Shown: positions 1 through 64,000, counted from the first letter of the stretch. The stretch is DNA of 64,000 bases from Actinomycetota bacterium (GCA_016201065.1 JACQDL010000028.1:1-64000); one strand, 5' to 3'. Numbers and translations: made by a program. The notes: generated by a model not told the origin, from the sequence alone.

Positions 1-359
1 ACTCCCGGTGAAGATGATCTTTCGTAGGACCACCTTCATACCGGGGGTTCCGCGTCTTTTGTCGCACCCGCCCCGGCGTGTCGCACCACCACCCCAACAA
101 TCACACACAGTCACAACCGGTTACGCGGAATGCCTCATTGCTCGACGGCGCGCTGTCCGAGGGAACGTCAACATCGTGGTCAGTTCCCTGGGGAGAAGAC
201 GCAATGATGAATTCCGCTTCCAACGAGCTGCTTAGACAGATGATTGCAAGAGCTGGCGGTCGGTAGCGATGCGGCAATCGTCATGTATGGGTTGGGTTCC
301 TCTTAACGCAACCCATACACATACCTAATCTATGAACACACAACCGGAAGGTGAGAGGT
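1..359. other. left-edge stretch without a confident gene
   Basis: I see no recognisable protein here. A 20-codon frame at 204-266 has an ATG preceded by a purine-rich GGGGAGAAG and could be a short peptide or the tail of a lost gene, but nothing identifies it. Base composition is less GC-rich than the housekeeping part of the window, as is usual for acquired DNA. The only clear structure is the inverted repeat at 284-319. Confidence 0.4.
284..319. repeat. perfect 11-bp inverted repeat with 14-nt loop
   Basis: TGTATGGGTTG at 284-294 is exactly mirrored by CAACCCATACA at 309-319. The hairpin lies 17 bp after the short frame ending at 266 and 40 bp before the likely start at 360. It could be a terminator for upstream transcription, although no T-run follows, or an operator for the gene at 360. 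The sequence cannot decide between these. Confidence 0.55.
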
Positions 360-770
360 TTGGCCGATTTCGAGAACGCGAGTTATGAGGTTCAAACAGC
401 TTGGAACGATATTGCCAAATTGGCGCAAACTGCACTTGAGCTGGCGGGACTACCTGCTACTCTACTTGCTCAAGACTCAAACATCGTTGGTGCCGAGATT
501 GAAGTTGATCTTGGCAGTGACGAAGCAGGCGGAGTATTTGTTGAATGGCGTCCACTTGTTCGCCTATCCAAAGCCGCCGCGGAGAGTGTTCAGAGCAACA
601 GGTTCGACGACCCATCGATCCGGCACTCCGGCGCCGTGAAGCTCGCTATGCGCCGTGCGATCATCGAAATACTGAGTTCAGCGGGATTCATTGCCGAGGA
701 GTCGCAGGAGGATATGCGACCGCTATCCGTTCGCATCGTCTCCGCGCCCAAAGATGACAGGGCATACTAA
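360..770 (+). CDS. small acidic hypothetical protein, possible immunity protein
   Basis: This 136-residue soluble protein has no signal peptide or membrane segment. I place the start at TTG 360 because GGAAGGTGAG ends a few bases upstream; a GTG at 351 in the same frame is the alternative but overlaps that ribosome-binding site. I do not recognise the family. It is a small mixed alpha/beta-looking protein (an N-terminal helix-rich half, then a GGVFVEWRPLVRLS strand segment) just upstream of a HINT-type toxin fragment, and small solitary genes around polymorphic toxins are often immunity proteins. That role is inferred from context only. Confidence 0.6.
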   Translation: MADFENASYEVQTAWNDIAKLAQTALELAGLPATLLAQDSNIVGAEIEVDLGSDEAGGVFVEWRPLVRLSKAAAESVQSNRFDDPSIRHSGAVKLAMRRAIIEILSSAGFIAEESQEDMRPLSVRIVSAPKDDRAY

Positions 771-981
771 TGAGAATCTATATTTTCGGACTGCTGTACC
801 CATCCCGAGCTGTACAAACGCCATTGATCGAGTCCGAAAACGGCGGATTCAAGCGGTCGTGGCGACACATGACGGGTCATTTGATGGGCACGGCCGGTTT
901 ACTGTGAGTGGTTCGGCATGCGATCAAGGAGTGCTTCCGTGGATCGCGTCGTCGATGAGACCGAGACTGCTATTCACATGA
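754..981 (+). other. short unassigned frame, possible gene remnant
   Basis: A 75-codon frame starts at ATG 754, overlapping the end of the preceding gene, and runs to 981. It matches no family I know. Its segment NLYFRTAVPIPSCTNAID is loosely alignable, in the same reading frame, with NLLFLTVAPLLSCTDTID in the frame that begins at 2189. Both frames follow a small immunity-like gene. They may be diverged copies of one module, or non-coding sequence that happens to be open. A second overlapping frame at 771-905 is also open, so the coding frame is uncertain. Confidence 0.25.
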
Positions 982-1849
982 GCAAGCCGGCATAGGAGAA
1001 CTCTCCTGTTTCGGCCGTGGGGTGGGTGGTTCGGCGGGCCGGTTGTTCAGCCGTGGTCGTGAGTCGGCTGCCTCGTGTGGGGCGAACAGTTTCACCGCCT
1101 CCACCCCGGTGTTGTTGGCGGATGGGTCCAGGGAGCCGATCGGCAGGGTCAGGGTTGGTGAGAAGGTCCTGGCGACGGACCCGTGGACGGGGAGGACGGC
1201 TGCCCGAACGGTGGAGAGGGTCATCGTCCATGGTGGGAGGCACACCATGGTGGATGTCGCCTTCGGTGATGGCAGCACCCTCACCGCGACCGATCATCAC
1301 CCGTTCTGGGATGCGAGGACGGGGGTGTTCACCGACGCGGTGAACCTGCATCCTGGGGACAGGGTGCGGGAACCTTCGGGGAGGTTGTTGTTCGTCCGTA
1401 TGATCCATGCTCATGTGGAGGACGTCACCGCGTACAACCTCACGGTGGAGGGCATTCACACCTTCTACGCCGGCACCACCCCAGTGCTGGTCCACAACGA
1501 GACCTGCCCAGTCTCGGTAAATGATGCAGGGCGCTTTGCTGACCTGAAGGGCGAGGTGGGGGACGGTCTGACGGCACATCACATGCCTCAGGATGCGCTT
1601 GGGTTTGCGGAACGGTCAGAAGGTGGTGCGATTGTGATGACGCAAGTTGACCACATGCTTACTCGCACTTATGGCGCGAGAGGTGCTGCCACCAAGTTCG
1701 CGGAATCAGGCCTGCCGTTCAGGACGGTTCTTGCGCGGGATATTTTCGATATCCGAAGAATTGGGCAACAGCAGTACGGCGATCCTAGCTACTTCAACAA
1801 AGGCATTCAGGGACTTCTCATTTACTATCGAAAGACCGGTCAGCTGTAG
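959..1849 (+). pseudogene. truncated polymorphic toxin: HINT domain plus C-terminal toxin module
   Basis: The frame is open from 959 to the stop at 1849 but lacks the large N-terminal delivery region such proteins normally carry. After a linker comes a HINT (Hedgehog/intein-type autoprocessing) domain: its first residue is the Cys of SCGANSF, followed by TPVLLADGS, the block-B-like ATDHHPFWDA, and the closing TFYAGTTPVLVHNE. HINT domains in toxins release the C-terminal effector. The effector here is about 120 residues and holds a His-rich motif TAHHMPQDAL and an ARDIFDIRRI segment, as in the C-termini of actinobacterial Rhs/HINT toxins; nuclease activity is plausible but unproven. The GTG at 1022 gives the longest start but cuts into the linker, so I treat this as a 5'-truncated remnant. 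The next gene (1861) is the expected immunity gene. Confidence 0.75.
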
Positions 1850-1860
1850 TTAGGGATGAC

Positions 1861-2169
1861 ATGTCAATTCGGCAAGCAGTTGAGGATCTAATTAGGGCAG
1901 GGGTTCTCCCCTCGGAGGGCGAAGCCACCGAGAATGAGCTTGAGGAGCGGCAGCGTCTGCTTGGGCTGGTTAATCCGCCCGTATCGGACGAGGAGGCCCA
2001 GATGCTCTTGACGCTCTTTGGTCCCGATGGATGTTTCGGACTAGCGTGGTCTTTGTTGCATTTGATCGAAACCGCTCCGAGTGTCTTGACCGCGAATTAC
2101 TCGCAGAATTCGGAGAATGAATGGGTCAAGTTGCTGGAAGAGCGTCGCGCGGCCGGTGGTGAGCAATGA
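1861..2169 (+). CDS. candidate cognate immunity protein of the HINT toxin
   Basis: This 102-residue acidic cytoplasmic protein starts at ATG 1861, 11 bp after the toxin stop, which is the normal arrangement for a polymorphic toxin and its antidote. It has no membrane segment. The middle (WSLLHLIETAP) looks like a buried helix, and the C-terminus is charged. I do not recognise the family; immunity is inferred from position, size and acidity. The gene is intact although the toxin has lost its 5' part, which is expected where the antidote still has value as an orphan. Confidence 0.65.
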   Translation: MSIRQAVEDLIRAGVLPSEGEATENELEERQRLLGLVNPPVSDEEAQMLLTLFGPDGCFGLAWSLLHLIETAPSVLTANYSQNSENEWVKLLEERRAAGGEQ

Positions 2170-2188
2170 GCCATTTCGGTAACGCCGC

Positions 2189-2430
2189 ATGACTCCGTGT
2201 GCTAAGGCGAACCTATTGTTCTTGACTGTGGCACCGCTTCTGAGCTGCACGGATACCATTGATCTGGTCCAGAAGCCAACGTTCTCATTTGCGACCGACG
2301 GTTGTACTGGGTTGGCGACGCGCCGAACTCGTTGCGGTACAAGACAAAGAGCCAGAACCTCGGTACCTACTTTCCCCGCCGGGATCTTGAAGACCGAGTC
2401 ATGTGGCGTCGTGCGGGGTCATCGCTGTGG
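2189..2430 (+). other. unassigned remnant region
   Basis: Between the immunity gene and the transposase fragments there is no intact gene. A frame from ATG 2189 stays open to 2473, and a second frame over about 2300-2440 reads a protein-like stretch (YWVGDAPNSLRYKTKSQNLG). I recognise neither. The first 26 codons of the 2189 frame resemble the frame at 754. The region is best read as eroded coding sequence. Confidence 0.3.
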
Positions 2431-2435
2431 GTGGG

Positions 2436-2684
2436 TCAGGCCGCGAGGTGAGCTCGGTGGGCGAGGTCGGTGATCTGGGATATGCCGGGGATGAGGAACC
2501 GTTGGGCCAAGTGGGTCAGGGACAGGGCATGGGTCAGGCCGGTGGGGGTGAGTCCCGGCGGGGGTGCGAGGTGGTGGCGTAGATCGCGGTTAGTGAAGCC
2601 GGCGGGTAGGAGGGCCAGAGCGCCGCAGACGTTGAGGAGGGCCTGGACCCGGGGGTCGGTGAACCGCATGCCGGTGTCGGTGAC
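2436..2684 (-). pseudogene. fragment of a mobile-element-associated protein (RFxDPRVxAL...GFTNRDLR family)
   Basis: The minus strand encodes a fragment containing RFTDPRVQALLNVCGALA and GFTNRDLRHHLAP. This pattern is typical of the C-terminal part of a very common actinobacterial transposon-associated protein whose usual motifs are RFGDPRV-ALL...GFTN-LR followed by a winged-helix-like segment. The usual continuation (MTYDLRRLR...GLI) is degraded here. There is no start codon or upstream domain, and the fragment abuts a transposase fragment on the other strand, so this is a decayed insertion site. Confidence 0.55.
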
Positions 2685-2699
2685 GACACCTGAATGGTG

Positions 2700-2843
2700 A
2701 CCCTGGCCAGGGACAACAACATCTCGGTGTCCACCGCGTACGACTACCTGGCCGAGGGGATCGCGGTGCTGGCGGCACGCAGCCCCCCGCATGGTGCGTT
2801 GCTGGCCGCCAAGAGCCGCCGGCCCGAAGCGTTGGATGGGTAG
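2700..2843 (+). pseudogene. IS5-like transposase helix-turn-helix fragment
   Basis: Forty-seven codons read DNNISVSTAYDYLAEGI then VLAARSPPHGALLAAK and stop. This matches the N-terminal helix-turn-helix region of actinobacterial IS5-type DDE transposases (pattern I-x-STAYxYLxEGIxVLAARAP...ALLAAK). The catalytic DDE region is absent, so it is a relic. Its junction with the minus-strand fragment at 2684 shows that at least two elements have been shuffled here. Confidence 0.6.
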
Positions 2844-2872
2844 CCGACGTGTGACCACCTGTATCCAAGCGA

Positions 2873-4003
2873 TCAGGGGCGGGGGATCAGCGTCGCGCGC
2901 TGCACGGCTCGGCTGATGTCGGTCGGCGTGACGATCCCGATGAGGTGACCGTCGCCGTCCACGACGAGCGCGCGGCCGTCGGCGTACTGGTTCAGCCGGG
3001 GCAGCAGGTCATTGATCGGTTCGTCCGGCGAGGCGATGGGCAACTCCTCCAGCGGGCAGGCGATGTCGCGCAACCGGGTGGTGGCCCGCCGCTCGGGCGG
3101 CACCGCTTTGATCCGGTTGAGCGTGATCAGGCCGACCGGCCGGCCACCGTCGGTGAGCGGGAACGCCGAATGCCGGGACTCCCACAGGTAGCCGTCGAGG
3201 AGCTGGGCGACGTCGAGGTCCGGGGACACGGTCACCGGCTCACCGGACATCACGTCACCGACCCGGATGCCCGCGAGCGTGGCGGCCAACCGTGTCCCCT
3301 GTTCCTCCATCGTCGCCGTACCCACCAGGAACCAGCCGATCAGCGCCAGCCACAGACCACTCAGCGCGGCACCACCGAGAAACTCCCAGAACCCGAGCGC
3401 GATCAGGAGAGCGCCGAGAACCCGACCGGCCCGGGCCGCGGTCACGGCCGCCCAGGTCCGGTCACCCCGCCACCGCCACAGCGCCGCCCGCAGGATCCGC
3501 CCACCGTCCAGCGGGGCCGCGGGCAGTGAGTTGAACACCGCGAGCAGGATGTTGATCCCGGCGAGCCAGGCGATCGTGCCCACGACCAAGCCATCCTGGC
3601 CAGCCGCCACGAGCAGCGCGGCGATCGCGCCGAAGCCGACCCCGAGCAGCAGGCTCACCAGCGGACCCACACCCGCGATCCGCAGGTCCGCGCCTGGCGT
3701 GCGGGCCTCGCCACGCAACCGGGCCACGCCACCGAACATCCACAGCGTGATCCCCTCGACCGACAGCCCGTTGCGCCTGGCGACGACGGCGTGGGACAGC
3801 TCGTGCGCCAGCAGCCCGAGGAAGAACACCACGGCAGCGGAGGTCCCGGCGATCCCGTACGCCCACGCCGAATGGTCCGGGTAGTCGGCGGGGAGCCGCC
3901 CCGCCGACAGTGACGTCGCGATCAGCATGAAGATGACCAGAACACTCCAGTTCACGCCGACGTCGACGCCGACGATCCGTGCCAGCCGGAAACTCGCGGT
4001 CAT
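2873..4003 (-). CDS. site-2 protease (M50, Rip3-like) with two CBS domains
   Basis: This 376-residue polytopic membrane metalloprotease belongs to the family that cleaves membrane-embedded substrates such as anti-sigma factors. The start is the ATG complementary to 4001-4003, preceded by an AGGAGG-like site. The HEXXH zinc motif is HELSH at residues 67-71 inside a membrane helix, and the second motif NSLPAAPLDGG (N158, D166) supplies the third ligand. Five or six hydrophobic segments fill residues 18-235. Two CBS domains follow (about 240-300 and 310-370), as in SpoIVFB/Rip3-type proteases where they sense nucleotides. No sigma/anti-sigma pair lies beside it, so its substrate is unknown. It looks intact despite pseudogenes on both sides. 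Confidence 0.9.
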   Translation of the reverse strand: MTASFRLARIVGVDVGVNWSVLVIFMLIATSLSAGRLPADYPDHSAWAYGIAGTSAAVVFFLGLLAHELSHAVVARRNGLSVEGITLWMFGGVARLRGEARTPGADLRIAGVGPLVSLLLGVGFGAIAALLVAAGQDGLVVGTIAWLAGINILLAVFNSLPAAPLDGGRILRAALWRWRGDRTWAAVTAARAGRVLGALLIALGFWEFLGGAALSGLWLALIGWFLVGTATMEEQGTRLAATLAGIRVGDVMSGEPVTVSPDLDVAQLLDGYLWESRHSAFPLTDGGRPVGLITLNRIKAVPPERRATTRLRDIACPLEELPIASPDEPINDLLPRLNQYADGRALVVDGDGHLIGIVTPTDISRAVQRATLIPRP

Positions 4004-4111
4004 GGCGGTGCCTCCTGAGCCGGCGGGTCGGTCGGACTCGGTCGGGCTCGCTCGCGCGCCTGCCGGCGCGCCCCGGTTCCCTCCATCGTGCGCCTCCGAG
4101 CCAGATCCCGC

Positions 4112-4157
4112 ATCGTGGCCCAGCTCCCGGATCGTGGCCCAGTTCCCGGATCGTGGC
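4112..4157. repeat. 19-bp tandem repeat, 2.4 copies
   Basis: The unit ATCGTGGCCCAGCTCCCGG at 4112-4130 is repeated at 4131-4149 with one substitution, then partly at 4150-4157. It lies in the leader region of the divergently read protease gene. It looks like a slippage product; no function is evident. Confidence 0.7.
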
Positions 4158-4218
4158 GTGCCGGCGAGGACCACCGACCGTTCGCCGACGACGACTACCG
4201 GCGGTACTTCCACCAGCC

Positions 4219-4251
4219 TCTGGCCAGCGTCTGGCCAGCGTCTGACCAGCG
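4219..4251. repeat. 11-bp tandem repeat, 3 copies
   Basis: TCTGGCCAGCG occurs at 4219-4229 and 4230-4240, and with one change at 4241-4251. It directly precedes the trehalose-phosphatase-like remnant and probably reflects replication slippage in decaying sequence. Confidence 0.7.
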
Positions 4252-4730
4252 GTGGCGTGCGGGCGTTCGAGTCGCCGGTCACGTTCGTGCGCCGGTTGCA
4301 GAGCGTGGGGATCGTCACCGGGGTGTTCTCCGCCAGCCGGAACTGCCGATCGGTGCTCGACGCGGACCCGGCCCGCTGCATTGGCGTGGACCGGACCGGT
4401 CACCCGGACCAGCTGCGCCGGCGCGGCGGCAGGGCTCGACCGGCTGGCCTGCCGGTGCCCGGTCGCCGTGGTCAGTGGCCGCGACCTGGGTGACGTGCGG
4501 GGCGGGTGGGGTTGGCGGAGATCTGGTACGCCGGCAGCCACGGCCTCGAACTCGCCCGCCCCGATGGCCGGCTGGTGTACGTGCTGACGTGGACGGGGGT
4601 CGCCTGCGCCCCAACGGGCGGCCCACCGGGACAGCCAGCGGGCCAAAAGACCTATTCCTGCACAATTTTCGATTTCGTCGACCCGAAGTCCGGTGAGGTC
4701 CTCTACTCGGTGGAAAGCCCGGCGCCGTAG
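4252..4730 (+). pseudogene. remnant of an OtsB1-type HAD/trehalose-6-phosphate phosphatase gene
   Basis: Three pieces in different frames fit one ancestral gene. At about 4258-4330 one frame reads FESPVTFVRRLQSVGI then TGVFSASRNC, the middle of a beta-phosphoglucomutase-like HAD domain. At about 4430-4500 another reads CPVAVVSGRDLGDVRG, and at about 4506-4570 the next reads GLAEIWYAGSHGLELARPDG; both are characteristic of the OtsB trehalose phosphatase core. Order and spacing recall fused proteins such as mycobacterial OtsB1, where a HAD domain precedes OtsB. Large internal deletions and at least two frameshifts make it non-functional. The tail up to the stop at 4730 (YSCTIFDFVDPKSGEVLYS) is not OtsB and probably belongs to another lost gene. 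Confidence 0.55.
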
Positions 4731-4778
4731 CCCGGGCAGCGGGGCGCGAGGACAGCGTTGGGGTCCCCAGGCTGCGTT

Positions 4779-4797
4779 GGTCCACTGAAGTGGGACC
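4779..4797 (+). other. hairpin in the 5' non-coding part of the IS110 element
   Basis: GGTCCAC and GTGGGACC flank a TGAA loop at 4779-4797, giving a stem with one bulge 17 bases before the transposase start. In IS110-type elements the non-coding end next to the recombinase encodes the structured bridge RNA that guides target choice, so this hairpin is a candidate piece of it. The assignment follows from position in the element family, not from a recognised RNA sequence. Confidence 0.3.
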
Positions 4798-4813
4798 GAA
4801 GGGAGCATGACTG

Positions 4814-6051
4814 ATGGAAGTGGTGCACTCCCGGTGTGCCGGGATGGACATCTCGAAGAAGGACGCCAGGGTCTGCGTCCGGATCGCGGGTGCGGGCCGG
4901 CGCAAGACGGTCGAAACCGTCACGACGTGGGGATCGATGACCAACCAGATCCTCGCGCTGCGCGACCACCTGGCCGCCGAGCAGGTCACGTGCGTGGTGA
5001 TGGGGGCGACCAGTGACTACTGGAAGCCGTTCTACTACCTCCTGGAGGACGTGCCGGGGTGGAGGTGCTGCTGGTCAATGCCCGGCACGTGAAGAACCTA
5101 CCCGGCCGCAAGACCGACGTCGCCGACGCGACCTGGCTGGCACAACTCGGCGCCCACGGGCTGGTCCGGGGCTCGTTCGTACCGCCCGAGCCGATCCGGC
5201 AGCTGCGGGACCTCACCCGAACCAGGACGGCGATCACCCGCGAACGGTCCCGGGAGGCGCAGCGGCTGGAGAAGCTCCTCGAAGACACCGGGATCACACT
5301 CTCGACGGTGGCATCCGACATCCTGGGTGTGTCCGGGCGGGCGATACCGGAGCGGCTCATCGCCGGTGAGCGCGACCCCACGGCGCTGGCCGATCTGGCC
5401 AAGCGTCGACCGCGGTCGAAGATCCCCAGCCCCACCGAGGCGCTCGTCGGCCGGTTCGCCGAGCACCACGCCTTCCTGGCCCGGGTGCACCTGGACCTCA
5501 TCGACCGCCACACCACCGCGATCGACCAGCTCACACAGCGTATCGAGGTGCTGATCGAGCCGTTTCAGGGCTTCCACGACCTGATCTGTTCCATCCCCGG
5601 CATCAGCACCCGGATCGCCGACGTCATCATCGCCGAGACCGGCGCCGACATGGCCGTGTTCCCCACCACCAAGCACCTGGCGTCGTGGGCCGGCACCACA
5701 CCGGGCAACAACGAACCCGCCGGGAAGGTGAGGTCCAGCCGCACCCGGCCGGGCAACCCCTACCTGCAAGGCGCACTCGGCCAGGCGGCGATGTGGGCCA
5801 CCCAGAGCCCCCGCACCTTCCCCGGCGCCCGGTACCGGCGCACCGCCAGCCGCCGCGGCCCACCACGAGCCAACGTCGCGGTCCAGCACACCCTGCTGAC
5901 CGCGATCTGGCACACGGGCACCACCGGCACCCTGCACGAGGACCTCGGCGGGGACCACCACAGCCGACTCAACCCCGAACGCACACGCACACCAGCGATC
6001 CGACAACTGGAAGCCATCGGCTACCGAGTCACCCTCAACCAAGCCTCCTAA
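4814..6051 (+). pseudogene. IS110-family transposase, frameshifted and catalytically mutated
   Basis: The N-terminal part (ATG 4814, with AAGGGAG upstream) begins MEVVHSRCAGMDISKKDARV, carrying the first DEDD aspartate in DISKK. After codon 81 the frame is lost in the run at 5053-5058: LLEDVPG continues as VEVLLVNARHVKN only in the +1-shifted frame, which runs to 6051 and holds GRKTDVADA with the last two acidic residues. The C-terminal half has SIPGISTRIADVIIAETG and the Ser-containing SSRTRPGNPYLQGAL typical of the family. At residue 64, where the family has the catalytic Glu (VMEAT), this copy reads VMGAT, which a single GAG to GGG change would produce. Frameshift and lost acidic residue together mean the element is dead. 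Confidence 0.88.
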
Positions 6052-6102
6052 CCGGCCCCCCGACGCGACGACCCACCCAACTGGGTGAATCTTTCGCGTC
6101 AG

Positions 6103-6135
6103 CGGGGTAGGCGGGGTAGGCGGGGTAGGCGGGGT
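6103..6135. repeat. 9-bp tandem repeat CGGGGTAGG, 3.7 copies
   Basis: Exact copies lie at 6103-6111, 6112-6120 and 6121-6129, with a partial copy to 6135, between the IS110 transposase and hipB. The array is too short-period for CRISPR and has no spacers. A short palindrome (CACCCA-AC-TGGGTG, 6073-6086) lies just upstream. Confidence 0.8.
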
Positions 6136-6232
6136 CTCCGACATCCGTCGGTCTCGACCCAGCCCGTAGTACGTTCAAATATGATATGCTAACTAGGATT
6201 ACAATTCATAAATGAGCTGTAAGGAGAAGGCG

Positions 6233-6544
6233 GTGGCTGCGAGCAAGACCCCGACGGCGGTGTCGCGCTCCTTGCGCAGGCTCGGCGAGGACCTCAGCAC
6301 GTGGCGCAAGCTGCGTCAGCTCACCGCCAGCGAGGTCGCCGACCGGGCCGGGGTCGGGGTGAGCACCGTGCTACGGCTGGAGAAGGGTGACGGCGCCACC
6401 CTGGAGAACGTCCTTCGTGTCGCTCGGGCGCTCGGCGTTCTCAAGGCTCTCACCGATGCCCTCGACCCTCGCGCCACGGATCTCGGACGGCTCCGCGCCG
6501 ACGAGGCTCTGCCCGAACGCGTCCGTCACCGGAGGGCGACGTGA
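6233..6544 (+). CDS. hipB: HipB-like XRE-family antitoxin/repressor
   Basis: This protein of about 103 residues carries one Cro/C1-type helix-turn-helix at roughly residues 22-75: WRKLRQLTASEVADRAGVG followed by STVLRLEKGDGATLENVLRV. I choose GTG 6233 because TAAGGAG lies 6 bases before it; an in-frame ATG at 6212 would give 7 more residues but has no ribosome-binding site. It overlaps hipA by 4 bp, the standard coupled antitoxin-toxin arrangement. HipB proteins bind operators in their own promoter and neutralise HipA. The upstream 6165-6212 is strikingly AT-rich for this genome and probably holds the promoter and operator. Confidence 0.85.
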   Translation: MAASKTPTAVSRSLRRLGEDLSTWRKLRQLTASEVADRAGVGVSTVLRLEKGDGATLENVLRVARALGVLKALTDALDPRATDLGRLRADEALPERVRHRRAT

Positions 6545-7794
6545 CCGGAGTGACCGTGTACGTCGCCCTGGACGGCCACGATGTGCTCGCCGGCACCCTG
6601 TACTCGCACCGGCGTCGCGGCACGGAGTCCGCCACCTATGCCTACGCACCCACATATCTCGCCACCCCGGGTGCCTACGCACTCGACCCGGAGCTCCCTC
6701 TCACCAGCGGCACCCATCAGACACGAGTGGGCAGGGCTCTGTTCGGGGCCCTCACCGACAGCGCGCCGGACCGCTGGGGACGCACCCTCGTCACCCGTCG
6801 TGAAGCTGCGCTCGCCCGCGTCGAGGGGAGAGCCCCCCGGGCGCTCGCCGAGATCGACTACCTGCTGGGCGTGCGGGACGACCTGCGTCAGGGTGCTCTG
6901 AGGTTTCGCGTCGGCACGGGGCCGTTTCTCGCCGACGACGACGCGGGCGTGCCCGCGCTGACCGACCTACCCGCGCTGCTCGAGCTGGCGGCACGCGCCG
7001 ACAGTGACACCGCCGACCTACCCGATCTTCAACGCCTCGTCCGTGTCGGGAGCTCCCTGGGCGGGGCGCGCCCGAAAGCGCACGTGCTCGACCGCAACGG
7101 CCGCGTCGCGATCGCCAAGTTCCCCAGCGCCAACCATGACACGTGGAACGTCATGGCGTGGGAGAAGGTCGCCCTCGACCTCGCCGAGCGCGCGGGCATC
7201 GACGTGCCACCGTCGCGGCTGCTGCACCTCGCCGGCCGCAGCGTCCTGATCGTCGACCGGTTCGACCGCGACAGCACCGGCCACCGGATCGGCTACGTCA
7301 GCGCGATGACCATGCTTGAGGCGTCCGACGGCGAGCAGCGCAGCTACCTCGAGATCGCGGAGGTCGTCGAGACCGCGTCCGTGCGCGCCACCGAGGAACT
7401 ACGCCAACTCTGGCGCCGCATCGTGTTCTCGGTGCTGATCTCGAACACCGACGACCATCTGCGTAACCACGGGTTTCTGCACGAGCGTGGCGACGTGTGG
7501 AGGCTCGCGCCGGCGTTCGACCTCAACCCGAACCCGGCGCCGGGACCCAAGTACCTCAGCACTGCGATCGACGACATCAGCGACACCGCGAGCCTCGCCT
7601 CCGCTCTTGCCGTGGCCGAGCACTTCCGGCTGTCCGACACCCAGGCCCGCGCGGCGCTGCGTGAGGTCGGGGTGGCCGTGAGCGGGTGGCGCGAGGTCGC
7701 CGGACAGCACGGGCTCACCCCGTCCGAGATCGCGGCCATGGAGTCGGCGTTCACAGCCGGCGATGACGCCGCCGCCTTGACAGGGTCGGGCTAG
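6541..7794 (+). CDS. hipA: HipA-family serine/threonine kinase toxin
   Basis: This 417-residue HipA toxin starts at GTG 6541, overlapping hipB by 4 bp. The N-terminal subdomain (about 1-120) contains FGALTDSAPDRWGRTL, and the kinase part carries the glycine-rich SSLGGARPKA loop near residue 170, the phosphorylation-regulated loop in HipA. Catalytic NTDDHLRNHGF is at residues 302-312 and the metal-binding segment APAFDLNP about 20 residues later. E. coli HipA phosphorylates GltX and triggers dormancy; the target here is unknown. Length and motifs are complete, so the pair looks functional, unlike its neighbours. Confidence 0.9.
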   Translation: MTGVTVYVALDGHDVLAGTLYSHRRRGTESATYAYAPTYLATPGAYALDPELPLTSGTHQTRVGRALFGALTDSAPDRWGRTLVTRREAALARVEGRAPRALAEIDYLLGVRDDLRQGALRFRVGTGPFLADDDAGVPALTDLPALLELAARADSDTADLPDLQRLVRVGSSLGGARPKAHVLDRNGRVAIAKFPSANHDTWNVMAWEKVALDLAERAGIDVPPSRLLHLAGRSVLIVDRFDRDSTGHRIGYVSAMTMLEASDGEQRSYLEIAEVVETASVRATEELRQLWRRIVFSVLISNTDDHLRNHGFLHERGDVWRLAPAFDLNPNPAPGPKYLSTAIDDISDTASLASALAVAEHFRLSDTQARAALREVGVAVSGWREVAGQHGLTPSEIAAMESAFTAGDDAAALTGSG

Positions 7795-7797
7795 GCT
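7792..7797 (+). promoter_or_regulatory. candidate leaderless -10 box TAGGCT
   Basis: TAGGCT ends exactly 6 nt before the GTG at 7804, a spacing that would put the transcription start on the start codon. It overlaps the hipA stop codon region. The gene it would drive is a pseudogene. Confidence 0.4.
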
Positions 7798-7803
7798 CGG
7801 CCA

Positions 7804-8951
7804 GTGGCGGTCGTTGAGCTCCCGGTGAGGGTCGCGAGGGTTGCGTGTCCGCACGACTGCCCGGACACATGTGCGTGGACGGTAACGGTGCGAGACGGCC
7901 GGGTCGAGGAGCTGACCGCGGACGCCGACCATCCGTTCACCCGTGGCGGCCTGTGCCCGAAGGTGAACCGATTCCTGGAGGACCGGACCTACCAGCATGA
8001 TCGACTGCTGAGGCCGCTGCGCCGGACCGGGAGCAAGGGGGCGGCGGAGTTCGAGCCCGTCTCCTGGGAGGTGGCGCTCGACGAGATCGCCGGCCGGCTC
8101 GGCGCCGTGATCGACGGCTCCGGCGGTGAGGCGATCACGATGGGAACCGGAACCGGGCTGCTGCCCGAGGACCCCTCGACGCGTTCGGTGAACATGGTGC
8201 AGCTGGGGCGGGCTCTCACGGGTCTCGAACCCCCGGTCCGCGCGCTCGTCGTCTACAGCGCCAACCCCGCGGTGACCGCCCCGAACCAGAACCTCGTCCG
8301 CCAGGGGCTCGGTCGCGACGACCTCTTCACCGTGGTGATCGACCACGTGGTGACCGACACCGCGCGGTACGCCGACTACGTCCTCCCGGCCACGACCCAG
8401 GTGGAGCACCACGACATGATGTGGTCCTGGGGTCATACCTACCTCGCCCGCAACGAACCCGCGATCGATCCGGTGGGTGAGGCGCTCCCGAATGCGGAGA
8501 TCTTCCGGAGGCTTGGGCGTCGGATGGGGTTCGCGGAGCCGGCCTTCAAGACCGGCGACGAGGAGCTCGTGGCCGGGAGAGCCCGATGGGGGACCAGCGG
8601 CTCGCCGCCCGGTACCCGCTGTCGCTGGTGACGGCCAAGGGGGCCCACCACTTCCTGAACTCCAGCTACGGCAACATCGAACGCGCCATCGGGGCCGAGC
8701 GAACCCCGACCCTGGAGATGAGCGTCGACGACGCGACCGCGCGGGGCATCGTCGACGGCGACACGGTGCGTGTGTTCAACGGCTGGGGGTCCCTGGAGCT
8801 GCCCGCGAAGGTCGGGGACGTCGTTCGGCCGGGTGTGGTGTCGATGCCCTCTGGCTGGTGGGCCTCGCCGGCCAGCCGAGGCGGTGACGGTGGCGTCACC
8901 GGAGTCACCCGGATACGCGCCATAGTGGACGTTGCGCGGCGAAGGAGCAGG
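7804..8951 (+). pseudogene. internally deleted molybdopterin oxidoreductase
   Basis: The 5' part encodes the family's N-terminal iron-sulfur motif (CPHDCPDTCAW, with the fourth Cys in RGGLCPKVNRF). The text then jumps from GTGTG to SVNMVQLGRALTGLEP, so a large central piece is missing. It continues with ALVVYSANPAVTAPNQNL and DTARYADYVLPATTQVEHHD, normal for the molybdopterin-binding region, and loses frame near 8580. A second frame from about 8586 resumes with LAARYPLSLVTAKGAHHFLN and the C-terminal dinucleotide-binding domain to about 8930. Normal proteins are near 700 residues; about half remains. Two deletions and a frame change make it non-functional. Confidence 0.85.
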
Positions 8952-9206
8952 ATGGCAAGTCAGACGCTGGTCGGCAAGGTCGGGTTGGTGGTCAGCGCGG
9001 TGCGCGGCGGCCCTCGCCCGGGGGAGGTGCGGGTGGTTGTTGGCGGTATCGCCCACTACTACATCGCGTACGCTGCTGTCGCGGTACCAACCGGCGCGGA
9101 GGTACTCGTCATCAACAACCGTGGCGCGCGTCAGGTCGACGTCGAGCCATGGCCGAGCATACCGACCAGCGATACCATCCCCGGTCGGACGGAGAGGTCA
9201 GAGTAG
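8952..9206 (+). CDS. small NfeD-like OB-fold protein
   Basis: This 84-residue protein starts at ATG 8952 with AAGGAG upstream. It consists of one beta-rich domain (GKVGLVVSAVRGG, GTAEVLVINN-type strands: TGAEVLVINNRGARQVDVEP) like the C-terminal domain of NfeD proteins. NfeD-type genes sit beside flotillin/SPFH genes in most bacteria, and the next gene, overlapping by one base (TAGTG), is a flotillin. It has no membrane segment, so it is a short cytosolic version. It would act with the flotillin in membrane microdomain organisation, but that partner is frameshifted. Confidence 0.6.
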   Translation: MASQTLVGKVGLVVSAVRGGPRPGEVRVVVGGIAHYYIAYAAVAVPTGAEVLVINNRGARQVDVEPWPSIPTSDTIPGRTERSE

Positions 9207-10260
9207 TGTTCGGTTACCGCGTTCCCGCTCCCAATGAAGCCCTTCTGATCAGTGGAAGGAAGCAGCGCGGAGCGATGCGCTTCCGTTCAAGATTGTCACC
9301 GGGCACGGCGTCTTCGTGGTCCCGGTCTTTTCCAGAGCCTCCCGACTGACGCTGGCGATGCAAGAGGCGGAGGTCATCGAGGACTGCTTCACGAAGCAGG
9401 GGCTGACCTTGGCCGTGCAGGCCGTCATCGCGTTCAAGGTCGGCGACGACCACGAGTCGATCGCCGCCGCAGCGCGGCGGTTCCAGGGTGATCAGTCCCA
9501 GATGGCCACCCTCGTCGGGCGGATCTTCAGCGGACACCTGCGCAGCATCATCGGCAGCATGACGGTCGAGGCGATCATCCGGGAGCAGCAGACCCTCGCC
9601 GACGCCATCGTCGACGCGAGCAAGACCGAGATGGGACGGATCGGCCTGGCAGTCGACTCGTTGCAGATCAGCAGCATCGACGACAAGGGCGCCGGATACA
9701 TCAGGGCCCTCGCGGCCCCACACCAGGCCAAGGTCAACCAGGACGCCAAGGTGGCCCAAGCGGCCGCCGACCAAGCCAGCGCGATGGCGTACCAGGAGAG
9801 CATGCGCAACCAGGCCGAGTACGCCCGGCAGACGGCCATCGCCCAGGCGCAGTACCAGGCCGAGATCGATCAGGCCCAGCAGACCGCCGCCCAGGCCGGG
9901 CCGTTGGCCGCGGCGCGCGCCCAGCAGGCGGTCCTCGTCGAGCAGTCCCTCGTCGCGCAGAAGAATGCCGAACTGCGGCAGGCCGAGCTGATCGCCGAGG
10001 TCGTCCGCCCGGCGCAGGCCGAAGCCGAACGGATCACCACACTGGCTCGCGCGCAGGCCGACGCCACGAAGCTGTCCGCCCAGGGTCTGCAGGGCGCGAA
10101 CCTCACGGTGCTCGACGGTGCCGAAGGGCTCAGCAGCGTGGTCGCGTCCCTCGCCGGGCAAGGTCTGGCACTGCTGGAGTCGGTACGCAACGGGATCGGC
10201 AGGGCCGAGGAGGTCGAGGTGGCCGAGGCCACCGGGAGACCTGCCGTCGTCACCGGCTGA
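9206..10260 (+). pseudogene. flotillin-like SPFH-domain protein with an N-terminal frameshift
   Basis: GTG 9206 begins MFGYRVPAPNEALLISGRKQ, a typical flotillin N-terminus, but the frame then diverges into nonsense and stops near 9349. The proper continuation (LPFKIVTGHGVFVVPVFSR) is in another frame from about 9280 and runs uninterrupted to 10260. A one-base loss or two-base gain near 9272-9282 explains both halves. The second half has the SPFH core, then a long Ala/Gln-rich coiled coil (QAKVNQDAKVAQAAADQAS onward) as in flotillins. An internal start (ATG 9316) could yield a truncated product lacking the membrane-associating N-terminus. A sequencing error cannot be excluded. Confidence 0.8.
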
Positions 10261-10398
10261 CGGTCCTTCCGGTTCGCACGCCCACGAGGCGGTGTGGTGC
10301 GGTCGGTGACCGCCCGGGCCGTCGCCGTCAGCCGAGCCGCCGGGCACGCCGGCGGCGGGAACGGAGCGGGCACGACGGTGGCACGACCGTCCGACGAC

Positions 10399-10440
10399 AA
10401 AGCCAAGGTCTCGGGGGATGACCCCGGTGACCTGGGCTTT
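10399..10440. terminator. bidirectional terminator hairpin
   Basis: AAAGCC at 10399-10404 pairs with GGCTTT at 10435-10440, and the arms continue through AGGTC/GACCT and GGGG/CCCC with two mismatches and a bulge around a small loop. It can serve the plus-strand flotillin (followed by TTTTGG) and the minus-strand tRNA-Gly (followed by TTTGTCG). Confidence 0.7.
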
Positions 10441-10448
10441 TGGTGTGG

Positions 10449-10519
10449 AGCGGGTGACCGGGATCGAACCGGCATGGCCAGCTTGGAAGGCTGGGGCTCT
10501 GCCATTGAGCTACACCCGC
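10449..10519 (-). tRNA. tRNA-Gly (anticodon TCC)
   Basis: Read on the minus strand, the acceptor stem GCGGGTG/CACCCGC is perfect, with discriminator T and an encoded CCA at 10446-10448. The D arm begins TAGCTCAAT, the anticodon stem is CCAGC/GCTGG around loop CTTCCAA (anticodon TCC), and the T arm contains GGTTCGATCCC. The gene is intact, with a terminator-like hairpin just beyond it. Confidence 0.95.
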
Positions 10520-10836
10520 GTGCCGGCACGTGGCTGGCGCGCCCAGCGTACCGGGTCCCGGGCCCAACGACATGCCGATGTTCAGCTGCGGGTGATCGGG
10601 TCCGCGACACCCCGGTCGGGACGGCAAGATGTGGGCATACGCGGTTGTTCGCGCCATACGACACATTTTGATCCGCCGCGTTCCGTGCGCTGGGCGGCGG
10701 GCTTGTTGGCGACGCCAACACGGTGCATGCGTGTTCGCCGAACTACATCGACCGCAATGCCTTTGGGTGCATCTCCGCGTAGCAGGCTGGTCCGGGCGCG
10801 TCGGTGCAGTGGGGTGTGACCCCGAAGGTATCTCTT
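10520..10836. other. intergenic stretch downstream of tRNA-Gly
   Basis: I find no supported gene in these 317 bases. One clear structure is an odd palindrome, GTTGGCG-A-CGCCAAC at 10705-10719, which could be an operator or a hairpin. The upstream promoter of the minus-strand tRNA-Gly should lie near 10520-10570, but I see no convincing hexamers. Confidence 0.4.
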
Positions 10837-11031
10837 GTGCGGATCGTCGTCCGAGTATATGCGGGTCCGCGCAAGGTGGACGGCAAGAGCCAGACCTACG
10901 AACCGCATGGCTCGGTGCCGGCGGCCACGATCCGGAAGGCGGGCAGCGGCTCGGTCTTCCGCGTGGAGGGCGAAACGTACGATAGCGAAGGACGCGCGAC
11001 GCAGTTCTTTCTCCGGTGCCGATTGGCGTGA
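10837..11031 (+). CDS. small basic hypothetical protein
   Basis: This protein of about 64 residues is read from GTG 10837 (CGAAGG about 10 bases upstream); GTG 10804 in the same frame is the alternative. It is beta-rich and basic (RIVVRVYAGPRKVDGKSQ). Its stop overlaps the next start (TGATG at 11029-11033), which argues that both are translated together. I do not recognise it. The coding call rests on the coupled stop/start and normal codon use. Confidence 0.45.
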   Translation: MRIVVRVYAGPRKVDGKSQTYEPHGSVPAATIRKAGSGSVFRVEGETYDSEGRATQFFLRCRLA

Positions 11032-11528
11032 TGACCTTGGCCGATGTTCGGGTGAGCCGGTGGACGCCGCAGCGTATTGAGGCTGCTGGGCGGTTCTTGA
11101 TCGAGCGGATTCTGGCCGATTTCGGCCCGGTCGCCGGTCGCTCCGACCTGATCGCAGTACGGGTGGACCCGACGTGGGCGGCGGACGGCGGCTGGCCGGA
11201 GGGGCGGCCGCCAGAGGACCCGGTCGAGCCGGGGGATGTGGTGGCCACGCTGTTGGGTGGCCGGCATGAGTTTGTGGCACGTCTGGACGAGGGGGTCGAG
11301 TACGCCTGCTGGGTGGTCGCGGACCAGCTACAGGACGGCGTCATGGACGACCTTGCTCGGCCGTGGCCGGAGCTGGAGGACAGCGAGGGTCGGATCGTTG
11401 GGGTGCTTGAGCCCCAGTTCGAACCGCTGATGCTGGCCCATTGGGCGCTTCGGGGCGCGCCGTTCTGTGCCGTCGGCCACCTTCATGATGCCGTGGCGGC
11501 GGCGGGATGGCGGTTCGTGGCGAGCTGA
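11031..11528 (+). CDS. hypothetical protein, possible SUKH/immunity-sized domain protein
   Basis: This 165-residue soluble acidic protein starts at ATG 11031, overlapping the previous stop by one base. It is Trp- and Glu-rich, with VSRWTPQRIEAAGRFLIERI at the N-terminus and a middle segment EFVARLDEGVEYACWVVADQ. No motif lets me assign a family. It lies 108-135 bp upstream of the giant NTPase-kinase gene in the same orientation, so the three may form an accessory unit between two tRNA genes. The immunity suggestion is only by size and acidity. Confidence 0.55.
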   Translation: MTLADVRVSRWTPQRIEAAGRFLIERILADFGPVAGRSDLIAVRVDPTWAADGGWPEGRPPEDPVEPGDVVATLLGGRHEFVARLDEGVEYACWVVADQLQDGVMDDLARPWPELEDSEGRIVGVLEPQFEPLMLAHWALRGAPFCAVGHLHDAVAAAGWRFVAS

Positions 11529-11663
11529 CGCCTCACCCATCGGGGCGAAGCGGCCTCGGTCTGCGGCACGGCGGCCCCTCCGGCAAGATGAGCGCATGCC
11601 TGTTCGCTCGACCGACACTTCGCCCCGTTTGAGGCATTGTGCCGCGCGACCGGTGGCTCCGGC

Positions 11664-14600
11664 GTGGCGCTGACGGCTCGATTCCGCCCGGGCGCGACCC
11701 GGCGGCCGTTCGTGGACCGGGAGCCTGTGATCGAGCTCTTCGATGAGCTGGTGGCCCGGAGCGGCGAACCTCAGGTGCTGGTGCTGACCGGCCTCGGCGG
11801 CATCGGAAAGTCCCGGCTCGTCACCGAGCTGCGGTCGCGCCTCACCGATCGGTACGCCTCCGCGGTGCTGGACCTGCAGGTGCCGGCGCAGCGCCAGCCG
11901 GAGGCCGCGCTGGCGACCCTTCGAGCCGAGTTCGGCCGGCAACAGGTGTCGTTCCACCGCTTCGACATCGCGTACGCCGTGCTCTGGCAGCGGCTCCACC
12001 CGCATCTGCGGATCACCGCCGACGGGCTGCCCCTGGTGGCCCAGAGCGAGATCCTGACCGAGATCCTCGACGCCGCCGCCGGCCTCCCGGTCTTCGGTAC
12101 GGCGGCCAAGCTGCTGGACTCCGGCAGCCGGCGACTGCGGCGCTGGCAGACGGTGCGGCGGGACCCGACCCTCTCCGAGCTGGACCTGCTGTCCCTGCCA
12201 CGTCTGGTGGACGCGGTGTCCTACCTGTTCGCGGAGGACCTGAAGGCGCGGGGCGGCCCGTATGCGCTGTTCGTGGATGCGTACGACGCGCTCGTCGGCG
12301 GCGTCGAACGGGTCGGCTGGGCGGCCGCCGATGATGGCTGGCTCCGCGACATCGTCGCCCAGCTCGACACCGCGATCGTCGTGGTCGCCAGCCGGGAACC
12401 GCTGGGCTGGGAGATCCACGACCCGGAGTGGGCGACCCGGTTGCGGACCGTCGACGTCACTGATCTTCCGATGGCGGCCCGTGAGGAGCTGCTGGCGGTG
12501 GCTGGCATCACCGATCCCACGGAACGTCGTGCGATCGCGATCTCCAGCGCTGGCGTGCCGTTCTACCTGCATCTGGCGCTTGACGCGCACGGCCGGTTGC
12601 CGACCGGCGACGCCCGGATCACAGTCTCGCCGGAGGCGATCCTGGAACGGTTCCTCCGGCATGTCGAGCCCGCGCAGGTCCGTGCCCTGGAACTGCTCAG
12701 CGTGGCCAGGACGATCGACGGCGAGATCTTCGCGACGGTCGCCACCGAGTTCGGAGTGCCATCCGGCCGGCTCGCGTGGCAGTCGATGGTCGGCTATTCG
12801 TTCGTGTACGGCGTGAGGTCCGGGACCGACGTCGGCGAGGGGACCGAGCCGACCCGGTTCCGGTTGCACCAGCTGATGCTGCGGGCGTTGCAGCGGAGGC
12901 TGACGCCAGCGCTGGTGATCTCGCTGCACCGCCTGCTCTACCAGCTGTGGCAGCAGCGGAGCGTGGAGCCCGGTCAGCGCGTGCCGGCGTTGCGTGAGGC
13001 GGTCTATCACGGCGTGCGGGCCGGCGAGGTCGGCGCGGCGGAGCTGCTCGGGTACGTCGACCAGATCGCGGCCGCCGGTGGCAAACGCGGCATCGATGGT
13101 GTGCTGGCCGACCTGCTGGATCACCTCGCCGACATGCCAGCGATCGACCGTGAGCATGCGGAACTGGCCGAGCTGGCTCGTTGCCTGGAGGTCGAGGCGG
13201 CGTTGCTGCTCGGCGACGCGGCGGGTGGGGTCGAGCTCACCCGCGATCTCGGTCCGGTCCGGCCGGGTCCGGTGGCCGAGCGGCTGGCTGTGGCCGCCGG
13301 CAACGCTCGGCGGATTCTTGGCCGCACCGACGAGGCGCTGGCGATCTTCCGGACGGTGTGGGCCTCGGGCACGACCCGGGCCAGGTTGACCGCCGGGCTC
13401 TGGGCGGCCGACCTGGACATGTGCCAGGGGCGCTTCGCCGATGCGCTCGCGCTGACCGAGGAGCTCGGCGCCGCGTGCCCGCCGGACGACGACGAGTTCC
13501 ACGGCGACCTCGCGCGGCTCCGGTCGCTCGCCTACCGGTTCGGCGCCGATCTGGCCGGCGCGGATCGGCAGCTGGTCGAGGCGGAACGTCGGTACGCCGC
13601 GGCAGGCTCCGTGATCGGCGCGGCGAATATCGCCACCAATCGGGCGGAACTTCTTGCGTTCGCCGATCCGGAGTCGGCCATCCCCGCCGTCGGCGTGGCC
13701 ATCGAGGCGCAGCGTGAGCTCGGGGCGCTCCACGAGCAGGGCAAGGCGTACACGGCACTCGGCGTGGCGCGGCTCATGCTCGGTGACCTGGCGGCCGCGG
13801 AGCATGCCCTCGACGCGGGTTGCGATGCGCTGGAGCGGGCGAACTACCGCTCGGGCCGGGCGCGCGCCGAACTCTTCCGCGCGGCGTTGCGGATCCGGCA
13901 GGGGCGCCGCGCGGACGCCGTGGCCAGCGCGCGCACGGCCGTCGCCGAGCTGGGCGCGGCCGCCGTCTACCCGACGCTGGTCATGCTGGCCGACGCGATG
14001 TTCGGGCTGGCCGGTTGGCCGGACCCGGACCTCGCCGTGGCGGCGGCACGCTGCGGTCGTCAGGTCCAGCCCTTTGTCGGTGGTCCAACCCTGTCCGAGG
14101 CCCTTGGTCGGCAGGCCGGTCGTCTCATCGGCGTCGAAACCGACGATCTCTACCGGGAGGCGATCAACCGGTCGGACCTGGCGTCCGGCTTCTACAACCA
14201 CAACGTGCAGGTCGACACGGTTGCCGGCGTGGTGAACGTCCGCGTCGCGGTGCCCGGCGCAGACCAGATGGACCTGCGGATCTGGCCCGAAGCCGAGGTG
14301 CTGCGGGCGCTGGCGTCGCATGTCCCGCGGGTGCCCCGGGTGCGTTTCGCCAGTGCCGATCCGGCGTTCCAGGTCCAGGACCACATCGAGGGTGTCCTGC
14401 TGGACGAGATGGCGCCGCGCGGTGTCGCGGTGCCGGCGCAGGTGCCGCACGATGTGGCGACGCTGTTCGGCCGGCTGAGCGCGGTGCCGGCGGCCGAGCG
14501 TCCGGCCGGCTGGCCCGCGGACGGGGACACGCCCGGCTTCGCGGCTCGGTTGTCCGCCGTCACGGAGACCGTGTACGCGGCGCACGCCGGCGAGTTCGGC

Positions 14601-15134
14601 GCGCTGTTCGGCCGCCTCGGCATCCCGGCGCGACCGGTCGAGGCGGCGATCGCCGGCTGGGCCGGCCTGGCCGCGCGCCCGTTCCGGCTCGTCCACGCCG
14701 ACGTGCACCGCAAGAACATGATCGTGGCTGACGGTGTGGTCTGGTTCCTCGACTGGGAGCTGGCCCTCTGGGGTGACCCGGTGTACGACGTGGCGAGCCA
14801 CCTGCACAAGATGGCGTACCTGCCAGCCGAGCAGGAGACGTTCCTGGCGGCCTGGGAGCGGGCCGAGCCGGCCGCGGCAGGACCCGGCTGGCAGGACGAC
14901 CTTTCCGCCTACCTGCGGCACGAACGGGTCAAGTCGGCCGTCGTCGACACGGTCAGGTACAGCAAGCTCATCGCGGCCGGGGGGTGCTCGCCGGATCAGG
15001 AACGCGCTCACCCGAAAGCTGGCCGGCAAGCTGCGGGCGGCGTACGAGGTGTGGGGGCAGCCGGCGGCCAGCTTCGACGAGGACGACTTGCTGGTGATCC
15101 TGCGCGCCGGCGGGCGGGGGTGAGGTCGGGGTGA
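11664..15134 (+). CDS. STAND-type NTPase / TPR-like / aminoglycoside-phosphotransferase-like fusion protein
   Basis: This protein of about 1156 residues has three parts. Residues 20-340 are a STAND/NB-ARC-like NTPase: P-loop TGLGGIGKSRLV starts at 42, Walker B YALFVDAYDAL at 200, then a VASREPLGW sensor-like segment and a winged-helix region. Residues about 420-800 are repetitive Ala/Leu-rich helices with TPR-like spacing. Residues about 830-1120 form an APH-like kinase: IWPEAEVLRAL, a brace HADVHRKNM at 1011-1019 and a metal-binding FLDWE with D1030. The start is GTG 11664 or TTG 11637; neither has a strong ribosome-binding site. Near 15005 the normal continuation (LTRKLAGKLRAAYEVWGQ) is in another frame ending at 15123, so the last 35-40 residues read here are aberrant. 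STAND proteins are regulated switches, often in defence or transcription control; the kinase fusion is unusual and its substrate unknown. Confidence 0.8.
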   Translation: MALTARFRPGATRRPFVDREPVIELFDELVARSGEPQVLVLTGLGGIGKSRLVTELRSRLTDRYASAVLDLQVPAQRQPEAALATLRAEFGRQQVSFHRFDIAYAVLWQRLHPHLRITADGLPLVAQSEILTEILDAAAGLPVFGTAAKLLDSGSRRLRRWQTVRRDPTLSELDLLSLPRLVDAVSYLFAEDLKARGGPYALFVDAYDALVGGVERVGWAAADDGWLRDIVAQLDTAIVVVASREPLGWEIHDPEWATRLRTVDVTDLPMAAREELLAVAGITDPTERRAIAISSAGVPFYLHLALDAHGRLPTGDARITVSPEAILERFLRHVEPAQVRALELLSVARTIDGEIFATVATEFGVPSGRLAWQSMVGYSFVYGVRSGTDVGEGTEPTRFRLHQLMLRALQRRLTPALVISLHRLLYQLWQQRSVEPGQRVPALREAVYHGVRAGEVGAAELLGYVDQIAAAGGKRGIDGVLADLLDHLADMPAIDREHAELAELARCLEVEAALLLGDAAGGVELTRDLGPVRPGPVAERLAVAAGNARRILGRTDEALAIFRTVWASGTTRARLTAGLWAADLDMCQGRFADALALTEELGAACPPDDDEFHGDLARLRSLAYRFGADLAGADRQLVEAERRYAAAGSVIGAANIATNRAELLAFADPESAIPAVGVAIEAQRELGALHEQGKAYTALGVARLMLGDLAAAEHALDAGCDALERANYRSGRARAELFRAALRIRQGRRADAVASARTAVAELGAAAVYPTLVMLADAMFGLAGWPDPDLAVAAARCGRQVQPFVGGPTLSEALGRQAGRLIGVETDDLYREAINRSDLASGFYNHNVQVDTVAGVVNVRVAVPGADQMDLRIWPEAEVLRALASHVPRVPRVRFASADPAFQVQDHIEGVLLDEMAPRGVAVPAQVPHDVATLFGRLSAVPAAERPAGWPADGDTPGFAARLSAVTETVYAAHAGEFGALFGRLGIPARPVEAAIAGWAGLAARPFRLVHADVHRKNMIVADGVVWFLDWELALWGDPVYDVASHLHKMAYLPAEQETFLAAWERAEPAAAGPGWQDDLSAYLRHERVKSAVVDTVRYSKLIAAGGCSPDQERAHPKAGRQAAGGVRGVGAAGGQLRRGRLAGDPARRRAGVRSG

Positions 15135-15143
15135 GGGCCCGCG

Positions 15144-15174
15144 TTCGGAGGAAACGGTGGCCACACCCTAGACT
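15144..15174 (+). promoter_or_regulatory. candidate promoter of tRNA-Pro
   Basis: TTCGGA at 15144-15149 and TAGACT at 15169-15174 are 19 bp apart, and the -10 ends 13 bp before the tRNA. The -35 is weak. The position and the absence of any other AT-containing hexamer nearby support it. Confidence 0.45.
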
Positions 15175-15187
15175 CGGCTCCGTCACT

Positions 15188-15261
15188 CGGGGTGTGGCGC
15201 AGTTTGGTAGCGCACTCGCTTTGGGAGCGAGGGGCCGTGGGTTCAAATCCCGCCACCCCGA
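15188..15261 (+). tRNA. tRNA-Pro (anticodon TGG)
   Basis: The acceptor stem CGGGGTG/CACCCCG is perfect, with discriminator A and CCA encoded at 15262-15264. The anticodon stem CTCGC/GCGAG encloses TTTGGGA (anticodon TGG), and the T arm has GGTTCAAATCC. It lies 84 bp before tig. The two tRNA genes at 10.4 and 15.2 kb bracket the accessory NTPase-kinase segment. Confidence 0.96.
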
Positions 15262-15345
15262 CCACGAGGCTGGGTCGCCGGCCCGCCTCAGGCGTCCGTC
15301 CAGCCCGATCCCGGCCCGGCCACCGGTTCCCCAAGGAGAACTCAC

Positions 15346-16698
15346 GTGAAGAGCACCGTCGAAACCGTCAGCCCGACGCGGGTACGGCTCGCCGTGGAGG
15401 TGCCCTTCGAGGAGCTCAAGCCAAGCATGGATCGGGCGTACAAGACGATCGCGAAGCAGGTCAAGGTGCCGGGGTTCCGCCCCGGCCGGGTGCCCGCCGC
15501 GATCATCGACCAGCGGATCGGTCAGGCCGCCGTGCTCGACGAGGCCGTGCAGGACGCCGTGCCCCGCGCGTACGCCGAGGCGGTGCGTGACAACGAGGTT
15601 CGGGCGCTCGGGCAGCCGGACATCGAGCTGACAAGTGTGGACGCCGGAGCGGGCATCTCGTTCACCGCCGAGGTGGACGTCCGGCCCCAGTTCGCCCTTC
15701 CCGCGCTGGACACGATCGCCGTGACGGTCCCCGGCCTGGCGGTCACCGACGAGGACGTCGACGAACGGCTCGGCGTGCTGCGGGAGAAGGTCGCGATGCT
15801 CAGGGCGGTCGACCGACCGGTCGCCGCCGGGGACTACGTGAACCTCGACTTCGCCGCCGGGGTGGACGGTGCGGAGATCGAGAGCCGTGCCGGGATGTCG
15901 TACGAGGTGGGCAGCGGGCAGCTCATCGACGGACTCGATGAGGCGCTGCTCGGCGCGGTCGTGGCCGAGGAACGCAGCTTCAGCGCCGAGTTGCTCGGTG
16001 GCGAGCACGCCGGCAAGACCGCCGAGGTCACGGTGACCGTCCGTTCGGTCAAGGAGAAGGAGCTGCCCGAGCTGGACGACGAGTTCGCCCAGGCGGCCAG
16101 CGAGTTCGACACCGTCGAGGAGCTGCGGGCCGACATCCGCGACAGGATCGGCCAGATCAAGCTCGTCGAGCAGGTTGTTCAGGCGCGCGACCTGGTGCTG
16201 GAGGCGCTGCTGGCGGCCGCTGACGTGCCGCTGCCGGCGTCGGTCGTCGACGCCGAGTTCGACTGGCGGTGGGAGGCGTTGGCCCGGCGGCTGTCCTCGG
16301 CCGGCCTCTCCCTGGACGGGTACCTGGCCGATCAGGACCAGGCGCGGGAAGAGTTGGAGGCGGAGGTCCGGACGGCGGCCGAGCATGCCGTGAAGGCGCA
16401 GCTGGTGCTCGATGCCCTCGCCGAGACCGAGCAGGTCGGCGTCTCCGACCAGGAGCTCTCCGAGCACGTCGTGCTCCAGGCCGAGCGGTACGGCGTGCCA
16501 CCACAGCAGTTCGTGCAGCAGATCGCCGACTCCGGCAGCTTCGGGGCGGTCGTCGCCGAGATCCGCCGCGAGAAGGCCCTGACGATCGCCGTGGACGCGG
16601 CGGCGGTGACCGACGAGGACGGCGGCATCGTCGACCCGGTGGCGCTGGGCGGCGCGGCACTGGAGCCTACCGCGGAGCCGGCCGGCGCAGGGTCCTGA
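15346..16698 (+). CDS. tig: trigger factor
   Basis: Trigger factor is the ribosome-bound chaperone and peptidyl-prolyl isomerase that meets nascent chains at the exit tunnel. The 450-residue protein starts at GTG 15346 after AAGGAGAACTCAC. The N-terminal ribosome-binding domain carries the signature GFRPGRVPA, close to the canonical GFRxGKxP. The FKBP-like domain is at about residues 160-235 ([14 protein letters not shown] onward), followed by the helical C-terminal domain (about 255-430). The acidic Pro/Ala tail is normal for actinobacteria. It heads the tig-clpP1-clpP2-clpX neighbourhood, coupling folding to degradation. Confidence 0.97.
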
Positions 16699-16852
16699 GC
16701 CCCATCCGGGCCAGCCGCCCGGATCGCTCAAGCCGACAGCGAACACGCCCGGGTTGGGGAGTCACCGTCGTGGGCCGAGCGTTAGGGTCGTCGAGTCGGT
16801 CGCCTCACCGTCCGGCTCAGCCGATCAGCACCCGTTCGCAAAGGTAGGCAGC

Positions 16853-17482
16853 ATGACCCAAATCGACCCGGTGATGCCGATCCGTGTGGTGCCCGACATG
16901 CGGGCCTCCGGCGCGGGGATGAACCTGCACGACTCGGTCTACGACCGGCTGCTGCGCGAGCGGATCATCTTCCTCGGCCAGGCGGTGGACGACACGCTCG
17001 CCAACCAGATCTGCGCCCAGCTGCTCCTGTTGGCCGCCGAGGACCCGGCCCGCGACGTGCACCTCTACGTCAACTCGCCGGGCGGTTCGGTCACCGCCGG
17101 GATGGCGATCTACGACACCATGCAGTTCGTGGACTGCGACGTCGCCACCTACGCGATGGGGCTGGCCGCCTCGATGGGGCAGTTCCTGCTCTGCGCGGGT
17201 ACGCCGGGCAAGCGGTACGCCCTGCCGCACGCCCGGATCCTGATGCACCAGCCGTCGGCCGGTGTCGGCGGGACCGCGTCGGACATCCGGATCCAGGCCG
17301 AGCAGCTCAAGCTGACCAAGCGGGAGATGGCGGAGCTGATCGCGCAGCACACCGGCCAGACGGTGGAGACCATCACCGCCGACTCCGACCGGGACCGGTG
17401 GTTCACCGCCGAGCAGGCACGCGAGTACGGCTTCGTCGACCACGTCATCAGCCGCGCCAGCGATGGCGTCGGCCCGGCCTGA
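16853..17482 (+). CDS. clpP1: ATP-dependent Clp protease proteolytic subunit 1
   Basis: This 209-residue serine peptidase forms one ring of the mixed ClpP1P2 tetradecamer used by actinobacteria. The catalytic triad is Ser107 (GLAASMGQF), His132 (LMHQPSAG) and Asp181. The start is ATG 16853 with AAGGTAGG upstream. The N-terminal extension of about 30 residues before RIIFLGQ is longer than in E. coli ClpP, normal for propeptide-bearing actinobacterial subunits. It is followed after 52 bp by clpP2. I looked for a ClgR operator in the 154-bp upstream gap and did not find a convincing one. Confidence 0.96.
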
Positions 17483-17534
17483 CATCCGTCGCCCGGGCCA
17501 CCACAGCGCAGGCTACTTTCCGCGGAGGACCATC

Positions 17535-18173
17535 GTGAGCGAGCTCTACACTCCACAGAGCCGGTACGTGCTGCCGTCGTTCGTCGAACGCACCAGCTAC
17601 GGCGTCAAGGAGATGAACCCGTACAACAAGCTCTTCGAGGAGCGGATCATCTTCCTCGGCGTGCAGATCGACGATGCGTCCGCCAACGACGTCATGGCGC
17701 AGCTGCTGTGCCTGGAGTCGATGGACCCGGACCGGGACATCATCGTCTACATCAACTCACCCGGCGGGTCGTTCACCGCGCTGACCGCGATCTACGACAC
17801 GATGCAGTTCGTCCGCCCGGAGATCCAGACGGTCTGCATGGGACAGGCCGCATCCGCCGCCGCGGTGCTCCTGGCCGCCGGTACGCCGGGCAAGCGGATG
17901 GCGCTGCCGAACTCCCGGATCCTCATCCACCAGCCCTCCGGTGGCTCCGAGGGCGGCCAGCAGGTCTCCGACCTGGAGATCACCGCGAACGAGATCCAGC
18001 GGATGCGGGTCCTGCTGGAGGAGCTGCTGGCCCGGCACACCGGTCAGTCCGTCGAGCGGGTCCGCGTCGACATCGAGCGGGACAAGATCCTCACCGCGGA
18101 GGAGGCCAAGGAGTACGGTTTTGTGGACGAGGTTCTCTCCACCCGCAAGCTCAGCGCGCTCCAGCCGCATTGA
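17535..18173 (+). CDS. clpP2: ATP-dependent Clp protease proteolytic subunit 2
   Basis: The second ClpP subunit has 212 residues and starts at GTG 17535 with CGGAGGA upstream. Triad residues are Ser107 (GQAASAAAV), His132 (LIHQPSGG) and Asp183 (IERDKIL). The core [20 protein letters not shown] is close to ClpP1 but the rings are not interchangeable; in mycobacteria both are needed for activity. It shares the locus with clpX, the unfoldase that docks on it. Confidence 0.96.
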
Positions 18174-18296
18174 CCGGTCGGGCTCGCTGAGTGGGCGGCC
18201 ACACGGCAAACTGGATGCAACGGCCACCCAACGCGGTAGCGTCAGGTACACCACCGGCGCGGGATGGTGACGGTGTGGACGAGGGAGGTCACGTAG

Positions 18297-19586
18297 GTGG
18301 CACGCATCGGTGACGGCGGTGACCTGCTCAAGTGCTCGTTCTGTGGGAAGTCGCAGAAGCAGGTCAAGAAGCTCATCGCTGGGCCCGGCGTCTACATCTG
18401 TGACGAGTGCATCGACCTGTGCAACGAGATCATCGAAGAGGAGCTGTCGGAGTCCACCGAGCTGAAGTTCGATGAGCTCCCCAAACCGCGGGAGATCCGC
18501 GAGTTCCTCGACGCCTACGTGGTGGGCCAGGATCAGGCGAAGAAGACGCTCGCCGTCGCGGTCTACAACCACTACAAGAGGGTGCAGGCCGGCGGCGAGC
18601 GGGGCAGTCACCGCGATGACGCCGTGGAGCTGGCCAAGTCCAACATCCTGCTGATCGGCCCGACCGGGTGTGGCAAGACCTACCTGGCGCAGACCCTGGC
18701 GAAGATGCTGAACGTGCCCTTCGCGATCGCCGATGCCACCGCGCTGACCGAGGCGGGGTATGTCGGCGAGGATGTGGAAAACATCCTGCTCAAACTCATA
18801 CAAGCTGCGGATTACGACGTAAAGCGGGCCGAAACCGGGATCATCTATATCGACGAGGTCGACAAGATCGCACGGAAGTCGGAGAACCCGTCGATCACCC
18901 GGGACGTGTCCGGAGAGGGCGTCCAGCAGGCTCTGCTGAAGATCCTGGAGGGCACCACCGCGAGCGTGCCGCCGCAGGGCGGCCGGAAGCACCCGCACCA
19001 GGAGTTCATCCAGATCGACACCACCAACGTGCTGTTCATCGTGGGCGGTGCCTTCGCCGGCCTGGAGAAGATCATCGAGCAGCGGGTCGGGAAGAAGGGC
19101 CTCGGCTTCGGGGCCGAGCTGCGCAGCAAGTACGACCTGGACGTGGGTGGCGTGTTCGCCGATGTCATGCCCGAGGACCTGCTGAAGTTCGGCATGATCC
19201 CGGAGTTCATCGGCAGGCTGCCCGTGCTCACCCATGTCCGCAACCTCGACCGGGACGCGCTGATCCGGATCCTCACCGAGCCGCGCAACGCCCTGGTGAA
19301 GCAGTATCAGCGGCTGTTCGAGCTCGACGGCGTCGAGCTGGAGTTCACCGGCGAGGCGCTGGAGGCCATCGCCGACCAGGCCATCCTGCGCGGGACCGGC
19401 GCCCGGGGCCTTCGAGCGATCATGGAAGAGGTGCTGCTCTCGGTGATGTTCGACGTGCCGAGCCGGACCGATGTGGCCCGGGTGGTCATCACCCGTGAGG
19501 CCGTGCTGGAGAACGTCAACCCGACGATCGTGCCACGGGATGCGGCCGCGAAGCGGCAGCGCGAGCCGCGCGAGAAGTCGGCGTAA
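18297..19586 (+). CDS. clpX: ATP-dependent Clp protease ATP-binding subunit ClpX
   Basis: ClpX is the AAA+ unfoldase that recognises tagged substrates and feeds them to ClpP. The 429-residue protein starts at GTG 18297. The N-terminal zinc-binding domain uses C13, C16, C35 and C38 (CSFCGK, CDECID). Walker A GPTGCGKT is at 121-128, Walker [12 protein letters not shown] near 181, and the pore-loop region follows. The basic tail ([14 protein letters not shown]) is typical of actinobacteria. A 123-bp gap separates it from clpP2, so it may have its own promoter. Confidence 0.97.
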
Positions 19587-19671
19587 TACCGGATCGCCGG
19601 GAACACCGCGGTGCCGGCGGGTTCCGGCGCACCGGGCCGGTGGGAGCCGGCCGGCGGGCCGGCCCGGCTGC

Positions 19672-19703
19672 GGGATCGGGTAGCGGGGGGATCGGGTAGC
19701 GGG
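19672..19703. repeat. 16-bp direct tandem duplication upstream of valS
   Basis: GGGATCGGGTAGCGGG at 19672-19687 is repeated directly at 19688-19703, in the 177-bp spacer between clpX and valS. No function is evident. It is one of several short tandem duplications in this window's spacers. Confidence 0.75.
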
Positions 19704-19763
19704 GGCGGACCCGATCGCCGCGGTCAGGGATCTGATTCGGCGCCGGCCGGGCGGCTCACTACC

Positions 19764-22394
19764 ATGCGAGAGGTGACCACCACGACACCGCCGCAGCGCC
19801 CCCCGACCGAGCTACCGACCCAGTACCAGCCGGTAGCCGTCGAGGGTCCGTTGTATGAGCGGTGGGCCAAGGCGGGGTACTTCGAGGCGGACCCGGCCAG
19901 CGGCAGGCCGACGTACACCATCGTGATCCCCCCGCCGAACGTGACCGGCTCGCTGCACATGGGGCACGCCCTCGACCACACCCTGATCGACGCCCTGATC
20001 CGCCGCCGCCGGATGCAGGGATACGAGGCGCTGTGGCTGCCGGGGATGGACCACGCCGGCATCGCCACCCAGAACGTCGTCGAGCGGGAGCTCGCCAGGC
20101 AGGGGCTGTCCCGGCACGACCTCGGGCGTGAGGCGTTCGTGGCGCGGGTATGGGAGTGGAAGGCCGCCTCCGGCGGGACCATCCTCAACCAGATGCGCCG
20201 GCTCGGCGACAGCGTCGACTGGTCCCGCGAGCGGTTCACGATGGACGAGGGGCTCTCCCGCGCGGTGCTGACGATCTTCAAGCGGCTCTACGACGACGGG
20301 CTGATCTACCAGGCCGAGCGGATCATCAACTGGTGCCCGCGGTGCATGACCGCGCTCTCCGACATCGAGGTCGACCACCGGGAGCTCGACGGTGAGCTCA
20401 CCTCGATCCGGTACGGCGACGGCGACGGCGCCGTCGTGGTGGCCACCACCCGCCCGGAGACCATGCTCGGCGACACTGCGGTGGCGGTGCATCCCGAGGA
20501 CGGGCGGTACGCGCACCTCGTCGGCACCGAGGTGGAGCTGCCGCTGACCGGTCGGCGGATCCCGATCGTCGCCGACCCGCACGTGGACCCGGAGTTCGGC
20601 ACCGGCGCGGTGAAGGTCACCCCGGCGCACGACCCGAACGACTTCGAGATCGGCCAGCGGCACGGCCTGGCCGCGATCACCGTGCTGGACGAGCGGGGCA
20701 CGATCACCGCGCACGGCCCGTTCCAGGGGCTGGACCGGTTCGAGGCCCGGCCGGCCGTGGTGGCGGCGCTGCGCGCGCTGGGACGGGTCGTCGCCGAGCA
20801 GCGCCCGTACCGGCATGCCGTCGGGCACTGCTCGCGCTGCGACACGGTGGTGGAGCCGCGGCTGTCGGTGCAGTGGTTCGTCCGGGTCGAGCAGCTGGCC
20901 CAGGCGGCCGGCGACGCGGTCCGCGAGGGCCGGGTCCAGATTCACCCACCGGCGTCGGCGAAGCGGTATTTCGACTGGGTCGACAACATGCGTGACTGGT
21001 GCATCTCCCGCCAGCTGTGGTGGGGGCACCGGATCCCGATCTGGTACGGCCCGAACGGCGAGGTGGTGTGCGTCGGCGCCGACGAGGAGCCACCCACCGG
21101 CGAGGGCTGGCGGCAGGACCCGGACGTGCTGGACACCTGGTTCTCCTCCGCGCTCTGGCCGTTCTCCACCCTGGGGTGGCCGAGCGACACCGCCGACCTA
21201 CGCGCCTTCTACCCGACCAGCGCGCTGGTCACCGGCTACGACATCCTGTTCTTCTGGGTCGTCCGGATGATGATGTTCGGGTTGTACGCGATGGACGGCA
21301 TCCCGCCGTTCGAGACGGTGGCGCTGCACGGTCTGATCCGGGACAGCCACGGCAGGAAGATGTCGAAGTCGCGCGGCAACACCGTCGACCCGCTGGAGTG
21401 GCTGGACCGGTACGGGGCGGACGCCCTGCGCTTCACCGTGGCCCGCGGCGCCAGCCCGGGTGGGGACCAGGCGATCAGCGAGGAGTGGGCGGCCGGCTCC
21501 CGCAACTTCTGCAACAAGCTGTGGAACGCCGCCCGGTTCGCGCTGCTCAACGGCGCGACCACGGGCGCCGCGCTGCCCGACCCGGCCGAGCTGTCCGCCG
21601 CCGATCGGTGGATCCTCTCCCGGCTCCAGCAGGCCATCACCGACGTCGACGGGCACCTCGACGGCTACGAGTTCGGCAAGGCCACCGAGCTGCTCCACCA
21701 CGTCGTCTGGGATGACTTCTGCGACTGGTACGTCGAGCTCGCCAAGACCCCGCTGGCCACCGGCGGGGAGGCGGCGGAGCGCACCCGCGCGGTGCTCGGG
21801 CACGTGCTCGACACGCTGCTGCGGCTGCTGCACCCGGTGGTGCCGTTCGTCACCGAGACGCTGTGGACCGCGCTGACCGGCGAGGAGACGCTGATGCTCG
21901 CCGCCTGGCCGGTCGCCGACCCGGCCCGAAACGACCCGGCCGCGGAGGCCGCGCTCGCCGAGCTGCAACGGGTGGTCACCGAGGTCCGCCGGTTCCGTTC
22001 CGACCAGGGGCTGCGCCCCGGCCAGCGGGTCGCCGCCCGGCTGTCCGGAGTGGCGGGCACGGCGCTGGCCGGGTTCGAGCCGCAGATCCGGGCGCTGGGA
22101 CGGCTCACCGAGGACGGCGCCGGGTTCACCCCGACCGCGAGCCTGCCCGTCGCCGGCCTGGTGGTGGAGGTGGACACCTCCGTCGCCATCGACGTGGCCG
22201 CCGAGCGGGCCCGGCTCGGTAGGGACCTTGCCGCCGCGCAACGGGAGACGCAGCAGGCGGAGGCGAAGCTCGGCAACGGGGCCTTCACCGGCAAGGCGCC
22301 GGCCGCCGTGGTGGACAGGATGCGGGCCCGGCTTGCGGTCGCCGAAGCCGACATCGCCCGGATCACCGCTCAGCTCTCGGCCCTGCCCGGATGA
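19764..22394 (+). CDS. valS: valyl-tRNA synthetase
   Basis: This class I synthetase charges tRNA-Val. The 876-residue protein starts at ATG 19764; the longer frame back to 19611 is low-complexity and lacks conservation. The HIGH motif is [12 protein letters not shown] near residue 60 and the KMSKS loop is [20 protein letters not shown]. Between them lies the editing (CP1) domain with [18 protein letters not shown] and [19 protein letters not shown]. The C-terminal arm is a coiled coil (residues about 815-875) typical of ValRS. It overlaps folC by 4 bp. Confidence 0.97.
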
Positions 22395-23791
22395 CCGCCC
22401 CGGATGGCCGGCCCGAGGACGCTCCGGCCGCTCCGCGCCGGGTCGACCCGGTGGGCGCGGAGCTGGCCCGGGTCGAGGCCGCGCTGGCCGCCCGCTGGCC
22501 GGAGTCGAAGATCGTGCCGACGACTGCGCGCATCCGCTCGCTGCTGGAGCTGCTCGGCAACCCGCAAGCGACGTACCCGGTCATCCACCTCACCGGCACC
22601 AACGGCAAGACCTCGACCGCCCGCATGGTGGACGCGCTGCTGCGGGCCTTCGGCGTGCGGGTCGGCCGGATGACCAGCCCGCACCTGGTCAGTGTCACGG
22701 AGCGGATCGCGGTCGACGGCGAGGCGATCGCGGCCGAGGAGTTCGTCCGGAGCTACGACGAGCTCGCGCCGTACCTGCACCTGGTCGACCAGGGGCAGGA
22801 CGTGCCGCTGGTGTACTTCGAGGTGCTCACCGCGATGGGGTACGCCGCGTTCGCCGACGCCCCCGTCGAGGTGGCGGTGGTCGAGGTGGGGCTGGGTGGG
22901 CGCTGGGACGCCACCAACGTGGCCGACGGTCAGGTTTCGGTGATCACTCCGGTCGAGTACGACCACACCGCGCTGCTCGGCGGCACCCTCGCCGAGATCG
23001 CCACGGAGAAGGCCGGCATCATCAAGCCGGCGGCGACGGCCATCCTCGCCGCGCAGCCACCGGAGGTACTCCCGGTGCTGCTGGCGCAGGCCGCGGAGGT
23101 GGGTGCCAGCGTGGCCCGGCAGGGGCTGGAGTTCGGGGTCGCGGACCGCCGGATCGGGGTCGGCGGGCAGCAGCTACGGTTGCGCGGGCTGGCCGGCGAG
23201 TACGACGAGGTGTTCCTCCCGCTGCACGGCGCCTTCCAGGCACAGAACGCGGCGTGCGCGCTCGCCGCCGTCGAGGCGTTCTTCGGCCGGGGTGGGAGCA
23301 CCGGCCGGCTCGACCCGGAGCTGGTCCGGGAGGGGTTCGCCGCGGTGCGCTCCCCCGGGCGGCTGGAGGTGGTGCGCACCGCACCGACCGTCCTCCTCGA
23401 CGCGGCGCACAACCCCGCCGGGATGACCGCCACGGCGGCCGCGGTCGGTGAGGCGTTCGGGTTCCGCCGGCTGGTCGCGGTGGTCGCGACGCTCGCCGAC
23501 AAGGATGTCCGCGGGATGCTCGTGGCCCTGGAGCCGGTGGTGGATGAGGTCGTGGTCACCGAGAACCGCTCGTACCGGCGGCTCCCGGCCGACGAGCTGG
23601 CGGCCATCGCGGTGGCGGTCTTCGGCGCCGGTCGGGTCACGGTGGAGCTGCGCCTCGACGACGCCATCGAGGCGGCGATCCGGCTCGCCGAGGAGGGCGG
23701 CACCAACCATCCGCTCGGCGGTGCCGGTGTGCTGGTCACCGGCTCGGTGGTCACCGCCGGCGAGGCCCGGACCCTCCTTGGTGCGCGGTGA
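22391..23791 (+). CDS. folC: bifunctional folylpolyglutamate synthase/dihydrofolate synthase
   Basis: FolC adds glutamate to folates (and to dihydropteroate in most bacteria). The 466-residue Mur-ligase-fold protein starts at ATG 22391, overlapping the valS stop as ATGA. The ATP-binding loop is GTNGKTST at residues 69-76, followed by [14 protein letters not shown]. The central metal/ATP site is [14 protein letters not shown], and the C-terminal domain has [11 protein letters not shown]. The coupling valS-folC is conserved in actinobacteria. It overlaps the next gene by 4 bp. Confidence 0.96.
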
Positions 23792-24174
23792 CGGAGCCAG
23801 GTACCGCACCCGACCCACGTACCGCGCGGGCCGTGCGCGGCGCGTTCGCCGGCACGCTGGCGCTGGAGGCGATCGTCGTGCTGCTGGTGCCCCGCACGGT
23901 CGCCCGTTTCGGGGCTGGCCTGACCTGGACGCGGTTGGCGATCCTGCTCGGGTTGGCCGCGCTGTTCGTGCTCGGGGCGGCGCTCCAGCGGCGCCGGCAC
24001 GGGTTGTTGTTCGGCACGGTGTTGCAGCTGGGGCTGCTGGCCTGCGGCCTGCTGACCCAGGCGATGTTCCTGCTCGGGGTGGTCTTCGGGCTGGTCTGGT
24101 ACTACCTGCTTCGGGTGCGCCGCGACCTGCTCGGCGGGAACCTGCTGCCTCGTTGGCGCGACCAGCCCGGTTGA
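23788..24174 (+). CDS. DUF4233 family membrane protein
   Basis: This 128-residue protein has four predicted membrane helices (about residues 15-35, 45-65, 72-92 and 95-112) and a basic C-terminus. It starts at GTG 23788, coupled to folC by a 4-bp overlap. The DUF4233 family is nearly always found directly after folC in actinobacteria, suggesting a link to folate metabolism or transport, but its function is not established. Confidence 0.85.
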   Translation: MTEPGTAPDPRTARAVRGAFAGTLALEAIVVLLVPRTVARFGAGLTWTRLAILLGLAALFVLGAALQRRRHGLLFGTVLQLGLLACGLLTQAMFLLGVVFGLVWYYLLRVRRDLLGGNLLPRWRDQPG

Positions 24175-24228
24175 TGGCCTGTCGTCCCGACCGGGTGGTC
24201 GATCCGTACTCCGCATCGGTATGCCGGG

Positions 24229-24234
24229 TAAGAT
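24229..24234 (+). promoter_or_regulatory. candidate -10 box TAAGAT
   Basis: TAAGAT lies 8 nt before GTG 24243, close enough for a leaderless or nearly leaderless transcript. No ribosome-binding site is visible before that GTG, which supports it. Confidence 0.45.
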
Positions 24235-24242
24235 CGGCCGCC

Positions 24243-24869
24243 GTGACCCTCTTCGACATGATCGCCGGGCAGCGGCGCGAGCTCTCCGACCTGTTCGCTG
24301 CCCTCCCGGAGGGGCAGCTCCGCAGCCAGAGCCTGTGCTCCGGGTGGACCGTGCACGACATCGCCGCGCACCTGGCGATGGAGCTGGAGACCCGGCCGAG
24401 CCAGCTGATCCGGGCGATGCTCGCCAGTCGGGGGGACACCAACCGGGCGATCTTCGCGCTGACCGCGCGCCACACCTCCCGCTCGACCGCGGAGCTTGCC
24501 GAGGTCCTGCGGCGGCGCGCCGACGACCGGCGGACGCTGCCCGGAACCGGTCCCGAGGCGCCGTTGACCGACCTGGTGGTGCACGGGCTCGACGTTCGGG
24601 TCCCGCTGGGCCTGCATGCCGAGGTTCCGGCGGATCAGGCCCGGGTCGTGTTGGACTTCCTCACCACCACTCCGGCCCGCGGCTTCGTCCCGAAGGGGCG
24701 GCTGGCCGGGCTGCGGTTCGAGGCGACCGACCTGGGCTGGGCGCGGGGTACCGGTGCCCTGGTACGCGGCCCGGTGGTCGCGCTGGTGCTGGCGATCACC
24801 GGGCGAGGTGCCGGCCTGGCCGACCTCACCGGCGACGGCGTGCCGGTGCTGCGGGAGCGCATCAGCTGA
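24243..24869 (+). CDS. maleylpyruvate isomerase/DinB-like mycothiol-dependent family protein
   Basis: This 208-residue protein of the TIGR03083/TIGR03085-type family has an N-terminal four-helix DinB-like metal-binding domain. SGWTVHDIAAHLAMELETRP is the hallmark, with the His residues of HDIAAHLA as candidate zinc ligands, and VHGLDVRVPLG supplies the third His. The C-terminal domain (about 140-205) is the SCP2-like part. Such enzymes often use mycothiol, the actinobacterial thiol; the substrate of this one is unknown. The start at GTG 24243 follows from the adjacent -10 box and family length. Confidence 0.8.
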   Translation: MTLFDMIAGQRRELSDLFAALPEGQLRSQSLCSGWTVHDIAAHLAMELETRPSQLIRAMLASRGDTNRAIFALTARHTSRSTAELAEVLRRRADDRRTLPGTGPEAPLTDLVVHGLDVRVPLGLHAEVPADQARVVLDFLTTTPARGFVPKGRLAGLRFEATDLGWARGTGALVRGPVVALVLAITGRGAGLADLTGDGVPVLRERIS

Positions 24870-24960
24870 ACCGACCCACCCGGTGCGGCCCGCGCGGTGC
24901 ACCGCCGGTCGCGGTGGGTAGGCTGCCGGCGGCACAACGGCGTACCGCACGAGGAGAGCT

Positions 24961-25374
24961 GTGAGCACCGAGCGCACCCTGGTCCTGGTCAAGCCCGACG
25001 GCGTCGCCCGCGGGCTGGTCGGAGAGGTCATCGGCCGGATCGAACGCAAGGGCCTGACCGTCGTGGCGCTGGAGCTGCGCACGCTGGACCGGGCCACGGC
25101 CCAGACCCACTACGCCGAGCACGTCGAGAAGCCGTTCTTCGGTGAGCTGGTCGACTTCATCACCTCCGGCCCGTTGGTCGCGGCCGTGGTCGAGGGTCCG
25201 CGGGCGATCGAGGCGTTCCGCCAGCTCGCCGGCGCGACCGACCCCGTGCGGGCCGGCACCGGCAGCATCCGGGGTGACCTCGCCACCGAGGTGCAGAACA
25301 ACATCGTGCACGGATCGGACTCGGCCGACTCGGCGAAGCGGGAGATCGCGCTCTTCTTCCCCGACCTGGGCTAG
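24961..25374 (+). CDS. ndk: nucleoside diphosphate kinase
   Basis: Ndk balances nucleoside triphosphate pools by phosphate transfer through a phospho-histidine. The 137-residue protein starts at GTG 24961 with GAGGAGAG upstream. The catalytic His is H117 in NIVHGSDS, and [18 protein letters not shown] opens the fold. Length is standard. A possible -10 (TAGGCT, 24919-24924) lies upstream. Confidence 0.97.
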
Positions 25375-25437
25375 TTCCGCGCCCGGCGGACCCCGCCCGG
25401 ACCGGAAAATGACGGGCCGCGTGTCGCACCCGATCGG

Positions 25438-25443
25438 TACCGT
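25438..25443 (+). promoter_or_regulatory. candidate leaderless -10 box TACCGT
   Basis: TACCGT ends exactly 6 nt before ATG 25450 of the ABC exporter ATPase. The ATG has no ribosome-binding site, fitting leaderless initiation. Confidence 0.5.
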
Positions 25444-25449
25444 CTGGGT

Positions 25450-26403
25450 ATGCCCGTTCCCGAGGCGCCGGACGGCGGCGCGCCGCCGTACATCAGCGCC
25501 CGCGGCCTGACGAAGCGCTTCGGCGACTTCGTCGCCGTCGCGGGGATCGACTTCGACGTCGCGCGGGGCGAGGCCTTCGGGTTCCTCGGGCCGAACGGCG
25601 CCGGAAAGAGTTCCACCATGCGGATGATCGGTTGCGTCTCGCCGGTCACCGGGGGGACGCTGCGGGTCCTGGGGCTGGATCCGGTCACCGATGGTGCCCG
25701 GATCAGGGCCCGGCTCGGCGTGGTGCCGCAGGAGGACACCCTCGACCTGGAGCTCAGCGTCGCGGAGAACCTCTACATCTACGGACGGTACTTCGGGCTG
25801 CCGCGCCGGGTGATCCGGGAGCGGACCGCGGAGCTGCTGGAGTTCGTCCAGCTCGCCGAGCGCGCCAATGACCTGGTCGAGCCGCTGTCCGGGGGGATGA
25901 AACGGCGGCTGACGATCGCCCGGTCGCTGATCAACGAGCCGGACGTGCTGCTCCTCGACGAACCGACCACCGGGCTGGACCCGCAGGCCCGGCACGCGCT
26001 GTGGGACCGGCTGTTCCGGCTCAAGCAGCAGGGGGTCACGCTGGTGCTCACCACCCACTACATGGACGAGGCCGAGCAGCTCTGCGACCGGTTGGTGGTG
26101 ATGGACAAGGGCGCCATCGCCGCCGAGGGTTCGCCGCGTCAGCTCATCGATGCCTACTCCACCCGGGAGGTCGTCGAGCTCCGCTTCGGGGAGGGGGAGC
26201 AGCAGGACGTGTCCGGCAAGGTCGACGGGCTCGCCGAGCGGGTCGAGGTGCTTCCCGACCGGCTGTTGCTGTACGTCGCCAACGGCGACGCGACGCTCGC
26301 CGAGGTGCACGCCCGGGGGCTGGCGCCGTCCTCGGCCCTGGTCCGCCGCTCCACGCTGGAGGATGTGTTCCTCCGGCTGACCGGCCGGACGCTGGTGGAC
26401 TGA
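25450..26403 (+). CDS. ABC exporter ATP-binding protein, DrrA-like
   Basis: This 317-residue ATPase of the ABC-2 (DrrA/NodI-like) class has Walker A GPNGAGKS at 47-54, signature LSGGM at 146-150 and Walker B VLLLDEP at 166-172, followed by the H-loop TTHYMDEAEQ. The C-terminal extension of about 90 residues is typical of DrrA-type proteins that drive drug or lipid export. Two permease genes follow with overlapping stops and starts, so the three form one exporter operon. The substrate cannot be told from sequence. Confidence 0.92.
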   Translation: MPVPEAPDGGAPPYISARGLTKRFGDFVAVAGIDFDVARGEAFGFLGPNGAGKSSTMRMIGCVSPVTGGTLRVLGLDPVTDGARIRARLGVVPQEDTLDLELSVAENLYIYGRYFGLPRRVIRERTAELLEFVQLAERANDLVEPLSGGMKRRLTIARSLINEPDVLLLDEPTTGLDPQARHALWDRLFRLKQQGVTLVLTTHYMDEAEQLCDRLVVMDKGAIAAEGSPRQLIDAYSTREVVELRFGEGEQQDVSGKVDGLAERVEVLPDRLLLYVANGDATLAEVHARGLAPSSALVRRSTLEDVFLRLTGRTLVD

Positions 26404-27182
26404 TGGGCTCGATCGCGCTGCGCTCCCTCGACTACTGGCTGATCCGGTACCGGCGCACCTGGCGCGGCTCGGCGGCCTCGACCGTGCTCACCCCGGTGCT
26501 CTTCCTCGCCGCGATGGGCGTCGGCCTGGGATCGCTGGTGGACCGGTCCGGCTCCGCCGGGAACCTCGGTGGGGTGAGCTACCTCGCCTTCCTCGCTCCG
26601 GGCGTGCTCGCGGCGACGGCGATGCAGACCGCCGCCGGAGAGGCCACCTACCCGGTGCTGACCGGGACCCGGTGGGTCAGGACCTACCACGCGATGATCG
26701 CGACGCCGCTGAGCGCGGCGGAGGTGTTCACCGGCCACCTGGTCTGGATGGTGGTGCGGGTCGCGATGACCTGCCTGGCGTTCGTCGCGGCGATGGCGGC
26801 CTTCGGCACGCTGCACTCGGCGTGGGCGCCGCTGGCGCTGCCGGCGGCGATCCTCACCGGTCTGGCGCACCTCACCCCGGTCGCGGCCTTCTCGGCCCGG
26901 TTGCGCAACGACGCCGGGCTGGCCGCGCTGTTCCGGTTCGGCATCATGCCGATGTTCCTGTTCTCCGGCGCGTTCTTCCCGGTCTCGCAGCTGCCCGCGC
27001 TGCTGCGGGCGGTCGCCTACGGGACGCCGGTCTGGCACGGGGTGGCGCTGTGCCGGGGGTTCACCCTCGGCCAGGGGCTCACCGTCGGGTCGGCGCTGCT
27101 GCACGCCGGGTACCTCACCGGTTGGTCGGCGGTCGGGTTCGTGCTGGCCCGGCGGAGCTACCAGCGGGCGCTGGTCCGGTGA
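26403..27182 (+). CDS. ABC-2 type permease, subunit 1
   Basis: This 259-residue protein with six hydrophobic segments matches the ABC2_membrane fold. It starts at ATG 26403, sharing one base with the ATPase stop (TGATG). It has LAPGVLAATAMQTAAGEATY, the conserved loop of NodJ/DrrB-like permeases, and GIMPMFLFSGAFFPVSQLP near the end. It differs in sequence from the next gene, so the exporter is probably a heterodimer. Confidence 0.9.
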   Translation: MGSIALRSLDYWLIRYRRTWRGSAASTVLTPVLFLAAMGVGLGSLVDRSGSAGNLGGVSYLAFLAPGVLAATAMQTAAGEATYPVLTGTRWVRTYHAMIATPLSAAEVFTGHLVWMVVRVAMTCLAFVAAMAAFGTLHSAWAPLALPAAILTGLAHLTPVAAFSARLRNDAGLAALFRFGIMPMFLFSGAFFPVSQLPALLRAVAYGTPVWHGVALCRGFTLGQGLTVGSALLHAGYLTGWSAVGFVLARRSYQRALVR

Positions 27183-27961
27183 CGCCGGCGCGACGCGCCG
27201 GCCGTGGCGCGCACCTGCTCGTCGAGCGGAACGCCCGGGTCTACCGGCGGGCCTGGATGCTCGTGGTCAGCGGCTTCTTCGAGCCGCTGTTCTACCTGTT
27301 CAGCGTCGGCGTCGGGGTGGGGGCGCTGGTCGGTCACGTCGCGCTCGCCGACGGCCGGGTCGTGGCCTACCCCGCGTTCGTCGCGCCCGCGCTGCTGGCC
27401 GCCTCGGCGATGAACGGGGCGATCTACGACTCGACGTTCAACATCTTCTTCAAGCTGAAGTACGCCAAGGTCTACGACGCGGTGCTGGCCACCCCGATGA
27501 CCACGGCCGACGTGGCGGCCGGGGAGATCGGGTGGGCACTGATCCGCGGCGCGCTGTACGCCGGTGGGTTCATGGTCGTGATGCTCGGCATGGGGTTGGT
27601 CGGGTCGTGGTGGGCGCTGCTGGCGCTGCCGGCGGCCATCCTGGTCGGGTTCGCCTTCGCCGCCGTCGGGATGGCCGCGACGTCGTACATGAGGAGCTGG
27701 CAGGATTTCGAGTGGGTGACCCTCGCGATCCTGCCGATGTTCCTGTTCGCGACGACCTTCTACCCGCTGTCGGTCTACCCGCGTCCGGTGCAGCTCCTCG
27801 TCGAGGTGGCCCCGCTGTTCCACGCCATCGAGCTGATCCGGGGGCTGACGACCGGGGCGGTCGGCATCGGGCTGCTCGGGCATGTGTGCTACCTGGCGGC
27901 ATTGGGATTGGTGGGTGTATGGATGAGTACGATCCGTTTGGCGCGCTTGCTGCTCACCTGA
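27179..27961 (+). CDS. ABC-2 type permease, subunit 2
   Basis: This second permease has 260 residues with six hydrophobic segments and overlaps the first by 4 bp (GTGA). It carries VAPALLAASAMNGAIYDSTF and ILPMFLFATTFYPLSVYP, parallel to motifs in subunit 1. The pair resembles lipooligosaccharide/nodulation-factor-type exporters (NodJ-like), which commonly have FFKLKYAKVYDAVLATPM in the first cytoplasmic loop, as here. Confidence 0.9.
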   Translation: MTPARRAGRGAHLLVERNARVYRRAWMLVVSGFFEPLFYLFSVGVGVGALVGHVALADGRVVAYPAFVAPALLAASAMNGAIYDSTFNIFFKLKYAKVYDAVLATPMTTADVAAGEIGWALIRGALYAGGFMVVMLGMGLVGSWWALLALPAAILVGFAFAAVGMAATSYMRSWQDFEWVTLAILPMFLFATTFYPLSVYPRPVQLLVEVAPLFHAIELIRGLTTGAVGIGLLGHVCYLAALGLVGVWMSTIRLARLLLT

Positions 27962-28036
27962 TCGGCTGAAGTCTGGCATGGTGCAGCGTCGCGGAAGTGC
28001 CGTCCGAGGTGGTAGACCGGTTGGGGTGGCGCAGCG

Positions 28037-28064
28037 TCGACACCGCCGCTGGCACCGGTACGCT
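28037..28064 (+). promoter_or_regulatory. candidate mreB promoter
   Basis: TCGACA (28037-28042) and TACGCT (28059-28064) are separated by 16 bp, a good match to the housekeeping sigma consensus. They lie 59 bp before the mreB start, in the 161-bp gap after the ABC exporter. Confidence 0.5.
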
Positions 28065-28122
28065 CCTGCACGTCGGGGGCTGCCACACGTTGAGGGATCG
28101 CCTAAACAAGAGGGTTGTGCGT

Positions 28123-29157
28123 ATGTCGCGCTCTTCCATGTCGTTTCTCGGCCGGGACATGGCGATCGATCTGGGCACGGCGAATACGTTGGTGTATGTC
28201 CGGGGCCGGGGCGTGGTGCTCGACGAGCCGTCGGTCGTCGCGATCAACACCAACACCGGCGAGGTCCTCGCGGTCGGCGTCGAGGCGAAGCGCATGATCG
28301 GCCGCACGCCGGGCAACATCGTCGCGGTCCGCCCGCTGAAGGACGGCGTGATCGCCGACTTCGACACGACGGAGCGGATGCTTCGCTATTTCATCCGAAA
28401 GGTGCATCGGCGGCGATACCTGGTGCGCGGGCCACGGATCGTCATCTGCGTGCCCTCCGGCATCACCGGCGTGGAGCGGCGTGCGGTCAAGGAGTCGACG
28501 TACAACGCGGGAGCGAGCCGGGTCCACATCATCGAGGAGCCGATGGCCGCGGCGATCGGTGCCGGCCTGCCGGTGTCGGAACCGACCGGCAACATGGTCG
28601 TCGACATCGGAGGCGGCACCACCGAGGTCGCGGTGATCTCCCTCGGCGGGATCGTCACCAGCCAGAGCGTCCGCATCGCCGGCGACGAGATCGACGCCGC
28701 GATCATCAGCTTCGTGAAGAAGGAGTACTCGCTCATGCTGGGCGAGCGGACCGCGGAGGATATCAAGATCGCGATTGGCTCGGCGTTCCCCACCCCGGAC
28801 GAGAGCAACGCCGAGATCCGCGGCCGGGACCTGGTCAGCGGGCTGCCGAAGACGATCGTGGTCTCCGCCGAGGAGATCCGCAAGGCGATCGAGGAGCCGG
28901 TGAACGCGATCGTGGACGCGGTGAAGACCACCCTCGACCGGTGCCCGCCGGAGCTGTCCGGGGACGTCATGGACCGCGGCATCGTGCTGACCGGGGGCGG
29001 TGCGCACCTGCGCGGGCTGGACGAGCGGCTCCGGCACGAGACCGGCATGCCGATCATCATCGCCGACGACCCGCTGAAGTCGGTGGTGCTCGGCTCGGGA
29101 CGGTGCGTCGAGGACTTCGACGCGGTCCGGCAGCTGTTCGCCGTCGAATCCCGGTAG
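28123..29157 (+). CDS. mreB: rod shape-determining protein MreB
   Basis: MreB is the bacterial actin that organises lateral wall synthesis beneath the membrane. The 344-residue protein starts at ATG 28123, with AAGAGGG 8 bases upstream; a GTG at 28117 is too close to that site. Phosphate-binding loops are [15 protein letters not shown] and [16 protein letters not shown], and the adenosine motif is [11 protein letters not shown]. It heads the mreB-mreC-mreD-mrdA-rodA operon. In actinobacteria MreB is restricted mainly to sporulating or hyphal lineages, so its presence argues against mycobacterium-like hosts. Confidence 0.97.
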
Positions 29158-29168
29158 GGCACCGGGAG

Positions 29169-30032
29169 ATGAGGCGCCCCACCCGCCGCCAGCGGCTGGC
29201 GCTGGCCGCGCTGCTGGCACTCGCCGTCGTCCTGGTCACCGTGGACTACCAGGGGCGTGCGTTCGGCGGCCTCCGCGCCGGGACCGAGTCGGTCTTCGGC
29301 CCGCTTCAGCACGGGGTGTCCGCGGTGGTCGGCCCGGTCGGGCGGTTCCTTGGTGGCATCCCGCATCTGGCCAGCTCGGGTCGGCGGATCGACGCGCTGC
29401 GGCAGCAGAACGACGACCTGCGCCGGCAGCTCGCCGAGCAGGCGCTGGATACCGCCCGGGCCGAGCAGCTCAGCCGGCTCACCCTGCTGGCCGGGCTCGG
29501 GCAGTACCGGGTGCTGCCCGCGGCGGTCATCGGCTTCGGCCCGGGCCCGGGCTTCGAGTGGGTCGCGACCCTCGATGTCGGCGCCCGGGACCGGGTCGTG
29601 CCGGGCCAGACCGTGGTCAGCGGGGACGGCCTGGTCGGCCGGGTCAAGCAGGTCGGCGCCACGACCTGCACGGTGGTGCTGGCCGCCGACCCGGGATCGT
29701 CGGTGGGGGGCCGGATCGCCGGATCGGGGCAGCTCGGCCTGGTGACCGGCAACGGCACCGCCGCGATGCGGCTCACCCTGCTCGACCCGAACGCGCGGGT
29801 GAGTGCCGGAGATCGGCTGGTCACCGGGCCCTACGGGGCGTCGACGTACGTCGCGGGCGTGCCGATCGGGGAGATCACGGAGGTCGGCGCGGACACCGGC
29901 GGCGTCGGCCCACGGACGGCCACGGTCCGGCCCTACGTCGCCTTCACCCGGCTGGACCTGGTCGGGGTGGTGCTGACCGGACCGCGCACGGACCCACGCG
30001 ACTCGGTGCTTCCCCCGAAGCCGCCCCGATGA
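29169..30032 (+). CDS. mreC: rod shape-determining protein MreC
   Basis: This 287-residue bitopic protein has one N-terminal membrane helix (residues about 9-26), a coiled coil (about 70-105) and paired beta-barrel domains outside the membrane (GARDRVVPGQTVVSGDGLVG onward). It starts at ATG 29169, 11 bp after mreB, with GGGAG immediately upstream. MreC links MreB to the PBP2-RodA synthase. It overlaps mreD by 4 bp. Confidence 0.94.
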   Translation: MRRPTRRQRLALAALLALAVVLVTVDYQGRAFGGLRAGTESVFGPLQHGVSAVVGPVGRFLGGIPHLASSGRRIDALRQQNDDLRRQLAEQALDTARAEQLSRLTLLAGLGQYRVLPAAVIGFGPGPGFEWVATLDVGARDRVVPGQTVVSGDGLVGRVKQVGATTCTVVLAADPGSSVGGRIAGSGQLGLVTGNGTAAMRLTLLDPNARVSAGDRLVTGPYGASTYVAGVPIGEITEVGADTGGVGPRTATVRPYVAFTRLDLVGVVLTGPRTDPRDSVLPPKPPR

Positions 30033-30517
30033 CGGCTGCCCGGACCGCTGGGGCGCTGCTCGCGGTGTGCGTGGCCGTGCTGCTGCAGGCGACGGTGATC
30101 TCCCGGCTGCCGCTGCCGGGCGGGACGCCGAGCCTCGTGCTGCTGCTCGTGATCGCGATCGGGTTCTCGGCCGGCACCACGGCCGGGCTGTTCGCCGGGT
30201 TCGTCGCCGGCGCCACGGTCGATCTGATGTCGGACCACCCGTTGGGCGTGGCCGCGATCTGTCTGGCGCTGGGCGGGTTCGTCGCCGGGACGCTGCTCGA
30301 CAACGGAACGCGCGGTGTCGCGCGGTCGTTGCTGCTGGTGGTGACGATCGCGGGCGTTGTCCAGCTGCTGTACGCGGCACTGCTCGCGCTGCTCGGCGCG
30401 CGCGGCGGCAGCGTGCTGCACGGGCTGGCCGGCGCGGTCGGCTACGACGCTCTGCTCGCCCCGCTGGTGCTCCCGGTGGTGGCGGCGGTCGAGCGTCGGC
30501 TCCGGAGTGTCCGATGA
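30029..30517 (+). CDS. mreD: rod shape-determining protein MreD
   Basis: This 162-residue protein with about five membrane helices starts at ATG 30029 inside the mreC stop (ATGA). Segment FAGFVAGATVDLMSDHPLG is the family signature. It is part of the elongasome with MreC, PBP2 and RodA. Length and position are standard. Confidence 0.92.
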   Translation: MTAARTAGALLAVCVAVLLQATVISRLPLPGGTPSLVLLLVIAIGFSAGTTAGLFAGFVAGATVDLMSDHPLGVAAICLALGGFVAGTLLDNGTRGVARSLLLVVTIAGVVQLLYAALLALLGARGGSVLHGLAGAVGYDALLAPLVLPVVAAVERRLRSVR

Positions 30518-30533
30518 GCCTCGGGAGTAGCTG

Positions 30534-32765
30534 ATGAACGACGGATCCCCGCTGCGGCTGTTCGCGTTCCGGGTGCTGGTGATCTCGATGGTGGTCACCC
30601 TGGGCGCCCGGCTGTACTACCTGCAGATCCTGGGCAAGGAACGGATCGTGCAGACGGCCACCGCCCAGCACGTGCGTGAGGTCGTCATCCCGTCGCCGCG
30701 CGGGCCGGTCGTCGACGACCGGGGCCGGCCGCTGGTGCGCAACCGGTCCTCGCTGGTGGTCACGGTCAACCGCAGCGAGCTGATCGGGATGCCCGACCGG
30801 GGAGCGCAGGTGCTCGCCCGGCTCGCGGGCGTGGTGCACCTCCGGGTGGACCAGCTCAGCAAGATGATCACGCCGTGCCAGGCCGGGGTGCCGAAGCCGT
30901 GCTGGCGCGGCTCGCCGTACCAGCCGGTGCCGGTGGTCACCGACACCACCCCCGGGGTGGCGCTGCGGATCGCCGAGCACGCCGAGGACTTCCCCGGCGT
31001 CACCGCTCAGGTGGAGACGGTGCGGGAGTACCCGCACGGCACGATGGCGGCGCAGACGGTGGGGTACGTCGGCCCGATCACACAGGAGGAGCTGGACAAC
31101 GCCGCCGCGGCCGGCAGGACCGACCGCCACCAGGACGACCTGGTCGGGCGGGCCGGGCTGGAGCGGCAGTACGAGGAGGCGCTGCGCGGGACCGACGGCA
31201 TCCAGCGGGTGCTCGTCGACAACCGCGGTGTGGTCACCGGCACCGGCTCGCTCACCCCGCCCATCCCCGGCAGCACCCTGGTCACGAGCCTCGACACCGA
31301 TCTCCAGGCGCTGGTGGAAACGGCGCTGGCCGACCAGGTCACGCTGCGCCGCACCCAGTTCGACGCCAAGAACGGCCGGAACTTCGCGGCCACCACCGGC
31401 GCGCTGGTCGTGCTCGACCCGCAGACCGGGCGGGTGCTGGCGCTGGCCAGCTACCCCACCTACGACCCGACCGTGTTCGTCGGCGGGATCTCGGCGACCG
31501 AGCTGGACAAGCTGGTGTCGCCCGCCGCCGGGGCGCCGCTGGTGTCCCGCGCGGTGGCCGGCCAGTTCGCCGCGGGTTCGACGTTCAAGCTGGTCAGCAC
31601 GTCGGCGGACGTCATGTCCGGCCTGGGCAGCCTGTCCGGGAAGTACTCCTGCCCGCCGCGGCTGCAGGTCGGTAACCGGACCAAGACCAACTACGACTCG
31701 GAGAGCCTGTCCGGCCCGGTCGACTTCCACCTGGCGCTCGCCTTCTCCTGCGACACGTTCTTCTACCAGTTCGCGATGAACGCGTGGTACGGCGACCAGA
31801 ACCTGGTCTCCGCGGGCAAGAAGCCCAACGAGTACCAGCAGGCCATGGCCCGCGCCTTCGGCTTCGGCAGCGATCCGGGCCTCGACGTACCCGGCGGGGA
31901 GCAGACCTCGGGCAGGATCCCCGATCGGGGCTACCTGCAGCGCCGCTGGGAGCAGAACAGGGCGCAGTACTGCGCGAACGCCAAGCGCGGTTACCCGGAC
32001 GTGGCGGATCCGGAGCGGCGCACCTTCCTCACCGCGCTGGCCAGCGAGAACTGCACGGATGGCTGGCGGTTCCGGATCGGCGACGCCGCGGACATGGCCA
32101 TCGGGCAGGGGGAGGCGACCGTCAGCCCGCTCCAGCTCGCCCTCGCCTACTCCGCGCTGGTCAACGGCGGCCGGCTGTACGGGCCGACGGTCGGCCGGGC
32201 GATCGTCGGCCCGGACGGCACGGTGACCTCGGCCATCACGCCGAAGCTGGTCCGGAAGGTCCCGGTGCGACCGGACGTGCTCGACTACATCAAGTCCTCG
32301 CTGGTGTTCAACCAGGGCTTCCCGGTCTCCGGGCAGCGGGCGTTCGAGGGCTTCCCGCTGGACCGGTATCCGGTGGCCGGAAAGACCGGCACGGCCGAGG
32401 TGTTCGGCAAGCAGGACACCTCGTGGTTCGCCTCGTGGGCACCGGCGAACCGACCGCAGTACGTCGTCGTCGGCATGATGGAGCAGGCCGGTCTCGGCTC
32501 GCAGGCGGCGGCGCCGATGGTGCGCAAGGTCTACGAGGGTCTCTTCGGCATCGGCCGGCCGCCGGTGTTCCCCGGCGGCCGTGCCCCCGCAACGATTCCG
32601 AAGATCACTCCGTACCAGGTCGGCGCGCCGGCCAACCCGGCTCCGGCTCCGGCCCCGGCCCCGCCCGCCATTCCGGGCCGGTTCAGCCCGGTCCAGCGTT
32701 GGTCGCGCCGGTCGGGCCGGTCGGGACGGTCGGGACGGTCGCGGGGGCGGGCGGCGAAGCGGTGA
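30534..32765 (+). CDS. mrdA: penicillin-binding protein 2 (elongasome transpeptidase)
   Basis: This class B transpeptidase has 743 residues and cross-links peptidoglycan with RodA as partner. One N-terminal helix (about 10-28) anchors it. The dimerisation domain contains SPRGPVVDDRGRPLVRNRS. Active-site Ser349 is in STFK (349-352), the second motif is S405-C-D407 and the KTGT motif is at 617-620. The last 60 residues are a Pro/Ala linker and an Arg/Ser-rich tail (RRSGRSGRSGRSRGR) encoded by a short GC repeat, probably disordered. It starts at ATG 30534 and overlaps rodA by 4 bp. Confidence 0.95.
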   Translation: MNDGSPLRLFAFRVLVISMVVTLGARLYYLQILGKERIVQTATAQHVREVVIPSPRGPVVDDRGRPLVRNRSSLVVTVNRSELIGMPDRGAQVLARLAGVVHLRVDQLSKMITPCQAGVPKPCWRGSPYQPVPVVTDTTPGVALRIAEHAEDFPGVTAQVETVREYPHGTMAAQTVGYVGPITQEELDNAAAAGRTDRHQDDLVGRAGLERQYEEALRGTDGIQRVLVDNRGVVTGTGSLTPPIPGSTLVTSLDTDLQALVETALADQVTLRRTQFDAKNGRNFAATTGALVVLDPQTGRVLALASYPTYDPTVFVGGISATELDKLVSPAAGAPLVSRAVAGQFAAGSTFKLVSTSADVMSGLGSLSGKYSCPPRLQVGNRTKTNYDSESLSGPVDFHLALAFSCDTFFYQFAMNAWYGDQNLVSAGKKPNEYQQAMARAFGFGSDPGLDVPGGEQTSGRIPDRGYLQRRWEQNRAQYCANAKRGYPDVADPERRTFLTALASENCTDGWRFRIGDAADMAIGQGEATVSPLQLALAYSALVNGGRLYGPTVGRAIVGPDGTVTSAITPKLVRKVPVRPDVLDYIKSSLVFNQGFPVSGQRAFEGFPLDRYPVAGKTGTAEVFGKQDTSWFASWAPANRPQYVVVGMMEQAGLGSQAAAPMVRKVYEGLFGIGRPPVFPGGRAPATIPKITPYQVGAPANPAPAPAPAPPAIPGRFSPVQRWSRRSGRSGRSGRSRGRAAKR

Positions 32766-33949
32766 CCGGCGTCGAGGAGGGGCGGGCCCACCGGCATGCT
32801 CCGGACCAGCCGGCCCGGACCCGCGCCGGTTGGGCGGTGCTCCAGCGGGCCGACTGGTGGGTCCTCGGGTCCGCGCTGGTGCTGTCCCTGCTCGGCGCGC
32901 TCCTGGTGTGGTCGGCGACCCGCACCCGGCTGCTGGATGCCGGGGACAACCCGCAGTCCTTCTTCCAGCGACACCTGATCAACCTCGCGGTCGGGCTGGT
33001 CGTCGGGTTGGTGACCGCGGCCGTCGACTACCGGACGCTGCGCGCCTCCGCTCCGGTGGTGTACCTGGTCGCCTGCCTGGGGCTGGTGGCGGTGCTGCTC
33101 GTCGGTGTGACGATCAACGGCTCGCACTCGTGGATCGTGCTCGCCGGTGGATACCAGGTCCAGCCGGCCGAGTTCGCCAAGGTCGGGCTGGTCGTCTCGA
33201 TCGCGATGCTGCTGACCGAGCGGCAGCGGCGCGAGGACGTCCGCCGCTCCCTCGACGTACCGCTGGTGCTCGCGGTGGCGGCCGTGCCGACCGGACTGAT
33301 CATGTTCCAGCCGGATCTCGGCACGATCCTGGTGCTCGCGTTCACCATGCTCGCCGTGCTCACCGTGGCGGGTGTGGGCCCGCGATGGGTGGCGGGTCTG
33401 CTGCTGGTCGGCGTGATCGCCGTCTACGGTGCGGTGCATTTCGGCGTGCTCAAGGAGTACCAGCTCGATCGTTTCCGGGCGTTCACCCACCCGCATTCGG
33501 ACGCCCAGGGCGTCGGGTACAACACGATCCAGGCACGCATCGCGATCGGCGACGGCGGGTTGACCGGCTCCGGCCTGTTCAAGGGAAGCCAGACCAACGG
33601 CAAGTTCGTGCCCGAGCAGCAGACGGACTTCGTGTTCACCGTCGCGGGGGAGGAGCTCGGGTTCGTCGGCGCGGGCGGCGTCATCGCGCTCTTCGGGCTC
33701 CTGCTCTGGCGCGCCCTGCGGATCGCCGCACGGTCGCCGGACGAGTTCGGCCTGCTGGTCGCCGTGGGGATCGCGGCCTGGTTCTCCTTCCAGGTGTTCG
33801 TGAACATCGGGATGACCCTCGGGATCACACCGGTCACCGGCCTGCCGCTGCCGTTCGTCTCCTACGGGGGCTCGTCCATGCTCGCCAACTGGATCGCCGT
33901 CGGCCTGCTCCTCAACATGCACCGGCGCAGCGAGTCACCGGAGACGTGA
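32762..33949 (+). CDS. rodA: rod shape-determining glycosyltransferase RodA (SEDS)
   Basis: This 395-residue SEDS-family protein polymerises glycan strands from lipid II during elongation. It starts at GTG 32762 within the mrdA stop. About ten membrane helices follow a basic cytoplasmic N-terminus. Conserved pieces are QPAEFAKVGLV, FQPDLGTILVLAF and the catalytic-loop-containing GNTG-type end, here GMTLGITPVTGLPLPFVSYG. Pairing with PBP2 is confirmed by the operon. Confidence 0.95.
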   Translation: MTGVEEGRAHRHAPDQPARTRAGWAVLQRADWWVLGSALVLSLLGALLVWSATRTRLLDAGDNPQSFFQRHLINLAVGLVVGLVTAAVDYRTLRASAPVVYLVACLGLVAVLLVGVTINGSHSWIVLAGGYQVQPAEFAKVGLVVSIAMLLTERQRREDVRRSLDVPLVLAVAAVPTGLIMFQPDLGTILVLAFTMLAVLTVAGVGPRWVAGLLLVGVIAVYGAVHFGVLKEYQLDRFRAFTHPHSDAQGVGYNTIQARIAIGDGGLTGSGLFKGSQTNGKFVPEQQTDFVFTVAGEELGFVGAGGVIALFGLLLWRALRIAARSPDEFGLLVAVGIAAWFSFQVFVNIGMTLGITPVTGLPLPFVSYGGSSMLANWIAVGLLLNMHRRSESPET

Positions 33950-33953
33950 GCGG

Positions 33954-33993
33954 CCGGCCCGCTCCAGCCGGCCCGCTCCAGCCGGCCCGCTCC
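33954..33993. repeat. 14-bp tandem repeat, 2.9 copies
   Basis: CCGGCCCGCTCCAG at 33954-33967 is repeated at 33968-33981 and partly at 33982-33993, in the 80-bp gap between rodA and the radical SAM gene. It is pyrimidine/G-rich with no clear hairpin function. Confidence 0.75.
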
Positions 33994-34017
33994 GGCCGTC
34001 CGGCGACGGAGCGTCGC

Positions 34018-34023
34018 TAAGCT
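34018..34023 (+). promoter_or_regulatory. candidate leaderless -10 box TAAGCT
   Basis: TAAGCT ends exactly 6 nt before ATG 34030. The six intervening bases are GACGCC and contain no ribosome-binding site, which supports leaderless transcription. Confidence 0.55.
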
Positions 34024-34029
34024 GACGCC

Positions 34030-35994
34030 ATGAGTGCCGAGTCGCTGTTCCCCCGGCTGGAGCCGTTGCTGCCGCTGGTCAGCAAGCCCATCCAGTACGT
34101 CGGCGGCGAGCTCAACTCGACCCTGAAGGAGTGGGACGCGGCCGCCGTGCGGTGGGCGCTGATGTATCCGGACGCCTACGAGGTGGGGCTGCCGAACCAG
34201 GGGCTGCAGATCCTCTACGAGGTGATCAACGAGCGTCCCGACGCACTGGCCGAGCGCACCTACAGCGTGTGGCCGGACCTGGAGTCGCTGATGCGCGAGC
34301 ACGGGGTCGGTCAGTTCACCGTCGACGGGCACCGTCCGGTGGCGGCGTTCGACCTCTTCGGCGTGAGCTTCGCGACCGAGCTGGGGTACACCAACCTGCT
34401 CACCGCGCTGGACCTCGCGGGGATCCCGCTGGACGCCATCGACCGGAACGACCACCCCATCGTCGTCGCCGGCGGTCACGCGGCGTTCAACCCCGAGCCC
34501 ATCGCCGACTTCATCGACGTCGCCGTGCTCGGCGACGGCGAGCAGGTGGTGGGTGAGATCACCGACGTGGTCCGCGACCACAAGGCCGCCGGCAGTCCCG
34601 GTGGCCGGCGCGGGCTGCTGCTGCGGCTGGCCGGCGTCCCGGGGGTGTACGTACCCCGGTTCTACGACGTCGACTACCTCCCCGACGGGCGGATCCGCAG
34701 GGTCACGCCGAACACCGCCGGGGTGCCGTTCCGGGTGACCAAGCGCACCGTCTCCGACCTGGACGAGTGGCCGTATCCCAAGCAGCCGCTGGTGCCGCTG
34801 GCCGAGACGGTGCACGAGCGGATGAGCGTGGAGATCTTCCGTGGTTGCACCCGCGGTTGCCGGTTCTGCCAGGCGGGGATGATCACCAGGCCGGTGCGCG
34901 AGCGGTCGATCACCGCGATCGGGGCGATGGTCGACGCCGGCCTGCGCCGGACCGGGTTCGAGGAGGTCGGCCTGCTGTCGCTGTCCAGTGCCGACCACTC
35001 CGAGATCGGCGCGATCGCGCACGGGCTGGCCGACCGGTACGAGGGCACCCACATCGGGTTGTCGCTGCCGTCGACCCGGGTGGATGCGTTCAACGTCGAG
35101 CTCGCGGGCGAGCTGTCCCGCAACGGGCGCCGCTCCGGCCTCACCTTCGCGCCCGAGGGCGGCAGCGAGCGGCTGCGCAAGGTGATCAACAAGATGGTCT
35201 CCAAGGAGGACCTGATCCGCACCGTCTGCACGGCGTACGAGCACGGCTGGCGGCAGGTGAAGCTGTACTTCATGTGCGGCCTGCCGACCGAGACCGACGA
35301 GGACGTGCTGGAGATCGCCCAGCTGGCGCACGAGGTCATCGCGGCGGGACGCGCAGCGACCGGGCACAAGGACGTCCGGTGCACGGTGTCGATCGGCGCC
35401 TTCGTGCCGAAGCCGCACACCCCGTTCCAGTGGGCCGGCCAGTGTGACTGGCGCACCGTGGACGCCCGCCTGCGGCTGCTGCGGGACGCCGTGAACGCCG
35501 ACCGGCGGCTGGGGCGCAGCGTCGGGGTCCGCTACCACGACGGGCGGCCCGCGATCATCGAGGGACTGTTGTCCCGGGGCGACCGGCGGGTGGGCGCGGT
35601 GATCCGGGCGGTCTGGTCGGCCGGCGGCCGGTTCGACGGGTGGTCCGAGCACTTCTCGTACGCCCGCTGGGAGGCCGCCTGCGTGGCCGTGCTGCCCGAG
35701 CACGGCGTCAGCCTGGACTGGTACACCACCCGGGAGCGGGACGAGCACGAGGTGCTGCCCTGGGACCATCTGGACTCCGGCCTGGACCGTGAGTGGCTGT
35801 GGGCGGACTGGCGGGACGCGCTCACCGGGGTCGAGGTCGAGGACTGCCGCTGGACGCCGTGCTTCGACTGCGGGGTGTGTCCGGGGCTGGGCAGCGAGAT
35901 CCAGATCGGTCCGACCGGCCGGACCCTGCTCCCTCTCATCCCGCTGCCCGCCGCCGGGTCGGCGCGGCAGGTCCCGACGAGGAGCGCATCCTGA
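34030..35994 (+). CDS. TIGR03960 family B12-binding-domain/radical SAM protein
   Basis: This 654-residue protein has an N-terminal B12-binding-like region (about 40-190, with SFATELGYTNLLTALDLAGI) and a radical SAM core. The 4Fe-4S cluster motif CxxxCxxC is C273, C277 and C280 (RGCTRGCRFCQAG). The C-terminus carries a second Cys cluster (CFDCGVCPGLG) that may bind another cluster. It is universally followed by the TIGR03936 gene and RNase E in actinobacteria, hinting at RNA modification, but the reaction is not known. It starts at ATG 34030. Confidence 0.92.
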   Translation: MSAESLFPRLEPLLPLVSKPIQYVGGELNSTLKEWDAAAVRWALMYPDAYEVGLPNQGLQILYEVINERPDALAERTYSVWPDLESLMREHGVGQFTVDGHRPVAAFDLFGVSFATELGYTNLLTALDLAGIPLDAIDRNDHPIVVAGGHAAFNPEPIADFIDVAVLGDGEQVVGEITDVVRDHKAAGSPGGRRGLLLRLAGVPGVYVPRFYDVDYLPDGRIRRVTPNTAGVPFRVTKRTVSDLDEWPYPKQPLVPLAETVHERMSVEIFRGCTRGCRFCQAGMITRPVRERSITAIGAMVDAGLRRTGFEEVGLLSLSSADHSEIGAIAHGLADRYEGTHIGLSLPSTRVDAFNVELAGELSRNGRRSGLTFAPEGGSERLRKVINKMVSKEDLIRTVCTAYEHGWRQVKLYFMCGLPTETDEDVLEIAQLAHEVIAAGRAATGHKDVRCTVSIGAFVPKPHTPFQWAGQCDWRTVDARLRLLRDAVNADRRLGRSVGVRYHDGRPAIIEGLLSRGDRRVGAVIRAVWSAGGRFDGWSEHFSYARWEAACVAVLPEHGVSLDWYTTRERDEHEVLPWDHLDSGLDREWLWADWRDALTGVEVEDCRWTPCFDCGVCPGLGSEIQIGPTGRTLLPLIPLPAAGSARQVPTRSAS

Positions 35995-36809
35995 GCCAGC
36001 GGCGTCCCGATCACCCGCCACCACCTCCGGTCGTCCAACGGGTCCGGATCCGCTACGCCAAGCGCGGCCGGCTGCGGTTCACCTCGCACCGGGACTTCGC
36101 TCGGGCCTTCGAGCGTGCGCTGCGCCGCGCGGGCGTGCCGATGGCGTACTCGGCGGGATTCACGCCCCACCCGAAGATCTCCTACGTCGGTGCGGCACCC
36201 ACCGGGGTCGCCAGCGAGGCCGAGTACCTGGAGATCGGCGTGGCCGAGCGGGTCGAACCGGACCGGCTGCGGGACGCGCTTGACGCGGCGCTGCCGGCCG
36301 GCCTGGACATCGTGGAATGTGTCGAGGCCGGGCCGGGTGGGCTGGCCGAGCGGATCGACGCCAGCCGCTGGCAGGTGGAGCTGCCCGGGGTGACGCCCGA
36401 GGCCGTCAGGGCCGCGCTGACCCGTTTCCTGGCCGAGGATCGGATCGAGGTCGAGCGGTTGACCAAGGACGGCCGGCGGTCCCTGGACGCCCGCGGAGCC
36501 GTGGTGTCAGCCCAGCTCAGTGCCGATGTCCCAGGTGCCGGCCGCGTGCCCTCCCCGTCCCTGAGCGACCCCTGTGCCATACTCGACGTGGTTGTGCGGC
36601 AGGCGACGCCCGCCGTCCGACCAGACGACGTCTTGGCCGCACTGCGTGCCGTCGCCGATCTGGTGCCGCCGAGTCCCCCGCGGGCGACCCGGCTGGCCCA
36701 GGGTCTGCTCGACGGTACCGGCAGGCTGGCTGACCCGCTCGGACCGGATCGTCGGGCCGCTCTCGCTGCCAGGGAGAGTGCGCCGGGGCCGTTGGGGGCG
36801 CTGGCCTGA
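35991..36809 (+). CDS. TIGR03936 (DUF2344) family protein
   Basis: This protein of about 272 residues starts with the conserved core RVRIRYAKRGRLRFTSHRDF, continuing AGFTPHPKISY, diagnostic of the family. No ATG/GTG/TTG fits in frame near the core. The best start is CTG 35991, overlapping the previous TGA as CTGA and preceded at 6 nt by GAGGAG (35979-35984). The family acts with the upstream radical SAM protein, and in some bacteria the two are fused. Function is unknown; a role in RNA modification is often proposed. Confidence 0.85.
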   Translation: MSQRRPDHPPPPPVVQRVRIRYAKRGRLRFTSHRDFARAFERALRRAGVPMAYSAGFTPHPKISYVGAAPTGVASEAEYLEIGVAERVEPDRLRDALDAALPAGLDIVECVEAGPGGLAERIDASRWQVELPGVTPEAVRAALTRFLAEDRIEVERLTKDGRRSLDARGAVVSAQLSADVPGAGRVPSPSLSDPCAILDVVVRQATPAVRPDDVLAALRAVADLVPPSPPRATRLAQGLLDGTGRLADPLGPDRRAALAARESAPGPLGALA

Positions 36810-36967
36810 GGCGTGCCGCGGGTCGTCTCCGGTGGGCTGTGGCCTGCCGGGTCGCACTGCTCAGACTTCGGTCGCTGGCCTCGGCCACGACCCCAAACAC
36901 CGCGGTCCCGCGCGGTCGCAAGGCGCCAGCGCCATGCGCCCGGGAGCGCTGAGGAGAACCTCTTTAC

Positions 36968-39688
36968 ATGCTCGATACCGAGCCCGCCGAAGGCGCAGGC
37001 GTGACGCCTGCGACCGACCGTGTGACCGAACAGCCACCCACCACCACGACTACCCGCCGTCGGCGGGTCACCAAGGCCGTCTCCGCTGCACCGGCCGCGG
37101 CCGAGCCGGGTCCGGCAGCAGCTGAGCCGGGCACCGCAGCGCCGGTCGAGCCAGCGTCAGCCGAGCCGGCACCGGTCAAGAAGGCAACCCGGTCCCGCCG
37201 GAAGGCGGCCGCACCGGCCACCGGGTCGACCGATTCTGGGTCGACCGATTCCGGGTCGACCGATGCGGAAGGGTCGTCCGGCAATGCCGAGCAGCCGGCG
37301 CCGCCGGTCAAGAAGGCGACGCGGTCACGCCGGAAGGTGGCAGCACCGGAAGTAGACGCCGCGGCCACCATCGTGCCGGCCACCACCGCAGCGGTCCCCC
37401 CCGTGACGCCCGCGGTGCCGGCGGTCACGTTCATGCCCCCACCGCCCCCACCGCCCGTTCCGGTCGGATCGCCGGCCGCCACGGGTCCCGACGGCACCGG
37501 AGCAGCCCCGCCCCAGCGGCGGCGGACCGTCCGGACCGCCGTCGAGCCCGTCGTGCCCAGCACCGAGGACGCGGCGGAGCAGCCCGACGCGGACGACGAC
37601 GTGGACAGCGAACGCCGGCGTCGGCGGCGCGGCCGGCGCGGGCGCGGCCGGAGTCGCGACCTGGCCGACGATGCTGACGCGACGTCCGGCAGCGATGATG
37701 CGGACCGGTCCGAGGACGACGAGAGCGATTCCGAGGACACCGAGCCGGCGGAGCCGGTCGACGGCGACGAGCCGGACCGCCCGTCAGGAGCCACCCGCCG
37801 GCGGCGGCGCCGCAAGCGGCGGGTGTCGGCCGGTGGCGGGGAGGACGCGTCCGGGGACGACCCGCCCAACACGGTGGTGCACGTTCGCGAGTCACGCCCG
37901 GCCGGTGACGAGGTGCAGTCCGTCCGCGGTTCGACCCGGCTGGAGGCCAAGCGGCAGCGCCGGCGCGAGGGTCGGGAGACCCAGCGGCGGCGCCCGCCGA
38001 TCCTGTCCGAGGCGGAGTTCCTGGCACGCCGGGAGGCGGTTGACCGGACGATGGTCGTCCGCCAGCGGGGCGACCGTACCCAGATCGCCGTCCTTGAGGA
38101 CGACGTGCTGGTCGAGCACTACGTGACCAAGTCCGGGTCGACCTCCTACGCGGGCAACGTCTACCTCGGTCGGGTGCAGAACGTGCTGCCGAGCATGGAG
38201 GCGGCGTTCGTCGACATCGGCAAGGGGCGCAACGCCGTGCTCTACGCGGGTGAGGTCAACTGGGACGTCGCCGGGCTGGAGGGCAAGGCGCGCTCGATCG
38301 AGCAGGCCCTGAAGTCCGGTGACTCGGTGCTGGTGCAGGTCACCAAGGATCCGATCGGGCACAAGGGTGCCCGGCTGACCAGCCAGATCAGCCTCCCCGG
38401 GAGGTACCTCGTGTACGTGCCCGGCGGGTCGATGACCGGGATCAGCCGCAAGCTGCCGGACACCGAACGGCAGCGGCTGAAGGACATCCTCAAGCGGATC
38501 GTTCCCGACCGCGCCGGAGTGATCATCCGGACCGCGGCGGAGGGCGCCAGCGAGGAGGAGCTGACCCGCGACGTCGCCCGGCTGCAGGCTCAGTGGCAGG
38601 TGATCCAGGAGCGGGCCGCCAGGGGAGCCGCGCCGGTCCTTCTCTCCGAGGAGCCGGACCTGGTGATCCGGGTCGTCCGGGACATCTTCAACGAGGACTT
38701 CAACACGCTGGTCGTGTCCGGGGGCGAGGCATGGAACACCCTGCACGACTACCTCAGCCAGGTGGCCCCGGATCTCGCACCACGACTGTCCAAGCACACG
38801 GCTGAGACGGATGTCTTCGCCGACCTGCGCATCGACGAGCAGCTCATGAAGGCGTTGGACCGCAAGGTGTGGCTGCCCTCCGGCGGGTCGCTGGTCATCG
38901 ACCGCACCGAGGCGATGACCGTGGTCGACGTGAACACCGGCAAGTTCACCGGCAAGGGCGGCAACCTTGAGGAGACCGTCACCCGCAACAACCTGGAGGC
39001 GGCGGAGGAGATCGTCCACCAGCTCCGGCTGCGCGACATCGGCGGGATCATCGTCATCGACTTCATCGACATGGTGCTCGAGAGCAACCGCGACCTGGTG
39101 TTGCGCCGGTTGATGGAATGCCTGGGCCGGGACCGGACCAAGCACCAGGTCGCCGAGGTGACCTCGCTCGGGCTGGTCCAGATGACCCGCAAGCGGGTGG
39201 GCCAGGGGTTGCTGGAGTCCTTCTCGGAGCCGTGCGAGGCGTGCAAGGCCCGGGGGTTGGTGATCCACGCGGAGCCGGTCGACGGATCGGGCCGGTCGAC
39301 GACCGTCGCACCGGTGGTGGAGGTCGCCGGGCCGAAGCGTGAGGCCGCCGCGCAGGGCGGTGCCGCTGCGGCGTCCGGTACGGCGTCCGGTCCGTCAGCG
39401 AGGCGGGGGCGTGCGGCACGGGTGGCTCAGGGAGGTCCGGCCAGCGGCGCGATCCAGGACGAGGTCGGTCCGGCAGCGGTGGTCGGCCCACCGGAGCCGA
39501 CCACCCCGGCAGAGCAGACCACCCCGGCAGAGCCGGCCAGTCCACCGGAGCCGGCCAGCCCGGCAGCGGAGGTCACCGCGCCGGCGCCGGGGGGTGCGCC
39601 CGGTGGCGAGCCGGTGGTCACGCGCCGCCCGCGCCGTCGGCGGGTGGTGACCCGGCCCGCCGGGTCGCCCGTGTCGGCGGCCGGATGA
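36968..39688 (+). CDS. rne: ribonuclease E/G
   Basis: This 906-residue endoribonuclease handles rRNA and mRNA processing. Residues 1-330 are low-complexity: Ala/Pro-rich with two [10 protein letters not shown] modules, three GSTDS repeats and a strongly acidic/basic stretch, probably an RNA- or protein-binding scaffold as in actinobacterial RNase E. The catalytic core follows (about 345-770): an S1-type domain ([20 protein letters not shown]), metal-binding Asp654 (DVNTGK) and Asp698 (DFIDM), and a zinc-link C756xxC759. The C-terminal 130 residues are again disordered. It starts at ATG 36968 with GAGGAGAA upstream. Confidence 0.95.
37223..37267. repeat. 15-bp in-frame tandem repeat inside rne
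   Basis: GGGTCGACCGATTCT occurs at 37223-37237, with near-identical copies at 37238-37252 and 37253-37267, encoding repeated Gly-Ser-Thr-Asp-Ser. The period is a multiple of three, so copy-number change would keep the frame. Confidence 0.85.
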
Positions 39689-39707
39689 TCGGTTGCGGCG
39701 GCCCGGT

Positions 39708-39737
39708 TTGGTGCGGCCTCGCGCTGGCAGGTATCCT
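39708..39737 (+). promoter_or_regulatory. candidate rplU-rpmA promoter
   Basis: TTGGTG (39708-39713) and TATCCT (39732-39737) are 18 bp apart, a reasonable housekeeping promoter. It gives an rplU leader of about 80 nt. Confidence 0.55.
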
Positions 39738-39746
39738 GGGGCTTCG

Positions 39747-39786
39747 CGTGTCAGCGACACGTCGTCTCGCCGTGCCCCGGTCGGGG
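39747..39786 (+). other. two short hairpins in the rplU leader
   Basis: CGTGTC-AGC-GACACG (39747-39761) and CCCCG-GT-CGGGG (39775-39786) are perfect small stems between the promoter and the rplU ribosome-binding site. They could form a regulatory leader of the kind known for ribosomal protein operons. I do not recognise a described L21 leader. Confidence 0.35.
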
Positions 39787-39824
39787 AGTCCGAGATCTCA
39801 CGTAGCGTAGTCAGGAGCTGTTTC

Positions 39825-40139
39825 GTGTACGCGATCGTCAAGACCGGCGGCAAGCAGTACAAGGTCGCTGTGGGCGACGTCGTCGAGGTGGAGAAGGTCG
39901 TCGGCGAGCCCGGCGCGGCCGTGGCGTTCCCGGCCCTGCTGTTGGTCGACGGCGAGGCTGTCACGACCGACGCCGAGACGTTGGCGAAGATCTCGGTGAC
40001 CGGTGAGGTCGTCGCCCACACCAAGGGCCCGAAGATCCGGATCCACAAGTTCAAGAACAAGACCGGTTACCACAAGCGCCAGGGCCACCGGCAGCCGTTG
40101 ACCCAGGTCAGGGTCACCGGCATCGAGAGCGGGAAGTAG
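39825..40139 (+). CDS. rplU: 50S ribosomal protein L21
   Basis: This 104-residue ribosomal protein starts at GTG 39825 with CAGGAG upstream: [20 protein letters not shown]. The C-terminus [20 protein letters not shown] is the family signature for 23S rRNA binding. It is followed after 40 bp by rpmA, the standard L21-L27 pair. Confidence 0.98.
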
Positions 40140-40179
40140 GCCCTCTGAGGCGCCGTGCGCGCCGGAACGGGAAGCAGAC

Positions 40180-40437
40180 ATGGCACACAAGAAGGGCGCA
40201 TCCAGCTCCAAGAACGGCCGCGACTCCAATGCTCAGCGGCTGGGTGTGAAGCGCTTCGGCGGGCAGCAGGTCAACGCAGGCGAGATCTTGGTCCGGCAGC
40301 GGGGCACGAAGTTCCACCCGGGAGTCAACGTGGGCCGGGGTCGGGATGACACGTTGTTCGCGCTCGCCGCAGGTGCGGTGAGGTTCGGCGAGACACGGGG
40401 GCGCAAGACGGTCAACATCGTGCCGGCAGGGGTCTGA
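40180..40437 (+). CDS. rpmA: 50S ribosomal protein L27
   Basis: This 85-residue protein begins [20 protein letters not shown], the flexible N-terminus that reaches the peptidyl-transferase centre. No Firmicutes-type cleavage extension is present. A strong terminator follows, separating it from obgE. Confidence 0.98.
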
Positions 40438-40458
40438 CGGCCACCAGACAGTCACCCG

Positions 40459-40493
40459 AAAGGGCGGGCCGGGACACCACCGGCCCGCCCTTT
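40459..40493 (+). terminator. strong intrinsic-type terminator after rpmA
   Basis: A perfect 14-bp stem, AAAGGGCGGGCCGG (40459-40472) with CCGGCCCGCCCTTT (40480-40493), encloses a 7-nt loop. Only three T residues end the stem, as is common for actinobacterial terminators. It ends 26 bp before the obgE start. Confidence 0.85.
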
Positions 40494-40519
40494 GGCGTGA
40501 CTTGGGGGAGGAGGCGCGC

Positions 40520-41989
40520 ATGGCGTCGTTCGTCGATCGGGTTGTGGTGCACGCGGTCGCCGGCAGCGGCGGACACGGCTGCGCGTCGATCCATCGGGAG
40601 AAGTTCCGGCCGCTCGGCGGGCCGGACGGAGGCAACGGAGGCAACGGCGGGGAGGTGCTGCTGGTCGTCGACCCCAGCGTGCACACCCTGCTGGACTTCC
40701 ACTACCACCCGCACCAGCGGGCCACCAACGGCCGCGGCGGGCAGGGGGACAACCGGGACGGGGCGAACGGAGCGGACCTGGAGCTCCGGGTGCCCAACGG
40801 GACAGTGGTCCGCGCCGCCGACGGCGAGGTGGTGGTGGACCTCACCGGTGCCGGGACCCGGTTCGTGCTGGCCCGGGGCGGGCGTGGTGGTCTCGGAAAC
40901 GCCGCGCTGGCCTCGATCCGCCGGAAGGCGCCCGGTTTCGCCCTGCTCGGCGAGGTGGGGCAGCAGCGCGACGTCGTTCTTGAGCTCAAGAGCGTCGCCG
41001 ACGTCGGCCTCGTCGGCTTCCCCAACGCGGGCAAGTCGTCGCTGATCGCCGCGATGTCCGCGGCCCGCCCGAAGATCGCCGACTACCCGTTCACCACGCT
41101 GGCGCCGAACCTCGGCGTCGTGAGTGCGGGCGACGTCGTGTTCACGATGGCCGACGTGCCGGGACTGCTCCCCGGCGCGGCCGCCGGCCGGGGCCTCGGC
41201 CTGGAGTTCCTCCGGCACGTCGAGCGGTGCGCGGTCCTGGTGCACGTCATCGACTGCGCGACCGCGGAGCCGGGGCGGGACCCGGTCGCGGATGTCGAGG
41301 TGATCGAGGCCGAGCTGCGCCAGTACAGCAGCGACCTGGGTGGTGCGCTGGCCGAGCGCGCCCGGGTCGTGGTGCTGAACAAGATCGACGTCCCGGACGG
41401 GCGTGACCTGGCCGGGATGGTGCGCGCCGACCTGGTGGCCCGCGGCTACCAGGTCTTCGAGGTCAGCGCGGTCAGCCACGAGGGGCTCGCCGCGTTCGGA
41501 TACGCCCTCGGTGAGCGGGTGCAGGCATACCGTGCGGCGCTGCCGCCGGTCGAGCCGACCCGGACCGTGCTGCGGCCGGCCGCGGTGGGTGGGCAACAGT
41601 TCCGGGTGGAGCCCGATCCGGAGGACCCCCAGCACTTCACCGTGTCCGGGGACAAGCCGTCCCGCTGGGTCCGGCAGACCGACTTCACCAACGAGGAGGC
41701 GGTCGGCTACCTCGCCGACCGGCTCGCCCGGCTCGGCGTGGAGCAGGCCCTGGCCGACGCCGGGGCTCGACCGGGCGCCGAGGTCACCATCGAGGAGGTC
41801 ACCTTCGACTGGGAGCCGACCGGTGTCAACGCCGAGCCGGCGGAGTTCGTCTCGGGTGCGCGGGGCACCGACGCGCGGCTGGAGCGGCGTACCCGGGTGG
41901 GGGCGTCCGATCGGCTGGCTGCCCGGCGGGCCCGGCGCGGGGAGCGGGACCATTCGGTCGACGCCGGGACGACCGGGCCGGAGCGGTGA
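40520..41989 (+). CDS. obgE: GTPase Obg
   Basis: This 489-residue GTPase acts in 50S ribosome assembly and stress responses. The glycine-rich Obg fold is residues 1-158 ([19 protein letters not shown]). The G domain starts with G1 GFPNAGKSS at 166-174, has G3 [10 protein letters not shown] and G4 NKIDVP. The OCT domain is at about 340-430, followed by an Arg-rich tail. It starts at ATG 40520 with GGGGGAGGAG upstream. It overlaps proB by 4 bp, an arrangement conserved in this lineage. Confidence 0.96.
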
Positions 41990-43104
41990 CCGTTGCGGGC
42001 CGGCGGGCGTTCGGGCTGGCCAGCCGGATCGTGGTGAAGATCGGTTCGTCGTCACTGACCAGCCTGACCGGCGGGTTGGACACCGACCGGGTGGACACCC
42101 TCACCGACGCGCTGGCCGCCCGCCGGAAGGCCGGTTCGCAGGTGGTGCTCGTCTCCTCCGGAGCCATCGCGGCCGGGCTGGCCCCGCTCGGGCTGCCACG
42201 CCGCCCCCGCGACCTGGCCACCCAGCAGGCAGCGGCGAGCGTTGGCCAGCTGCTCCTGGTGGAGCGGTACGCGGCCAGCTTCGCCCGGCACGGCCTCACC
42301 GTCGGCCAGGTGCTGCTGTCCGCCGACGACCTGCACCGCCGGGCGCACTACCGCAACGCGCACCGCAACCTGGAGCGGCTGCTGGCCCTCGGCGTGGTGC
42401 CGATCGTCAACGAGAACGACGCGGTGGCCACCGAGGAGATCCGGTTCGGGGACAACGACCGGCTCGCCGCGCTGGTGGCCCACCTGGTGGCCGCCAATGG
42501 CCTGGTGCTGCTGTCCGACGTGGACGGGCTCTACGACGGCGACCCGCGCCGCGGCACGGCGCGGCTGATCCGGGACGTGGCCGGCCCGGCGGACCTGGTC
42601 GGGGTCCAGACCGGCCGGCCCGGGGCGTCGGGGCTGGGCACCGGGGGCATGCAGACCAAGCTGGAGGCGGCCAGGATCGCCGCAGGTGCCGGTATCCCGG
42701 TCCTGCTCACGGGCGCGGACCGGGTCGCCGAGGCGCTCGCGACGGAGGGGGCGGTGCGGCCCGGGACCTACTTCGCACCCGACCCGCGGCGCACCGCGTC
42801 CCGGCTGTTCTGGCTGCGGCACGCCACCCGATCCCGGGGCGCGCTGGTGCTCGACGCGGGGGCGGTCACCGCGGTGGTGGAGCGGCGTAAGTCGCTGCTG
42901 CCGGCCGGCGTGGTCGAGGTGCGGGGCAGCTTCGACGCCGGCGACCCGGTGGAGCTGGTCGACGTGCATGGCCACGCGGTGGCCCGCGGCCTGGTCAGCT
43001 ACGACGCCGAGGAGCTGCCTCCCCTGCTCGGCCGCTCGACCAGGGACCTCCCGCCGGAGTACCGGCGGGAGGTCGTGCACCGCGACGACGTCGTGATCCT
43101 CTGA
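41986..43104 (+). CDS. proB: glutamate 5-kinase
   Basis: ProB phosphorylates glutamate in the first step of proline synthesis. The 372-residue protein starts at GTG 41986, overlapping obgE. Kinase-domain motifs are [42 protein letters not shown] and [17 protein letters not shown]-terminal PUA domain (about 285-370) is present, so it is the full two-domain form. Proline feedback inhibition is known for the family. Confidence 0.96.
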
Positions 43105-43111
43105 GCCGGGC

Positions 43112-43117
43112 TACCCT
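43112..43117 (+). promoter_or_regulatory. candidate leaderless -10 box TACCCT
   Basis: TACCCT ends exactly 6 nt before ATG 43124 of proA. The intervening GTGCGA is not a ribosome-binding site, so proA may have its own leaderless transcript in addition to read-through from proB. Confidence 0.55.
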
Positions 43118-43123
43118 GTGCGA

Positions 43124-44389
43124 ATGTCCGTCGAGACCGAGGTCCGGGATGCCGCCGTGCGGGCCCGGGTCGCCGCCGCCGAGCTCGCCACGATGACCCG
43201 GCGGGCCAAGGACGGCGCGCTGCGGGCGATGGCCGACGCGCTCCAGGCCGCCTCGGCGGAGGCGCTCGCGGCCAACGCCGTGGATCTGGGTCGGGGCCGC
43301 GCCGACGGGATGGCCGAGGCCCTGCTGGACCGGCTCGCCCTGTCCGAGCAGCGGATCACCGCGATGGCCGACGGGCTGCGCGAGCTGGCCGCGTTGCCGG
43401 ACCCGGTCGGTGTGGTGGTGCGCGGTGACACCCTGCCCAACGGGCTGGAGGTGCGGCAGATCCGGGTGCCGCTCGGGGTGGTCGGGATCGTGTACGAGGC
43501 GCGCCCCAACGTGACCGTGGACGCGGCCGGGATCACCCTCAAGAGTGGCAACGCGGTGCTCCTGCGCGGGTCGGCGTCGGCGTATGAGTCCAACCGGGTG
43601 TTGGTTGCGGTGCTGGCCGAGGCCGCCGCCAAGGCCGGGATGCCCGAGCACGCCATCCAGCTCCTGCCGGCCGACCGGGAGTCGGTGGCGCAGCTGATGC
43701 GTGCCCGCGGTCTCGTCGATGTGATCATCCCGCGGGGTGGGGCCGGCCTGATCGAGCATGTGGTGACCAGCTCGGTCGTCCCGGTGATCGAGACCGGGGT
43801 CGGCAACTGCCACGTGTATGTCGACGCCGACGCCGACCTCGAGATGGCGGTGGTGATCACTCTCAACGCGAAGACCCAGCGGCCGAGCGTGTGCAACGCG
43901 GCCGAGACGTTGCTGGTGCACCGGCGGGTGGCCGACGGCTTCCTCCCGCTCGTCCTGCCGGCCCTGGACGAGGCCGGGGTGCGGCTGCACGCCGACCCGG
44001 AGACGGCCCGCGCCGCGGAGCTGGCCGGGGTGGAGACGGTGCCGGCCGTGGAGGCGGACTGGGCCACCGAGTACCTCTCCGCGGAGCTGGCGGTGCGGGT
44101 GGTGGAGTCGCTCGACGACGCGGTCGCGCACATCCGGCGGTGGGGCACCGGGCACACCGAGGCCATCGTGACCGGCTCGCAGGCGGCGGCCCGCCGGTTC
44201 GCCGCGCTGGTGGACAGCGCGGCGGTGATGGTCAACGCCTCGACCCGGTTCACGGATGGCGCCGAGCTCGGGTTCGGTGCCGAGATCGGGATCTCCACCC
44301 AGAAGCTGCACGCCCGCGGTCCGATGGGGCTGCAGGAGCTGACCAGCACGAAGTTCGTCATCACCGGCGACGGCCAGGTCCGCGGCTGA
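43124..44389 (+). CDS. proA: gamma-glutamyl phosphate reductase
   Basis: ProA reduces glutamyl-5-phosphate in the second step of proline synthesis. The 421-residue aldehyde-dehydrogenase-fold protein has the catalytic Cys in [13 protein letters not shown] and the conserved [19 protein letters not shown] and IPRGGAGLI. The start is ATG 43124 (a GTG at 43118 is in frame but lies on the likely transcription start). The partner proB lies 19 bp upstream. Confidence 0.96.
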
Positions 44390-44579
44390 CCGCAGTCCTG
44401 CCGGTGCCGCTGCCCTACCGTTTCGGGTGGCGTACTACACCCGTTCGGGGGGCGTTGCGCCACGGCGTCTGGCGTGTCGGAGTGAGGCATTCCTAGGCTG
44501 AGTCCGCTCATGTGAGCCGGGATCGCCCTACCGGTGCGACGGCTCGCGGCGAGCGTTCGGCGACGCGCAGGGGGAGCCG

Positions 44580-46133
44580 ATGGCGTCCGTCGTGGGGGCT
44601 GGAGCGCAAGCGCCCATCACGCGGGTCGACCGATTCCGGGTGTCCCCTCGGGTGTCCACGTTGGCGTCCACCTCAGCGGCGTTGGTCCTGCTACTCGCTC
44701 TGGCGATCGGTCTGGGCAGCCAGGGAGCGTTCTACTCCGGGGCGAGGGCGCGCCTTGTTGGTGGGGTTGCTCTTGCGCTGGTGCTTGCGCTGATCGCTCG
44801 GGGACCGTCGTTGGCGTCCCGGTTCGGGCAACCGGTGCCGATGCTGCTCCTGCTGGCCGGCTGGATGGCCGTTGACGGCGCGCTGCACGAGACCGTGGCC
44901 GCTGGTCTGGCCGCTGCCGCACTGGTGGCCGGGGTTGTCGCGGTCCTGGTGGTCATGCGCAGCCTGGCGCCCACCGACCGGGCGCTGGTCGGCGACATCC
45001 TCCCGCTGGTCGGCGCCCTGATCGCCGGCACCGCGTGGTACGGCGCGGCCGCGCACGTCACCGGCTGGGTGGTGCTGGGCCAGGGTGTGTGGCGCGCCGC
45101 CGGCGCGCTGACCTACCCCAACGCGACCGCTGCCGTCGTGGTACCGGTGGCGTTGCTGACCCTTGCCCGGTTGACCCCCACGACGAGGCAGCCCGGTGCG
45201 GCGGGGGAGGAACCGCGGTCGGGTCCTGGCTGGCCAGCCGGTTCGGCGCTGGTCACCCTCATGTTCACGGCCGTCGCGGCGACCCTCAGCCGTGGCGGCC
45301 TGCTCGCGCTCGGTGTGGGGCTGGTCGTTCTCGTGACCCTCGGCGACGGCGGCGCGCGTCGCGCGGTGGTGGGTCCACTGCTGGGAGCGGTCGTGGCCTT
45401 CCTCGGCCTGCTGCCGTCGCTGCCCGCCGAGGCAGGCCCGAACCTGCCGGTGGCCACCGGCGCGCTGGTGCTCGGGCTTCTCGCCGGATGGCTGGTCGGC
45501 CGGCCCGGGCCGGCCCGGTTCCGGCGGGCGCACCTCTCCGGTGGGCTCGCGGCCGGCGGTCTCCTGCTTGCCTTGGTCGCCCTGTTGGCCGGGGTGTGGC
45601 TCGCGCTGGTGGGCCCGCAGCGCGTCGGCCGGGCGGTCACCAGCATCGCCGCCGCGCGGCTGACCGTCGGTTCCAGCGACCGTTCGGAGGCGATCTCGGC
45701 CGCCCTGACCAGCTACGCGTCGACCCCGATCATCGGCACCGGCCCCGGCCGGGCGCAGGTGAGCTGGCGCGATCCGGCCGGCGCCAGCCATACCGTGCGC
45801 TACCTGCACCAGGAGTACCTGCAGGTGCTGGTCGAGTTCGGTGCCGTCGGTGGTCTGCTGCTGCTTGGCGTCGTCGTGGCGAGCGTGCGGTCGGCGTGGC
45901 GGACCGCACCGCGCGGATCGGTACCGATCGCCACGCGGCGCAGCTGGCTCGGCGCCGTCGCGGCCACGTTGGCGTTCGCCGCGCACAGCGCCGTCGACTT
46001 CCTGTGGCACGTACCCGCGTTGCCACTGCTCGCGGCCACGGTGTTCGCCTTCGCCCTCACCGGTCCGGATCTCCGGCCCGCAGGGCGCGACCAGTCGGCG
46101 ACACCGTACGACGAAAAGGGGGAACGGCAATGA
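44580..46133 (+). CDS. O-antigen ligase/polymerase-like (Wzy/WaaL) membrane protein
   Basis: This 517-residue protein has 11-12 hydrophobic segments and starts at ATG 44580 after CAGGGGGAG. The region GTGPGRAQVSWRDPAG followed by YLHQEYLQVLVEFGAVGGLL is the signature of the O-antigen ligase family (large extracytoplasmic loop with catalytic Arg and His). The N-terminal part contains GALTYPNATAA, also typical. Such proteins polymerise or attach surface glycans; in Gram-positives the acceptor is uncertain. No glycosyltransferases flank it, so it would act with genes elsewhere. The next gene is coupled by 4 bp. Confidence 0.82.
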   Translation: MASVVGAGAQAPITRVDRFRVSPRVSTLASTSAALVLLLALAIGLGSQGAFYSGARARLVGGVALALVLALIARGPSLASRFGQPVPMLLLLAGWMAVDGALHETVAAGLAAAALVAGVVAVLVVMRSLAPTDRALVGDILPLVGALIAGTAWYGAAAHVTGWVVLGQGVWRAAGALTYPNATAAVVVPVALLTLARLTPTTRQPGAAGEEPRSGPGWPAGSALVTLMFTAVAATLSRGGLLALGVGLVVLVTLGDGGARRAVVGPLLGAVVAFLGLLPSLPAEAGPNLPVATGALVLGLLAGWLVGRPGPARFRRAHLSGGLAAGGLLLALVALLAGVWLALVGPQRVGRAVTSIAAARLTVGSSDRSEAISAALTSYASTPIIGTGPGRAQVSWRDPAGASHTVRYLHQEYLQVLVEFGAVGGLLLLGVVVASVRSAWRTAPRGSVPIATRRSWLGAVAATLAFAAHSAVDFLWHVPALPLLAATVFAFALTGPDLRPAGRDQSATPYDEKGERQ

Positions 46134-46576
46134 TCTTCACCAAGGCACGAGCCGTCGCAGCGACGGTCGTCCTGGCTGGCGGTGTGACCGTCCTCGCGCC
46201 GGCGGCACCGGCGCTGGCCTACATCTCCCCGCCGCTGGTCCTGCTGGGCGAGGCGCAGAGCCCGGCGTACCTCGTGGCGAAGGGCGCTGCGGCTGACGTG
46301 ACGGTCGAGTACACATGCTCGGCCGACAGCATGTACATCGATCTGCAGCTCACCGAGCGGGTCGGCAAGAAGATCGCGTCCGGGTGGGGTTACACCTCCG
46401 TCGGGTGCAACGCGACCACGCAGCGGACCGTGATCCGGGTCAACGCGAACCCGTACGGGGCCGCCTTCGCCAAGGGAACCGCCGTCGCGGACACCTATGT
46501 CTGGGGTTGCCGGTTCACTGGCGAGCAGTACTTCTGCGGGAGCGACCATGTGAGCCAGACCATCAGTCTGAAGTAG
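46130..46576 (+). CDS. secreted hypothetical protein
   Basis: This 148-residue protein has a clear Sec signal peptide (residues 1-30, MIFTKARAVAATVVLAGGVT with AxA at PALA). The mature part is beta-rich with four Cys (CSADS, GCNATT, WGCRF, FCGSD) that may form two disulfides. It starts at ATG 46130 with AAAAGGGGGA upstream and overlaps the O-antigen-ligase-like gene by 4 bp, so both are translated together. Its function is not recognisable; it resembles short beta-sandwich exoproteins. Confidence 0.75.
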   Translation: MIFTKARAVAATVVLAGGVTVLAPAAPALAYISPPLVLLGEAQSPAYLVAKGAAADVTVEYTCSADSMYIDLQLTERVGKKIASGWGYTSVGCNATTQRTVIRVNANPYGAAFAKGTAVADTYVWGCRFTGEQYFCGSDHVSQTISLK

Positions 46577-46618
46577 CGGTCGGGCCGGGTCGGGCCGGTC
46601 CGCTGCCGCTGCCGTCGA

Positions 46619-47788
46619 TCACGAGCAGGAGCGGTAGCGGACCGTGTCGGTGCCGAACGGGTCGGCGAGGCCGTGGGCCGCGCCGACCCGCCGCCGCAGG
46701 TCGGTCAGCAGCTGTTGCTGCGCGCCCCCGGCGACCACGATGCTGCCCCAGGTGCAGTGGCCCGAGCCGGCGCGGAAGGTCACGTAGGCGTCGCCGAGGA
46801 CCGATGCCGAGGCCCCGGCGTCGAGCACCCGGCGGCCGGAGGTGATGACCATCGCGAGGCCGAAGCGCCCCAGGCTGCCGGAGTCGACGATCGGCCCCGG
46901 CACGGCCGGCGGGCGGACCGTCGCCGGCGGGGTGCCCCCGGTGTACAGGCGGGGGTCGAGGATCTGCGCCGTGGAGAGCGGAGGCCGGCGGAACGCCCCG
47001 TCCACCGCCGCGTTCCCGCCGTCGGCCGCGAGCTGGGTGACGAAGGGGCGCCCGTACCTGACGGTGAACTGCCTGGCGTTGCCCGGGTAGTCGGTGGGGG
47101 GCGGACCGTTGTCCCGTCGCTGTCGGATCTGGGCCTGCTCGGCTCCCGGCCGGGTGCCGACGTAGGCCAGCTCCACCCGGGCCGCATCCCCCTCGATCAG
47201 GGCCGACAGCGCCCGGGCCTGGTCGAGGTTGGCCGCGGCTCGTTGGGTGAGCGCCCGCAACCCGAAGCGCTGGTCGTCGAGTGCCCGGGTCAGCTCGCGG
47301 ACCAGCCCCGCCCGGGTCGCCGCGTCGACCGGGCCGTCGACCGGGCCGTCGACCAGGAACAGCGCGTGGCGGGCAGGGCTGTAGTGGACGCCCGGCGCGG
47401 CCGGGGTGCTGGTGGGGTCCAGGTGCAGCGCGCGTTCGGTGGCGTGCCGGTCCGGTGGGTGGACGCCGTCCGGGGCGGGAAGCGCTTCGGCGGCGATCCG
47501 GGCCAGCGTCGCCGCGTCGGTCACGGAGAACTGGATCGGGCCGGTGAACGTCAGGCCGCGGGTGCGTTCGACGAAGGACTCCAGCACCGACAGCGTGTCG
47601 GGGATCGAACCGGTGCGGCCCGGCGCGTACTCACCCGGGCCGGGCCTGGTCGAACGACCCGGGAACAGCAGGCCGAGGGTCGCCAGGCCCGCCAGCAGCA
47701 CCGCGCCCGCACCGGCCCCCCGACCGCGCGCCCGGCGGAGGGCGGCCTCGCGATCGGGGGGCATGGTGGTCGCTGGCGTGTCGCTCAC
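46619..47788 (-). CDS. membrane-anchored extracytoplasmic protein of unknown function
   Basis: This 389-residue protein has a basic cytoplasmic start, one membrane helix (about residues 28-46) and a large external domain. I place the start at the GTG complementary to 47786-47788; a TATTAT -10 lies 10 nt upstream (47799-47804, minus strand). The external part has PDTLSVLESFVERTRGLTFT and a region with RALTQRAAANLDQARALSALIEG-type helices resembling zinc-dependent peptidase-like neighbourhoods, but no HEXXH is present, so enzymatic activity is doubtful. Family unknown. Confidence 0.7.
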   Translation of the reverse strand: MSDTPATTMPPDREAALRRARGRGAGAGAVLLAGLATLGLLFPGRSTRPGPGEYAPGRTGSIPDTLSVLESFVERTRGLTFTGPIQFSVTDAATLARIAAEALPAPDGVHPPDRHATERALHLDPTSTPAAPGVHYSPARHALFLVDGPVDGPVDAATRAGLVRELTRALDDQRFGLRALTQRAAANLDQARALSALIEGDAARVELAYVGTRPGAEQAQIRQRRDNGPPPTDYPGNARQFTVRYGRPFVTQLAADGGNAAVDGAFRRPPLSTAQILDPRLYTGGTPPATVRPPAVPGPIVDSGSLGRFGLAMVITSGRRVLDAGASASVLGDAYVTFRAGSGHCTWGSIVVAGGAQQQLLTDLRRRVGAAHGLADPFGTDTVRYRSCS

Positions 47789-48051
47789 GACCAAGACAAT
47801 AATAGGTGCGAATCAGGGCAAGGTGGTTTTCTGGCCCGAAAAGTCGGAGCGTGCCGGGCGACCTGCTGTCAAGATGTGATGTGCATCACAACCGCGTCTC
47901 GCTGGCCGGTTTCGCGCCTCTCACTACGGGTGCATCGGTCTTCCGCGGTGCAGCTCCACGCCGGCATCGGCCGGTCGCACGGGGGGACCGGCCGATGCCC
48001 GGACCTGGTCGCCGGGTACGGCGCGGCGTCACCGCGTCCCGCCGGCCGACG

Positions 48052-48057
48052 TAACAT
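48052..48057 (+). promoter_or_regulatory. candidate leaderless -10 box TAACAT
   Basis: TAACAT lies 8 nt before ATG 48066 of nadD. There is no ribosome-binding site between them, supporting a leaderless or near-leaderless transcript. Confidence 0.5.
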
Positions 48058-48065
48058 TCGCGGCC

Positions 48066-48647
48066 ATGAGGCGCATCGGGGTGATGGGTGGCACGTTCGA
48101 CCCGATCCATCACGGCCATCTCGTGGCCGCCAGCGAGGCCGCCGCGCTGTTCCACCTCGACGAGGTCGTGTTCGTGCCGACCGGCGAGCCGTGGCAGAAG
48201 ACCGACCGCCAGGTCAGCCCGGCGGAGCACCGGTATCTCATGGCGGTCATCGCGACCGCATCCAACCCGCGGTTCTGGGTCAGCCGGGTGGACATCGACC
48301 GGCCCGGGCCGACGTACACCATCCACACCCTCCAGGAGCTGTCCAGCCAGTTCCCGGATGCGGAGCTGCACTTCATCACGGGAGCCGACGCGCTCGACCA
48401 GATCCTTTCCTGGAAGGACGTCACCGAGCTCTTCGCGCTGGCGCACTTCATCGGCGTCACCCGGCCGGGCTATCCGCTCTCCGGTGCCCATCTGCCGGAC
48501 GACGCGGTCAGCCTGCTGGAGGTGCCGGCGATGGCGATCTCGTCCAGCGTGTGCCGGGACCGGGTGCGGGCCGGCCTGCCCGTCTGGTACCTGGTACCGG
48601 ACGGTGTCGTGCAGTACATCATCAAACACCGCTTGTACCCGGCGTGA
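48066..48647 (+). CDS. nadD: nicotinate-nucleotide adenylyltransferase
   Basis: NadD forms deamido-NAD from nicotinate mononucleotide and ATP. The 193-residue protein starts at ATG 48066. The nucleotidyltransferase motif [12 protein letters not shown] is at residues 8-19, and the C-terminal SSSVCRDRV corresponds to the family's ISSTxxR. Length is standard. It is followed by rsfS, a near-universal pair. Confidence 0.97.
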
Positions 48648-48660
48648 GAGGCTGGCAGCC

Positions 48661-49092
48661 GTGACCGCATCTGACCGTGCCGAGCAGCTTGCGCGCGTCG
48701 CCGCGCAGGCCGCCGATGACAAGCTCGCTGCCGATGTCGTGGCCATCGACGTCAGCGAGCATCTGGTGATCACCGACGTGTTCCTGGTCGCCTCGGCGAC
48801 GAACGAGCGGCAGGTCGGCGCGATCGTGGACGAGATCGAGGCCCGGCTGGCGGCGGCCGGCGTGAAGCCGGTCCGCCGGGAGGGCGAACGGGATGGTCGG
48901 TGGGTGCTGCTGGACTACATCGACCTCGTCGTGCACGTCCAGCACACCGAGGAACGCAGCTTCTACGGGTTGGATCGGCTGTGGAAGGACTGCCCAGTGA
49001 TCGCGTTGCCCGAGCCGGTGGCCTCGGGCTCGATCCCCCATGTTGTCCGCTCGCCGGGCGACCTGCCAGGCCCCGCGCGAGAACTGCCCTGA
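48661..49092 (+). CDS. rsfS: ribosome silencing factor RsfS
   Basis: RsfS (Iojap) binds L14 and blocks 30S-50S joining when nutrients fall. The 143-residue protein starts at GTG 48661, 13 bp after nadD. The core DVSEHLVITDVFLVASATNERQ and the end WVLLDYIDLVVHVQHTEERS and FYGLDRLWKDCP are diagnostic. It ends in a short Pro-rich tail. Confidence 0.96.
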   Translation: MTASDRAEQLARVAAQAADDKLAADVVAIDVSEHLVITDVFLVASATNERQVGAIVDEIEARLAAAGVKPVRREGERDGRWVLLDYIDLVVHVQHTEERSFYGLDRLWKDCPVIALPEPVASGSIPHVVRSPGDLPGPARELP

Positions 49093-49096
49093 TCCG

Positions 49097-49729
49097 GTGG
49101 ACACCCGCCGGGTCGTGCTCTGGCGGCACGGCCAGACGATGTGGAACGCCGAGCGCCGCTACCAGGGCCAGACCGACATCCCGCTCGACGAGACGGGCCT
49201 CGCGCAGGCCCAGCGCGCCGCGCGCCAGCTCGCCGCGCTCGGCCCGCACGTCATCGTCTCCTCCGACCTGACCCGTGCCGCCGAGACCGCGCAGGCGTTG
49301 GCCGAGCTCACCGGGATTCCCGTCCGGTACGACCGGCGGCTGCGCGAACGGTCCGGCGGCGTGTGGGAGGGGCTGACCAACGACGAGATCCGCGAGGGGT
49401 ACCCCGTCGAGTGGGCCCGCTGGGACCCACCCGGCGGCGAGGACGACGGCGAGCTCGCCAAGCGGATGGCGGCGGCGGTCACCGACGCGGTGGGCCTGCT
49501 ACCGGACGGTGGCACCCTCGTGGTCGCCAGCCACGGCAGCGCGATCCGCGCCGGGTTGGGGCGGCTGCTCGACCTGGCCGAGGGGCGCTGGCGGATGCTC
49601 GGTCCGGTGCAGAACTGCTCCTGGTCGGTGATCGCGCAGGCGCCCGAGGGCTGGGACTACACCGGCTGGCGGCTGGTGGAGCACAACGCCGGCACGCTGC
49701 CGCTGCCGGTGCTCTCCGACGACCGGTGA
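49097..49729 (+). CDS. histidine phosphatase family protein (phosphoglycerate-mutase-like)
   Basis: This 210-residue protein starts at GTG 49097, 4 bp after rsfS. The phospho-acceptor motif is RHGQT (R10, H11, G12), with SSDLTRAAETAQAL and the second His in VASHGSAIRAG. In mycobacteria the equivalent gene next to rsfS is the glucosyl-3-phosphoglycerate phosphatase GpgP, so a role in methylglucose lipopolysaccharide synthesis is possible but not shown. Its 3' end is overlapped on the other strand by a Fic fragment. Confidence 0.9.
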   Translation: MDTRRVVLWRHGQTMWNAERRYQGQTDIPLDETGLAQAQRAARQLAALGPHVIVSSDLTRAAETAQALAELTGIPVRYDRRLRERSGGVWEGLTNDEIREGYPVEWARWDPPGGEDDGELAKRMAAAVTDAVGLLPDGGTLVVASHGSAIRAGLGRLLDLAEGRWRMLGPVQNCSWSVIAQAPEGWDYTGWRLVEHNAGTLPLPVLSDDR

Positions 49730-49968
49730 GAGCGCAGCGCGACGATCTCCAACTCGCTGAACAGCCGGACCAGCGGCCGGATGTCAGCGTCGTTGGCCGC
49801 ATCGAGCGCGGACAGGTAGTCCGGACGGTCGTGCCGGCCAACGACCAGTGGCGCGTGGTCGCTCTGGAGCTGCACGAGCAGCGTGAGAGCCCGAGCCACC
49901 CGGCCGTTGCCGTCCTCGAACGGATGGATGCTGACGAAGGCGTGCTCGGGCGCGGTACCATCCGGGCA
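49657..49968 (-). pseudogene. Fic-domain protein C-terminal fragment
   Basis: The minus strand reads EHAFVSIHPFEDGNGRVAR, the Fic active-site loop HPFxxGNGR (AMPylation family), followed by ALTLLVQLQSDHAPLVVGRH and SELEIVALRS. The catalytic His is encoded at 49924-49926. There is no N-terminal half and no start; the left end runs into the antisense of the histidine phosphatase gene. It is a relic that probably arrived with, or caused, the loss of most of leuS. Confidence 0.7.
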
Positions 49969-49984
49969 TGAGGCTTGGCGGCCG

Positions 49985-50104
49985 CCTGCTCCTTACCGGG
50001 CCGTGCTGACAGCGGACGGGAAGGTCGGCGCCATGCCCGACGGGGTGACGGTGCGCAAGGTCGTCGTCGTACCCGGGCGGTTGGTCAACTTCGTTGCCGG
50101 CTGA
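49985..50104 (+). pseudogene. leuS: 3' remnant of leucyl-tRNA synthetase gene
   Basis: The last ~35 codons before the stop at 50102-50104 read VLTADGKVGAMPDGVTVRK and VVVVPGRLVNFVAG. This closely fits LeuRS C-termini, which end in a V-K/R-KxIxVPGKLVN-V pattern. leuS commonly lies in this neighbourhood in actinobacteria, between the phosphatase gene and degV. Everything upstream is missing and replaced by the Fic fragment, so a functional leuS must be elsewhere. Confidence 0.65.
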
Positions 50105-50975
50105 GCCGGACCGGTGCGCCGGGGACGGCCCGGTTGCCGTGGTGACCGATTCCACGGCGTACCTTCCCGCTGAGGTGCAGGCCGAGTGTGGGGTCACGGT
50201 GATCCCGCTGTGGGTGAGCGTGGCGGGACGGTCCGGTGCCGAGGGCACCGAGGTGACCCCGGCGGCGGTGGTCCGGGCGCTGTCCCTGCGGCGGGGGCCG
50301 GTGCACACGTCACGGCCGACTCCGGAGGCGTTCGGCGAGGCGTTCCGGCGGCTGCTGGACGGTGGCGCCGGTGGAGTGGTGTCGGTGCACCTGTCGAGCC
50401 GGCTGTCGGGGACCTGGGAGTCGGCCCGTCTCGCCGCGGCGGAGTGCGGCGGGGACGCGGTGGTGCGGGTCGTGGACTCCCGGTCCACCGGGATGGGGCT
50501 GGGGTTCGCCGTGATCGCCGCGGCTCGGGCCGCCCGCGCGGGAGGTTCGCTGGCCGAGGTGTCCGCGGCGGCGGCGCGGACCGCGGCCCTGACCACCTCG
50601 CTGTTCTACGTCGACACGCTGGAGCACCTGCGGCGAGGCGGCCGGATCGGTGCCGCGCAGGCACTCGTCGGCACCGCGCTGGCGGTCAAGCCGATCCTGC
50701 TGATCCGGGACGGCGAGATCGTGCTGGCGGAGAAGGTCCGCACCACGTCGAGGGGGATCGCCCGGCTGGAGGCGCTGGCGCTGGCCGCCGCCGGTACGGC
50801 GCCGGTGGACATCGCCGTGCAGCACCTGGCGGCGCTGGAGCGTGCCACGGCGCTCGCCCAGCGGCTCGTGGCCGCGGCACCCGGGGTGCGGCACTGCTAC
50901 GCCACCGAGGTGGGCGCCGCGGTGGGCGCGCACACCGGGCCGGGGCTGCTCGGCGTCGCCGTCGCCCCCTGCTGA
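50094..50975 (+). CDS. DegV family fatty-acid-binding protein
   Basis: This 293-residue DegV protein has VAVVTDSTAYLPAEV near the N-terminus, VHTSRPTPEAFGEAFR (the TSxPxP loop) and YVDTLEHLRRGGRIGAAQAL. DegV (FakB-like) proteins bind fatty acids and may present them to a kinase. The start is uncertain: TTG 50094 is the only codon giving a complete fold and overlaps the leuS remnant stop; no ribosome-binding site is evident, perhaps because the original upstream region was lost with leuS. Confidence 0.88.
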   Translation: MPAEPDRCAGDGPVAVVTDSTAYLPAEVQAECGVTVIPLWVSVAGRSGAEGTEVTPAAVVRALSLRRGPVHTSRPTPEAFGEAFRRLLDGGAGGVVSVHLSSRLSGTWESARLAAAECGGDAVVRVVDSRSTGMGLGFAVIAAARAARAGGSLAEVSAAAARTAALTTSLFYVDTLEHLRRGGRIGAAQALVGTALAVKPILLIRDGEIVLAEKVRTTSRGIARLEALALAAAGTAPVDIAVQHLAALERATALAQRLVAAAPGVRHCYATEVGAAVGAHTGPGLLGVAVAPC

Positions 50976-51047
50976 TCCGTTCGTCCACAGCCCACCGGGT
51001 CATCCACAGCTCCGGCTGAGCATCTACCCGCCGGGTCCGGGCCTGCC

Positions 51048-51053
51048 TAGCGT
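51048..51053 (+). promoter_or_regulatory. candidate leaderless -10 box TAGCGT
   Basis: TAGCGT ends exactly 6 nt before GTG 51060, matching the spacing at several other genes here. It favours GTG 51060 over ATG 51177 as the comEA start. Confidence 0.5.
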
Positions 51054-51059
51054 CGTGCC

Positions 51060-51932
51060 GTGCTCGTCCTCACGCCCCGCTCCCGCCGTGCCGCGCGGGA
51101 GGCTCACCGGCTGCTCCGTGCCCGGCTGGCCACCATCGGCGTGGTGGGCGGCCCGACGTCAGGAGGTGGCCCGACGATGTCCGAGACACCGCCCGCGCGC
51201 CAGGACCCGCCGCCACCAGATCCGCCGCCACCAGATCCGCCGCCACCAGATCCGCCGTCAGGAGGTCACGAGGCTGCTGCCGGAGGGTGGGGCTGGCGGA
51301 GCGGCCTGTGGGTGGCCTCGCGGAGCGCCGTCGCCGGAGTGATCGTGGTGGCCATGCTCGCGGCCGCGCTCGTCGGCGCCCTGCTGTGGCGGTCCCGGCC
51401 GCAGCCGGTTGCGGTCCCGCCGGTGTCCGAGGCCGGCTCGACAGCTGGCGCGCGTCCCTCCAATGGCGCGCGGCTGCCCGGAGGTGCGGGCAGTCCCGTG
51501 CCCGGCACCTCAGCGTCGAGCCTGGTGATCGCGGTCGTGGGGAAGGTGCGCCGGCCGGGGCTGGTCACCCTGCCGGCCGGCGCCCGCCTCGTCGACGCGC
51601 TCCGGGCGGCCGGCGGGGCGCTGCCCGGGGTGGACCTCACCCCGCTCAACCAGGCCCGCCGGGTGGTGGACGGCGAGCAGATCGTGGTTGGAGCTCCGGC
51701 GGCTGGCGTTGGCGCCGGTGGAGGCCCCGGCACCCCCACCGGGGCGGTGAACCTCAACACCGCGACCCTCCAGGAGCTCGACTCGCTGCCCGGGGTGGGG
51801 CCGGTGCTGGCCCAGCGGATCACCGACTGGCGGGTTGAGCACTCAGGATTCCAGTCGGTCGATCAGCTCCGGGAGGTCTCCGGGATCGGGGACCGGACGT
51901 TCGAGCGGCTGCGCGACTTGGTGACCGTGTGA
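51060..51932 (+). CDS. comEA: ComEA family DNA-binding protein
   Basis: This 290-residue protein has a cytoplasmic basic and proline-rich N-terminus, one membrane helix (about residues 95-117), a SLBB-like domain (VVGKVRRPGLVTLPAGARLV) and C-terminal helix-hairpin-helix motifs (AVNLNTATLQELDSLPGVGP and FQSVDQLREVSGIG). ComEA binds DNA outside the membrane for uptake through ComEC, encoded next with a 4-bp overlap. Proline repeats PPPPDPP are encoded by a 15-bp repeat at 51208-51252. Confidence 0.9.
   Translation: MLVLTPRSRRAAREAHRLLRARLATIGVVGGPTSGGGPTMSETPPARQDPPPPDPPPPDPPPPDPPSGGHEAAAGGWGWRSGLWVASRSAVAGVIVVAMLAAALVGALLWRSRPQPVAVPPVSEAGSTAGARPSNGARLPGGAGSPVPGTSASSLVIAVVGKVRRPGLVTLPAGARLVDALRAAGGALPGVDLTPLNQARRVVDGEQIVVGAPAAGVGAGGGPGTPTGAVNLNTATLQELDSLPGVGPVLAQRITDWRVEHSGFQSVDQLREVSGIGDRTFERLRDLVTV
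51208..51252. repeat. 15-bp in-frame tandem repeat inside comEA
   Basis: CGCCGCCACCAGATC at 51208-51222 is repeated exactly at 51223-51237 and 51238-51252. It encodes a Pro-Pro-Pro-Pro-Asp linker, and copy number can change without frame loss. Confidence 0.9.
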
Positions 51933-54403
51933 GTGGCGGCCCGGCGTCACCACTGCCGGCACCGCCGGCGGTACTCGACGCCCGCCTTGTTCCGTCGGCG
52001 CTCGCGGTCTGGCTGGCCAGCTACCTCGCGGTGCGCGGTACCGCCGCTGCCGTGGCGTGGGCCGCCGGTGGGCTGGCGGCTGGCGGGCTCGCGCTGCTCG
52101 CGCTGCTCACCCTGGGCGCCCTGGGTGCTCCGGGCGGTGGCACTGCGGGCCGGCGCGTCCGGTGGTGGAGCGGTGACCGGATCTGGTCCGGCCGCCGGAA
52201 GCACCGGTCCGGCTGGTGCCGGCGGACGGCCCGGGTGGTCGGGTTCGCGGCCTGCTGTGCCGCAGCGGCGCTCCTTGCGGGCGCGATGCGGTTGGCCGCG
52301 CGGGATGCCTCCCCGGTGCGGGAGCTGGCCAGCCGGTCGGTGACCGCGGAGGTCTGGCTGACGGTCGCCGACGACCCACGGCGGCCGGCCGCTCGGGGTG
52401 CTGGTGGCGCGCCTCCCGGGGTGATCGTCCCAGCGAGGCTCGACCGGGTGCGGGTCGGGTCCGCCGGATGGCGCCTCGCCGATCGGGTGCTGGTGCTGGC
52501 TCCCGCCGAGGTGTGGGCGGATCTGCTGCCTAGCCAGCGCGTGCGGGCGACCGTCGGCATCAGGCCCCCGCGCGGCGGGGACCTCACGGTGGCGGTCCTC
52601 ACCACCAGGGTGCCACCGGCCGAGGTCGCTGCCCCGTCGTGGCCGCACCGGGCCGCTGGCCGGCTCCGGTCCGGGCTGCGGGACGCCGTCCACGGGCTCC
52701 CACCCGGAGCGGCCGGCCTGGTGCCGGCGCTCGTGGTCGGCGACGAGTCCGCGATGGACCCGGTGGTGGTCGCGAACTTCCGGGCCACCGGCCTGTCCCA
52801 CCTGACCGCCGTCAGCGGGATGAACGTGACGTTGATCGTGGGTGCGGTGCTGCTCGCGCTGCGGGCGGTGTCCGCCGGCCCGCGAACGTCCGCGGTCGTG
52901 GCCGGCGTGGCGCTGGTCGGGTTCGTGGTGTTGGCCCGGCCGTCGCCGAGTGTGCTGCGGGCCGCGGTGATGGGGGGCATCGCGTTGCTCGCGCTCGCCC
53001 TGGGTCGGCCCCGGGCGGTGTTGCCGGCATTGGCCGCGAGCGTGCTGGGGTTGCTGCTGTGGCGGCCGGAGCTGGCGAGGTCGGCGGGGTTCGCGCTGTC
53101 GGTGCTGGCCACGGCGGGCCTGGTGGTGCTGGCGCCGGGGTGGGCGGCCGCGTTGCGGCGGCGCCGGGTGCCGGCGGGGCTCGCCGAGGCGGTGGCGGTG
53201 CCGGCGGCGGCGTTCGTGGTCACCGCGCCGGTGCTCGCCGGGCTGGGTGGTGCGGTGAGCCTGGTCACGGTTCCGGCGAACCTGCTGGCCGGCCCCGCTG
53301 TGGCGCCGTGCACGGTGCTCGGGCTGCTCGCCGCGGTGCTCTCTCCGGTGTCGGAGCCCGCCGCGCGGGTTGCGGCCTGGCTCGCGGGCGTGCCGGCGCG
53401 GTGGATCGTGGCGGTCGCGGACCGGGGCGCCGCCGCACCTCAGGCGGTGCTGCCGTGGCCCGCCGGAGCTGGTGGTGTGCTGCTGCTGGTCGGGGTGCTG
53501 GCGGGCCTGTTCGCCGGGGCGCGGGTGCCGGTGGCCCGCCGGTCGTTGCTCGCCGCCGGGCTGGGGGCGCTACTCGTCGTCATCGCCCTGCCGGTGGCCC
53601 GGGTCGGTGCAGGCTGGCCTCCGCCGGGTTGGCTGGTCGTCGCCTGCGATGTGGCACAGGGGGACGCGGTGGTGGTCCGGCTGGCGGGCGATTCGGCGGT
53701 GATGGTCGACACCGGTCCCGATCCGGTCGCCGTGGACGGGTGCCTGCGCCGTCTCGGGGTGCGACGGATTCCGTTGCTGGTCCTCACCCACCTGCACGCC
53801 GACCACGTCGGTGGCCTGCGTGGCGCATTGCACGGGCGCGGGGTTGGCGCGATCCAGGTCGGGCCGTCGCATGAGCCGGCGTGGGCGTGGCGGCTGGTGG
53901 CCGAGGACGCCGCCGCGCATCGGGTCCCGGTGGTGCCGGCAGCGGTGGGGGAGGTGCGGATCGTGGACGGGGTCCGCGTTGAGGTACTCGCCCCACGTGG
54001 CGCCTTTCACGGCACCCGTTCCGACCCGAACAACTCCTCGATCGTGCTGCGGGTCGAGACCCGTGGCCGGGTCCTGCTGCTCACCGGTGACGTGGAGGTT
54101 GAGGCGCAGCGGGCGTTGCTGCGGGACCGGCCGGGCTCGCTGGCCGCCGACGTGCTGAAGGTCCCGCACCACGGCTCGGTGTACAGCGACCGGGACTTCC
54201 TGGCCGCCGTGGGAGCGCGGCTGGGGATCGTGTCCGTCGGTGCGGGCAACGACTACGGGCACCCCTCGCCGCTGCTGCTGGCCGAGCTGGCCCGGTTGGG
54301 GGTGCGCACCCTCCGCACCGATCTGAACGGCGACGTCGCCGTCTGCGACCAAGCTGGTCAGCTGGTCGCCTACCCGCGCTCCCGCAGCCCACCCGATCCC
54401 TGA
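51929..54403 (+). CDS. comEC: ComEC/Rec2 family DNA internalisation protein
   Basis: This 824-residue membrane protein has an N-terminal DUF4131-like OB region (about 60-210), the competence domain with about ten helices (GLSHLTAVSGMNVTLIVGAV and LARPSPSVLRAAVMG are signatures) and a C-terminal metallo-beta-lactamase-fold domain from about residue 565 (VACDVAQGDAVVVRL, THLHADHVGG, LKVPHHGS). ComEC forms the channel for single-stranded DNA. It starts at GTG 51929 inside the comEA stop. The full length suggests natural DNA uptake is at least possible, though other pilus genes are not in view. Confidence 0.93.
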   Translation: MSGGPASPLPAPPAVLDARLVPSALAVWLASYLAVRGTAAAVAWAAGGLAAGGLALLALLTLGALGAPGGGTAGRRVRWWSGDRIWSGRRKHRSGWCRRTARVVGFAACCAAAALLAGAMRLAARDASPVRELASRSVTAEVWLTVADDPRRPAARGAGGAPPGVIVPARLDRVRVGSAGWRLADRVLVLAPAEVWADLLPSQRVRATVGIRPPRGGDLTVAVLTTRVPPAEVAAPSWPHRAAGRLRSGLRDAVHGLPPGAAGLVPALVVGDESAMDPVVVANFRATGLSHLTAVSGMNVTLIVGAVLLALRAVSAGPRTSAVVAGVALVGFVVLARPSPSVLRAAVMGGIALLALALGRPRAVLPALAASVLGLLLWRPELARSAGFALSVLATAGLVVLAPGWAAALRRRRVPAGLAEAVAVPAAAFVVTAPVLAGLGGAVSLVTVPANLLAGPAVAPCTVLGLLAAVLSPVSEPAARVAAWLAGVPARWIVAVADRGAAAPQAVLPWPAGAGGVLLLVGVLAGLFAGARVPVARRSLLAAGLGALLVVIALPVARVGAGWPPPGWLVVACDVAQGDAVVVRLAGDSAVMVDTGPDPVAVDGCLRRLGVRRIPLLVLTHLHADHVGGLRGALHGRGVGAIQVGPSHEPAWAWRLVAEDAAAHRVPVVPAAVGEVRIVDGVRVEVLAPRGAFHGTRSDPNNSSIVLRVETRGRVLLLTGDVEVEAQRALLRDRPGSLAADVLKVPHHGSVYSDRDFLAAVGARLGIVSVGAGNDYGHPSPLLLAELARLGVRTLRTDLNGDVAVCDQAGQLVAYPRSRSPPDP

Positions 54404-54543
54404 ACGCGGCTCCGATACCGTGGCACTGGTGTCGACTGGCTGACATAGTGCAGCTCGGGCCGAGAACCGCGACGGCCGCGACGGCCGAACGTCACGCGCG
54501 GGGTACGGGCGCGATGTCGGGTCGGCGTGCCAGGATCTCGGGG

Positions 54544-55518
54544 GTGACCACCACCACTGCCGCGCCCGCGCCGTTGCGCCTCGTGCTCGGCGATGAGGAA
54601 CTGCTCTGCACGCGGGCCGTCGCCGAGGTCGTCCGTCAGGCCCGCCAGCTCGACCCCGAGTGTGACGTGCGCGACCTGGTCGCCAGCGCGGTCCCGCCGG
54701 GCGAGCTGTTCGACCTGCTCAGCCCGACCCTGTTCGGTGGACGGCGGGTGATCGTGCTGCGGGCGGCGCAGGAAGCCGGTAAGGAGCTGGTCGCCGCGCT
54801 GGCGGCGTACGTCCGCGATCCGGCCGTCGAGATCAGCCTGGTCGTCGTGCATTCTGGCGGTGCCCGCGGCAAGGTCCTGATCGACGCGATGCGGGCGGCC
54901 GGCGGCGAGGTCGTGGAGTGCCCCAAGCTTTCCCGCGCCGAGGAGCGGCTGGACTTCATCCGCCGCGAGGTGACCCGCGCCGGGGGTGCGATCGGCGCCG
55001 CCGCGGCCGCCGCACTGCTCGACGCGGTCGGCAGCGACCTGCGTGAGCTGGCGATGGTGTGCAGCCAGATTGTCGCGGACACCGGTGGCCAGGTCGATCT
55101 CGCCGCGGTGACCCGGTACCACCGGGGCCGGGCCGAGGTCAGTGGCTTCGTCGTGGCCGACCGGGCCGTCGTCGGCGACGTACCCGGCGCGCTGGAGGCG
55201 TTGCGCTGGGCGCTGGCGGTGGGGGTCGCGCACGTGCTGGTCGCCGACGCGCTCGCCGACGGGGTGCGCACCATCGCCCGGGTGACCGGGGCAGGGCAGG
55301 GCAACCCCTACCAGCTGGCCAGCACGCTCGGCATGCCGCCGTGGAAGGTGAAGCGGGCGCAAGGGCAGGCGCGGGGGTGGTCCGAGCCAGGGCTGCGGAA
55401 CGCGATGCGGCTGGTCGCCGACCTCAACGCGGAGGTCAAGGGGGTTGCCGCCGATCCGTCGTACGCGCTGGAGCGGGCCATCATCGAACTGGCCAGGGTC
55501 CGCCAGGCCACCCGCTGA
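54544..55518 (+). CDS. holA: DNA polymerase III delta subunit
   Basis: HolA is the clamp-loader delta subunit that opens the sliding clamp. The 324-residue protein starts at GTG 54544; ATG 54514 in frame would add 10 poorly conserved residues. It contains PLRLVLGDEELLCTRAVAEV, SPTLFGGRRVIVLR and the C-terminal YQLASTLGMPPWKVKRAQGQ. The order comEA-comEC-holA-rpsT is typical of actinobacteria. Its stop directly abuts the convergent rpsT stop with no intervening base. Confidence 0.93.
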   Translation: MTTTTAAPAPLRLVLGDEELLCTRAVAEVVRQARQLDPECDVRDLVASAVPPGELFDLLSPTLFGGRRVIVLRAAQEAGKELVAALAAYVRDPAVEISLVVVHSGGARGKVLIDAMRAAGGEVVECPKLSRAEERLDFIRREVTRAGGAIGAAAAAALLDAVGSDLRELAMVCSQIVADTGGQVDLAAVTRYHRGRAEVSGFVVADRAVVGDVPGALEALRWALAVGVAHVLVADALADGVRTIARVTGAGQGNPYQLASTLGMPPWKVKRAQGQARGWSEPGLRNAMRLVADLNAEVKGVAADPSYALERAIIELARVRQATR

Positions 55519-55779
55519 TCAGAGGCTGTTTGCCCGCACCGTCATGGCCGACTTCTTGTTCGCGGCCTGGTTCTTGTGGATCACGCCCTTGCTCGCGGCC
55601 TTGTCGAGGTCGCGGGACGCGGCACGCAGCGCGGTCGCCGCCATCTCCCGGTCGCCGGTCTCGGCGGCCTCCCGGAACTTCCGGATGGAGGTCTTCAGGG
55701 CGGACTTCACCGACTTGTTGCGCTGCCGGCGCTTCTCGTTCTGCTTGATCCTCTTGATCTGGGACTTGATGTTCGCCAC
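55519..55779 (-). CDS. rpsT: 30S ribosomal protein S20
   Basis: This 86-residue basic protein reads [20 protein letters not shown] from the GTG complementary to 55777-55779. The Lys/Ala-rich C-terminus ([18 protein letters not shown]) is typical of S20, which binds 16S rRNA early in assembly. It faces holA convergently, so terminators must lie within coding sequence. Confidence 0.97.
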
Positions 55780-56031
55780 GCGTAAGCCTCTGTGAGTTCG
55801 GGCCGGGTAGTCGGATGCGCGCACCACGGGATCTGCCGCGCAGGCGCGAGGAGCAACGCTATCAGCCGCCCCTGCCGGCACCCAAAATCGTCCACCGATC
55901 CGCATGATGTGCCACGTGACGAGCTGTGCACGCTCGACACGGTGAGCATGCCCGAGCTGCCCGTCTTCGCCGGAGCCGCCACCCAGCTGCGCGGCGCCGT
56001 CGGCTGGTGCTGATCGGATGTTCCGTGCTGC
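55780..56031. other. intergenic region upstream of rpsT
   Basis: This should hold the minus-strand rpsT promoter and leader. I find no plus-strand gene with support; a short open frame ending at 56013 has no recognisable content. Confidence 0.4.
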
Positions 56032-56441
56032 GTGGCTGCGCAGGCCATCCCGCAGCTGGCGGTGCTGGCCGTGCGTGGGCAGCACGTTGTCGCGAGGGTG
56101 GTGGATCGGCGGGACCTTCACGTCAGTGTCGAGCGTGCCGGGCGCTCCCGGCCGCGCACCGAGCACTGCTACCCGCTGGTCCGCGCGGACGGAGCGTCGG
56201 AGCTGGGCACCTTGTGCCTCATCGATCGACAGCTTGCGATCGACAGCTTGCGATCGACAGCGAGATCACGGTCGTGGTCGATCCAGGTGGCCTGGTCACG
56301 CCGGCGCTGCCGGAGCATGCAGCCCGCCTCTCGTTCTGGGTGCTCTGGGGCCTGGCGAGCCTGGTCGTCGTGGTTGCCTTGTCGTGGGTGCTCGGGGGCC
56401 AGGTCCTGCTGGGCCCGGTGACTCTGGCGGACCGAGGGTGA
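56032..56441 (+). pseudogene. small membrane protein broken by a 14-bp tandem duplication
   Basis: The frame from GTG 56032 reads [20 protein letters not shown] and [13 protein letters not shown], then enters nonsense. Another frame from about 56258 continues with [20 protein letters not shown] and a membrane helix (LSFWVLWGLASLVVVVALSW) to 56441. Deleting one copy of the 14-bp direct repeat at 56224-56251 joins the two exactly, giving one protein of about 130 residues with a C-terminal helix. The upstream part of the gene, possibly with another helix, is also unclear. Family unknown. Confidence 0.65.
56224..56261. repeat. 14-bp tandem repeat, 2.7 copies
   Basis: GATCGACAGCTTGC occurs at 56224-56237 and 56238-56251, with a partial copy to 56261. 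Because 14 is not a multiple of three, the extra copy shifts the frame of the membrane-protein gene around it. Confidence 0.92.
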
Positions 56442-56563
56442 CGCGGTTTCGGCCGGACCGTGGCGTTCGTGCGCTAAGCGGAACGGGTGGCTTTGCCTGG
56501 GCGATCAAGGGACAGGCGGATCGGTAACGTCGTGAAGCCGTCCGGAAAGGAGGGATCAGCGGG

Positions 56564-56932
56564 ATGAGCGGCCATGGCGGCATCTCGATCAGTGGTGGTT
56601 CGGTCAACATCGGGGCGCTCGCTCAGGGCGACGGCGCGTGCGTGAACGTCTCGGGTGATGGCGCCGTGACCGGTCGAGCGGCATACGAGCTGCCGTCGGC
56701 CGGTGACGAGGCGGCGCTGCTGAGGCTCGCCATGGCCGTCGGTATCGGGGCGGTCCGGCTGGCGGAACTGCGGGAGGCGCTGGCGAGGGACCGTGATGAG
56801 GCCGGAGCGGAGCAGCCGCGGGCGGTGGGCACGCGGCTGCGCGGATGGCTCGTCAGGGCCTCCGCCGATGTGGGCACCCAGGCCGCCGGGGGAGTGCTCA
56901 GCGCAGCGATCGTCGGGTTCCTCGGCGGCTGA
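56564..56932 (+). CDS. small glycine-rich hypothetical protein with C-terminal hydrophobic segment
   Basis: This 122-residue protein starts at ATG 56564 with AAAGGAGGGAT upstream, a strong site. The N-terminus GGISISGGSVNIGALAQGDG has the short glycine-rich beta-repeat seen at the start of several actinobacterial conflict-system proteins. A helix (AGDEAALLRLAMAVGIGAVR onward) follows, and the end (AAGGVLSAAIVGFLGG) could insert in a membrane. I do not recognise an exact family. A link to effector-associated modules is only a resemblance. Confidence 0.6.
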   Translation: MSGHGGISISGGSVNIGALAQGDGACVNVSGDGAVTGRAAYELPSAGDEAALLRLAMAVGIGAVRLAELREALARDRDEAGAEQPRAVGTRLRGWLVRASADVGTQAAGGVLSAAIVGFLGG

Positions 56933-57056
56933 GCACGGCGATCGTGGCGGCCGCCAGCGAGTGCGGACGTGACACGGTTGGGGCTGTCCGTGTCGTGGAT
57001 CATCGCTCGTTCGGGGAGTTGCGGTGACTGGTCCAGGATTGAACGGGAGTCCCGAC

Positions 57057-57062
57057 GATACT
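57057..57062 (+). promoter_or_regulatory. candidate leaderless -10 box GATACT
   Basis: GATACT ends 7 nt before ATG 57070 of the NUDIX gene, and no ribosome-binding site separates them. Confidence 0.4.
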
Positions 57063-57069
57063 CAGTGTC

Positions 57070-57558
57070 ATGGATTGGGGCACCCGGGTCACCGTCGAGG
57101 CGCTGGTCGAGTGCGATGACCGCCTCCTCATGGTGCGGCACGTGCGTGATGGGGTGGTGCGCTGGGAGGTCCCGGGCGGCTACGTCGAGGCCGGCGAGAC
57201 GTTGGAGCAGGCCACGGCCCGCGAGGTCGTGGAGGAGACGGGCGCCGTGGTGACGGTCGGCGCGCTGGCGGCGGTGCGGGTGATGGAGGCCGCCTTCCGG
57301 AGCCGGCGCAGCCTGAGCTCGATCTTCCGGGCCCGCCTCCGGCTGGCCTCGGCCAGGTTGACGCCGCAGGTGTCGGAGGGTGTGGTCGCGGTGGACTGGG
57401 TGGTCCCCACCGAGTTGGACGTCGGCGACATCCACCCGATCCACCGTCCGCTGGTCACCGAATGGTGGCCGCACCGGGGTGCCCGGGCCACCCCACTGTT
57501 CTACCTGGCCGACCAGGTGCTCGACGCGGAGGGCCGGCGTACCGCTGTCCTACGCTGA
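57070..57558 (+). CDS. NUDIX hydrolase
   Basis: This 162-residue protein carries a perfect Nudix box at residues 37-58: G37 then YVEAG, E43, TLEQATA, R51E52VV and E55E56TG. It hydrolyses a nucleoside diphosphate linked to some moiety; the substrate is unknown. It starts at ATG 57070 and lies upstream of lepA in the same direction, separated by 63 bp. Confidence 0.92.
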   Translation: MDWGTRVTVEALVECDDRLLMVRHVRDGVVRWEVPGGYVEAGETLEQATAREVVEETGAVVTVGALAAVRVMEAAFRSRRSLSSIFRARLRLASARLTPQVSEGVVAVDWVVPTELDVGDIHPIHRPLVTEWWPHRGARATPLFYLADQVLDAEGRRTAVLR

Positions 57559-57621
57559 CATGCCGTTCGGGTCGACGTGCGACGATGGGGCGGTCTCCCG
57601 ACGTACGACGAAGTGGACCCT

Positions 57622-59445
57622 GTGAGCGCGCACACCGACCCGGCGATGATCCGCAACTTCTGCATCATCGCTCATATCGATCATGGCAAGTCCACGCTCG
57701 CGGACCGGATGCTGCAGCTCACCGGCGTCGTCGACGCCCGCCAGATGCGGGCGCAGTACCTGGACCGGATGGACATCGAGCGCGAGCGCGGCATCACCAT
57801 CAAGGCCCAGAGCGTCCGGCTGCCCTGGCACGGCGCCGACGGCCATGACTACGTACTGCACCTCATCGACACCCCAGGCCACGTCGACTTCACCTACGAG
57901 GTCTCCCGGTCCCTGGCCGCCTGCGAGGGTGCGGTGCTGCTCGTCGACGCCGCCCAGGGCATCGAGGCGCAGACGCTCGCCAACCTCTACCTGGCGCTGG
58001 AGAACGACCTGCACGTCATCCCCGTGCTCAACAAGATCGACCTGCCGGCCGCGCAGCCGGACCGGTACGCCGCCGAGATCGGGCACATCATCGGCTGCGA
58101 CCCCGACAGCGTGCTGCGGGTCTCGGCGAAGACCGGCCACGGCGTGCCCGAGCTGATCGAGATGATCGTGCGTGACGTGCCCGCGCCGACCGGTGACCCG
58201 GACGCGCCCTCGCGAGCCATGATCTTCGACTCGGTGTACGACACCTACCGCGGTGTGGTCACCTACGTGCGGGTCTACGACGGCCGGATCAACGCCCGGC
58301 AGCGAATCCGGATGATGTCCACCGGGGTCACCCACGAGATGCTCGAGGTCGGTGTGATCTCCCCGGAGCCCGTCCCCACCGCGGGGCTCGGGGTCGGCGA
58401 GGTCGGCTACCTGATCACCGGTGTGAAGGACGTCCGGCAGTCCCGGGTCGGCGACACGGTCACCGACGCGATCAAGCCGGCCACGGTCGCGCTCGGCGGC
58501 TACCGCGACCCCAGGCCGATGGTCTACGCCGGCCTCTACCCGATCGACGGATCCGACTACCCGCTGCTGCGCGACGCCCTGGACAAGCTCCAGCTCAACG
58601 ACGCCGCGCTGGTCTACGAGCCGGAGACCTCGGCGGCCCTCGGCTTCGGCTTCCGCTGCGGGTTCCTCGGCCTGCTGCACCTGGAGATCGTCCGGGAGCG
58701 GCTGGAGCGTGAGTTCAACCTCGACCTGATCTCCACCGCGCCGAACGTCGTCTACCGGGTGGCGATGGACGACGGTGTCGAGCACACGGTCACCAACCCG
58801 AGCGACTGGCCCGAGGGCAAGATCGCGGCCGTGTACGAACCGGTCGTCAAGGGCATGATCATTTCCCCGGCGGAGTACATCGGCGCGATCATGGAGCTGT
58901 GCCAGGGGCGGCGCGGCGCGCTCGCCGGCATGGACTACCTGTCCGAGTCGCGGGTGGAGCTGCGCTACACGCTGCCGATGGCCGAGATCATCTTCGACTT
59001 CTTCGACCAGCTCAAGTCGCGCACCCGCGGCTACGCGTCGCTGGACTACGAGGCCGCGGGCGAGCAGGGGGCGGAGCTGGTCAAGGTCGACATCCTGCTG
59101 CACGGCGACAAGGTCGACGCCTTCAGCGCGATCGTGCACAAGGACAAGGCCTACGGGTACGGCGTGCAGCTCACCGCCCGGCTGCGGAAGCTGATCCCGC
59201 GCCAGCAGTTCGAGGTGCCGATCCAGGCGGCCGTCGGCTCCCGGGTGATCGCCCGGGAGACCATCCGGGCCATCCGCAAGGACGTGCTGGCCAAGTGCTA
59301 CGGCGGTGACATCACCCGCAAGCGCAAGCTGCTGGAGAAACAGAAGGAAGGCAAGAAGCGGATGAAGATGGTCGGCCGGGTCGAGGTGCCCCAGGAGGCC
59401 TTCATCGCGGCGCTGTCCACCTCCGACGACGACGCGAAGCGGTAG
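57622..59445 (+). CDS. lepA: elongation factor 4 (LepA)
   Basis: LepA is a ribosomal GTPase that back-translocates or assists initiation under stress. The 607-residue protein starts at GTG 57622. The G1 motif AHIDHGKST is at 17-25, switch-I region [15 protein letters not shown]3 DTPGH and G4 NKID. Domains II-V follow, and the LepA-specific C-terminal domain ends [19 protein letters not shown], a signature. No truncation is seen. Confidence 0.98.
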
Positions 59446-59550
59446 CCGACCGCCGGTGATCATCCGCGTTGCTCCACCCGGGTGATCGCTGGCGGCGGGA
59501 ATGGGCGACTTGCCGGGACTAGCTGGATTCGCCAGGTAAGGGATGATAGC

Positions 59551-59571
59551 GTCCTATCTCGCTAATAGGAC
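59551..59571. promoter_or_regulatory. 7-bp perfect inverted repeat, candidate operator
   Basis: GTCCTAT at 59551-59557 and ATAGGAC at 59565-59571 are perfect mirrors with a 7-nt spacer. They lie 29 bp before the GTG of the EspC-like gene, in locally AT-rich DNA. The geometry suits a dimeric repressor or activator site. No regulator gene is adjacent. Confidence 0.5.
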
Positions 59572-59600
59572 AACTTGGGCATTCCTCACCGGGGGTAGCC

Positions 59601-60074
59601 GTGGCCGGTTTCAACGTCGTACCCGAGGACATCCAGCAGGCCGGCCAGCAGGCCGTCACGTTGGCTCAGGACATCTCGAACATCGTGTCGTCCTGCTCCG
59701 CACTCATCGAGGCAGCCGGCTCGGGCAACATGGGCTTCATGACGGTGCCGGCGCTCGCCGCGCTGACCGTCGCGCAGTTCGGGGCGATCGCCAACCTCGG
59801 GTCGCAGATGGACGAGCACGGTCGGATGCTGCACGCCGCCGCACAGAGCTACCAGGCGACCGATCAGCACGTCGCCACCGCCTCCAACCAGAACCAGCAG
59901 GCCTTCGACGCGGTCGGTGCCAACGCGGCAGCCCTGGTCAAGGTGCTCGAGCAGGACCTCGCCGTCCTGCGGGACATCGCGACCGGCGGTACAGGCGCGG
60001 GCAGCGGCGCGAGCATCCCGTGGACCGGCTCCGACCGGTCCGAGACGGGCCCCTCCGGAACGACGGCGGTATGA
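59601..60074 (+). CDS. EspC-like type VII secretion target (DUF2580-like)
   Basis: This 157-residue helical protein starts at GTG 59601 with GGGGGTAG upstream. It has FNVVPEDIQQAGQQAVTLAQ and DEHGRMLHAAAQSYQATDQH, the pattern of the ESX-secreted EspC/DUF2580 family: helix, turn, helix, then a terminal Y-x-x-x-D-like element (YQATDQH). The tail is flexible and Gly/Ser-rich. It sits directly before a larger secreted-type protein, probably a co-secreted pair. Neither ESX ATPases nor EccD-type membrane genes are in view, so the apparatus lies elsewhere. Confidence 0.72.
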   Translation: MAGFNVVPEDIQQAGQQAVTLAQDISNIVSSCSALIEAAGSGNMGFMTVPALAALTVAQFGAIANLGSQMDEHGRMLHAAAQSYQATDQHVATASNQNQQAFDAVGANAAALVKVLEQDLAVLRDIATGGTGAGSGASIPWTGSDRSETGPSGTTAV

Positions 60075-60075
60075 C

Positions 60076-61347
60076 ATGGTGGCCTACGAACAGCTGATGC
60101 AGTGCCGGCCAGATGGGTTCAGCCACGCCGGGGAGACCTACCAGAAGATGGCCACCGGCTTCGGCCAGGTGATGTCGACCCTGCAGAAGGTCAACCAGGT
60201 CGTCTCGGCGGCCGAGCACTGGCAGGGAACCGCGCAGAAGCTCGCCGTGGAGCGGTCCGGCAAGCTGGCCAGCGGCGTGCAGTCCACCGGCCAGGAGACC
60301 GCAGCCGCCGGCAAGGCGCTGATCACGTTCGGCCGTGCCCTGCACGCCGCCCAGGCGCAGCTGAGGGCCGCCGTCGCGGAGGCCAGGGCTGCCCAGCTCA
60401 TCGTGCTGCCCTCCGGCGACACCATGATCCCCGGCTGGGCTTACACCTACCCGGCGAACATCAGCGTGCTGCCGGCCATGCAGGCCGTGAAGCTGGTCGT
60501 GGACGCGCAGATCAAGCTCGCGCTGATGGAGGCAACCGCCGCGGACATGGCCTGTGCGGGGGTGATCGGCAAGCTCGCGGCCGGCAAGCTCATCCAGGAG
60601 TTCGGCAGCTCCAAGACGGCCCGGGTCGCGGCGAGTGGCGCCGCGGTGGTCAGCGCGGTCGAGGGTCTCGCCAAGACGCTGGAGCAGATCAACGGGGCCG
60701 ACGGCGCCGGGTCCACCGGCGGCCAGAGCGTGGCACCCGCGCAGCCGGCGACCCGGACCGGCCAGCCGGTCTCCGGCCTGATCGGCTCCAGCGCGCTGGC
60801 CACGGTGCTCGGCGCGCTCGGGGTCGGCGGGTCCGGGACGCAGCTGGCGGTCGCCAACCCGGGTCGTGAGGTCACCGTGAACGGCCGGCACTACGTGATC
60901 TACGGCGATGAGGTGCGGGAAGGTGGCTCGGTGTCGTGGCGGGGCCGCAACCCGGGCAACATCCGGCACGGCGACCACTTCGGCGCGCTGCCCGGGATGA
61001 CCGTGCATGCCGGCGTCAACGGGCAGTTCGCGGTGTTCCCCGACGAGCAGACCGGGATGACCGCGATCAGGCAGGTGCTGCACAACTACGGGCACGTCAC
61101 CATCGACCAGGCGATGAACCGCTACGCGCCAGCGGCCGACCACAACAACCCCACGGTGTACGCGGCCTCGGTGGCCCGGCAGATCGGCGTCCCCCCCGGC
61201 AGCTACGTCGACAGCCTGGACAGCCAGCAGATGGACAGCTTCGCCCAGGCGATCAGGCGAGTGGAGGGCTGGCGGGAAGGCCACGTCTACCAGCTCGACG
61301 ACCCCACCCTGCCGGTCGAGGTGCGCCAGGCCATCGCCGGCCAGTGA
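60076..61347 (+). CDS. WXG100-like/phage-virion-type domain fusion, putative T7SS effector
   Basis: This 423-residue protein starts at ATG 60076, 1 bp after the previous stop. Residues 1-115 form a WXG100-like helical hairpin (HWQGTAQKLAVERSGKLASG carries the W-x-G at the turn). The middle is Ala-rich. The C-terminal 140 residues begin SWRGRNPGNIRHGDHFGALP and continue GQFAVFPDEQTGMTAIRQVL and IDQAMNRYAPAADHNNPTVY. This NPGNI-type module occurs in phage virion and tail-associated proteins and is commonly thought to be peptidoglycan-processing. A secreted cell-wall-acting effector is the natural inference. No adjacent small immunity gene follows, which weakens an antibacterial-toxin reading. 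Confidence 0.7.
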   Translation: MVAYEQLMQCRPDGFSHAGETYQKMATGFGQVMSTLQKVNQVVSAAEHWQGTAQKLAVERSGKLASGVQSTGQETAAAGKALITFGRALHAAQAQLRAAVAEARAAQLIVLPSGDTMIPGWAYTYPANISVLPAMQAVKLVVDAQIKLALMEATAADMACAGVIGKLAAGKLIQEFGSSKTARVAASGAAVVSAVEGLAKTLEQINGADGAGSTGGQSVAPAQPATRTGQPVSGLIGSSALATVLGALGVGGSGTQLAVANPGREVTVNGRHYVIYGDEVREGGSVSWRGRNPGNIRHGDHFGALPGMTVHAGVNGQFAVFPDEQTGMTAIRQVLHNYGHVTIDQAMNRYAPAADHNNPTVYAASVARQIGVPPGSYVDSLDSQQMDSFAQAIRRVEGWREGHVYQLDDPTLPVEVRQAIAGQ

Positions 61348-61392
61348 GGGCGCACCGCACAAACGTCCAGCTCGGGGCTTGCCATCGTTTCG

Positions 61393-61398
61393 TACGAT
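61393..61398 (+). promoter_or_regulatory. candidate leaderless -10 box TACGAT
   Basis: TACGAT ends exactly 6 nt before ATG 61405 of the MOSC gene, with AGGCGC between; the AGG is too close to act as a normal ribosome-binding site. Confidence 0.55.
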
Positions 61399-61404
61399 AG
61401 GCGC

Positions 61405-62031
61405 ATGGCTGGATCGGTGATCGCGGTGAACGTCGGCAGGGTCGCCGAGGTGGGCTGGGCCGGTGGGCGGGTCCGGACGGCCATCGACAAGCGGAGCCAC
61501 GAGGGTAGGCTCGCGGTCGGTCCCGCTGGCGTCGCGGGGGATGAGCACGCCGACGTCACCCACGGCGGGGTCCACCAGGCGGTGTACGCCTATGCCCGCG
61601 AGGATGCCGAGTTCTGGGAGCGCGAGCTCGGCCGGGAGATCCCCGCGGGCCGGTTCGGCGAGAACCTCACCACCGTCGGCATCGAGGTGTCCAGCGCGGT
61701 GAGCGGCGCGCGTTGGCGGGTCGGAACGGCGCTGCTGGAGGTCACCATCCCGCGGATGCCGTGCAAGACCTTCGCCGGATTTTGGGACGTGCCGCAGCTC
61801 GTCAAGCGGTTCACGGCGGCCGGCCGGCCGGGCGCGTACCTGAGTGTCATCGAGGCCGGGGAGATCGGCGCTGGGGACATGATCGAGGTCGTCGACCACC
61901 CCGATCACGGCGTCACCGTCGCCCAGCTGATGGCGGCCCGGGCCGGTGACCGGAGCCGGCTGGAGCAGATCAGGTCGCTTGCGCTGTCACCGAAATGGCA
62001 GGCCTGGCTGGCCAGCGTCGACCCTGGTTGA
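61405..62031 (+). CDS. MOSC domain-containing protein
   Basis: This 208-residue protein of the YiiM-like MOSC family contains GDEHADVTHGGVHQAVYAYA and RFGENLTTVGIEVSSAVSGA, with the conserved Cys in IPRMPCKTF that may receive sulfur or bind molybdenum cofactor. YiiM-like proteins act on N-hydroxylated substrates with a molybdenum cofactor. It starts at ATG 61405. The only other molybdoenzyme here is the pseudogene at 7.8 kb. Confidence 0.9.
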   Translation: MAGSVIAVNVGRVAEVGWAGGRVRTAIDKRSHEGRLAVGPAGVAGDEHADVTHGGVHQAVYAYAREDAEFWERELGREIPAGRFGENLTTVGIEVSSAVSGARWRVGTALLEVTIPRMPCKTFAGFWDVPQLVKRFTAAGRPGAYLSVIEAGEIGAGDMIEVVDHPDHGVTVAQLMAARAGDRSRLEQIRSLALSPKWQAWLASVDPG

Positions 62032-62215
62032 TGAGCACGCCGGCGGCGGTGGGCTTCCTGCCGGGTCGGATAGTGTCCCGGTTGCCGCCGCCGGCGTGGC
62101 ACCAGTCTTCGCGACCGCGGTGTGCCGCGGAATTGACGCCGGTGATCACCAACCGTGTACGGCGGGTGTGATCACTACCCGTGATAGCAGCGATCCCAGC
62201 GCCCGGCGCCGCTGG

Positions 62216-63043
62216 TCAGGACACGATGTCCTTGCCCGCGAAGTGCCGCCACGCCAGCACCAGGAACACCGCGGAGTAGGCCACCGAGGCGACGGCGCCC
62301 TTGGCCATCGCGTCGTACTGCACCGGGATGGTCAGCGCGTCGGTCCAGGCGAACTGGTAGTGCGTCGGCAGCACCTCGCGCAGCGACCCGAGCGCGGTGA
62401 TCGCATCCAGGATGTTGGAGATGATGACCAGCCCGACCGCGCCGCCGACCGCGCCCAGCGGCGCATCGGTGACGGTCGACAGCCAGAACGCCAGCGACCC
62501 CACGGTGAGCATCCACACCGCGAGATAGGCCACGACCAGACCGAGTCGCGCCAGCCCCTCGGCGGCGGGGTAGGAGTCACCGAGCGGTGTGCGCACGGTC
62601 GTCCAGCCGTAGACCACCCACCCCGACACCAGCGCCACGGCCGGCAGCAGCAGCAGCGACAGCACGCTGTAGCCGAGCGCCACCAGCAGCTTCTGCCGCA
62701 GCAGCCGCCCCCGGGGCACCGGTGCGGCGAGCAGGTAGCGCAGCGTCGACCAGCTCGCCTCGCTGGCCACCGTGTCACCGCAGAACAGCGCCACGATCAC
62801 GACCAGCAGGAAACCGGCGGAGGCGAAGAGCGTGAAGATGGCGAAGTTGACCGCGCCGGAGGTGGCCAGGTCGACCAGGCTGACCTGGCCGGGCTGGGTG
62901 TCCTGGGTGCCGGCGATCTGGAACGCGCCGATCAGCAGGAACGGCAGCAGCACCAGGAAACCCAGCGCGAAGACCGTACGGCGGCGGCGGAGCTGGCGCA
63001 CCGCCTCCACCCGCAGCGGCAACGTGCCGTGCGTCGTCGTCAA
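62216..63043 (-). CDS. ABC transporter permease (ABC-2 type)
   Basis: This 275-residue protein has six hydrophobic segments and starts at the TTG complementary to 63041-63043, coupled to the ATPase stop by 4 bp (TTGA). Segment FCGDTVASEASWSTLRYLLA is the ABC-2 signature between the second and third helices. It forms an exporter with the ATPase encoded upstream on the same strand. It faces the MOSC gene convergently. Confidence 0.88.
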   Translation of the reverse strand: MTTTHGTLPLRVEAVRQLRRRRTVFALGFLVLLPFLLIGAFQIAGTQDTQPGQVSLVDLATSGAVNFAIFTLFASAGFLLVVIVALFCGDTVASEASWSTLRYLLAAPVPRGRLLRQKLLVALGYSVLSLLLLPAVALVSGWVVYGWTTVRTPLGDSYPAAEGLARLGLVVAYLAVWMLTVGSLAFWLSTVTDAPLGAVGGAVGLVIISNILDAITALGSLREVLPTHYQFAWTDALTIPVQYDAMAKGAVASVAYSAVFLVLAWRHFAGKDIVS

Positions 63044-64000
63044 ACCGGCTCCTGTTCGAGCATCCGCAGGAAGGCATCCTCCAGCCGGCCGGTGCCGGCC
63101 AGCTCCGCCACCGGACCCGCCGCGACAAGGTGCCCCTCGTTCATCACGACCACGTGGCTACAGGTCTGCTCGATCTCGGCGAGCAGGTGGCTGGACACCA
63201 CGACGGTGCGGCCCCGCTCGGCGTACCCGCGCAGCACGTCCCGCATGGCCCGGATCTGCGGTGGGTCCAGCCCGTTCGTCGGCTCGTCGAGCACCAGCAG
63301 GTCGGGCAGCCCGAGCATGGCCTGGGCGATGGCCAGCCGCTGCTTCATGCCGTGGCTGTAGCCGCGGACCCGGCGGTGCACCGCCGCACCGAGGCCGGCG
63401 ACGTCCAGCACCTCGGTGAGCTGCGCCTCGGCCAGCGGCCGGCCGGTCGCCCGCCAGTACAGGGTGAGGTTCTCCAGGCCCGACAGGTGCGGCAGGAAGC
63501 CGGGCCCCTCGACGAACGCCCCGACCCGGGCCAGCACCGGCGCCCCCGGCGTGATGGTGTCCCCGAAGACCCGCACCTCGCCGGCCGTCGGCAGCACCAG
63601 CCCCATCAACACCCGCAGCGTGGTCGTCTTGCCGGCGCCGTTGGGTCCGAGCAGTCCGCACACCTGGCCGCGCTCCACCCGGAAGGACAGCCCGTCGACG
63701 GCGACGAGACCGGAGGCGTAGGCCTTGACCAGATCGGTGATCACCAGCGGCGTGCCGGCCAGCTCGGGGCGGCGGGCCAGCACGCCCCGGCGCCGGGACC
63801 GCCGGCCGATCTGCCAGCCGGCCAGCGCGGCGAGCGCGACCACCGCCAGGCCGCCGGCCAGCCACCACACCGGTGACAGGCCGCTCGCGGCGGGCGCGCC
63901 GGGGACCAGCGGCACGCTGAGCTGGCTGCCCGGGGCGAGCGAGATCTGGTACTGCGCCGGCTCCAGCGGGCCGCCGTACGCCTGGTCGGTGGTGGAGAGC
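63040..64000 (-). CDS. ABC transporter ATPase fused to an N-terminal extracytoplasmic domain, partial
   Basis: The frame runs off the right edge. The C-terminal ~240 residues are a complete ABC ATPase: LLGPNGAGKTTTLRV, the signature SHGMKQRL and LLVLDEPTNGLDPP. Before it is a membrane helix (VWWLAGGLAVVALAALAGW) and, to the window edge, beta-rich sequence (TDQAYGGPLEPAQYQISLAP). That N-terminal part resembles the C-terminal sandwich of CocE/NonD-type (X-Pro peptidase-like) hydrolases, so the whole may be a hydrolase-ABC fusion. An in-frame ATG complementary to 63915 would give a shorter form, but the frame stays open beyond it. Confidence 0.75.
   Translation of the reverse strand, partial: LSTTDQAYGGPLEPAQYQISLAPGSQLSVPLVPGAPAASGLSPVWWLAGGLAVVALAALAGWQIGRRSRRRGVLARRPELAGTPLVITDLVKAYASGLVAVDGLSFRVERGQVCGLLGPNGAGKTTTLRVLMGLVLPTAGEVRVFGDTITPGAPVLARVGAFVEGPGFLPHLSGLENLTLYWRATGRPLAEAQLTEVLDVAGLGAAVHRRVRGYSHGMKQRLAIAQAMLGLPDLLVLDEPTNGLDPPQIRAMRDVLRGYAERGRTVVVSSHLLAEIEQTCSHVVVMNEGHLVAAGPVAELAGTGRLEDAFLRMLEQEPV

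Follow-up and report, generated by a model that had tools for sequence, protein, structure and literature searches.

We identified a gene that joins a STAND-like NTPase, a TPR-like superhelix and an APH-fold kinase in one protein. The composition of its switch and kinase halves, their conservation, their coupling in relatives and the selection acting on both are established, and on balance we lean towards reading the protein as a ligand-gated STAND-type switch with small-molecule phosphorylation as its output, probably acting as an NLR-like conflict module.

Architecture and reading frame of the fusion gene

The window, i.e. the whole stretch of 64,000 nucleotides that was analysed (Actinomycetota bacterium, GCA_016201065.1, JACQDL010000028.1:1-64000), contains an ORF that is open to position 15134 from either TTG 11637 or GTG 11664, and the residue encoded by GTG 11664 is the start of the alignment in all four named homologues described below (MAL.ARF). 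In 100 first-order Markov copies of the region ORFs reached at most 667 aa, and the GC content per codon position in the ORF is 0.78/0.50/0.89; ORF length and codon-position GC thus exclude chance and identify a real gene. The sequence-only reading had placed NTPase, TPR-like region and APH-like kinase in a single frame from 11664 to 15134. Pfam and the homologues bear out this architecture and its conservation, but the C-terminus has to be corrected, as a shift of frame near 15000 moves the true end to 15123. The features of the gene are as follows:

11664-14999, plus strand: STAND-like NTPase, TPR and APH fusion, in-frame part (GTG start; ORF; full-length homologues with 55-58% identity)
11709-12563, plus strand: P-loop NTPase domain, approximate limits (residues about 16-300; AAA_16 in 21/21 family members)
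11787-11813, plus strand: Walker A, TGLGGIGKS (GxGGIGKS invariant in 21/21; GxGGxGK invariant in 11 diverse members)
12267-12293, plus strand: Walker B, LFVDAYDAL (D205 invariant in both alignments, i.e. 21 family and 11 diverse members)
12387-12410, plus strand: sensor-like motif ASREPLGW (R244 and W249 both invariant in the 11 diverse members)
12552-12569, plus strand: GVPFYL motif at the position equivalent to the STAND GxP, named by that position (P299 invariant in 11 members)
12867-12878, plus strand: HQLM motif in the winged-helix region at the position equivalent to MHD, named by that position (H402 invariant in 11 members)
13269-14012, plus strand: TPR-like superhelix, confident part (residues about 536-783; pLDDT mostly 73-96; TPR models in the family; TPR proteins in Foldseek)
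14064-14213, plus strand: variable linker (residues 801-850; 14% invariant columns versus 24-62% in other 50-residue blocks)
14178-14999, plus strand: APH-fold kinase domain (residues 839-1112; PF01636, E = 1.9e-19, in 29/29 members; APH and choline-kinase structures in Foldseek)
14694-14717, plus strand: catalytic loop HADVHRKN (no variation at H, D, H, R or N across 29 kinases)
14751-14759, plus strand: metal-binding DWE (D, W and E also constant in these 29 kinases)
14997-15005, plus strand: frameshift point, approximate (homologous sequence moves from frame 0 to frame +1)
15003-15123, plus strand: actual C-terminal tail, read in the +1 frame (match to KLRAAR..WGQ of the homologues)

The folds proposed in the sequence-only reading are backed by profiles. 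In the window protein Pfam detects AAA_16 (PF13191, E = 2e-8) and APH (PF01636, E = 8e-18), both found throughout their alignments, and several TPR models match subsets of the 21 family members (best E 1e-5). Walker A and B motifs and the combination of repeats with an effector domain (TPR and APH) are among the features of the STAND superfamily, and we file the NTPase as STAND-like at superfamily level and in no named clade. The 11 diverse members in the invariance alignment come from three phyla; P299 and H402 follow the NTPase core in the expected order, in a region where the structure model is poor. The full-length AlphaFold2 model has a mean pLDDT of 58.5 and is poor outside the TPR part, where the helical region was modelled as TPR-like pairs. 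A Foldseek search with the whole model gave the STAND-TPR protein 6mfv as best match (E = 9.5e-9).

With a mean pLDDT of 66.8 the kinase model is of modest quality; its structural neighbours in Foldseek are APH(9), corramycin kinase and choline kinases. Combining sequence and fold, the relatives with solved structures are APH(4), APH(9), corramycin kinase, choline/ethanolamine kinases and CcrZ. As these are mostly small-molecule kinases, we predict that the likeliest acceptor is the hydroxyl of a small molecule.

In the homologues the C-terminus continues with EQELVASLVGKLRAARATWGQ, and the window has the counterpart in the +1 frame, reading RNALTRKLAGKLRAAYEVWGQPAASFDEDDLLVILRAGGRG up to a stop codon at 15123. 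Directly after SP.QE one homologue, as an example, reads ALVANLLGKLTLAHEVWGQ and the +1 frame of the window NALTRKLAGKLRAAYEVWGQ. Since the homologous tail is read in the +1 frame, one base must have been gained or lost near 14997-15005; the HxDxxxxN and DWE motifs of the kinase are positioned upstream of this site. A few kb upstream of the fusion gene an SPFH/Band_7 gene is split over two frames (9149/9316), a molybdopterin oxidoreductase gene also lies in two frames (7804/8586), and the broken frames cluster within 7804-10260. As these two genes are frameshifted likewise, the frameshift near 15000 is likely to be a sequencing or assembly error; alternatively, it may be a real lesion at the C-terminus of the gene.

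Fused, split and solo relatives

Full-length homologues with 55-58% identity were found in Actinokineospora globicatena, A. terrae, Nocardia concava and an Actinophytocola MAG in a first scan using one genome per species, and the 199 further genomes sampled from the window's own order gave no full-length match. A class-level search of 395 genomes added seven complete fusions and one fusion split over contigs, so that the fused form is present in 13 genomes, the window included. In ten other actinomycete genomes from the class search the NTPase-TPR and kinase halves are encoded by neighbouring genes, whose stop and start codons overlap or touch (ATGA or TGATG, and GTGA in locus L086). The gene boundary of these split relatives is at about residue 820, inside the variable linker. 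Homologues thus do not occur as separate proteins only, as both fused and adjacent coupled forms exist, and this conserved architecture supports the earlier proposal of a switch that drives a kinase. At locus L086:7045-11470 two different APH genes lie in tandem behind the STAND gene; their products are 46% and 43% identical to the Actinokineospora kinase domain.

On well-supported branches of the switch tree, fusion or fission must have occurred at least twice. A relative from the window's order (G529) groups with Nocardia with full support, which would place the window in Mycobacteriales. Main clades in the kinase tree are broadly those of the switch tree, with solo kinases nested inside the split clade; kinases of this clade that occur without a switch are found at L087, L088 and L100. 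The dN/dS values are low, 0.14-0.19 for the switch and 0.19-0.25 for the kinase, indicating purifying selection on both halves.

An APH domain of about 38% identity is embedded in very long open frames, of 12,536 and 18,658 residues, in two genomes from the order of the window (L098, L099). A first assignment of these frames to polyketide synthases was dropped after part of the translation had been read by eye; a metalloprotease-like GHExxH stretch follows the kinase.

Gene neighbourhood and distant relatives of the switch

Four features flank the fusion gene, and all of them are outside the module:

10446-10519, minus strand: tRNA-Gly(TCC) (ARAGORN)
10837-11031, plus strand: small ORF (no family match; no counterpart beside relatives)
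11031-11528, plus strand: 165-aa ORF (no family match; absent beside relatives)
15188-15264, plus strand: tRNA-Pro(TGG) (ARAGORN)

Integrases mostly use the 3' ends of tRNA genes. The tRNA-Gly and tRNA-Pro genes named in the sequence-only reading are present, but the accessory insertion it suggested is not borne out: both tRNAs have their 5' ends towards the fusion gene, and no att-like repeat was found flanking it, so that we rejected integration at the tRNA genes. Differences in GC content between gene and flanks are small and of both signs, giving no sign of recent foreign origin, and a search of 50,697 phage records returned no match. The two small genes at 10837 and 11031, which had been taken for possible parts of the module, do exist, but we rejected them as partners since they lie beside no relative; for the 165-aa ORF the 199 other genomes of the order gave one weak match. 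Pfam matches in ten neighbouring ORFs of the window are IS110, HipA, molybdopterin oxidoreductase, SPFH, trigger factor, ClpP, ClpP and ClpX. After the IS110-type transposase (5059-6051) comes a HipA-like kinase (6541-7794; HipA_C E = 7e-47). A HipB-like HTH is read directly upstream of this kinase, and HipA and HipB are a probable toxin-antitoxin pair some 4 kb away from the fusion gene.

Beside the STAND/APH pairs no third gene, including a substrate gene or a biosynthetic cluster, recurs. A divergent TIR-NB-ARC gene adjoins one coupled pair (L085:3433-7323), the Actinokineospora copies have a DNA methylase nearby, and the Nocardia-type copies adjoin a UvrD-like helicase. Tallying 111 neighbours with PADLOC and Pfam gave protein-kinase, SDR, helicase and methylase matches, a listing without background from which we claim no enrichment. 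At a recurring Streptomyces-type locus (L089-L097, L101) an APH protein, single or double, is encoded together with a HAD phosphatase, a UvrD-like helicase, a TetR regulator and several regulators of the GntR type. No model of PADLOC 2.0.0 matches the window protein, and among the 11 diverse NTPase members one matches DolB at E = 8e-4 only.

Most of the more distant members of the switch family came from tblastn against plasmid records, a collection that biases their gene context; the members were then compared by pairwise hhalign, the E-values of which refer to a single comparison and not to a database. In Nonomuraea gerenzanensis (L110:5716-10108) the NTPase-TPR part is fused to a C-terminal ADP-ribosylglycohydrolase (E 3e-27, 718 columns); a PfkB-kinase gene overlaps it, and RepSA and integrase genes of a pSAM2-like element adjoin. 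A Priestia member (E 3e-29) is located behind a HEPN gene, a Gloeothece member (E 5e-17) is accompanied by a DUF1822 gene and a CHAT-annotated nSTAND1-WD40 gene, and a Streptomyces member (E 1e-12) shares a 4-nt overlap with an excalibur-domain gene and is preceded by genes for zeta toxin and PIN. The Salipiger member (E 4e-15) represents a fourth phylum, reached by hhalign alone. Overall, zeta-toxin genes (PF06414, E 1e-70 to 1e-90) are found upstream of related NTPases in three Streptomyces-type genomes or plasmids (L112, L146, L147); among the members from the class search, two have a zeta toxin gene upstream and one an HNH gene downstream. That distant members carry or neighbour ADP-ribosylglycohydrolase and PfkB, HEPN, CHAT and zeta toxin is evidence for a putative common switch chassis with changing output enzymes.

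Proposed function and comparison with known systems

Because the distant clade members carry or neighbour toxin- or immunity-type enzymes, we predict that the likeliest biological role is that of an NLR-like conflict or stress module altering a metabolite. The TIR-NB-ARC gene at L085, the DNA methylase and the UvrD-like helicase described above are further company on which the predicted conflict role is based. In the resting state the TPR array would keep the NTPase ADP-bound. Binding of a ligand, which may be a protein, a peptide or a product of an invader, would trigger ATP exchange and oligomerisation, bringing together or unlocking the C-terminal kinases, and these would then phosphorylate a hydroxyl of a small molecule such as an amino alcohol, a sugar or a nucleoside-like compound. 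Against the reading as switch and kinase we count the lack of a PADLOC model and of a conserved neighbour, the plasmid bias in the context of the distant members and the listing without background of defence-like neighbours, the solo kinases, the limited hhalign results, and the poor full-length and modest kinase models. A wider claim, which we make tentatively and which may well prove too broad, is that an undescribed STAND clade in Actinomycetota, Bacillota, Cyanobacteriota and Pseudomonadota comprises NLR-like immune switches with exchangeable metabolite-acting enzymes, so that metabolite phosphorylation would confer immunity.

The STAND-TPR part might instead sense a metabolite or an antibiotic and gate an inactivating or pathway enzyme, the protein being a regulated antibiotic-modifying or metabolic kinase with no immune role. 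The fold is nearest to antibiotic and choline kinases, solo kinases occur, and in Streptomyces more distant kinases from the wider family, at about 30% identity, adjoin GntR regulators and HAD phosphatases. These surroundings are metabolic or regulatory and agree with the HAD-APH operons that Kaur et al. (PMC7159879) noted in actinobacteria. However, related switches with unrelated enzymes (ADP-ribosylglycohydrolase) or partners (HEPN, CHAT) fit a conflict chassis better, and no biosynthetic cluster recurs beside the pair, so that we regard this explanation as rather unlikely.

PknK is a known example of a STAND protein fused to a kinase, and by analogy the APH-like domain could phosphorylate a protein in a kinase relay. 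Protein kinases are also common effectors in actinobacterial conflict systems (PMC7159879). Among the 29 kinases, however, none is matched by a Pkinase model, while APH models match all and choline-kinase models 26, and no conserved substrate gene accompanies the kinase; a protein relay therefore appears improbable to us. That the gene is a chance fusion, an assembly artefact or a decaying gene is suggested by the frameshift near 15000 and the broken adjacent genes, but is highly improbable and refuted for the family as a whole by intact full-length fusions in several genera, low dN/dS and the presence of fused and split forms on one tree.

If the reading as a ligand-gated switch with a small-molecule kinase is right, small-molecule phosphorylation would join NAD depletion, nuclease and protease action as an output fused to NLR-like switches. 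The natural fused and split versions would then be test material for how the switch gates the enzyme, and the occurrence of the kinase alone, coupled and fused offers a natural route to a substrate search.

Like the window protein, 6mfv, a STAND NTPase with a TPR sensor, combines an NTPase with a TPR superhelix, at a sequence identity of about 10%; its entry title names no fused kinase, whereas the window protein has one. MalT-type STAND regulators have a similar NTPase-TPR layout, but Pfam shows no HTH domain in the window protein, and we rejected kinship of the switch with MalT as hhalign gave a probability of 0.8% and aligned a short TPR stretch alone. The best solved match of the NTPase profile by sequence is AfsR (E = 9e-5), a transcription regulator which we take to be an NB-ARC/STAND protein with a switch plus TPR architecture; the likeness of AfsR/NB-ARC regulators to the window NTPase is limited to the P-loop region, and in hhalign with an NB-ARC protein 47 columns of the P-loop were aligned, with no similarity beyond. 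The kinase shares the fold, HxDxxxxN and D(W)E with the APH/choline kinase family (PF01636), from which the window protein differs by the large N-terminal switch. APH enzymes have a Lys in the N-lobe, whereas the window family has an invariant Arg in VxVRIP, and choline kinases have an Arg at that position.

In the literature searched we did not find a description of the clade or of the fusion or coupling of an APH kinase to a STAND-TPR protein. The idea of an APH effector itself is not new: the sequence-only reading rightly called it unusual, and an APH-superfamily kinase is the effector in NTP-dependent vWA-MoxR ternary conflict systems (Kaur et al. 2020, PMC7159879; follow-up PMC8195603). 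Pfam detected no vWA or MoxR gene among the ten neighbouring ORFs of the window. In the vWA-MoxR systems the effector is part of a three-gene system, whereas the partner of the APH kinase here, by fusion or coupling, is a STAND-TPR protein that looks active.
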